Shown piece by piece: positions 1-39,825 of a stretch of DNA of 39,825 bases. The number at the start of each line of letters is the position of its first letter. Position 1 is the first letter of the stretch. The position numbers and the translations under genes are program-made. The DNA is from Candidatus Parcubacteria bacterium (lineage in GTDB: Bacteria; Patescibacteriota; Saccharimonadia; UBA4664; JAHWKN01). The stretch is taken from positions 1-39,825 of the forward strand of contig JAHWKN010000005.1 in NCBI GenBank assembly GCA_019347875.1, written 5' to 3'. The notes beneath the pieces were generated by a model. That model was given only the letters and a program-made list of their open reading frames with translations. It had not been told where the DNA came from and ran no database searches.

Positions 1-127
1 AGTGAGGAGTGAGGAGTGAGGAGTGAGGAGTGAGGAGTGAGGAGTGAGGAGTGAGGAGTGAGGAGTGAGGAGTGAGGAGTGAGGAGTGAGGAGTGAGGAG
101 TGAGGAGTGAGGAGTGAGGAGTGAGGA
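1..127. repeat. Heptanucleotide tandem array, unit AGTGAGG x18, truncated by the window edge
   Basis: Direct reading: AGTGAGG repeated without interruption from position 1 to 126, plus one base. Confidence 0.98.
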
Positions 128-296
128 TGCCGCTAATTGACTTTCAAGCACAGCTACTTATAATATGACTATCGGATAAGTCGGTTTGGCCGGCTTTCTT
201 TATTAAACGTTCATTTACTCATTGACGATTTTCACTCGCCAAAAGCCGGCTTTCCGGCAGGTGAAGGTTGAAAAATGACAATTGGAGCCAACAGTC

Positions 297-1478
297 ATGC
301 CATCGCAGTTTCTAGCCGCCATTAACCAGATGTCCGACGAGAAGGGGCTGCCGCGGGAGATCATCATCGAGACGGTCGAGGCCGCTTTAGCCGCCGCTTA
401 CAAGAAAGATTACGGCGACAAAGACCAGGAGGTCCGGGTGGAGCTGGACCAGGAGACCGGCGAGCCGCACGTTTACGTCAGCAAAGAGGTGGTGACCGCG
501 CCCGAAAATGAGTTTCTGCAAATCTCCAAGAAGGCGGCCCAGGCGCACCGCCGCGGCGCCAAGGTGGGCGAGACGATCGAGTACGAGGATAACCCCGAAG
601 GGTTCGGGCGGGTGGCCGCGCAAACCGCCAAGCAGGTCATTATCCAGCGCATTCGCGAGGCCGAACGCGAGATCGTTTTTAGCGAGTACAAGGACAAAGA
701 GGACATGGTGCTGGGCGGGGTGGTTCAGCGGATTGAGGGCGGCACCGTTTACGTCGATTTGGGCAAGGCCGTGGGGATACTGTTTAGTTCCGAGCAAATC
801 CCCGGCGAGCGGACCTACATGGGTCAGCGGCTGAAGGTTTACGTCGTGCGGGTGGAGCAGACCACCCGAGGCCCCCAGATCGTCTTGTCGCGGGCCCACC
901 CGGGCCTAGTGCGGCACCTGTTTAGTCTGGAGGTGCCCGAAATCGAGGCCGGCTCGGTGCGCATCCGGGAGGTGGCCCGCGAGGCCGGCGTGCGCACCAA
1001 AATCGCGGTGGAGTCCACCGTTGACGGGGTGGACGCGGTCGGCACCTTTGTCGGCGGCCGCGGCTCCCGTGTCCAGGCCGTTATGAGCGAGCTGGGTGAA
1101 GAAAAGATCGACATTATCCTGTACAGCGAAGACGCTCAAGCCTTCATCACCAACGCCCTGTCACCCACCAAGGTCATCAACGTCACGCTCGACGACGGGA
1201 CCGGTAAAGCGGTCGTGAAGGTGCCCGAAGACCAGCTCTCACTGGCCATCGGCAAGCAGGGGCAAAACGTGCGTCTGGCCGCCAAGCTAACCGGCTGGAA
1301 CATCGACATCACCAGTGCCGATGAGTCGCGGGTAGAGGCGGCGGCCGAGGCGGCCGACCCCGCGCCGCCCAGGCGGGGCAAAGGCCCGGACCTGGAAGGG
1401 TCTTTGATTCAAGCGGTCAACCAGCAGGCGGCCGGCGAAACCGCGCCAAGCGAGCCGGAGCAAAACGCCTCTTCCTAA
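297..1478 (+). CDS. nusA: Transcription termination/antitermination factor NusA (start taken as ATG 297; the ORF track uses TTG 282)
   Basis: NusA N-terminal domain, S1 and tandem KH-like sequence ([28 protein letters not shown]); GGAG upstream of ATG 297. Confidence 0.93.
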
Positions 1479-1512
1479 AGGCTCCTGACTAAAACAATTG
1501 GCTGAAATTGCC

Positions 1513-1539
1513 GCCCCGCCCCTATCTTGAGGGCGGGGC
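1513..1539. promoter_or_regulatory. Perfect inverted repeat GCCCCGCCC-N9-GGGCGGGGC in the nusA-clpC gap, overlapping the expected -35 position of the clpC promoter
   Basis: Arms 1513-1521 and 1531-1539; no T-tract follows; TATAAT at 1547-1552. Confidence 0.6.
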
Positions 1540-1546
1540 CTGGTGC

Positions 1547-1552
1547 TATAAT
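1547..1552 (+). promoter_or_regulatory. Extended -10 (TGCTATAAT) of the clpC promoter
   Basis: Consensus TATAAT preceded by TGC, about 35 nt before clpC ATG 1588. Confidence 0.65.
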
Positions 1553-1587
1553 AGAGCCAAAGGGTGACCAAAGGGGGTAGGAAAAAT

Positions 1588-4083
1588 ATGAACTCTGATT
1601 ACCAGTCACAGTTTGATCGCTTCACCGAAAACGCCAAGAAAAGCCTCGAGAACGCCGACGCTTTAGCGGCCAGCATGGGTTCGAGCTACATCGGCACCGA
1701 GCACATACTGCTGGGCGTACTGCAGCAAGAAGGCTCGATCGGCGCCAAGATCCTCAAGACCGCCGGCGTGACGCTGAACAAGGCTCAGCTGGTGTTAAGC
1801 TTTTCTCAAAAAATCCTGGCCAAGACCAACCGTAAGGGTCTAAGCGAGACGGCTAAGACCACTTTGACGCTGTCGTGGCGCATCGCCAAGGAGTTCGGCC
1901 AGCCGTACTCCGGCACCGAGCACATTTTGTTTGCCATTTTGAGTCAGAAAAACGCCCGCGCCAACTCGCTGCTGAAAGAGATCCAGGTCGATCCGGCGGT
2001 GGTCCGCTCGGAGCTGGAGGGTTATCTGTCTAACCAGCAGGACTTTTATGCTGAGGACACCGTCAAGACGGCCGCTCCCGCTAGTGGCAAGAAAGGCAAG
2101 AACTCCAAAACCCCGGCGCTGGATCACTTCGGCATCGACCTGACCGTCCGCGCCCGTGACGGCCAGCTTGACCCGGTGGTGGGACGCGAGGTGCAAATCG
2201 GCCGGATGGTCTCCATTCTCAACCGCCGCACCAAGAACAACCCGGTATTGATTGGTGAACCGGGGGTGGGCAAGACCGCTATCGTTGAGGGTCTGGCTCA
2301 GCGCATCGTGACTGACGACGTACCGGACATGCTGCAGGGCAAGCGCATCATTATGTTAGATCTGGCCAGCGTAATTGCCGGCACCAAATACCGTGGTGAG
2401 TTCGAGGAGCGGCTGAAAAAAATCCTTGATGAGACCAAGGTCAACCGCGACGTCATCTTGTTTATCGATGAGCTGCACACCGTGGTGGGTGCGGGCGCGG
2501 CCGAGGGGGCAATCGACGCCGCCAACATATTGAAGCCGGCCTTGTCGCGCGGCGAAATTCAGACCATCGGCGCCACCACGCTTGACGAGTACCGTAAACA
2601 CATCGAGCGCGACGCGGCGCTGGAGCGGCGGTTCCAGCCGGTGATGGTGCCGGAAACCACTCTGGAAGAGACGGAATCGGTGCTGAAGGGTTTGCGCGGG
2701 CGCTACGAGGAGTACCACCGTGTCGAGATCACCGATGAGGCCATCACGCAGGCCGCCAAACTGGCCCAGCGTTATGTGGCCGACCGTTTCCTGCCCGACA
2801 AGGCGATCGATTTAGTCGACGAGGCGGCCTCGCTGGCGCGTATCAAGCGGGGCGGTGCCAGCCGCATGCTGCGCGGGCTGCAAAAGCAGCTAACCGACAT
2901 TTACGCCGACATCGAGGACGCGGTCGAGAATCAGGATTTCGAGCTGGCCGCCCGGCTTAAGACCAAAGCCAGCATTTTAGAAAAGCGTATCACCGCCACC
3001 CGGGTGCGGGAGGGCGCTGGCGGCGACAGCATTAAGATCGCCGGCGAAGACATCGCCGAGGTGATCAGCCTGATCACCGGTGTGCCGCTGACACGCTTGA
3101 TTAAGACCGAAACCGAGAACCTGATGCGGCTGGATGAGAGCCTACGCAAGCGGGTGATCGGGCAAGAAGAGGCGGTGGCGGCGGTGGCTAAGGCTATCCG
3201 GCGCAGCCGTACCGGCATTAGCGACACCCGCCGGCCAATCGGCTCGTTCATCTTCCTTGGTCCAACCGGCGTAGGTAAGACCGAGCTGGCCCGGGTGCTG
3301 GCCGAAGAGGTGTTTAGCGACGCCCAGGCGCTGGTTAAGATCGACATGAGCGAGTTTATGGAAAAGCACAACGTGGCCCGGTTAGTGGGGGCGCCCGCCG
3401 GGTACGTAGGGTTTGATGAGGGCGGTCAGTTAACCGAGATCATTAGGCGCAAGCCCTACAGCCTGGTGCTGTTTGATGAGATCGAAAAGGCTCACCCGGA
3501 TGTGTTTAACATGCTGCTGCAGATACTGGAGGACGGCTATCTGGCCGACGCCAAGGGCCGGCGGGTGGACTTTCGCAGTACCATCATCATCATGACCTCG
3601 AATGTGGGGGCCGAGAGCCTGTACCGCGAGGCGGCGCTGGGCTTTCAAGCCGCTAGCGCCAACGAACTCAGGCAGCTCGACCAGACTCATGACCGCATGA
3701 AAGACAAGGTCATGGGGGACTTGAAAAAGACCTTCCGGCCGGAGTTTTTGAACCGTATTGACCAGGTGGTGGTGTTCCGGGCGCTCAGCCACGACAACAT
3801 CAAGCGCATTTTGAACCTGCAGCTAGGCGACCTCAGTAAGCGGCTGCGCGAGCAGGACATCACCCTGAAGGTGTCGGCCTCGGCCAAGCAGTTCTTGATC
3901 GAGCGGGGCTACGACGTCGACCAGGGCGCCCGGCCGATGCGCCGGGCCCTCCAGGACTACATCGAAGACCCGTTGGCGCACGGTATTCTGGGCGGCCAGT
4001 TTAAGCGCGGCGACGCCGTGGGCGTCAACCGCCGCGGCGACAAGCTGCACTTGAGTCTGGTTAGCGCCCCGGTCTCTTCTTAG
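1588..4083 (+). CDS. clpC: ATP-dependent Clp protease ATP-binding subunit ClpC
   Basis: Clp N-domain, two AAA+ modules ([37 protein letters not shown]), UVR-like middle region; SD-like GGGGGTAGG before ATG 1588 (in-frame GTG at 1564 also possible). Confidence 0.95.
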
Positions 4084-4340
4084 ACCGGATCGGCGCTGCC
4101 GGCAGGAGGCGGCAGCTCTTGCGAGACCGACAGACGCCAGGATCTCGTCGAAGCGAGCCGCTTGCCCGGGCGGCGCCTCGACCACTACTCGCCGCGGGGG
4201 CGTGTTTGACTTGTCACGCGGCCGGAATGGTTAATGTCAAATATTGCTCCTACCAATCGTTCGGTTTACCGGCCCGCCGGGGCGGTTTATGCGATTAACA
4301 AACTATATGGTTTTTGTTCGGTTAGTGGTATAGTGGGTGC

Positions 4341-5675
4341 ATGGCTAAAACTACTACCCAATACATCTGTCAAAGCTGCGGGGCGGCCCAGTCGAAATGG
4401 TCCGGCAAGTGCGACGGCTGCGGTTCATGGAACAGCCTGGTCGAGACGCAGGCTGTAGCGGTGAAAAAGTCCTTGGCGGCCAGGTCGGTCAGGCCGGAGA
4501 AGTTGAGCTCGATCGACGTTAGTAAAACCCCGCGGATCGACACCGGTATCGGCGACTTGAACCAGGTGCTGGGCGGAGGCATGGTACCGGGGGCGGTGAT
4601 GCTGCTGTCGGGCGACCCGGGGATCGGTAAAAGTACGCTGGTACTGCAGCTGGCGGCCCGGGTGGCCGCCCGCTTACCGGTACTGTACGCCAGCGGCGAG
4701 GAGTCGGCCGCCCAGATCAAGCTGCGGGCGGAGCGGCTGGGGTTAAGCGCAGCGGAACTGGACCTACTGAGCGAAACCAGTACCGATGCCGTTGCGGCCG
4801 CCGTGGAGGCGGGTGAGTACGGGTTGGTGATCGTAGACTCAATCCAAACCATGGCGACCGAGGGTTTGACCGGCTCGGCCGGCAGCGTCGGCCAGATTAC
4901 CGCCAGCGCCCAGCTGCTGCAGGCCGTCGCCAAGCGGCGGGGCATCGCCATGGTCATGATCGGCCACGTTACCAAAGAGGGCGTCATCGCCGGGCCGAAG
5001 ATTTTGGAGCATCTGGTCGACGTCGTACTGTACCTGGAGGGGGAGCGCTACGGCAGCTTTAAGGCGTTGCGGGGGATTAAGAACCGTTTCGGCTCGACCA
5101 ACGAAGTAGGGGTGTTCGAGATGACCGACGGAGGCTTAGCTCCGGTAGCTAATCCGTCCGAGGCGCTACTGGCCGAGCGCTCATCGGGTGCCGGTTCGGT
5201 GGTGCTGGCTACACTGGAAGGCAGCCGGCCGCTGCTGGTGGAGGTGCAGGCGCTGGTTAGTACCACGGTGTTCGGCTACCCCAAGCGTACCGCCGCCGGG
5301 ATCGATCTCAACCGCCTCAACCTGCTGGCGGCGGTGGTTTCTAAGCGCGCCAACCTAAACTTGAGCAACCAGGACATTTATGTTAACATCGTAGGCGGAC
5401 TTAAGATCACCGAACCGGCCGCCGACTTAGCAATTATTTTATCGATCGCTTCGGCCTTTAAAAACCGCGGGTTCAAAGGCAGCACGGTGGCTTTTGGCGA
5501 GGTTGGTCTAAGCGGCGAGATCAGGTCGGTCGGACAGGTGCCGAAGCGCTTAGCCGAGGCCCGCAAGCTCGGGTTCGAACACGCTATCGGGCCCAAGTTT
5601 GGATCTGAAGGCGTCGGAATGAGCGGCGTCCGGACCATCGCCGAAGCTATCGATCGAGCCCTGGACCACTCGTAA
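4341..5675 (+). CDS. radA: DNA repair protein RadA (Sms)
   Basis: N-terminal C4 zinc finger (CQSCGAAQSKWSGKCDGC), Walker A GDPGIGKST, KNRFG motif, Lon-like C-terminal domain. Confidence 0.96.
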   Translation: MAKTTTQYICQSCGAAQSKWSGKCDGCGSWNSLVETQAVAVKKSLAARSVRPEKLSSIDVSKTPRIDTGIGDLNQVLGGGMVPGAVMLLSGDPGIGKSTLVLQLAARVAARLPVLYASGEESAAQIKLRAERLGLSAAELDLLSETSTDAVAAAVEAGEYGLVIVDSIQTMATEGLTGSAGSVGQITASAQLLQAVAKRRGIAMVMIGHVTKEGVIAGPKILEHLVDVVLYLEGERYGSFKALRGIKNRFGSTNEVGVFEMTDGGLAPVANPSEALLAERSSGAGSVVLATLEGSRPLLVEVQALVSTTVFGYPKRTAAGIDLNRLNLLAAVVSKRANLNLSNQDIYVNIVGGLKITEPAADLAIILSIASAFKNRGFKGSTVAFGEVGLSGEIRSVGQVPKRLAEARKLGFEHAIGPKFGSEGVGMSGVRTIAEAIDRALDHS

Positions 5676-5729
5676 TTTTCATTTTTCATTTTGACGATTT
5701 TTAATCCTAATCAGTAAAGGACTTATCCA

Positions 5730-7088
5730 ATGACCGAACCATTACTGGCCGCCCTGATCGTGACGCTGATGGCGGTGACCGGGCTGGCGGCCTTAAAGTT
5801 AATGCGGCTGTCGTTTAAAAACTTAATGCTCGGTACCGGCGGCGCCATCGTCGGCTTGCTGCTGGGGGCCTTGCTGAGCGTGCCTTTAAGCCGACTGCCT
5901 ACGCCCTTCGGGGACGTCCTGCCGGTAGCGATTTCACTGATGCTGGGTGTCGTGATGATCGGGGTGTTTTTAAACCAGGCCGCCGCCCTTACCGGACTGT
6001 TACCTTTCTTGCGGCCGGCCGACGCTCTACCAACGGCACCGTCTCCCGCGCGTCAGCGGGCCGTTCGGAGCCGGATTCTGGTTGACACATCCGTTATCAT
6101 CGACGGCCGCATCGCCGACATCGCCCGGGCCGGCTTTGTGCCAGGCCAACTGCTGGTACCCCGGTTCGTCTTAGCTGAGCTGCAAAACATTGCCGACTCT
6201 GACGACGCTATGCGCCGCGGCCGCGGCCGGCGCGGGCTAGAGATGCTAAACGCTATCCGCCAGACCAGCGGGATAGAGCTGGAGATCATCGAAGACGACC
6301 CGGTAGAGATTAGCGAGGTCGACGCCAAGCTAGTGGGGCTGGCCAAAAAGCTGGGTACCGACATCTTAACGACCGACTACAACCTCAACCGGGTAGCGCA
6401 GATCGAAGGGGTGCGGGTGCTAAACATAAATGAGCTTAGTAACGCCATCCGGCCGGTGGTCTTGCCGGGCGAGGAGATGGCGGTCAAGATCGTGCAGGCC
6501 GGCAAAGAGCGCGGCCAGGGGGTGGGCTACCTGCCTGACGGCACCATGATAGTGGTGGACAACGGCGACAAACTGATCGGGCAGGAAGTGATTACCGAAG
6601 TGACGCGCGTGTTTCAGACCGTAGCGGGTAAAATGATTTTTGCCAGTCCTAAAAAACCTGCTCAGCAGCGCGCCTCTAGCCGCGAGCGTGCCTCTGAACG
6701 GGTCGCAGCCTTGAAGACACCGGCGGGTCAGAGCGGCCCGGGCGCCGCCGCCCTTGGCTCCCTCGGTATGACCAAAGCGGAAACGGCCGAAAAAGACAGC
6801 CCGGACAACGGCAATGGTTCTAGGACCCACCGCCAGTCGCCAGCAGAGGCGTCCGGTCAGTCTGAGCGGCCAAAATCTGCAGTCCCTACTCCCCCTGGCG
6901 GCACTGTTAACCTTGGCTCCGCTCCTCGCACCGATCAAACTTCCGCCCCCGATAAAGGCAGATCCGACTCCGGCGGGCGCAAGTTTAAAGCCGGCCGCCA
7001 AAACCAGCCCGGCCGCCGCGGCAGCAACCAGCGCCCCCCTTCGGTCAAGTCGATTGAAGACAGCTTAATCCGTCATAACAACAGCTGA
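5730..7088 (+). CDS. PIN-TRAM domain membrane protein (YacL-like) with a long disordered basic tail
   Basis: N-terminal TM segments, PIN domain (LVDTSVIIDGRI...), TRAM (GQGVGYLPDGTMIVVDNGDKLIGQEV), then about 140 aa of low-complexity tail. Confidence 0.88.
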   Translation: MTEPLLAALIVTLMAVTGLAALKLMRLSFKNLMLGTGGAIVGLLLGALLSVPLSRLPTPFGDVLPVAISLMLGVVMIGVFLNQAAALTGLLPFLRPADALPTAPSPARQRAVRSRILVDTSVIIDGRIADIARAGFVPGQLLVPRFVLAELQNIADSDDAMRRGRGRRGLEMLNAIRQTSGIELEIIEDDPVEISEVDAKLVGLAKKLGTDILTTDYNLNRVAQIEGVRVLNINELSNAIRPVVLPGEEMAVKIVQAGKERGQGVGYLPDGTMIVVDNGDKLIGQEVITEVTRVFQTVAGKMIFASPKKPAQQRASSRERASERVAALKTPAGQSGPGAAALGSLGMTKAETAEKDSPDNGNGSRTHRQSPAEASGQSERPKSAVPTPPGGTVNLGSAPRTDQTSAPDKGRSDSGGRKFKAGRQNQPGRRGSNQRPPSVKSIEDSLIRHNNS

Positions 7089-7158
7089 TATCCAAGCGCC
7101 ACGATGATCTCAAGTTGCCTTGCGCCTCCGGCTCGTTCCCGGCATAATCTCTCTCAGC

Positions 7159-7758
7159 ATGAGTGAGATTAAAGCCGCTATATTCGATGCCGACGGCGTT
7201 GTTATCATGCCTCAGAAGCTGTTTGCTGGGCAGTATGCCCAGAGATATGGCTTGGATCCAAAGAGCTTCCAGGTGTTTTTTACGGGCGAGTTTTCCGACG
7301 CAATTACCGGCCAGGCTGACCTGAAAGATTTAATACGCAAACATCATGATATATGGCGCTGGGGTCGCGATCCCCAGGAGTTGCTGGATATGTGGTTTGC
7401 GGCCGAGAGTGTGACCGACAAAGAGCTGCTTGAGGTTGTTGCCGGGCAGCGCGACAATGGATTACCGGTGTATATGGCAACAAACCAGGAGCGGTACCGC
7501 GCTAGGTATCTAAGAAAGGTAATGTTCCCGGATACCTTTGACGGATTTTTTATCTCTTGTGAGATTGGCTATATGAAGCGTGACCCTGAATACTGGGTTC
7601 CGGTTCTACAGCGGCTGGCGGTTGATGTACCCGGCATCAAGCCGGATCAAATGGTCTTTTTTGATGATAGCCAAGACAGTATCGACGGGGCCAAGGCGGC
7701 CGGTATCGCCGCTTATTTATACGAAGATGTCGAGCAAGTTAGGCGGATACTGGGATGA
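7159..7758 (+). CDS. HAD-superfamily hydrolase
   Basis: IFDADGVV motif I, TNQ motif II, FFDDSQDSIDGAKAAGI motif IV; start taken as ATG 7159. Confidence 0.85.
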   Translation: MSEIKAAIFDADGVVIMPQKLFAGQYAQRYGLDPKSFQVFFTGEFSDAITGQADLKDLIRKHHDIWRWGRDPQELLDMWFAAESVTDKELLEVVAGQRDNGLPVYMATNQERYRARYLRKVMFPDTFDGFFISCEIGYMKRDPEYWVPVLQRLAVDVPGIKPDQMVFFDDSQDSIDGAKAAGIAAYLYEDVEQVRRILG

Positions 7759-7799
7759 GACGATCTTGAGTCCGCTCCTAAGTAAGGCCGCTTAGGCTC

Positions 7800-10661
7800 T
7801 TACTTAACCTCGAAGTCCAGCCGGCTGGTGCGATCCAGCTCGTTGCCGGCGGCGTCCACCGCTCTGATGTACCAGTCGTACCTGCCGGGCAGCACCACTC
7901 TGTGGGTTAAGCTGGTGCCGGTGGTGTCGGAGCCGGTCTTAGTGTACGGGGCCGCCCCGCTGCGCAGCCACAGCTGATAGCGGTTGGCGCCCGGCAACCC
8001 GCTCCAAGTAAAGGTGATGTCGACCGGTTTTTGATTGTAGGTGGTGCCGTCACCGGGTGATAGCCCCCTAAAAGAGCCACCGTCGTCAAGACTGGTGACG
8101 TTGATGGTTTGGACGTCTTCGGCGCTGTAGAGGCCGGTGTCGATGACGGTAGCCTTCAGCGTGTGAGCGCCCAGCGTGGTAACGGTGTGGTCAAACTGAT
8201 AGGTTTCGCTGCCGTTTAGCGGCTTGGTGCTGATGATCTGGTCATCGAGCCTGATCTCGAGCTTATTGGCGGTGAACGTTCCGGAGCTCACCACCGCTTT
8301 AATGCGGTAGCGGCCGCCGCCGAGCGGGTCGGCGCTCAAGTCAACACGCGGTTTCTGGTCACTGCAGCTGTGCTTGTCGTCGCTGGCCGTTGGCAAAGTG
8401 CCGCCTGCTCCATAGCCCATCCGCCTGGCCAGAGCCTGTACCGGCGGCTCCCAGCGGCTATAAGCCGGGTCGGTCGGGGGAATCTCGGCGTGCATCTCCG
8501 AGGAGTAGGCGGTCTCGATGGCCAACGGCGGGGTACACTCTGTCGCCAGCTTGCCGGACACCTTGTCTATCTTGGCGCTGCGGGAGGTGGTAATGGCGGC
8601 CGGCTTGTAGTGACTGGCAAAGATGTCGGTGCGGGTGCGGCGTGCCCCGGGACCGGCCAACTTGCCGGTGTTGGCATCAAGCGTGACCGATTTAATGCCT
8701 TGCGGCCGCTTAAACTCCTCGTTGCGGGTGCCGGCCAGGCTCTTGGCCATAAACTCCCGCCAAATCGGGGCGGAAATGGCGCTGGCGGCCCTGGTCATGG
8801 ACTTGTTGTCGTTGTTGCCGGCCCACACTCCCGCTACCAGTGAAGGGGTGTAGCCGACGGTCCAGGCGTCGCGGTAGTTTTCGGTGGTACCGGTCTTGAC
8901 GGCCGCTTTGCGCCCCCCCGGCAAAGTCAGGGCGTTACCGAAGATGAAGGCGCGGGCGCCGTTGTCACTTAAGACGTCGGATATCAGGTAGGCTACCTGC
9001 TGGCTTAGCACCCTGTCCGGGTTTTTGTCGGGCTTGGCCTCTTGAATCACTTTGCCTTTGGGGTCGGTGACCTTTAGGATGGCGGTGGGTTCATGGTGAA
9101 AGCCGCCGTTAGCGAAGCTTTGGTAGGCGCTGACCATGTCGACCAGCTTGACCTCGCCGGAGCCCAGCACCAGGCTGAGGCCGTACTTACTGGGGCGGTC
9201 CTTGAGGGTGGTGATGCCCATACGGTGAGCGGTTCTGAGGGTGTCGGAGATGCCCGCCAGGTATAGGGTTTTAACGGAGGTGATGTTGAGCGAGCCGGCT
9301 AAGGCCGTACGCATGCTTTGCACGCCGTAGGTCTGATCGGTGTAGTTTTCGGGTTTGTAGCCGCCGCCGAAATCGGTCGGTACGTCGTACAGGGTGGTGC
9401 CGGGGCCGTAGTTTTTACTAAAAGCGGTGGCGTAGGCAAACGGCTTAAAGCTTGATCCGGGTTGGCGTTTGCTGGTGGCCACGTTAACCGCGCCAAACTT
9501 GGGATCGTCAAACTTATAGCTGCCGACCATGCTGTAGATCTGGCCGGTCTTGGGGTCGGCCGAAACCATGGCGGCGTTACTGCCGCCGTTAGCCCGGATG
9601 CCTTTCATGCCGTTAGCGACGGCGGTTTCGGACGTTTGCTGCTTGTCCAGATCAAGCGTCGTGATGACCTTTAACCCCCCCTCGGTGACGTACTTGTTGC
9701 CGTACTTGGCCTCCAGCAGCTCCTGGGCGTAAAGCACGAAGTGGGGGGCGGTGATGTTGGCGTAGAGGTTCTGGACCGGCCGGATCTTGGCCAGCGTATC
9801 GATCTTTTTGGCGGCCTCGGCCTCTTCCTTGGTAATGTAGCCCTGCTCGGCCATAAGATCTAAGATTAGCCGTTGGCGCTTGACCAGGTCGTCGGTGTTT
9901 TGCCCGTAGGGCGAGTAGTAGGTGGGGGCGCGGGGGACGGCCGCCAGCAGCGCCGCCTCATCCAGCGTCAGATCCTGGGGATTTTCTTTATCAAAGTAGG
10001 TTTTGGCGGCGGCCTTGATGCCGTAAGAGTTGGTGCCGTAGGGGATCTCGTTTAAGTACAGCCGTAAGATGTCGTTTTTCGAGTAAAGCGCCTCGATTTC
10101 GATCGACAAGATCAGCTCCTTGATCTTGCGCGAGAAGGTGCGCTCGCTGGTGAGCAGGGCGTTTTTAACGTACTGCTGGGTGATGGTGGAGCCGCCCTGA
10201 ATGCCGGTTTCGGGCCGGAACAGGTTGACGAAGGCGGCCCGTACGATACCGACCGAGCTAAAGGCGCCGTGCTTGTAGAAGTCTTTGTCTTCAACGGCGA
10301 TGGTGGCGTGCTTGATGTTGTCGGGCATCTGGTTAAACTCGATGACGCTGCGGTTTTTGTCGCCGAACACTTCGTAGAGAATCTTTTTCTCGTCCCGGTC
10401 GTAAAACTTGGTGGTCTGGGCGCCGACCCGGGCGTTCACCTTACCGGGGGAGGGCAGATCCTTGGCAAACCATAAAAACACCAAAAAGATCAGCAAAAAA
10501 CCGGTACCGGCGATCTTGCCGACCCGCCTTAAGCCCTCGCGGTTGAGCCAGTAATCCTTAAACTGGCTGGGCCGGAAGCTGTTTAAAAAGCGGCTGGCCT
10601 TGCCCTGCCATCCGGCCGCCGCGGGTCCGGCTGTGCGTCTGATTCTACGGCTTCGTTTCAT
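7800..10661 (-). CDS. Class A penicillin-binding protein (GT51 glycosyltransferase plus transpeptidase) with C-terminal Ig/FN3-like region
   Basis: EDKDFYKHG, GGSTITQQYVKN (GT51); PGSSFKPFAYA (SxxK), SLN, KTGTTENYRDAW (KTG); single N-terminal TM. Confidence 0.94.
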   Translation of the reverse strand: MKRSRRIRRTAGPAAAGWQGKASRFLNSFRPSQFKDYWLNREGLRRVGKIAGTGFLLIFLVFLWFAKDLPSPGKVNARVGAQTTKFYDRDEKKILYEVFGDKNRSVIEFNQMPDNIKHATIAVEDKDFYKHGAFSSVGIVRAAFVNLFRPETGIQGGSTITQQYVKNALLTSERTFSRKIKELILSIEIEALYSKNDILRLYLNEIPYGTNSYGIKAAAKTYFDKENPQDLTLDEAALLAAVPRAPTYYSPYGQNTDDLVKRQRLILDLMAEQGYITKEEAEAAKKIDTLAKIRPVQNLYANITAPHFVLYAQELLEAKYGNKYVTEGGLKVITTLDLDKQQTSETAVANGMKGIRANGGSNAAMVSADPKTGQIYSMVGSYKFDDPKFGAVNVATSKRQPGSSFKPFAYATAFSKNYGPGTTLYDVPTDFGGGYKPENYTDQTYGVQSMRTALAGSLNITSVKTLYLAGISDTLRTAHRMGITTLKDRPSKYGLSLVLGSGEVKLVDMVSAYQSFANGGFHHEPTAILKVTDPKGKVIQEAKPDKNPDRVLSQQVAYLISDVLSDNGARAFIFGNALTLPGGRKAAVKTGTTENYRDAWTVGYTPSLVAGVWAGNNDNKSMTRAASAISAPIWREFMAKSLAGTRNEEFKRPQGIKSVTLDANTGKLAGPGARRTRTDIFASHYKPAAITTSRSAKIDKVSGKLATECTPPLAIETAYSSEMHAEIPPTDPAYSRWEPPVQALARRMGYGAGGTLPTASDDKHSCSDQKPRVDLSADPLGGGRYRIKAVVSSGTFTANKLEIRLDDQIISTKPLNGSETYQFDHTVTTLGAHTLKATVIDTGLYSAEDVQTINVTSLDDGGSFRGLSPGDGTTYNQKPVDITFTWSGLPGANRYQLWLRSGAAPYTKTGSDTTGTSLTHRVVLPGRYDWYIRAVDAAGNELDRTSRLDFEVK

Positions 10662-10795
10662 AGCTTTAGCATTATTCCTTGCCGTTTATTATAGCGGTTT
10701 GCGTCAACCGCGTCGAGCAGCTGCGCAGTCTGTTGGTGTCATGCCGAGAAAGAGGGCGGTTTGCTATACTGACCTATGATAAACAAGCATTTCCG

Positions 10796-11548
10796 GTGAA
10801 CTTTAAGCCGCCGCCAAGTTCTATCTTGAAGCTGCCTTTTGCAAGGCAAAACTATGACCTGACTGAGGGTTGGGTGTATTCTGCGGAAGAGACCTCTATT
10901 CACGGCATGATAAAACATCAAGCGGTTGACTTTGGCTTACCCATCGGCACGCCCGTTCTGGCGGCCACTGCAGGCTGGGCCGTAGCAAGTTACCAAGGTC
11001 TTTTTGCTTACAACCGTTCTTCGGCTAACCCTATAAAACGCTTATACAAAAACCAGCCTCTAATTACCGGTATGGGTCTTTTTGTGCAAATTTATCACCC
11101 CGAGAGTGCAACTTTCTCCCAGTATGGTCACCTCTCAAGGATTGTGCCTCGGATACCATTTAATCCACCCGCTGAGGAAAAGGGGGAGTGGTCTCCAAGC
11201 GGCTTTAGGTTGCCAGTAGCTGAATATGAGCAGAAAGGGTGCTGGGTGAATCAGGGGGACGAGATCGGTGAGGTTGGAGTAACGGGACTAACCCTTGGCC
11301 GTCCCGACTATCCCGATTGCCTGACGGTTGTGAGACGTGAATCGTGGGACGAGCCGCATCTGCACCTGTACGTTTTCAAGAGAACCCAAGATCAGGCGAG
11401 TTCCCAAAAGTTTGATCCTTATAACATCTACAGCGATTACCGCAGCTATCCCGATTCGGCTAAATCGTCCGACTTGTGGAGGCAGCGGCAATCGAACTCG
11501 CTTTGGAGTTTAAATACCGAAGGTATGCCCCGGTTTGCCAATGAATAG
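10796..11548 (+). CDS. M23-like (LytM-type) metallopeptidase family protein
   Basis: KHQAVDFGLPIGTPVLAATAGWAVAS (HxxxD-type) and PHLHLYVF (HxH); GTG 10796 chosen over the track start because candidate -10 boxes lie at 10765-10780. Confidence 0.7.
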   Translation: MNFKPPPSSILKLPFARQNYDLTEGWVYSAEETSIHGMIKHQAVDFGLPIGTPVLAATAGWAVASYQGLFAYNRSSANPIKRLYKNQPLITGMGLFVQIYHPESATFSQYGHLSRIVPRIPFNPPAEEKGEWSPSGFRLPVAEYEQKGCWVNQGDEIGEVGVTGLTLGRPDYPDCLTVVRRESWDEPHLHLYVFKRTQDQASSQKFDPYNIYSDYRSYPDSAKSSDLWRQRQSNSLWSLNTEGMPRFANE

Positions 11549-11589
11549 GCGACACTCCTGTCCGGATACCGCTATGGTATATTTGAGCC

Positions 11590-12759
11590 ATGGATGAGCT
11601 ATTAACGCGCGGGGTTGAGGAAATCATTCCGCGCGATGAGTTACAAGCCGCCCTCAAGTCTAGGCGCAAGCTGCGGTTGAAGCTGGGCGTTGACCCCTCC
11701 AGTCCCGACATCCATTTGGGCCATGCCGTGGTGCTGCGGCAGCTGAAGGGTTTTCAGGATCTGGGGCACACCGTCATCTTTTTAATCGGCGATGCTACCG
11801 CCCGCATCGGTGATCCTTCCGGCCGCAATAAAACCCGGCCGGTGCTGACGCCCGAGCAGATCAACCACAACGCCCAGACCTACCTGGACCAGGTGGGCAA
11901 GATTCTGGATGTCAAAAAATGCGAGATCCGCCGCAACAGCGAGTGGCTGGACGAGCTGGGGTTTGTCAAGCTGGTGCACCTGGCCGGGCAGTTCACGGTG
12001 GCGCAGCTGGTTGAGCGCGAGGACTTTAAGCACCGGCTGGAGCAGGGCTTAGACCTGTCGCTGCACGAGCTGCTGTACCCGGTGATGCAGGCTTACGACT
12101 CGGTGGTGCTGGAGGCCGACGTGGAGTTTGGCGGCAGCGACCAGCGTTTTAACATGTTGGCCGGGCGCGCCCTGCAGAAAAAGCTGGCGCAGCCGCCGCA
12201 GCAGGTGTTTATGAGTAAGCTTTTGGTCGGTCCCGACGGCGCCGCCAAGATGAGTAAAAGCTTGGGAAACTACATCGCCCTGACTGACCGGCCGGCCGAT
12301 ATGTACGGCAAGGTCATGAGCATTCCCGATGAGCTGATCGCGGTTTACTACGAGCTGTGTACCGACATTAAGCAGGGGGTCATCGACGAGTTGGTTAAGA
12401 CGCTGGCGGGCGGGGCCAACCCGCGTGACGCCAAAGCCTCACTGGCCCGCGAGATCGTGCGGATTTACCACGGTGAGGCGGCGGCGCTGGCGGCCGAAGA
12501 GGCGTTTAACAAGCAGTTCCGCGACAAGCAGCGCCCGGCGGTGATCGATCAGTTCCTGGTGACGGGCGACGACAAGACGGTGGTTGACATATTACTGAAA
12601 GCGGGTTTAGCTGCCAGTAAAACCGAGGCCCGGCGGCTGATCGCCCAGGGCGGGGTCAGGGTGAACGATCAGGTCTTGGAGCCCGAAGACAACCCCTGGC
12701 TGGAAAACGACGACGTTGTTCAGGTGGGCAAGCGCCGCTACATCCAAGTCAAGCTCTGA
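11590..12759 (+). CDS. tyrS: Tyrosyl-tRNA synthetase
   Basis: HLGHAVVLRQ (HIGH-like), KMSKSLGN, C-terminal S4 domain. Confidence 0.96.
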   Translation: MDELLTRGVEEIIPRDELQAALKSRRKLRLKLGVDPSSPDIHLGHAVVLRQLKGFQDLGHTVIFLIGDATARIGDPSGRNKTRPVLTPEQINHNAQTYLDQVGKILDVKKCEIRRNSEWLDELGFVKLVHLAGQFTVAQLVEREDFKHRLEQGLDLSLHELLYPVMQAYDSVVLEADVEFGGSDQRFNMLAGRALQKKLAQPPQQVFMSKLLVGPDGAAKMSKSLGNYIALTDRPADMYGKVMSIPDELIAVYYELCTDIKQGVIDELVKTLAGGANPRDAKASLAREIVRIYHGEAAALAAEEAFNKQFRDKQRPAVIDQFLVTGDDKTVVDILLKAGLAASKTEARRLIAQGGVRVNDQVLEPEDNPWLENDDVVQVGKRRYIQVKL

Positions 12760-14807
12760 TGCTGAATCTGGAGCAACCGGTTTCCCGCCTGAAGGGCGTG
12801 GGGGCGGAGGTGGAGCGCAAGCTGGGGCGGCTGGGGATCGAGACGGTTGGCGACCTGATCGGCCATTATCCCCGGCGTTACGACGACTTTTCCAAAATCA
12901 CTCCCATCCGCGCGATGAAGCCGGGGCTGGTGACGGTTAAAGGTAAGATTCTAACGGTTGGCAGCCGACGCAGCGTCAGGCGGAAGCTGACCATTACCGA
13001 GGCCATCATCAGCGACGGTACCGGTACCGTCAAGGCGGTTTGGTTTAACCAGGCCTACCTTAAAACCAGTTTGCCGGTTGGTGAGGAGGTACTGGTAAGC
13101 GGCCGGCTGGAGTTTAAAAACAGCGATCTGGCCATTCAGGGGCCGGTGGTGGAGCCGGCCGGGGGTCAGACCAAAGACACCGGCCGGATCGTGCCGGTCT
13201 ATCCCGAGACGGAGGGGTTGAGCTCTCGTCAGCTGCGGGGGCTGGTTTTGCCTCTTATGCCATTTCTGGACGAGCTGCCGGAAACGCTGCCGTCTGCCGT
13301 GACCGCCGCCACCGGACTGATACCGCGCGCCGCCGCCCTTAAAGAGATCCATTTTCCGACCTCCCTGAGCCGGCTGGAGCGGGCTCGCCGCCGCATCGCT
13401 TTTGAGGAGCTGTTTTTGCTCATTCTGGCCAGCTTAATCATTAAGCGCGAGATCAAGACCGAAACCGCCCCGGTGATCGAGTTTAAGGCCGAGCTGGCTC
13501 GGGCCTTTACCGGACTGCTCGGGTTTGCCTTAACCGACGCCCAGCGCGCGGCGGCCTGGCAGATCCTGCAGGATCTGGCGCGGGAGCAGCCGATGAACCG
13601 GCTGCTGGAGGGGGACGTCGGCAGCGGCAAGACGGTGGTGGCTACGCTCGCGGCCGTTATGGCGATGGGCGCCGGCTACCAGACGGCGCTGATGGTACCG
13701 ACCGAAATTTTGGCGCGGCAGCATGCCGCTAAGATCGAGCCGCTGGTGGCTAAGCTGGGTTACCGCACCGCCCTGATTCTCGGCAAGCAGCCCGCTGCCG
13801 CCAAGCGCCAGGCCCTGGAGGCGGCCGCCGGCGGCCAAGCCGGGCTGATCATTGGCACCCATGCCTTACTAGCGGCCCCGCTGGCGTTTCACCGCCTGGG
13901 GCTGGTGATTATCGACGAGCAGCACCGTTTTGGCGTCGGCCAGCGCCAAACCTTAAAGCAAAAAGCCGGCCGCTTGCCGCACCTTTTAAGCATGACCGCC
14001 ACGCCTATTCCGCGCAGCCTGGCCCTAACCGTTTACGGGGATCTCGACATATCGGTGATCGGCTCGCTGCCACCTGGCCGCCGTCCGGTCGCCACTAAGG
14101 TGGTTAAGCCCAAAGAGCGCGCGGGGGTTTACCAGGAGATCGACGCCCGCATCGCCGAGGGGCGGCAGGCGTTCGTGGTTTGTCCGCTGGTGGAGGAGTC
14201 GGACAATCCGGCAGCCGTCGGGGCCAAAAGCGTCCTGGCCGAGGCCAAACGGCTGGAGCAAACGGTGTTTGGCCACCGCCGGATCGGGGTAATTCACGGC
14301 CAGCTGCCGTCGGCGGACAAGCAGGCGGTGATGGAGCGGTTTGTGGTGGGGCAGATCGACATTTTAGTCGCCACCAGCGTAATAGAGGTGGGTATCGACG
14401 TGCCTAACGCCACCATCATGCTGGTGGAAGGGGCCGACCGCTTCGGGCTGGCCAGCCTGCACCAGCTGCGCGGCCGGATCGGGCGGGGCGGGCACGACTC
14501 TTATTGCTACCTGTTTTATGACAGCTTGGCGCCGGAGGTAGCCAAGCGGTTAGCGGCCCTAGAGCGCACCAGCGACGGGTTTAGGCTGGCCCAGATCGAC
14601 CTGGAGCTGCGCGGGCCGGGCCAGATTTACGGTCTCCAGCAGCACGGGGCGCTGGACCTTCAGATGGCCGACATCAGCGACGCCAAGCTGCTGGCCCAGG
14701 TGCGGACGTGCGCCCAGCAGTTTTTGCGCGACGAAGAAGTTATGCTAAAATACCCTCATCTACTTGAGCGGGTGAACAAGCTCAAGGCGGTTACTTCGCT
14801 GGATTAA
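12759..14807 (+). CDS. recG: ATP-dependent DNA helicase RecG
   Basis: Wedge/OB domain, GDVGSGKTVVATLAAVMA, DEQHRFGV, SMTATPIPRSLA, QLRGRIGRG; start overlaps the tyrS stop. Confidence 0.96.
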   Translation: MLNLEQPVSRLKGVGAEVERKLGRLGIETVGDLIGHYPRRYDDFSKITPIRAMKPGLVTVKGKILTVGSRRSVRRKLTITEAIISDGTGTVKAVWFNQAYLKTSLPVGEEVLVSGRLEFKNSDLAIQGPVVEPAGGQTKDTGRIVPVYPETEGLSSRQLRGLVLPLMPFLDELPETLPSAVTAATGLIPRAAALKEIHFPTSLSRLERARRRIAFEELFLLILASLIIKREIKTETAPVIEFKAELARAFTGLLGFALTDAQRAAAWQILQDLAREQPMNRLLEGDVGSGKTVVATLAAVMAMGAGYQTALMVPTEILARQHAAKIEPLVAKLGYRTALILGKQPAAAKRQALEAAAGGQAGLIIGTHALLAAPLAFHRLGLVIIDEQHRFGVGQRQTLKQKAGRLPHLLSMTATPIPRSLALTVYGDLDISVIGSLPPGRRPVATKVVKPKERAGVYQEIDARIAEGRQAFVVCPLVEESDNPAAVGAKSVLAEAKRLEQTVFGHRRIGVIHGQLPSADKQAVMERFVVGQIDILVATSVIEVGIDVPNATIMLVEGADRFGLASLHQLRGRIGRGGHDSYCYLFYDSLAPEVAKRLAALERTSDGFRLAQIDLELRGPGQIYGLQQHGALDLQMADISDAKLLAQVRTCAQQFLRDEEVMLKYPHLLERVNKLKAVTSLD

Positions 14808-14887
14808 ACTAACCATTAAACATCTGACATGCGATAATTGACCTGGATGGTCAAATGTCAAACCGCAAAAGTCAAATGTGAGGAAAT

Positions 14888-15655
14888 ATGTACGCCGGAT
14901 TCGTCACGCGTAAACGGGTAGTTAAGCGCCTTGGCATCCACCAAAAGTTCGACAGTGCGGCTTACCGCATGGCCGAGCCTTACTTTAAGCCCGGTTCTTT
15001 CCCGACTCTTAAGCAAGTGCTGGGCTTTGAGGGGGTTAATGGCCCCGACGGCGTCAAGGTCAAGTCGCTGGGGGTTCAGGACCCCAGTCATATGTACGAC
15101 CCCGTCACCGACAAGGGCGTGCTGCCGGAGCTGATCGCCAACCATTACGACCAGCTGGTTAAGTCGCTGCGTAGCGGCGACCAGGTACGGTCGGCTTTCG
15201 AGGCGGCCTGGCTGGCCCACTACGTGGTTGACGGGCTGACGCCGGCCCACCATTACCCGTATGACGAGAAAAAGGCGGAGCTGTTCGGCGCCGGTAGCGA
15301 GCTGGGGCTAATGTACCGTAACTGGCAGTGGATGGGCGGCAAGGGGGTGCTGTCGACGCACCTGAACTTCGAGATGGGGGTGGCGGCCACCCTGCTGCTA
15401 ATGCCGCTGCGGGCCCGGCTGGACCACGCCAAACTGGCCGAGGCGAGGCGCCTGGGGGTGGTCAACTTCTTTAAGCAAGAGGCGCTGGCGGTAGCCCGCC
15501 TTAACCTGTACGAGCGTTTTTATCAGCAGGGCTGGACCGCTGAGCTAGCCCGGGTGGTGCGTTCCCAGATCGCCCCTCACGCTACCCTGGTGGTGGGGCT
15601 GGTTTGGCTGTTGGCCTACCTGGAGTCCGGGGAGCGCGAACTAACCGAGTTTTAA
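14888..15655 (+). CDS. Zinc-dependent phospholipase C / P1-nuclease-like hypothetical protein
   Basis: Helical, His-rich core with AHYVVDGLTPAHHYPYDEKKAELFG resembling the HxxxD...H metal-site motif; SD TGAGG before ATG. Confidence 0.55.
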   Translation: MYAGFVTRKRVVKRLGIHQKFDSAAYRMAEPYFKPGSFPTLKQVLGFEGVNGPDGVKVKSLGVQDPSHMYDPVTDKGVLPELIANHYDQLVKSLRSGDQVRSAFEAAWLAHYVVDGLTPAHHYPYDEKKAELFGAGSELGLMYRNWQWMGGKGVLSTHLNFEMGVAATLLLMPLRARLDHAKLAEARRLGVVNFFKQEALAVARLNLYERFYQQGWTAELARVVRSQIAPHATLVVGLVWLLAYLESGERELTEF

Positions 15656-15665
15656 ATTTGAGCCG

Positions 15666-16226
15666 ATGCGCGTTTTAGCCGGCGAATTAAAGGGCCGCTT
15701 GATCAGGCGGCCGAAAACGGCGGCGGTACGGCCGATGAGCGATAAGTTACGCGCGGCCTTGTTTGACGTGGCCGGGCCGGTCGGCGGCTTGACGGTGCTG
15801 GACGCCTACGCCGGCAGCGGCGCCGTCGGGTTCGAGGGTTTGAGCCGCGGGGCGGGGCTGGTGGTGGCGATCGAGGGTAACGCGGCGGTGGCCAAAACCA
15901 TCCAGAAATCAGCCGCTGATTTAGCGGTGGACTCGCGTTACACGCTAATTAGCCGCCGAATTGAAAGCTGGCTGCAGTCATCACGGCTGGCAGACGCTTC
16001 AAAGTTTGATTTGATCGTGGCCGACCCGCCGTACGATCAGATCAACGTGGTTGTGCTCGACCGGCTGGGGCGGCGGTTGACGGCGGGCGGGCTGATGGTG
16101 GTGTCGCACTCTAGCCGAACCCCCGCGCCCGCGCTACAATCGGTACAGCTTGTGCGGCCGCGTAAGTACGGCGACTCCAGCCTAAGCTTTTACCGGGCGG
16201 ATCCTGAGCAGCTGGAAAAGAGTTGA
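15666..16226 (+). CDS. rsmD: 16S rRNA (guanine966-N2)-methyltransferase RsmD
   Basis: MRVLAGELKGRLI, RPMSDKLRAALFDV, LDAYAGSGAVGFEGLSRGA, VADPPYDQ. Confidence 0.93.
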   Translation: MRVLAGELKGRLIRRPKTAAVRPMSDKLRAALFDVAGPVGGLTVLDAYAGSGAVGFEGLSRGAGLVVAIEGNAAVAKTIQKSAADLAVDSRYTLISRRIESWLQSSRLADASKFDLIVADPPYDQINVVVLDRLGRRLTAGGLMVVSHSSRTPAPALQSVQLVRPRKYGDSSLSFYRADPEQLEKS

Positions 16227-16312
16227 GCGGATGTGGTGGAATGGCAGACACGCCAGCTTTAGGAGCTGGTGGGGGCAACCCCGTGGAGGTTCAAGTCCTC
16301 TCATCCGCACCA
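16227..16312 (+). tRNA. tRNA-Leu, anticodon UAG, 3' CCA encoded
   Basis: Acceptor GCGGATG/CATCCGC, anticodon stem CCAGC-TTTAGGA-GCTGG, long variable arm, T-arm GAGGTTCAAGTCCTC, CCA end. Confidence 0.97.
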
Positions 16313-16383
16313 TTAATGCATAGTTACAACAGTTCTCCAACTAGCATAACTTCTTTGGACGATTATACAAGAAACTAACAGTA

Positions 16384-16412
16384 TTGACACTTTTCTATCT
16401 GAGAGGTACACT
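16384..16412 (+). promoter_or_regulatory. Strong sigma70-type promoter, TTGACA-17-TACACT
   Basis: -35 at 16384-16389, -10 at 16407-16412, 17-nt spacer. Confidence 0.85.
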
Positions 16413-16531
16413 CAACCTGACACTGAGGCGGAAACTAGAAGGGCGGAGAACTTTCACAAGCGAAACGAAAACGGGTTTTCGTTTCGTCCGGTGTCGTACC
16501 CTTAACCGTACGAGAGAAAGCGGGTAAGCCC

Positions 16532-16804
16532 GTGAAGTTGCAGTCAGAGCAGTCAGAAGTGAAAGCAGTGGATATGGGGGACATGACCTCCCACTGCCAC
16601 ACCAGGAGTGTGTACCTGCGCGTCAACGGCCTCGGCTGCGGGGTCTGTGGGTGCCGCTGCGCCCCCACCGGCTTTGCGCCGGGAACTGTCCTGGACGTCT
16701 CGGACAGGGACCGGACCGTTCGCGTGGAGGTGCTTCGGGAGCGGGGGATGATGATCACCGCCCTTCAGCAGTTCACACCGGCTGCTCAACCGGTGTTCGC
16801 GTAA
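16532..16804 (+). CDS. Possible small Cys-rich protein (90 aa, or 73 aa from ATG 16583)
   Basis: HCHTRSVYLRVNGLGCGVCGCRCAPTGFAPGTVLDVSDRDRTVRVEVL looks protein-like with GC-rich third positions; overlaps the RNA candidate. Confidence 0.3.
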   Translation: MKLQSEQSEVKAVDMGDMTSHCHTRSVYLRVNGLGCGVCGCRCAPTGFAPGTVLDVSDRDRTVRVEVLRERGMMITALQQFTPAAQPVFA

Positions 16805-17031
16805 TGGGCAGCCTCTCTGACGGCACCGAAGCCGTCGGTCAGCCGCACTTGAGGCGATTCCCGCCTCTGGGCCCAGCCGGTCGGCACATCTTCGACCGCT
16901 CCATGAGCGAACGCGAAGCCGACGAGCGTCGAGCCAGGCTGCTCCGGCGACCAACCGTCTGGCCCCGTCCTTAGACGGACTTCTCGCACCATCAGTACGG
17001 GCATGTAGTCGCCCTGGCCTCCGCAAAACAT
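16786..17031 (-). CDS. Possible small protein convergent with the Cys-rich ORF
   Basis: MMFCGGQGDYMPVLMVREVRLRTGPDGWSPEQPGSTLVGFAFAHGAVEDVPTGWAQRR... looks protein-like; no convincing promoter, SD weak. Confidence 0.25.
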   Translation of the reverse strand: MFCGGQGDYMPVLMVREVRLRTGPDGWSPEQPGSTLVGFAFAHGAVEDVPTGWAQRRESPQVRLTDGFGAVREAAHYANTG

Positions 17032-17078
17032 CATGCGGGGGCCGGGGCGTTGTCCTTTTCGGAGGGCTTTTTTTGTGC

Positions 17079-17084
17079 TATGAT
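17079..17084 (+). promoter_or_regulatory. Extended -10 (TGCTATGAT) for tig, 8 nt before the ATG
   Basis: Direct reading TGC-TATGAT-gccgactt-ATG. Confidence 0.6.
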
Positions 17085-17092
17085 GCCGACTT

Positions 17093-18391
17093 ATGAAGTC
17101 GAGCGTGACCAACTCTACCGACACCGAGGCCACGCTGACGGTTAACGTCAGCCAAGACGCCTTTGCGCCGATTGTCCGGCGGACGTTTGACCAGTTGCGG
17201 GGCAGGGTGAAGGCGGCCGGGTTCCGGCCGGGCAAGGCGCCCGACCACATCGTGGAGCGCGAGCTGGGCTCAAGCCACGTCCAAAACGACGTCTTAGAGG
17301 CGGCGGTGGGGGCTAGCTATGCGCAGGCCGTCAAGGAGCACAGTCTGGCGGTGATCGCCCCGCCCAAAGTCAACATCACCAAGTTCGTCCCCTACACCGA
17401 GCTGGAGTACACCGCCACCGTGCCGGTTATGCCCAAGATCCAGCTGGCCGACTATAAGAAGATCAAAAAGCGGCGTCCTAAGGTAGAGGTACAAGAGGCG
17501 GAGGTCGACCGGACTATCGAGGATTTACGTCAGCGCTTAGCCAAAAAGCCGGCTGTCGACCGGGCGGCCAAAGCCGGCGACGAGGTGGTGATCGACTTTG
17601 AGGGCTCCAAGGATGGAGCTCCCGTTCCCGGCGCCTCGGCCGAAGATCACACCCTGCTGCTGGGTTCAAACAGCTTTATTCCCGGGTTCGAGGAGCAGCT
17701 GGTGGGCCTGAAAGCGGGGGAGAGCAAGCGGTTTGAGGTGACCTTCCCGCAAGATTACCGTGAAACCAGCTTAGCCGGCCAGAAGGTGACGTTTCAGGTG
17801 AGCGTCAAGGAGGTGCGTGAGGTGGTTTTGCCGGAGATAAACGACTCGTTCGCCGCCGAGATCGGGCCGTTTACTGCCGTGGCGGCGTTGCGCCAGGACA
17901 TTGCTGAGCGCATCAGGGCTGAAAAAGCCGACGAGGCGGCCCGGGCGTTCGAGCAGTCGGTGCTAGATGAGATCGTCGACGGCAGTAAGCTCAAAACCCC
18001 GCCGCATCTGGTCGACCGGCAGATCGAGCGGCAAAAAGCCGAGCTCAGCGAGCGCCTGGCGGGCAGCGGGTTGGACATCGACAAGTACCTTGGTCTGACC
18101 AAACAAACGCTGGACAAGCTGGAAGACGAGATGCGCCCCCGGGCGGAGCGGCAGGTGGCTGTTGCCATGGTGTTGAGCCGGATCGCCCAGGAAGAGAACC
18201 TGACGGTAACGCCCGCAGAGGTTGACCAGGAGCTGGAGCGTCTGCGGACGGCCTACCCCGACCAGCAGGTGCAAACCGAGCTGAAGGCGCCGCACATTAA
18301 AGAAGAGATTTACAACCACTTAATGACCACCAAGACCGTCGGCAAGGTGCTGGAGTACGTCGAGGGCGACTCCGCCGCTCAATCTAAGTAG
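17093..18391 (+). CDS. tig: Trigger factor
   Basis: Ribosome-binding N-domain (GFRPGKAP), FKBP-like PPIase domain, C-terminal chaperone domain; followed by clpP. Confidence 0.93.
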   Translation: MKSSVTNSTDTEATLTVNVSQDAFAPIVRRTFDQLRGRVKAAGFRPGKAPDHIVERELGSSHVQNDVLEAAVGASYAQAVKEHSLAVIAPPKVNITKFVPYTELEYTATVPVMPKIQLADYKKIKKRRPKVEVQEAEVDRTIEDLRQRLAKKPAVDRAAKAGDEVVIDFEGSKDGAPVPGASAEDHTLLLGSNSFIPGFEEQLVGLKAGESKRFEVTFPQDYRETSLAGQKVTFQVSVKEVREVVLPEINDSFAAEIGPFTAVAALRQDIAERIRAEKADEAARAFEQSVLDEIVDGSKLKTPPHLVDRQIERQKAELSERLAGSGLDIDKYLGLTKQTLDKLEDEMRPRAERQVAVAMVLSRIAQEENLTVTPAEVDQELERLRTAYPDQQVQTELKAPHIKEEIYNHLMTTKTVGKVLEYVEGDSAAQSK

Positions 18392-18482
18392 TTTCAAGCC
18401 GACGCCGGTGTTTGATCTATTGGCTCATCTGGGGGGTGTCACGAGGCCGGCGGCGGGAACCTTATGTTAAAATGGAGGCACC

Positions 18483-19085
18483 ATGAACCCGAAAAATCAA
18501 ATTCTGATACCGACCGTCATCGAAAAAACCAGTCTGGGTGAGCGCGCCTACGACATTTACTCGCGGCTGCTCAAAGAACGGATTATTTTCTTAGGCACCG
18601 AGATCGATGAGACGGTGGCTAACTTAGTCATCGCCCAGATGCTGTTTTTGGAGAGCGAAGACCCCAAAAAAGACATCAACCTTTACATCAACTCGCCCGG
18701 CGGCAGCGTCTACGCCGGCATGGCGATGTACGATACCATGAACTACATTAAGCCCGAGGTTTCCACCATTGTGGTGGGGATGGCCATGAGCATGGGGGCG
18801 GTGCTGCTGGCCGCCGGCGCAAAGGGTAAGCGCTTTGCCCTGCCTAACGCTAAGGTGATGATCCACCAGCCGTCCTCCGGCTTTACCGGCACCGCGGCCG
18901 ACATCGAGATTACGGCCAAAGAGGCGCTCAGGACCAGGCAGCATCTCGATCAGCTGTTAGCCGACCACACCGGCCAGCCGGTAGAGCGCATCAATAAAGA
19001 TACCGACCGCGACTTTTACATGAGCGCCGACGAGGCTAAGCAGTACGGGATAGTTGACGCCATTATGGATAAACGGCCAAGCTAA
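18483..19085 (+). CDS. clpP: ATP-dependent Clp protease proteolytic subunit ClpP
   Basis: [50 protein letters not shown]. Confidence 0.97.
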
Positions 19086-19170
19086 GAGAAAGGGTGTAGG
19101 GTTTGAGGGTGGTAAGACCAGTGCGAAACTGTGCCGTCACCCCTACGCCTGCCAACACGGAGCCGGCAGC

Positions 19171-20475
19171 TTGAGCTACCTAGCGGTTATCCGCCACGGC
19201 CACTTCAGTAAGCTGTGGGTGGCGCAGATTCTGTCTTTGATCGCCCAAAACCTGCTCAACTTCGCTCTCATCATCATCATTTACAACCTGGCCCAGGGCA
19301 CCCGCTTTGCCAACGTCTCGGTCAGCTTGCTGGTGCTGTCGTTCGGCATTCCGGCCATCTTTTTTTCGGCCGTAGCCGGTATTTACGTCGACCACTGGGA
19401 CCGCAAGAAGGTGCTGGTAATATCGAACCTGCTGCGCGGCGTTTTGGTGCTGGGTTACTTGGTGACCGACAACCATCTGCTGGCGATTCTGGCCTTAACC
19501 TTTACCATCTCGTCGATCACCCAGTTCTTTGCGCCGGCCGAAGCCGCCGCCATTCCCTTGCTGGTTAGTAAACCGGCCCTACTGGGCGCTAACGCCTTGT
19601 TTGTGTTAACCTTTTACGCCTGCTTTATCTTGGGCTACTCAGCCTCGGCGCCGGTGATCAACCTGTTTGGCACCAGCGGCCCGTTTTATGTGGCGGCCGG
19701 CATGTTTTTCGGCGCCGCCCTGCTGACGCTGTGGCTGCCCGGTTTGACGGCCATAGGCAAGGACGCTATGCGCTGGCGGCAGATCTTTGCCACCACCGGG
19801 CGGGAGCTGCAGGCCAACTGGCTGGCCATCCGGCGCAACCCCAACCTTTACTTTCCCATCGTGCAGCTGTCGCTGGTGCAGGCGCTGGTGGGGATTTTGT
19901 TGGCTCTGGCACCGGCGTTGTCGCTGGCGCTGCTTAAGGTAGAGCTGCAGAACGCCAGCCACGTACTGGTGATTCCGACCGGTATCGGCATGGTGCTGGG
20001 CGTGGTGGTGGTGGGTCGGCTGGCGCGGCGTTTGTCTAAGATCACGCTCATATCTGCCGGGTTGCTGGTGGTCGGAGCCGCCTTAAGCTTGTTGGGGCTG
20101 TCTGGTCAGCTTTACCGACAGGTCGCCGGCGAGGTCATCGCCTCGACCTCTACGGTGGCGCTGGTGGCAGGAACACTGATGCTGATACTGGGGTTAATGA
20201 ACGCGCTCATCAGCGTGGCCGCCCAGACCCTGCTGCAGGAAAGCACGGCCGATGCTATGCGGGGACGCGTGTTCGGCGCGCTTTACATGATGATTAACCT
20301 AGCGGCTACCGCGCCGGTTTTTCTGGCGGCCATCGTGGCCGACCTGCTGAGTGTTACCCAGGTAGTGACGGCGGTGGGCGGGGTCGTGTTCATGTTCGCC
20401 GTCGCCCAAACGCTGTTCCTGCGCCGCCGCTCCGCCGCCCAGCTGGAGAAGCTGGGCCTAAAGTCGGCCTCTTGA
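19171..20475 (+). CDS. Major facilitator superfamily transporter (start TTG 19171 inferred)
   Basis: About 12 hydrophobic segments; GIYVDHWDRKKVLVISNLLRG motif A-like; GGAG upstream of TTG 19171. Confidence 0.82.
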   Translation: MSYLAVIRHGHFSKLWVAQILSLIAQNLLNFALIIIIYNLAQGTRFANVSVSLLVLSFGIPAIFFSAVAGIYVDHWDRKKVLVISNLLRGVLVLGYLVTDNHLLAILALTFTISSITQFFAPAEAAAIPLLVSKPALLGANALFVLTFYACFILGYSASAPVINLFGTSGPFYVAAGMFFGAALLTLWLPGLTAIGKDAMRWRQIFATTGRELQANWLAIRRNPNLYFPIVQLSLVQALVGILLALAPALSLALLKVELQNASHVLVIPTGIGMVLGVVVVGRLARRLSKITLISAGLLVVGAALSLLGLSGQLYRQVAGEVIASTSTVALVAGTLMLILGLMNALISVAAQTLLQESTADAMRGRVFGALYMMINLAATAPVFLAAIVADLLSVTQVVTAVGGVVFMFAVAQTLFLRRRSAAQLEKLGLKSAS

Positions 20476-20559
20476 TCTACAGCGAAAGAGGTTAGAACTT
20501 ACTTACTCACTATGCTACGATGCAAAAAATAGCAAAATTAGCAATTAAGAGGGTGGAAC

Positions 20560-21033
20560 ATGCAAGAATCTAACGAGGAAGAATCTAACGAGTCAGAGCG
20601 CTTACAGTCAGCAGATGAGGCTTTTACGCAGGCAGAAGCTCTTAGAGACATAGCCGAAAAGAAGGCAGGCAGAGAAGGTAGGGCCGAAACAACTACCGAA
20701 GATTATGAAGAAGTGAATCGGTATGCGGATGAAATAGTTGACGCATACGAACTAAAAGACCAGCTAGGGCCTGAAAAAACCGCCTTAATCGAAGAGGTCA
20801 CGGCAGAATACTTTGCCGATGCAGGGCCAGCCTTAAAGGCTATCTTGGATGAAGCAGAGCCAGGTGACATGGAAGGTGCTCGAAACAAAGTGAGGGAGCT
20901 GCTAAGTGCTAACTTCGACAAAGTACGAAGTGATAGACGGATTTTAGATGCTTTTGCTGGTCAGGAAGAACAGCTAGATAAGGTGTGTGCTCAAGCAATA
21001 AGAAGTACCTTGAAGGTGATGGACTTACTGTAG
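20560..21033 (+). CDS. Hypothetical acidic helical protein
   Basis: SD GAGGGTGG before ATG; Glu/Asp-rich; lower local GC; overlaps the end of the downstream minus-strand gene. Confidence 0.65.
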   Translation: MQESNEEESNESERLQSADEAFTQAEALRDIAEKKAGREGRAETTTEDYEEVNRYADEIVDAYELKDQLGPEKTALIEEVTAEYFADAGPALKAILDEAEPGDMEGARNKVRELLSANFDKVRSDRRILDAFAGQEEQLDKVCAQAIRSTLKVMDLL

Positions 21034-21771
21034 CCTCAACGGCCAAAGCTCAAAAATGACTTCTTGGACAGACAAGATTGTACGGTCATTCTTCTCGACG
21101 GTTAACTTGGACAGTTCGGATTTCAACTGTTGCTGCTTGCCTTCATAGACCTCCATGCGCTTGACGAAGTAAAATTCCAGATTGTAGTACAGATTCTGCA
21201 GAGTCTTGCCCCAGATCTCTGTGTCTACTATCTCCAGCACACTAAGATTGAAGCCGGCTTCGCGGGCTTTTTTGGTGACGTACCCTAGCCCCGCTTGACG
21301 TTTGCTACCACTTAGACTTGCCGCAATTGCCGCAAAGCTATCCCAGCCGCAGCCGTCAAGGTAGGTTACCCCTATAATTCGCCCGTGGTTACTTAGTAGT
21401 CCGTAAAGCTTACGCAAAATCCGATTCCATTCATCCGGTTCAATCGACTCCAGGACGTACGACAGTATAATCAGGTCGTACGGTGTCCCGACGCCGTCAA
21501 AGTCTTGCACCGAGGTTATCGAAAAACCATATCCATCACTTGCCAGGCTTGTCAGCGCCGCTGTAAATTGGGGGTTCGGCTCGATAGAGTGTAAGTAGTC
21601 TGCGTGCGGTAGTAACATGCGGGATATACTGCCGTTACCGGCACCCACATCTAAAATCCTGGCCTTATGAAAAGTGTCAGCAAGCTTGGCCAGCCTTGTG
21701 CCGATAATCTGCTTGCCGTTCGTATGCTGGGCATAACGTTCAAAAAGCCCAGCATATTTTTCTTGATTCAT
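21025..21771 (-). CDS. SAM-dependent class I methyltransferase
   Basis: ILDVGAGNGSISRMLL, HSIEPNPQF, DLIILSYVLESIEPDEW. Confidence 0.82.
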   Translation of the reverse strand: MNQEKYAGLFERYAQHTNGKQIIGTRLAKLADTFHKARILDVGAGNGSISRMLLPHADYLHSIEPNPQFTAALTSLASDGYGFSITSVQDFDGVGTPYDLIILSYVLESIEPDEWNRILRKLYGLLSNHGRIIGVTYLDGCGWDSFAAIAASLSGSKRQAGLGYVTKKAREAGFNLSVLEIVDTEIWGKTLQNLYYNLEFYFVKRMEVYEGKQQQLKSELSKLTVEKNDRTILSVQEVIFELWPLRLQ

Positions 21772-21841
21772 AACGCAATTGTATATTACCGTTGACCGGT
21801 CGGTCGGTATTCTTGACGGGCTAACTTAGTAAGAGTGGTAA

Positions 21842-22345
21842 TTGTTGAAGAAAGATCTCGAGTTAGTTTTAGCCTCCGAACTTGATCTTGGGGTGGTTCA
21901 GGCGATACTGAGCGAGTCGGGTCGTTGGATGCGGGAAGCCAGGGGAGTGCTCGACCAGTGGCCGGAGCGGTTCCCCGACTGGTTGGTGCTGGAGGCTATT
22001 CGAGCACGGGAAATGTTTTTGGTTTACCGCGATAACGAATGCATCGGCACGGTCAGGATCCAGGAGTCTGACGAGGCTGTTTGGGGTCCGGATGACCGGC
22101 AGGCGCTATACGTGCATTCGCTGGCGGTCAGGCGCAGCCTGAAAGGCCAGGGGCTGGGGCAAGCCATACTTGACGAGGTGCAAAAAGAGGCGGCGCGGCG
22201 CAGCAAGCGCTTTTTGCGCCTGGATTGTATCGCCACCAACGAGTCTTTGCGTCGCTTTTACGAGCGGTGCGGTTTCGTATACCGTCGCAACATAATGCAA
22301 ACCAACGCCCATGGACCAAGGGAGTCGAGACTGTACGAACGCTAG
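21842..22345 (+). CDS. GNAT-family N-acetyltransferase (TTG start)
   Basis: LAVRRSLKGQGLGQAILDEV (motif A), LRRFYERCGFVYRR (motif B). Confidence 0.85.
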   Translation: MLKKDLELVLASELDLGVVQAILSESGRWMREARGVLDQWPERFPDWLVLEAIRAREMFLVYRDNECIGTVRIQESDEAVWGPDDRQALYVHSLAVRRSLKGQGLGQAILDEVQKEAARRSKRFLRLDCIATNESLRRFYERCGFVYRRNIMQTNAHGPRESRLYER

Positions 22346-22491
22346 TTTTGGCGTGCGTTTGATTTGGAGCGGTTTAAAAAGACGATCGCCTCCGACAAGC
22401 AGTCGGGGACTCTCGTCGGAGGCGCGGTTCAGGTGGTTGGCTAGGCAGCGTCCTCTGGAGAGGGAAGGGGCTAGCGACTTCTCGGCTTGGT

Positions 22492-23214
22492 CTACCGCCG
22501 CCCGAGGAGGCCACTGTTGGCCAGAGCCTCCCAAAAGGCGGCTCGAACCGCACTGGCGCCCCAAGCGTTTGGTTCCACATCAAAGCAGTACCAAAGGTCG
22601 CGGTCGGGCCGGGGATCGGACTGGCTTGGGTCACCGGCCTTGGCTCCATGCCCTATAAAACGCGAGTGAATATCCGCCAGAGCGCAGTCGTAAACCCTTG
22701 CGACTTCGGCAATCTGCTGATTGCAGGCGGCTAGCGTCTCCAGCGCCTTGAGCCCGGTCGGCAGTTCTAAGATCGACAGATTGCCGGTGGCATCGCTGGG
22801 ATCATAGACGTTGGCCAGCGCAATAGCAGCCCAGGGAAACAGGCTGCGCAGCCGAGCTACTATCTGGTTGAGGTTACGCCGGATCTGCGTTACTGCCGGC
22901 TGGTACAACCCACTGCTAAAGGGTTGCAGTAAATCGTTGCCGCCGACGGTTAGGGTTACTACTGTCGCTTCGAGTTCTGTGGTTGCGAGCGGGGGTAGTT
23001 GCTGAGTCAGAACCGTTGCCGTAGTTGCACCGTCCTTGGCAAACGTTGCAGCTCTTATGCCCGGAACAGCCGTTACTAGATCACGGCCGGTCCAGTCCGG
23101 AAAACGGTCATCGCGATTTCGATGTAGTAAACTGGCTGCGCCGCAACCAGCTCCCCCCGCATACTCATCGATCGAAATCGAGTCGCCCAGCGCAACGTAA
23201 ATTTTCTTTGCCAT
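22492..23214 (-). CDS. SGNH/GDSL-family hydrolase
   Basis: VALGDSIS (block I), VTLTVGGNDLLQ (block III); no obvious signal peptide. Confidence 0.82.
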   Translation of the reverse strand: MAKKIYVALGDSISIDEYAGGAGCGAASLLHRNRDDRFPDWTGRDLVTAVPGIRAATFAKDGATTATVLTQQLPPLATTELEATVVTLTVGGNDLLQPFSSGLYQPAVTQIRRNLNQIVARLRSLFPWAAIALANVYDPSDATGNLSILELPTGLKALETLAACNQQIAEVARVYDCALADIHSRFIGHGAKAGDPSQSDPRPDRDLWYCFDVEPNAWGASAVRAAFWEALANSGLLGRR

Positions 23215-23428
23215 GTCGACCTCCCCTCGCCGGCAAGTTTGTTAAAGGACGGACAGTAAAAGCAGCCTCGCCACTCTCAAGTTTTGATCATAAACTCTTG
23301 GCAGCCAAAACAACAGCATAAGCGGGTGGTGGTTAGTTTCACCCTGATCGGTCTTTATCTCGTATACTACGACAACGTTTGGTCGAGTAAACTTCAAAGT
23401 GGGACACTAAAAAATCTGCTAAAAACTG

Positions 23429-23457
23429 TTGACAGGTTAGACAAGGGTAGTCAGAAT
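23429..23457 (+). promoter_or_regulatory. Candidate rpoB promoter TTGACA-17-CAGAAT
   Basis: -35 23429-23434, -10 23452-23457; about 170-nt leader to rpoB. Confidence 0.55.
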
Positions 23458-23634
23458 GGGGGTAATAGAGGACGCTTAAATAACCATAGCGGGGAGTCGC
23501 CGGCCCTTGTTTTGTGCGTTTAGAAAAGCCTCTTCAAACCAAACTTATAAACCATCAACCACATCGCCTGGCACGCGGTTAGTTTATTAATTGCTTAGAT
23601 TCCGGCAGTTGCCGGAATTAAGGAGGAGTGCATT

Positions 23635-26600
23635 TTGGCCCAAAGCGGAGCGACCACGCGGAAATTTCTTAACCCTTCCAAAGAAGTCCTGCCCCTGCCG
23701 AACCTGATCGAGACCCAGCTTCAGTCGTTCGAGTGGTTTACCGGCGAAGGGCTCAACGAGCTGCTGGCCGAGATCAGTCCGATCGAGGACTTTACCGGCA
23801 AAAACCTGGCCCTGTACTTTAAGGATTTCCGCTTTGAAGAGCCAAAGTACTCCGAAAAAGAAGCCAAGCTAAAGAACATTTCTTACGAGGTCTCGCTGAA
23901 AGCCCAGGTGGAGCTGGTCAACAAAGAGACCGGCGAGATCAGGGAGCAAGAGATCTTTCTGGGCGACTACCCCTGGATGACCGAGCGGGGTACGTTTGTG
24001 ATTAACGGCGTCGAGCGCGTGGTGGTTTCGCAGTTGGTGCGTTCACCGGGCGCTTTTTTCACCTCCGAGGGCTCAACCGGCACCGAGCTGTTCGGAGCCA
24101 AGGTCATTCCCAGCCGCGGGGCCTGGCTGGAGCTTGACACCTCCGCTACCGGCGTTATCTCGGTTAAGATCGACCGCAAGCGCAAGCTGCCGGTTACCAC
24201 GCTGCTGCGGGCCTTTGGTTACTCCAGCGACACCGAGATCAAGGCGCTGTTTCGTGACATCGACACCGGCGAGCTGAAGCTGATTGCCGAGACGCTGGAC
24301 AAAGACCCGGCCGCCACCGTCAGCGAGGCGCTGATGGAGGTGTACCGCCGCATCCGTCCCGGTGATCTGGCTACCGTCGAGAACTCCAAGGCCTTGATTG
24401 AGTCGATGTTCTTTGACCCCAAGCGCTACGACCTTTCTAAGGTGGGCCGCTACAAGCTGAACAAGCGTCTCGGCCTGGACGTGCCCAATGACGGCGAGCA
24501 CCGGGTGCTGCGGCGGGAGGATCTGGTGGAGATCGTGCGCGAAATTATCCGTTTGTACAACGTACAGGGGCGGGCCGACGACATCGACAACCTGGCCAAC
24601 CGCCGTTTGAAAATGGTCGGTGAGTTGATCCAGGGCAAGTTCCGGGTGGGGTTGCTGCGCATGGAACGGATCGTCAAGGACCGCATGAGCGTTTACGACA
24701 CCGCCACCGTTACGCCCGGGCAGCTGGTGAACGTCCGCCCGGTGGTGGCCAGCGTCCGGGAGTTCTTTGCCAGTTCGCAGCTGTCGCAGTTTATGGATCA
24801 GATCAACCCGCTGGCCGAAATCGTCCATAAGCGGCGCCTCAACGCCATGGGTCCGGGCGGGCTGTCGCGCGAACGGGCGGGTTTCGAGGTGCGTGACGTG
24901 CACAAGACCCACTACGGGCGGATGTGCCCGATCGAGACGCCCGAGGGTCCCAACATCGGGCTGGTCAGTAACATGGCCTGCTACGCCAAGGTCAACGAGT
25001 ACGGCTTTATCGAAACCCCTTACCGCCGCGTCATTAACGCGGTTTCCCCGGCCGACAGCGAGGGCCACATCGCCCGCACTACGCTGAAAGACGACAAGGG
25101 CACAATCTGTCAGCCGGGCGACAAAATTACCGCCGCCGCCGCTAAGCGTCTGGCCAAACTGGGTCAAGACAGTGTTCCGGTTAAGGCCAAGGTGACCGAC
25201 CAGATCGTTTACCTGGACGCTTCCGATGAAGAGAACGTGGTGATCACCCAAGCCAACACCATGGTGGGCGAGGACGGTTACTTTACCGAAGAGCGGGTGG
25301 CTGTGCGGCGGTCCGGTGAGGCCGAGGAGGAGCCGGCCGACAACGTCCAGTTTATGGACGTCTCCAGTAAGCAGATCGTCAGCGTCTCGACCGCCCTGAT
25401 TCCGTTTCTGGAGCACGACTACGCCCGCCGGGCGCTGATGGGCGCCAACATGCAAAAACAGGCCGTGGCGCTGGTGCGCCCGGAGGCGCCAATCGTCGGC
25501 ACCGGCATGGAAGGAGTGGTAGCCAAGGACTCCGGGCAGGTGATTGTGGCCGAAGCCGACGGCACCGTTGACAGCGCCAACGCCTCGAGCGTTAGCGTGA
25601 CCTACGCCGGCGGCACCGCTAAAACTTATGAGCTGCTAAACTTCGTGCGCAGTAACGTCGGCACCAGCATCCATCAAAAGGTTAAGGTTGAGGGCGGTCA
25701 AACCGTTAAAAAAGGCGACATACTGGTCGACGGCATGTCGACCGATAACGGTGAGCTGGCGCTGGGTCAAAACGTACTGGTGGCCTTCATGAACTGGGGC
25801 GGTTACAACTTCGAAGACGCGGTGGTTTTGTCTCAGCGCCTGGTGGGCGATGACCGCTACACCTCGATCCACATCGAGACCTACCAGCTGGACGTGCGTG
25901 ACACCAAGCTGGGGGCCGAGGTGATCACCCGCGACATCGCTAACGTTTCCGAAGAGAGCCTAAAAGACCTGGACGAGACCGGAATCGTGCGCATCGGCGC
26001 CGAGGTGCGGGCCGGCGACATTTTAGTCGGTAAGATCACCCCTAAGGGCGAGCAGGAGCTCTCTAGTGAAGAGAAGCTGTTGAGGGCCATCTTCGGCGAA
26101 AAGGCCCGCGACGTTAAAGACACCTCGCTGCGCATGTCAAACGGTGAGAGCGGTAAGGTGGTGGGCGTCAAGATCTTCTCGCGCGAGCAGGGCGACGAGC
26201 TGCCGGCCGGGGTTATCTCCCAGCTGCACGTCTCGGTGGCCCAGATGCGCAAAATTTCGGTCGGTGACAAGATGGCCGGCCGGCACGGCAACAAGGGGGT
26301 TATCGCCCGCATCCTGCCGGTTGAGGACATGCCTTACATGGAGGATGGCACCCCGGTTGACATGCTTTTAAACCCGCTCGGTGTTGGCACCCGCATGAAC
26401 ATCGGCCAGATTTTTGAGACCCATCTGAGCTGGGCGGCCCAGGCCTTGGGCTACCGGGTGGCTTCGCCGGTGTTTGACGGCGTCGCTATCGGGCAGATCA
26501 AGAGCGAGCTGAAGCGGGCCGGGCTGCCGGAAGACGGCAAGACCCAGCTTTACAACGGGCTGACGGGGGAGCCGTTTCAGGAGCGCACCACCGTGGGTTA

Positions 26601-27150
26601 TAAGTACATGCTGAAACTGCACCACATGGTCGACGACAAGATCCATGCCCGCAGCACCGGCCCTTACGCCATGGTGACGCAGCAGCCGCTGGGCGGCAAA
26701 GCCCAGATGGGCGGCCAGCGCTTCGGCGAGATGGAGGTGTGGGCGCTGGAGGCCTACGGCGCCGCTAACACCCTGCAAGAGATACTAACCATTAAGTCCG
26801 ATGACGTGGTCGGCCGCAGTAAGGCCTACGAGGCCATCATTAAGAACGAAGCCATTCGCGGTCCGCGTATCCCGGAGTCGTTTAACGTGCTGGTGAAGGA
26901 GCTGCAAAGCTTAACGCTGGGCGTGGAACTGATCAAAGAACGCGCCGACCGCGAGGTTGAGGTTGACGCCGAAGAGGTGCTTTCAGCCGGTTTGGAGGCC
27001 GAGGTCAGCGAGCTGGGGACGGAGCAGCTGATCACCGGTGACGCCGCGGTGGCCGACATGCCGCTGGTAGACCTGGCCGCCGGCAGCGAGAACCAGTTTG
27101 AGGCGCTGGAAGAGGCCGAAGCCGCCGCCGGCCCCGAGGAAGCGCAATGA
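23635..27150 (+). CDS. rpoB: DNA-directed RNA polymerase subunit beta (TTG start)
   Basis: [64 protein letters not shown] and other RpoB regions; SD AGGAGGAG. Confidence 0.98.
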
Positions 27151-27241
27151 CCGGGTATAGGGCAACGCCGCGCCTGGCCGGCCGGCGGGCGCCGTTACTT
27201 ACTCAGCCAGACACCCTACACCCAAGTAATCAGGAGTCCCA

Positions 27242-30200
27242 ATGAACGACGCACTATTAGAACAACAAACCAGTGAGTTTGACGCGGTCCGTTTGAGCTT
27301 AGCGTCGCCGGAGCAGATTCTGGACTGGTCGCACGGAGAGGTAACAAAGCCGGAAACCATCAACTACCGCACTCAAAAACCGGAAAAAGACGGCTTGTTT
27401 TGCGAACGCATATTTGGTCCGACCAAAGACTGGGAGTGTTACTGCGGCAAGTATAAGCGCTTGCGCTACAAAGACGTGGTCTGCGACAAGTGCGGCGTGC
27501 GGGTGACCCGCTCGATCGTGCGGCGTGAACGCATGGGCCACATTAGCCTGGCCGTGCCGGTGACGCACATCTGGTTCTTGCGCGGCACCCCTTCCAGCAT
27601 CGGTTTGGTTTTAAACATGAGCATTCGCGATCTGGAGCGGGTGGTGTACTTTGCCAACTACGTGATCATGAGCATCAGCGAGGACGAGCGCGCCCGTATC
27701 TTAAAGGACCTGGCGGCCGAGTTCGACGCCCGCCGGGCCGAGCGGCTGTCCTCCGACGACCCCGCCACGGCGGCGGTAGCTGAATTGGAAAGCGAGTTTG
27801 CCGCCAGCAAGGCGGAAATCGAGGGACTGGCGCTGTTTCAGCTGCTTAGCGAGAGTAAATACCGTGATTTAAGCAGCCGTTTCCCCGATCTGTTTACCGC
27901 CGGCATGGGAGCCGAAGCGATCCGCCGGCTGCTGGAAGCGATCGATATGGAGACTTTAGTGTCCGACCTGGCCCAGGAGGCCGAGGAGTCACAGGGCCAG
28001 AAGCGCAAAAAGATCTTTAAGCGCCTGAAGATGCTTGAGGGCATGAAGGCGGCCGGGATCCGGCCGCACTGGATGGTGGTAACCGAGCTGCCGGTCATTC
28101 CGCCGGACCTGAGGCCGATGGTCCAGCTGGCCGGAGGGCGCTTTGCGGCCTCGGACCTAAACGACCTGTACCGCCGGGTTATTAACCGCAACAACCGCCT
28201 GAAGCGCCTGGTTGAGCTGGGTGCGCCGGAGGTGATCTGCCGCAATGAGAAGCGCATGTTGCAAGAGGCGGTTGACGCTTTGATCGACAACAACGCCCGG
28301 CGGGAGCGGGCGGTCAGCTCCACCGGCGTCAGGCGTAAACTGAAGTCGCTGAGCGATATGCTCAAGGGTAAGCAGGGCCGTTTCCGGCAGAACCTGCTGG
28401 GTAAGCGGGTAGACTACTCCGGCCGCAGCGTGATCGTGGCGGGGCCAAACCTGAACCTGCACCAGTGCGGCTTACCTAAGATGATGGCACTGGAGCTGTT
28501 TAAGCCGTTTATCATCGGTCAGCTGATCGAGCAGGATTTAACTCACAACGTCAAGAGCGCCAGCCGCATGATCGAGCGCGGGCGCAACGAGGTCTGGGAC
28601 GCGCTGGAGGACATTATCGCCGACAAGTACGTACTGTTAAACCGCGCGCCGACGCTGCACCGTCTGGGTATCCAGGCCTTCCAGCCCATTTTGATCGAGG
28701 GTAAGGCGATCCAGCTGCATCCCTTGGTCTGTGCCGCCTTTAACGCTGACTTTGACGGCGACCAGATGGCGGTACACGTGCCTTTGAGTGAGGCGGCTCA
28801 GCGTGAGGCCCGCGAGATCATGCTGGCGGCCAACAACCTGCTCAAGCCGGCCGACGGTTCAGCGGTGGTCAACCCTTCTAAAGACATGGTGCTCGGCTGT
28901 TACTACCTGACCTTCGACAAGTTCGGTGCGCAGCAAGCGGTTAAAACCTTTTCGTCTATCAACGAGGCGCTTTACAGTCACGAGCTACGCATGACCGCTT
29001 TGCAGGCCAAGGTCAAGCTGCCGGTGGAGGGCCGGTTGATCGAGACGACCATCGGCCGCCTGCTGTTTAATGAGGCTTTGCCTGAAGGACTGGGCTTTCG
29101 CAACGAAACCATGACCAAAAAGACGCTGCAGCGCCTGGTGGCCGAGATCTTCGCCAAATGCGGCTCGGAGGTGACGGCCCGGGCGGTCAACGACATCAAG
29201 AACCTCGGTTTTCGCTACGCGACCGAGTCGGGCATCTCCGTCGGCATCGATGACTTCGTCATCCCCGAGGATAAGCAGGCGCTGATTGACGCCGGCGAGG
29301 AGCGTTCCATCGGTATCAGCAAGCAGTACGAGCAGGGGTTTGTGACCGAGGAGGAGCGCTACAACCGGACGGTCGACAACTGGAAGCAGGTGAACGAAAA
29401 GATTACCGACTCACTGGAGCGGGTACTGAAGCACCAGTCGACCTCGACCAACGTCTTTATCGACTCGGGGGCGGCCGGTGACCTGTCTCAAGCCAACCAG
29501 ATAGCCGGCATGCTTGGACTGGTGGCCGACCCGGCCGGACGCACCATCGAGTTGCCGATCAGGTCTAACTACAAGGAAGGCTTTTCGGTGTTGGAGTACT
29601 TTAACTCTACCCACGGCGCCCGCAAGGGGTTAACCGACACCGCCCTAAAGACCGCCGAGTCGGGGTACTTGACCCGGCGGCTGGTCGACGTGGCCCAGGA
29701 TGTCATCATCACCGTTGACGACTGCGGTGACAGCGAAGGCAGCGTCGTCACCAGAGGGGAGTCGGAGGCGATCGGCGAGAGTTTTGCCTACCGTCTGGCG
29801 GGACGAGTGGCGGTTGAGGACGTCAAGGACCAGGATAAAAAGGTACTGGTCAAGGCCGGCGAGATGATTACCGACAATATTGCCGCCGCCATCGATCGCT
29901 CTGACATCGCGGCGGTCCGCCTGCGCAGTGTACTAAGGTGTCGCACCTACTGGGGCATCTGTCAGGCTTGCTACGGCCTCGACCTGGCCCGCGGCCGGCT
30001 GGTGGCGATGGGAGAGCCGGTGGGGGTGATCGCTGCCCAGTCCATTGGCGAGCCCGGTACCCAGTTAACCATGAAAACCTTCCATAAGGGCGGAGTGGCC
30101 GGCGAGGACATCACCACCGGTTTGCCGCGGGTGGAGGAGATCTTCGAGGCGCGTAACCCCAAGGGTCAGGCGGTGATTAGTGAAATTAGCGGCGTGGTCA

Positions 30201-31090
30201 GTGTTCACGCGGCGCCCGGTAAGCGCATTATCCGGATTTCCCCCGCCGAACTGAAGGTCACCGAGTACGAGCTGGGAGGGCGTACCGCCAGCGTCAAATC
30301 GGGCGCCAAGGTGGTGGCCGGCGACGTCATCGCGGCCGAGGCCGGCGGCAAGAAACCACTCAAAGCCAAGGCGGAGGGCACCGTCAAGCTGTCGGGAGAC
30401 AAGCTACTGCTGACCCACAGCGGCGGTAACGACAAAGAGTATGCCGTCCCCAGTTACCAGAACCTGGAGGTGTCTGACGGCGATCTGGTCGGCGTCGGGC
30501 AGCGGCTGACCGAGGGCTCGATCAGCTTGCAAGAGATCCTGCAGCTGTTGGGCGAGGTGGCGGTGCAGCGCTACATTGTGGCGGAGGTGCAGTCGATTTA
30601 CGCTTCGCAGGGCCAGCCCATCTCCGATAAGCATATAGAAGTTGTCATCCGTCAGATGCTGTCGCGGGTACAGATCGAGGAGCCCGGAGACACTCTGTTT
30701 GTGACCGGCGACATCGTCAGTAAGCTGGCGGTTGTCGAAGAGAACGCCGAACTTGAGGCCGCCGGTAAGCGGACGGCTACCTACGAGCAGCTCCTGCTTG
30801 GGGTGAGCAAAATCTCGCTGTCGTCCGACTCGTTTCTGAGCGCCGCCAGTTTTCAAGACACTACCCGGGTACTGATCCAAGCGGCTACCCGCGGTAAGGT
30901 CGACCGGCTGCGCGGCTTAAAAGAGAACGTCATCATCGGCCGCCTGATTCCGGTTGGTACCGGCTTCAGACACACCACCGATGAGTACAACGCCGATGCC
31001 AGAGCGGCCGAAGCCGCCGCCGTCCAGTCCGACTCTACAGCAGGCGGCGACGCCGCCGAAGAGTTGACTCAAGGGGCAAAAGCTGCTTAA
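27242..31090 (+). CDS. rpoC: DNA-directed RNA polymerase subunit beta'
   Basis: [21 protein letters not shown] zinc site, [16 protein letters not shown] catalytic motif. Confidence 0.98.
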
Positions 31091-31188
31091 CTGAGTAAGT
31101 TAAAGTAAGGGTATCGAGTGGCACCCTGCTTAAGGACAGAGCAAGCGCTCTTGATCCTGACTCTCCACCCCAAAACCTAAGGAATCCA

Positions 31189-31602
31189 ATGCCAACCATC
31201 AACCAACTGATCCGCAAACCGCGGGCGACCAGCCAGCGCAAAACCGACACCCCGGCGCTGGGGCGCACCTACAACGCGCTCAAAAGCCGCACCTTTAGCG
31301 CGCCGGCGCCGCTCAAGCGCGGGGTCTGCGTCAAGGTGTTTACCGCCACCCCGCGCAAGCCCAACTCGGCTTTGCGCAAAGTGGCCCGGGTGCGCCTGAC
31401 CAACGGCATGGAGGTAACCGCCTACATCCCCGGTATCGGGCACAACCTGCAGGAGCACTCGGTGGTGTTGCTACGGGGCGGCCGGGTCAAGGACCTGGGT
31501 GGGGTGCGTTACCACATCGTCCGCGGCGCCCTCGACACCGCGGGGGTGGCCAAGCGGGCCCAGGGACGCAGCAAGTACGGCGCCAAGAAACCTAAGAGCT
31601 AA
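31189..31602 (+). CDS. rpsL: 30S ribosomal protein S12
   Basis: [58 protein letters not shown]. Confidence 0.98.
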
Positions 31603-31612
31603 GGGAAACTCC

Positions 31613-32089
31613 ATGCCGCGTAAAAAAACCAAATCCTTCAAGCGCCCGCTGGAGCCGGATATTAAGTACCAGAACGTTCTGGTAACCAAGATGATCAACA
31701 AGGTGATGGAAGACGGCAAGAAACGTCTGGCCGAGCGCCTGATTTACGACGCTTTCGCAGCGATCGAGGCCAAGAGCAAGCAGGAGCCGCTGGGGGTGTT
31801 CGAGGCGGCCGTCAAGAACGTTTCGCCGGTATTGCAGGTGAAAGCCAAACGCATCGGCGGCGCCACCTACCAGGTGCCGATCGAGGTGCGCGGTGACCGC
31901 AAGATCCATCTAGCCATGACCTGGATCTTAAGCGCCGCCCGAACCAAGTCGGGCAAGTCGTTCGACCAGCGCCTGGCCGACGAACTGCTAAACGCCTTCA
32001 ACAACACCGGCGACGCCATTAAAAAACGCGAAGACACCCACAAAATGGCCGAGGCCAACAAAGCCTTCGCCCACTACGCCCGGTATTAG
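31613..32089 (+). CDS. rpsG: 30S ribosomal protein S7
   Basis: MPRKKTKSFKRPLEPDIKYQNVLVTKMINKVMEDGKK...; ATG 31613, 11 nt after rpsL. Confidence 0.97.
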   Translation: MPRKKTKSFKRPLEPDIKYQNVLVTKMINKVMEDGKKRLAERLIYDAFAAIEAKSKQEPLGVFEAAVKNVSPVLQVKAKRIGGATYQVPIEVRGDRKIHLAMTWILSAARTKSGKSFDQRLADELLNAFNNTGDAIKKREDTHKMAEANKAFAHYARY

Positions 32090-32110
32090 CGCCCGACTTC
32101 AGTAGTTGAA

Positions 32111-32144
32111 CAAAAAAGTGTCCGCCGCAACGGACACTTTTTTG
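32111..32144 (+). terminator. Bidirectional intrinsic terminator after rpsG
   Basis: Perfect CAAAAAAGTGTCCG-ccgcaa-CGGACACTTTTTTG. Confidence 0.92.
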
Positions 32145-32181
32145 TGCCGCTGCAACGGACGTTTCGTCGTGACGCGATTAG

Positions 32182-32574
32182 CTAAATCGGCTGGCTTTGT
32201 AGCAGATGCCCGACGACAAGCCCCGCTGGATCTTGCCTTAGCGGCGAGGCGGCGAAGAAAGGGACCCCCGTGCCTTCATACTCCTGCAAAAGGGAGACGA
32301 GGTCATTGACGAGGTCCGAGTCTGCCGCCGTGTCGTTGTTCGTTTCAACGATCAGCTTTTCATCCCAGACTCCGCCAACAAACCAAGACCGGACGCTCTC
32401 AAATGTGGTGATGCGGTCGCCGAAGGCAGGTTGCTCGGTCAGTACTCTTCGCCATGATCTTGCAGCAAGGTATAGCTCCACATGAGTCAGGACCAGACCG
32501 GAATGCAGCTCCCGTTGGAGCAGGACGAATTGCCGGCCAGGGCGATACTTTGTCGGCAAAACCAAAATATTCAT
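32182..32574 (-). CDS. Hypothetical protein (start taken as ATG 32574)
   Basis: MNILVLPTKYRPGRQFVLLQRELHSG...; no recognised family. Confidence 0.5.
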   Translation of the reverse strand: MNILVLPTKYRPGRQFVLLQRELHSGLVLTHVELYLAARSWRRVLTEQPAFGDRITTFESVRSWFVGGVWDEKLIVETNNDTAADSDLVNDLVSLLQEYEGTGVPFFAASPLRQDPAGLVVGHLLQSQPI

Positions 32575-32739
32575 TTTTTCCGGGGACCTCCTGTAGCAGT
32601 TGGCCATGCTTAGGATTATCATACAGTAGCATATATGTAACTATCAGTCAACCTGGTTTTGGGTCCTCTGTGCTACTATTTGCGCTTGGTTTGCAACTAG
32701 TCTGACTGGGCCAACTATGCGTGATATGCTGAAGTAACC

Positions 32740-33174
32740 ATGAAATTAACCGGGCTAGATCAATCAAGCTACATCATTCGGCTGGATCCGGGCGAGGAGA
32801 TTACGCCGTCGATTGAAGCTCTGTGCCGGCAGTACGCGATAACCAACGCCTCCATTTCAGGCATTGGCTCAGTGGAGAGTCCGACGCTGGCGCACTACCG
32901 GATGGATAAAAAGAAGTACCACCAGGAGCGGCTGGAGGGGGTTTTTGAGATCGCTTCACTCACCGGCAACGTGGCGCTGTTTGAGGGTAAGCCGCTGGTA
33001 CATCTGCACGCTGTGGTTTCCGATGAACAGATGCGTACTTTTGGTGGTCATCTGGTTAGCGGATCATGCTCGGCCGCCGTCGAGATAATCTTGCAAAAGT
33101 TTGATAGCAAGTACCAAAAGCACTTCGACGACCAGATCGGTTTAAAGGTTTGGGATCTGCCCGATAGTCAGTGA
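32740..33174 (+). CDS. PPC/DUF296-domain DNA-binding-type protein
   Basis: Full-length PPC fold pattern: LDPGEEITPSIEALCRQYAITNASISGIGSV... LTGNVAL...PLVHLHAVVSDEQMRTFGGHLVSG. Confidence 0.85.
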   Translation: MKLTGLDQSSYIIRLDPGEEITPSIEALCRQYAITNASISGIGSVESPTLAHYRMDKKKYHQERLEGVFEIASLTGNVALFEGKPLVHLHAVVSDEQMRTFGGHLVSGSCSAAVEIILQKFDSKYQKHFDDQIGLKVWDLPDSQ

Positions 33175-33506
33175 AAAAAGTAGTGGTAAGGTTTCGCGCT
33201 GCCGATAGACCCGTCTTTGATGCTATAAAAAACGGTGACAAAACCGTTGAGACCAGGGCGGCGACGCCTAGATACCGTGGCGTTCAAGTTAGCGATGTCT
33301 TGGTGATGCTGTGCGGGGCGGATAGACTGGAGAAGCGGGTTACTTCCGTTCATCATTTTAAGGACGTTAGCGCGTTGCTCGATGAGGTCGACTGGAGGAA
33401 GATCGCCCCGGAGGTCGGTTCAAGGGAGGCGATGCTGGCGAGCTACGAGCGTTGGTATGGCGGCAAAATCGACCAGCTTGGGCTAGTGGCGTTTGGACTA
33501 GCATAA
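33171..33506 (+). CDS. ASCH-domain-like protein (GTG start, GTGA overlap with the PPC gene)
   Basis: FDAIKNGDKTVETRAATPRYRGVQVSDVLVM ... YGGKIDQLGLVAFGLA. Confidence 0.7.
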   Translation: MKKVVVRFRAADRPVFDAIKNGDKTVETRAATPRYRGVQVSDVLVMLCGADRLEKRVTSVHHFKDVSALLDEVDWRKIAPEVGSREAMLASYERWYGGKIDQLGLVAFGLA

Positions 33507-33555
33507 CTGTGAAGATCACGACAGTGAAACTGCGTGAGAGTTTCTCGTACACCCG

Positions 33556-33590
33556 TAAAAAAGCGACGCCCCGACACAGCGGGGGGTCGC
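33556..33590 (-). terminator. Intrinsic terminator for the minus-strand membrane protein
   Basis: On the minus strand: GCGACCCCCCG-ctgtgt-CGGGGCGTCGC-TTTTTTAC. Confidence 0.8.
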
Positions 33591-33612
33591 TCGTTGCGTC
33601 AGGGCGATGGGT

Positions 33613-34128
33613 TTATGTCGGCTGCGGCAGCGGTGAAGGCAGCCGGACTCTGCTAAGTATCCGGCCAGCCCGCTTAACGGCTCGCGTGACAATACTGGGG
33701 CGGCGGGGTCTAAAATCGGCGGCAAAGTACATGCTGGTAGCGGTCAGTAGAAGACTGGCGCCGAAGAGCTGGATTACCTGCTCCTGCGAACTAAGAAAGA
33801 CCATGCCGAGTAGTGTCAACATGATTCTGAGCAGCCTGAAGCGCTGCCATTGTTGCGGCGTGAACGGCCAAACCTTTGTTGCCCCTGACTGGGCGGCGAA
33901 ATGTTCCAGTAGACGGTAAGTGCCCCGGAGGCGGACCAACGCCATCGCTTGAATTACGAACGATATCCAATATAGGGGGCTGGATAACAGCCCGGCGACA
34001 GCTAGCGGCATAGCGGCCAGCAGTAAGGTAAAGTGGGCAAAGAAGAAGTTGTCGCGGCCCGTCAAGAAGCACAATGGCTTGAGAATGATGCTCCAAAAGC
34101 TGGCCAGCAGGTTGTCAATGCGCTCCAT
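33613..34128 (-). CDS. Hypothetical integral membrane protein
   Basis: Several hydrophobic segments; no recognised family. Confidence 0.6.
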   Translation of the reverse strand: MERIDNLLASFWSIILKPLCFLTGRDNFFFAHFTLLLAAMPLAVAGLLSSPLYWISFVIQAMALVRLRGTYRLLEHFAAQSGATKVWPFTPQQWQRFRLLRIMLTLLGMVFLSSQEQVIQLFGASLLLTATSMYFAADFRPRRPSIVTRAVKRAGRILSRVRLPSPLPQPT

Positions 34129-34216
34129 GTTTCCGCCTTTCGGGTGGGCGCGGACACGAATCGGTACATCGTTTATACCAGAAAATCAGCAATTTGGCTT
34201 GTTGTAGCTCGGCGCT

Positions 34217-34245
34217 CTTGAATAAAACCGCTTTTTCGGGTAATA
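34217..34245 (+). promoter_or_regulatory. fusA promoter TTGAAT-17-TAATAT
   Basis: -35 34217-34222, -10 34240-34245. Confidence 0.65.
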
Positions 34246-34251
34246 TCAGGC

Positions 34252-34272
34252 AAGTGTCTAAGACGCTTTTTT
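34252..34272 (+). terminator. Terminator-like hairpin with U-tract at the expected 5' end of the fusA mRNA
   Basis: AGTGTC-taa-GACGCT followed by an unbroken T run. Confidence 0.5.
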
Positions 34273-34334
34273 TGATTTGGGATTAATGATAAAGCCGCAT
34301 CCCGGATAATGATCATGAAGAAAAGGATAACTAA

Positions 34335-36416
<2,082 letters not shown>

Positions 36417-36454
36417 GACGCTTCTTTCTTCGATACGACGCAGCACCCTTTTAG

Positions 36455-36483
36455 TTGCAAAAAAGCTGAAAGTATGTTATTTT
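36455..36483 (+). promoter_or_regulatory. Candidate promoter TTGCAA-17-TATTTT for the fusA-yggT intergenic RNA
   Basis: -35 36455-36460, -10 36478-36483, 17-nt spacer. Confidence 0.5.
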
Positions 36484-36489
36484 CAAATA

Positions 36490-37008
36490 GCTCTTCTTTA
36501 ACAACTTTCTTGGGTAGCGGCTCCTTCGGTTCATAAATGAACTCCGGGAGCCGCTACCTAAGGTAGCAACAGGCGTGCCGACACTCCGGGCAAAGTAGGC
36601 CGTTGTTTTTAAAGCTGCGTGCGAGTCGTTACTCAAGACGACTTAATCAGCGCCGGCCGAAGGACGGTAATTCCCCTCCAAGTCAGTTATGTTTTGCTGG
36701 CGTTTTGGAGGGCTCGGAGCTAGAGGCACACACGCGACGGAACCGGGGTCTGGGCGCCTTTCCAGGCCTGTCGATCGGTACCTCGTGTGCGACCCATCGA
36801 AAGGGCGCTTTCGATGACTTGGCGGTTGTGGCTCCCCTCGGATCCTGGTCAGATCATACACGAGAGGAATCGGTAGGGAGCCCTCAATTAAAGCGCAATG
36901 CTACGAGGTGGGTGCGGCGGCGCCGAACCGCTGCGCCCACACTCTCTTAGCCGCTACTAATTAGTTTTGGACTCTAGCCAACCAATCGGCTGGAGTCCTT
37001 TCTCTTTT
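36490..37008 (+). ncRNA. Candidate large structured noncoding RNA (unassigned family)
   Basis: Series of strong hairpins (GGTAGCGGCTCC/GGAGCCGCTACC, GCTACC/GGTAGC, AGTCGT/ACGACT, CCTCCAA/TTGGAGG, CATCGAAAG/CTTTCGATG, GGCTCCC..CGGATCCT/AGGAATCG..GGGAGCC, GTGGGTGCGGCGG/CCGCTGCGCCCAC) ending in an intrinsic terminator; no credible ORF. Confidence 0.6.
36969..37008 (+). terminator. Intrinsic terminator of the fusA-yggT intergenic RNA
   Basis: GGACTCTAGCC-aaccaatc-GGCTGGAGTCC-TTTCTCTTTT. Confidence 0.88.
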
Positions 37009-37099
37009 GACACTTCTACGAAGTTGAGCTGTAAGTTTGCACAATGATATTGGTCGCTAGGTTAGCCACAATAGATCTATTAATCAAAGGAGTTATATT

Positions 37100-37477
37100 A
37101 TGGCAAGAGTAGTTGAAGACAACGACACCAGGGCAGCGGACGGCGGCACTACCGTTGTTAATACCGGTGGGACAGCTCAGCCGGTGGCCGTAGATCGCGC
37201 CAGCCAGATCGTGTGGCTGATAGTTGGAGTCATTGAGACTCTGTTGGCGCTGCGGCTGATTTTGCGGCTGCTGGGGGCGTCGACCGCCAGCGCTTTCGTC
37301 CAGTTCATCTATGCTTTGTCGCGCCCGCTAGTCAGTCCGTTTTTCGGCATCTTTAACCTGCAGATCGAAAATGAACTGCCGGGGCTAGAGGTTGCCACGC
37401 TGTTTGCGATGCTGGTGTATGCGCTGGCCGGCTATTTGATTGTGGCGGCTATCAAGGCGGTCCGGGGACGGGCGTAG
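37100..37477 (+). CDS. YggT-family membrane protein
   Basis: IETLLALRLILRLLGASTASAFVQFIYALSRPLVSPFFGIF; SD AAAGGAG. Confidence 0.85.
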   Translation: MARVVEDNDTRAADGGTTVVNTGGTAQPVAVDRASQIVWLIVGVIETLLALRLILRLLGASTASAFVQFIYALSRPLVSPFFGIFNLQIENELPGLEVATLFAMLVYALAGYLIVAAIKAVRGRA

Positions 37478-37488
37478 GCGTAAAACTA

Positions 37489-37518
37489 TTTACAAACTCA
37501 GCGGCGTATCTCTATAAT
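37489..37518 (+). promoter_or_regulatory. tuf promoter TTTACA-18-TATAAT
   Basis: -35 37489-37494, -10 37513-37518. Confidence 0.75.
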
Positions 37519-37677
37519 AGCTAAAGTCCAAGCGGGCAGTTATTTTTATTGCCTGAAATTGATGATCACAAACGGTCAACGCGAACCGCCAGATTGGTCC
37601 GCCGTCCGGCGGAGAAACAGGTTGCAGTGGCGGCTTTTGCGCATCGCCCTGAGTTGACAGCAAGTAAAGGAGAACTA

Positions 37678-38859
37678 ATGGCTACAGAAACATACGCCCG
37701 TACCAAACCGCATTTAAACGTTGGTACGATTGGCCACGTCGATCACGGTAAAACCACCTTAACCGCCGCTATCACCACCGTTTTGGCTAAAAGCGGCCAG
37801 GCCAAAGCCACCTCGTATGCCCAGATCGACAACGCCCCCGAAGAACGCGAGCGGGGAATTACCATCGCCACCTCTCACCAGGAGTACGAAACCGACAAGC
37901 GGCACTACGCCCACGTCGACTGCCCGGGGCACGCCGACTACGTTAAGAACATGATCACCGGAGCCGCCCAGATGGACGCCGGTATTTTGGTGGTGTCGGC
38001 CGCCGACGGCCCGATGCCACAGACCCGCGAACACATCTTGCTGGCCCGCCAGGTTGGCGTGCCTTACCTGGTGGTCTACATGAACAAGATGGACATGGCC
38101 GATCCCGAGTTGGCTGAGCTGGTGGAGATCGAGATCCGCGAGCTGCTTGACAAGTACGAGTTCCCCGGCGACAAGACGCCGATCATTAAGGGCTCGGCGC
38201 TGAAGGCGCTAGAAGGCGACGCCGAGGCCGAAAAAAGCATTATGGAGTTGATGGAGGCGCTGGACACCTTCGTGCCCGAGCCTAAGCGCGACGTCGACAA
38301 GCCGTTTTTGATGCCGGTAGAGGACGTTTTTTCGATTAAGGGACGCGGTACCGTGGCTACCGGGCGGATTGAGCGCGGCAAAATTAACGTTAACGACGAG
38401 GTCGAGATCGTCGGTATCCGCCCAACCAAGAAAACGGTGGTCACCGGCGTAGAGATGTTTAAAAAGCTGCTGCCGGACGCTCAGGCCGGCGACAACGTCG
38501 GGGCGCTCTTGCGCGGCGTTGAGCGTGACGACATTGAGCGCGGCCAGGTGTTGGCCAAACCGGGGTCGATCACCCCGCACACCGACTTCGAGGCCCAGGT
38601 GTATGTCTTGAAGAAAGAGGAGGGCGGCCGTCACACCCCGTTCTTTAAAGGCTACAAGCCGCAGTTTTACATCCGTACCACCGATGTCACCGGTGCGGTC
38701 ATCATTCCGGAAGGTACCGAGATGGTCATGCCCGGCGATGACATCGCTATCAAGGTTGAGCTGATCGCCCCTATCGCCATGGAGGAGGGCCTGCGCTTCG
38801 CAATCCGCGAGGGCGGCCGGACCGTCGGAGCCGGGGTTGTAACCAAGATCCTTAAATAG
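37678..38859 (+). CDS. tuf: Elongation factor Tu (start ATG 37678, not TTG 37549)
   Basis: [55 protein letters not shown]. Confidence 0.98.
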
Positions 38860-38945
38860 GTGAGGGTCAAGGCGTAAGGCAATTAGGTAATCAAACGGTT
38901 TTGCGCCGGACCTTAAACCCTACACCTTAACCTCCAGATTGAGAC

Positions 38946-39272
38946 ATGCCTGACAAAGACGACGCACCCAAACAACGTATCCGCATTCGGTTGAAAGCTT
39001 ACGACTCGAAGGTCATCGACCAGTCGAGTAAGCAGATTTTAGATACCGCTACCCGTACCGGCGCAACGGTAGCCGGGCCTATTCCGCTGCCAACCGAGAA
39101 AAAAGGTTTTACCGTCATCCGCGGCCCGCACATCCACAAGGACTCACGCGAGCAGTTCGAGATGCGTACTCACAAGCGGCTGATCGACATCACCGAACCT
39201 ACCCCTAAAACCATCGACGCGCTGATGAGCTTGAGTCTGCCGGCTGGAGTTGATATCGAAGTTAAGATGTAA
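38946..39272 (+). CDS. rpsJ: 30S ribosomal protein S10
   Basis: [42 protein letters not shown]...[26 protein letters not shown]. Confidence 0.97.
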
Positions 39273-39370
39273 CGTTGGCCAGGTCTCAAAGTTAACCCGT
39301 TCATTGCCTCCAACCCCCATACCAGCGGGCCTACATATACTCCTCCTAACCTCCCTCTAAACCCTCCCTC

Positions 39371-39825
39371 CTACCTTTTGTGAGCAAAAGGTAGCCAAAA
39401 CTGCCGAGTAGGTCGCTCACTCCAAGCCAGCCAAACCACCACCGGCGGGCCTGCGGAACTCGTCCCTGACGGTCCTCAAACAGTCCTCGGCTTTATCCGC
39501 CACTGGCGGTCTGGCTGTTTGGGGTTAGCTCCAATACTCGGGGATGGTAAGGGATTCGGGATTCGGGAGAGTGGGAAGGAGTGATCTTTTCTGATTCCTA
39601 AATCCTGCCCGCCCTTAAGCCACCAAGCCTTGCCATCAGCCAGAAAGCCGGAAGCTGGCGTTAAGCTTTATCTAGGTATTTTATGTAACCGGCCGAGGAC
39701 TGTTTGAGCCCCGATGAAATCGGAGCGAGTTCCGCAGGCCTACAGCTTAACGGTAGCTGGAGGTGTTTCTAGCTGATGAGCCGGCTTGGCAGTTTTTGGT
39801 TACTTTTTGCTGACAAAAAGTAACG
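39371..39825. repeat. Large imperfect inverted repeat with hairpin-forming tips (MITE-like or REP-like candidate)
   Basis: Outer arms CTACCTTTTGTGAGCAAAAGGTAGCCAAAACTGCC vs inverted GTTACTTTTTGTCAGCAAAAAGTAACCAAAAACTGCC; inner arms GGCCTGCGGAACTCG...CTCAAACAGTCCTCGGC vs inverted GGCCTGCGGAACTCGCTCC...GCTCAAACAGTCCTCGGCC. Confidence 0.85.

Follow-up and report, generated by a model that had tools for sequence, protein, structure and literature searches.

Large, ornate bacterial RNAs are described as forming homo-oligomeric or ribonucleoprotein complexes (PMC12286853, PMC9723947), and for OLE, good conservation from species to species has been described (PMC12054373). OLE, ROOL and GOLLD are non-coding, densely structured RNAs of 0.5-0.8 kb that form separate transcription units and whose function is unsettled. 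The region between fusA and yggT studied here, which we call the fusA RNA, shares this profile, its separate transcription being predicted.

The window, that is, the whole stretch of DNA analyzed (39,825 nt), is contig C36 of a 789-kb assembly (40 contigs, 85% complete), whose host, judging from genome sizes in its class, we infer to be a reduced-genome bacterium. The fusA RNA is represented by this one genome, and the order by 11 genomes (this one and ten relatives). The region is part of a translation-factor cluster with the order rpsG, fusA, candidate region, YGGT-like gene, tuf, rpsJ. Upstream lies fusA (34335-36416, plus strand), an ORF of 693 aa for EF-G, the C-terminal part of which is 80-87% identical to relatives in the order. 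Downstream lies the gene of a YGGT-like membrane protein of 125 aa (37100-37477, plus strand; PF02325 with an E value of 9e-5, below the gathering score). Gene names without a Pfam or tblastn result are our own reading of the sequence, and we wrote the scripts used for gene calling and fold ranking. Elsewhere in the window, the interval from rpsG to fusA contains two overlapping genes, one with a PCC and the other with an ASCH domain (32740-33506); a homologue of this ASCH gene is found near tuf-rpsJ in the relative G003. Two other long intervals, 22346-23634 (1.3 kb) and 10665-11589 (0.9 kb), had no gene called.

A sequence-only reading had proposed a large structured RNA at 36490-37008 on the plus strand; the 5' end of this unit is uncertain. 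Its statement that the region contains no credible ORF was borne out: the longest ORF candidates (115 aa on the plus strand, starting from TTG, and 72 aa on the minus strand) had no Pfam match, and a codon-usage gene caller trained on this genome left 36417-37099 empty. Folding of the plus strand at 36500-37005 gave a minimum free energy (MFE) of -244.6 kcal/mol and a z-score of -8.3, with 0 of 100 dinucleotide shuffles as good. The minus strand folded less exceptionally (z -4.6). For the fusA-yggT region, an independent shuffle run returned z -10.1 (+) and -6.3 (-), and a further strand comparison -8.8 (+) versus -4.8 (-). The core without the 5' hairpin and the terminator (36563-36960) reached -6.2 on the plus and -2.0 on the minus strand. 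Background tiles of the window lay around 0, with an extreme of -3.7. Mean pair probability (P) over the fold was 0.91, and most helices exceeded 0.9. The MFE fold, the z-scores and the pair probabilities all agree with the earlier count of at least seven strong hairpins.

From its 5' side, the plus-strand fold contains hairpin H1 (36509-36562; inverted repeat I1), a nearly perfect palindrome with a 17-bp stem and a 6-bp apical stem (mean P 0.99 and 0.94). In the MFE structure, H1 is followed by a multibranched core (36563-36957) closed by GTAGC (36563-36567) and GCTAC (36953-36957), a helix with a mean P of just 0.54. The core comprises a subdomain at 36575-36729, closed by GTGCC/GGCAC and CTCCGGGC/GCTCGGAG and bearing arms at 36599-36668 and 36675-36711 (mean P 0.92-1.00); a long arm at 36731-36789 (36731-36754/36761-36789; mean P 0.99/0.92); a perfect 9-bp hairpin, CATCGAAAG-GGCG-CTTTCGATG (36795-36816; mean P 1.00; inverted repeat I8); an arm formed by GGCTCCC/GGGAGCC with an inner helix of 7 bp (36830-36882; mean P 0.99/0.83); and a GC-rich arm of 16 bp (36905-36944; mean P 0.99). 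Inverted-repeat analysis showed that AGCCGCTAC at 36949-36957 repeats the 3' arm of H1 (36549-36557) and can pair with the 5' arm of H1 (36514-36522) in a perfect 9-bp helix. This pairing is a possible alternative end-to-end helix, which might have a functional role.

At 36969-37008 on the plus strand, an 11-bp stem (36969-36998, TTTCTCTTTT; mean P 1.00) is followed by a T-rich tail; the intrinsic terminator that had been called clean is sound. The promoter ascribed to the RNA did not hold up. TTGCAA-17-TATTTT (36455-36483, plus strand) is a weak promoter-like site matching 8 of 12 consensus bases, a score that shuffling of the upstream 90 nt equalled in 73% of cases and that is thus no better than chance; the site is also absent from our promoter-scanner list, which had a cut-off of 9/12. 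Consequently, the start site of this copy rests on analogy with relatives and not on its own sequence. Further downstream, tuf has the promoter TTTACA-18-TATAAT (37489-37518, plus strand; 11/12), which was aligned in five genomes. At 37489-37690 of the window and upstream of tuf at L086, L087, L089 and L092, both the promoter (TTTACA..TATAAT) and the leader are conserved; an inverted repeat of this leader, TTTCATTGCAGATCGCTGA...AATCTGAAATGAAA, is kept in relatives and weaker in this genome.

The gap between fusA and tuf is a variable site within the order. In many members of the class, tuf directly follows fusA, at a distance of 0.1-0.2 kb; in G001, the gap of 0.2 kb contains the tuf leader only, and in G003, G008 and G010 it is occupied by protein genes. 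Two relatives, each of another genus, carry an ORF-less unit at this position: 608 nt in G007 (z -11.1, promoter TTGACA-17-TATTAT, terminator) and 830 nt in G005 (z -11.8, promoter TTGACA-17-TATAAT, terminator), the promoters and terminators being read from the sequence by inspection. In all three fusA-tuf units, the z-score against shuffles was better on the fusA-tuf strand. In five genomes, a promoter and a leader belonging to tuf itself are present downstream, so these units are distinct from the tuf leader. The fusA-tuf stretch of G005 and G007 contained no yggT match, and yggT-like genes elsewhere in the order are at other loci, where fusA is not a neighbor.

Pairwise scores among the three units equalled those of shuffles, with no shared sequence beyond chance, and searches of the class with the G007 and G005 units returned the units themselves plus short matches only. 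By blastn, the fusA RNA matched nothing but the window in 61 genomes including the relatives, and had no homologue among 384 genomes from the phylum; searches of relatives, phylum, phages, plasmids and E. coli gave only matches of 20-30 nt, and the two that were inspected were both within protein genes. A covariance model built on the single sequence of the 398-nt core found only itself in 196 class genomes plus selected loci. The fusA RNA is single copy in its own genome, its own palindrome aside. No viral contig with a fusA-RNA 28-mer was found, and a GTDB contig scan via yggT yielded only unrelated Chloroflexi, Nocardioides and one other bacterium. In a control, single-sequence comparison across the order linked RNase P RNAs, tmRNAs and copies of the trpS RNA (see below) with E values no worse than 1e-22, 1e-10 and 1e-5, respectively, indicating that conservation of the fusA RNA is below that of all three. 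Thus, conservation in relatives, whose lack was to count against the proposed RNA, was absent at the sequence level in blastn, covariance-model and pairwise comparisons. Despite this, the proposal survives, because structured units recur in position between fusA and tuf.

We ran cmscan against all 4227 Rfam families, at the gathering threshold and at E<=10. No family fitted the fusA-yggT region at the gathering threshold, and at the lax threshold the sole match was a spurious microRNA-precursor hit on the long hairpin. If the fusA RNA is real, Rfam would miss it because sequence conservation is absent. The covariance models of OLE, ROOL, GOLLD and raiA gave no score for the region, and neither did RNase P, whose P4 core motif GAAAGTCC is missing from the sequence; this motif is present in the RNase P RNA of all seven relatives checked. 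Tests for tRNA-like ends with CCA, for an Rfam tmRNA score and for an ARAGORN call were likewise negative. In this assembly, RNase P RNA is not recognizable and there is no confident tmRNA. Conventional type A RNase P RNA and tmRNA are present in nine of the ten relatives, and in six of them the two genes are ~12-16 kb apart on the same contig. A block of ~35 kb carries both genes in G001 (C2:160800-197000), and nearly all of it lacks an equivalent in this assembly. Because the relatives are conventional and this block is lacking, the two genes are most likely missing from the assembly and not replaced, and an RNase P or tmRNA identity of the region is refuted as far as sequence allows. Segments CCTAAGGTAGC and ACGAGAGGA, which by eye we took to resemble conserved 23S rRNA segments, were dropped as matches of chance length; a search of the genome itself gave no other hit. 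The sequence-only reading had left it between an undescribed and a highly divergent RNA: the former is favored by the negative Rfam result, the fold, the plus-strand bias and the analogues, whereas a divergent known RNA is disfavored by the conventional relatives.

Fold scores, corrected for dinucleotide content, were computed for the whole genome and for 400 kb each of G005, G001 and an outgroup. By mean fold score, the fusA-yggT interval ranked 3rd among the 194 intergenic strands of the genome; among intergenic regions with at least three scored windows, the top three were rnc-smc, fusA-yggT and the trpS-pheS RNA. The fusA-tuf interval of G005 ranked 4th of 178 (first when only intervals with at least three windows are counted), and its unit had the best fold score of all 500-nt stretches in the 400 kb scanned. 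From the ranks, we estimate that, with random placement of such regions, both would fall at fusA-tuf with a probability of roughly 1e-3, which is a rough guide, as the sister units were noticed through the locus. Relative to shuffles, the fusA RNA was at least as stable as most RNase P RNA and tmRNA copies of the order.

Other structured regions were also seen. L126:10283-11217 (contig C13) is an ORF-less stretch of 0.9 kb from an RNase III-like to an SMC-like gene, with z -8.7/-10.9, a promoter (TTGACA-18-TATAAT) noted by eye and the top fold score of the longer intergenic regions of this genome; it had no match among the other candidate RNAs. L118:12058-12931 (contig C5) is an ORF-less, hairpin-packed stretch of 0.8 kb; it has a terminator, and its two strands fold equally well (z -10.2/-10.8). 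L176:2283-3038 (contig C3) contains a tRNA gene; the ORF-less region in which it is embedded is long, rich in hairpins and carries direct repeats internally. In G001, an ORF-less unit of ~0.65 kb near tmRNA (L208:17483-18260, minus strand; z -12.3; no Rfam match) is the most structured stretch of the 390 kb scanned.

The same ranking independently surfaced the covarying trpS-pheS RNA, in this genome and in G001, which shows that real RNA genes of these genomes can be detected in this way. This RNA is at L187:14305-14997 (plus strand), and by pattern and synteny the same family is found in L215-L218 (G000, G001, G007 and G006). It is order-specific, ~430-500 nt long and located between trpS and a 123-aa membrane-protein gene/pheS. 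Its 5' hairpin has 27 pairs, six of which are changed on both sides, and an invariant loop, TATCCCCCTT; downstream follow a variable middle, a conserved 3' domain (TACTNACGGGGCGAC...CGCCCC) and a terminator. The compensatory changes show that the trpS-pheS RNA, which is absent from Rfam, is a real, new RNA family. Model R2, built on the 5' hairpin with the loop TATCCCCCTT, had no match in the window at E<=10, ruling out the fusA RNA as a family member. Viral contigs contained 26 matches to the trpS loop, 0 of which scored with R2. Among eight candidate RNAs, no motifs were shared save by the trpS pair.

The fusA RNA is probably a real, undescribed and fast-changing RNA. We lean, at slightly better than even confidence, toward a stand-alone, large (~0.5 kb) structured RNA that acts in trans and is lineage-specific. 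We count as established the lack of an ORF, the exceptional, strand-biased folding, the terminator and the structured units at the locus in two other genera. The z-scores (-8.3/-8.8 on the plus versus -4.6/-4.8 on the minus strand), the rank of 3/194 and the G007 and G005 analogues with their near-consensus promoters, terminators and extreme z-scores argue for this reading. Against it stand the lack of a homologue in any search, the shuffle-like pairwise scores, the nonsignificant promoter, the absence of such a unit at fusA-tuf in G001, G003, G008 and G010, and the equal folding on both strands of other hairpin-rich regions in this genome (L126, L118). The RNA gene would be read from the plus strand into a discrete transcript ended by its own intrinsic terminator, and the RNA ends would fold back on each other around the multibranched core (H1, then 36563-36957, then the terminator), an arrangement also seen in RNAs that function as independent bodies (RNase P RNA, tmRNA, OLE/ROOL-like RNAs). 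The product may act in trans, either as a folded RNA or as a scaffold of RNA and protein, and could be one of a loosely defined group of large structured RNAs that evolve fast and are kept between translation genes of the order (fusA-tuf, trpS-pheS). A translation-related function is suggested only by location. That fusA-tuf is a dedicated site of a translation-linked RNA machine, whose structure is selected while sequence turnover hides homologues in sister genera, so that fold and synteny alone would reveal it, seems rather unlikely to us.

The missing promoter and the close terminator, ~90 nt upstream of yggT, keep in play a cis-acting yggT leader, transcribed by read-through from fusA or from the weak promoter. 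The terminator at 36969-37008 would then be an attenuator, and yggT transcription would be decided by a switch in pairing, either between the H1 5' arm and the 3' end or between the core and the terminator arm; the perfect 9-bp helix of the H1 5' arm and the 3' end is switch-like. However, in G005 and G007 the unit has its own near-consensus promoter and the fusA-tuf stretch contained no match to yggT, the downstream tuf has its own promoter, yggT-like genes elsewhere in the order lack a fusA neighbor, and no strong anti-terminator partner was found, making a leader unlikely. We consider it similarly improbable that the hairpins matter at the DNA level, as a palindrome-rich spacer or the remnant of a hairpin-type mobile element without an RNA function. 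This explanation stays in play because other hairpin-rich spacers fold equally on both strands: the genome has several other ORF-less, hairpin-rich regions, two of them with such folding. In its favor, H1 comes close to being a perfect palindrome, folding of the minus strand likewise exceeds chance expectation, and sequence conservation was not found. It is opposed by the strand asymmetry, with an excess of GU pairs on the plus strand here (23 versus 11) and on the corresponding strand of the G007 unit (27 versus 9) and with z -11.8 versus -8.0 in G005, by the single copy, the defined terminator and the recurrence of structured units at the locus, and by multibranched, long-range helices in place of a row of palindromes. 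A neutral spacer that folds by chance, or an assembly artefact, would agree with the lack of homologues, but is very improbable given z-scores of -8 to -10, the rank of 3/194 and the recurrence of top-ranked structured units at this locus in two further genera. Least probable is a divergent or hidden known RNA (RNase P, tmRNA, SRP, 6S, group I/II intron, OLE/ROOL/GOLLD/raiA): the size of the region suits several families and the assembly is without RNase P RNA or a confident tmRNA, but Rfam was negative even at the lax threshold, the RNase P core motif GAAAGTCC is not in the region, and nine of ten relatives are conventional, the RNase P/tmRNA block of G001 being almost entirely missing from this assembly.

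Compared with known systems, the stand-alone fusA RNA that we favor differs from OLE, as the latter is portrayed in the report cited above, in that its conservation was undetected even within its order. It also differs from OLE, ROOL and GOLLD in being without Rfam similarity, and neither a phage carrier nor a protein partner is known for it. It resembles RNase P RNA (RF00010) and tmRNA (RF00023) in size, folding stability and the pairing of 5' and 3' ends around a multibranched body; unlike them, it has no core motifs and no Rfam score, and the genuine genes are at another locus in nine of ten relatives. With leader attenuators of translation-gene operons, it shares a structured region with a terminator upstream of a gene. 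In contrast to such leaders, which are usually far shorter than the fusA RNA, each of the relatives' units carries a promoter of its own, and the tuf gene behind it is promoted independently. If real, it would be an undescribed half-kilobase RNA beside the elongation-factor genes of a reduced-genome bacterium, and fold score combined with synteny can find large RNAs where covariation searches fail. The fusA RNA is also like the trpS-pheS RNA, which comes from the same genome, belongs to the same size class, lies between translation genes, ends with a terminator and has a comparable fold rank. Unlike the fusA RNA, the trpS-pheS RNA has conserved anchors (TATCCCCCTT; TACTNACGGGGCGAC) and covariation across four genomes, and represents a directly testable new family.
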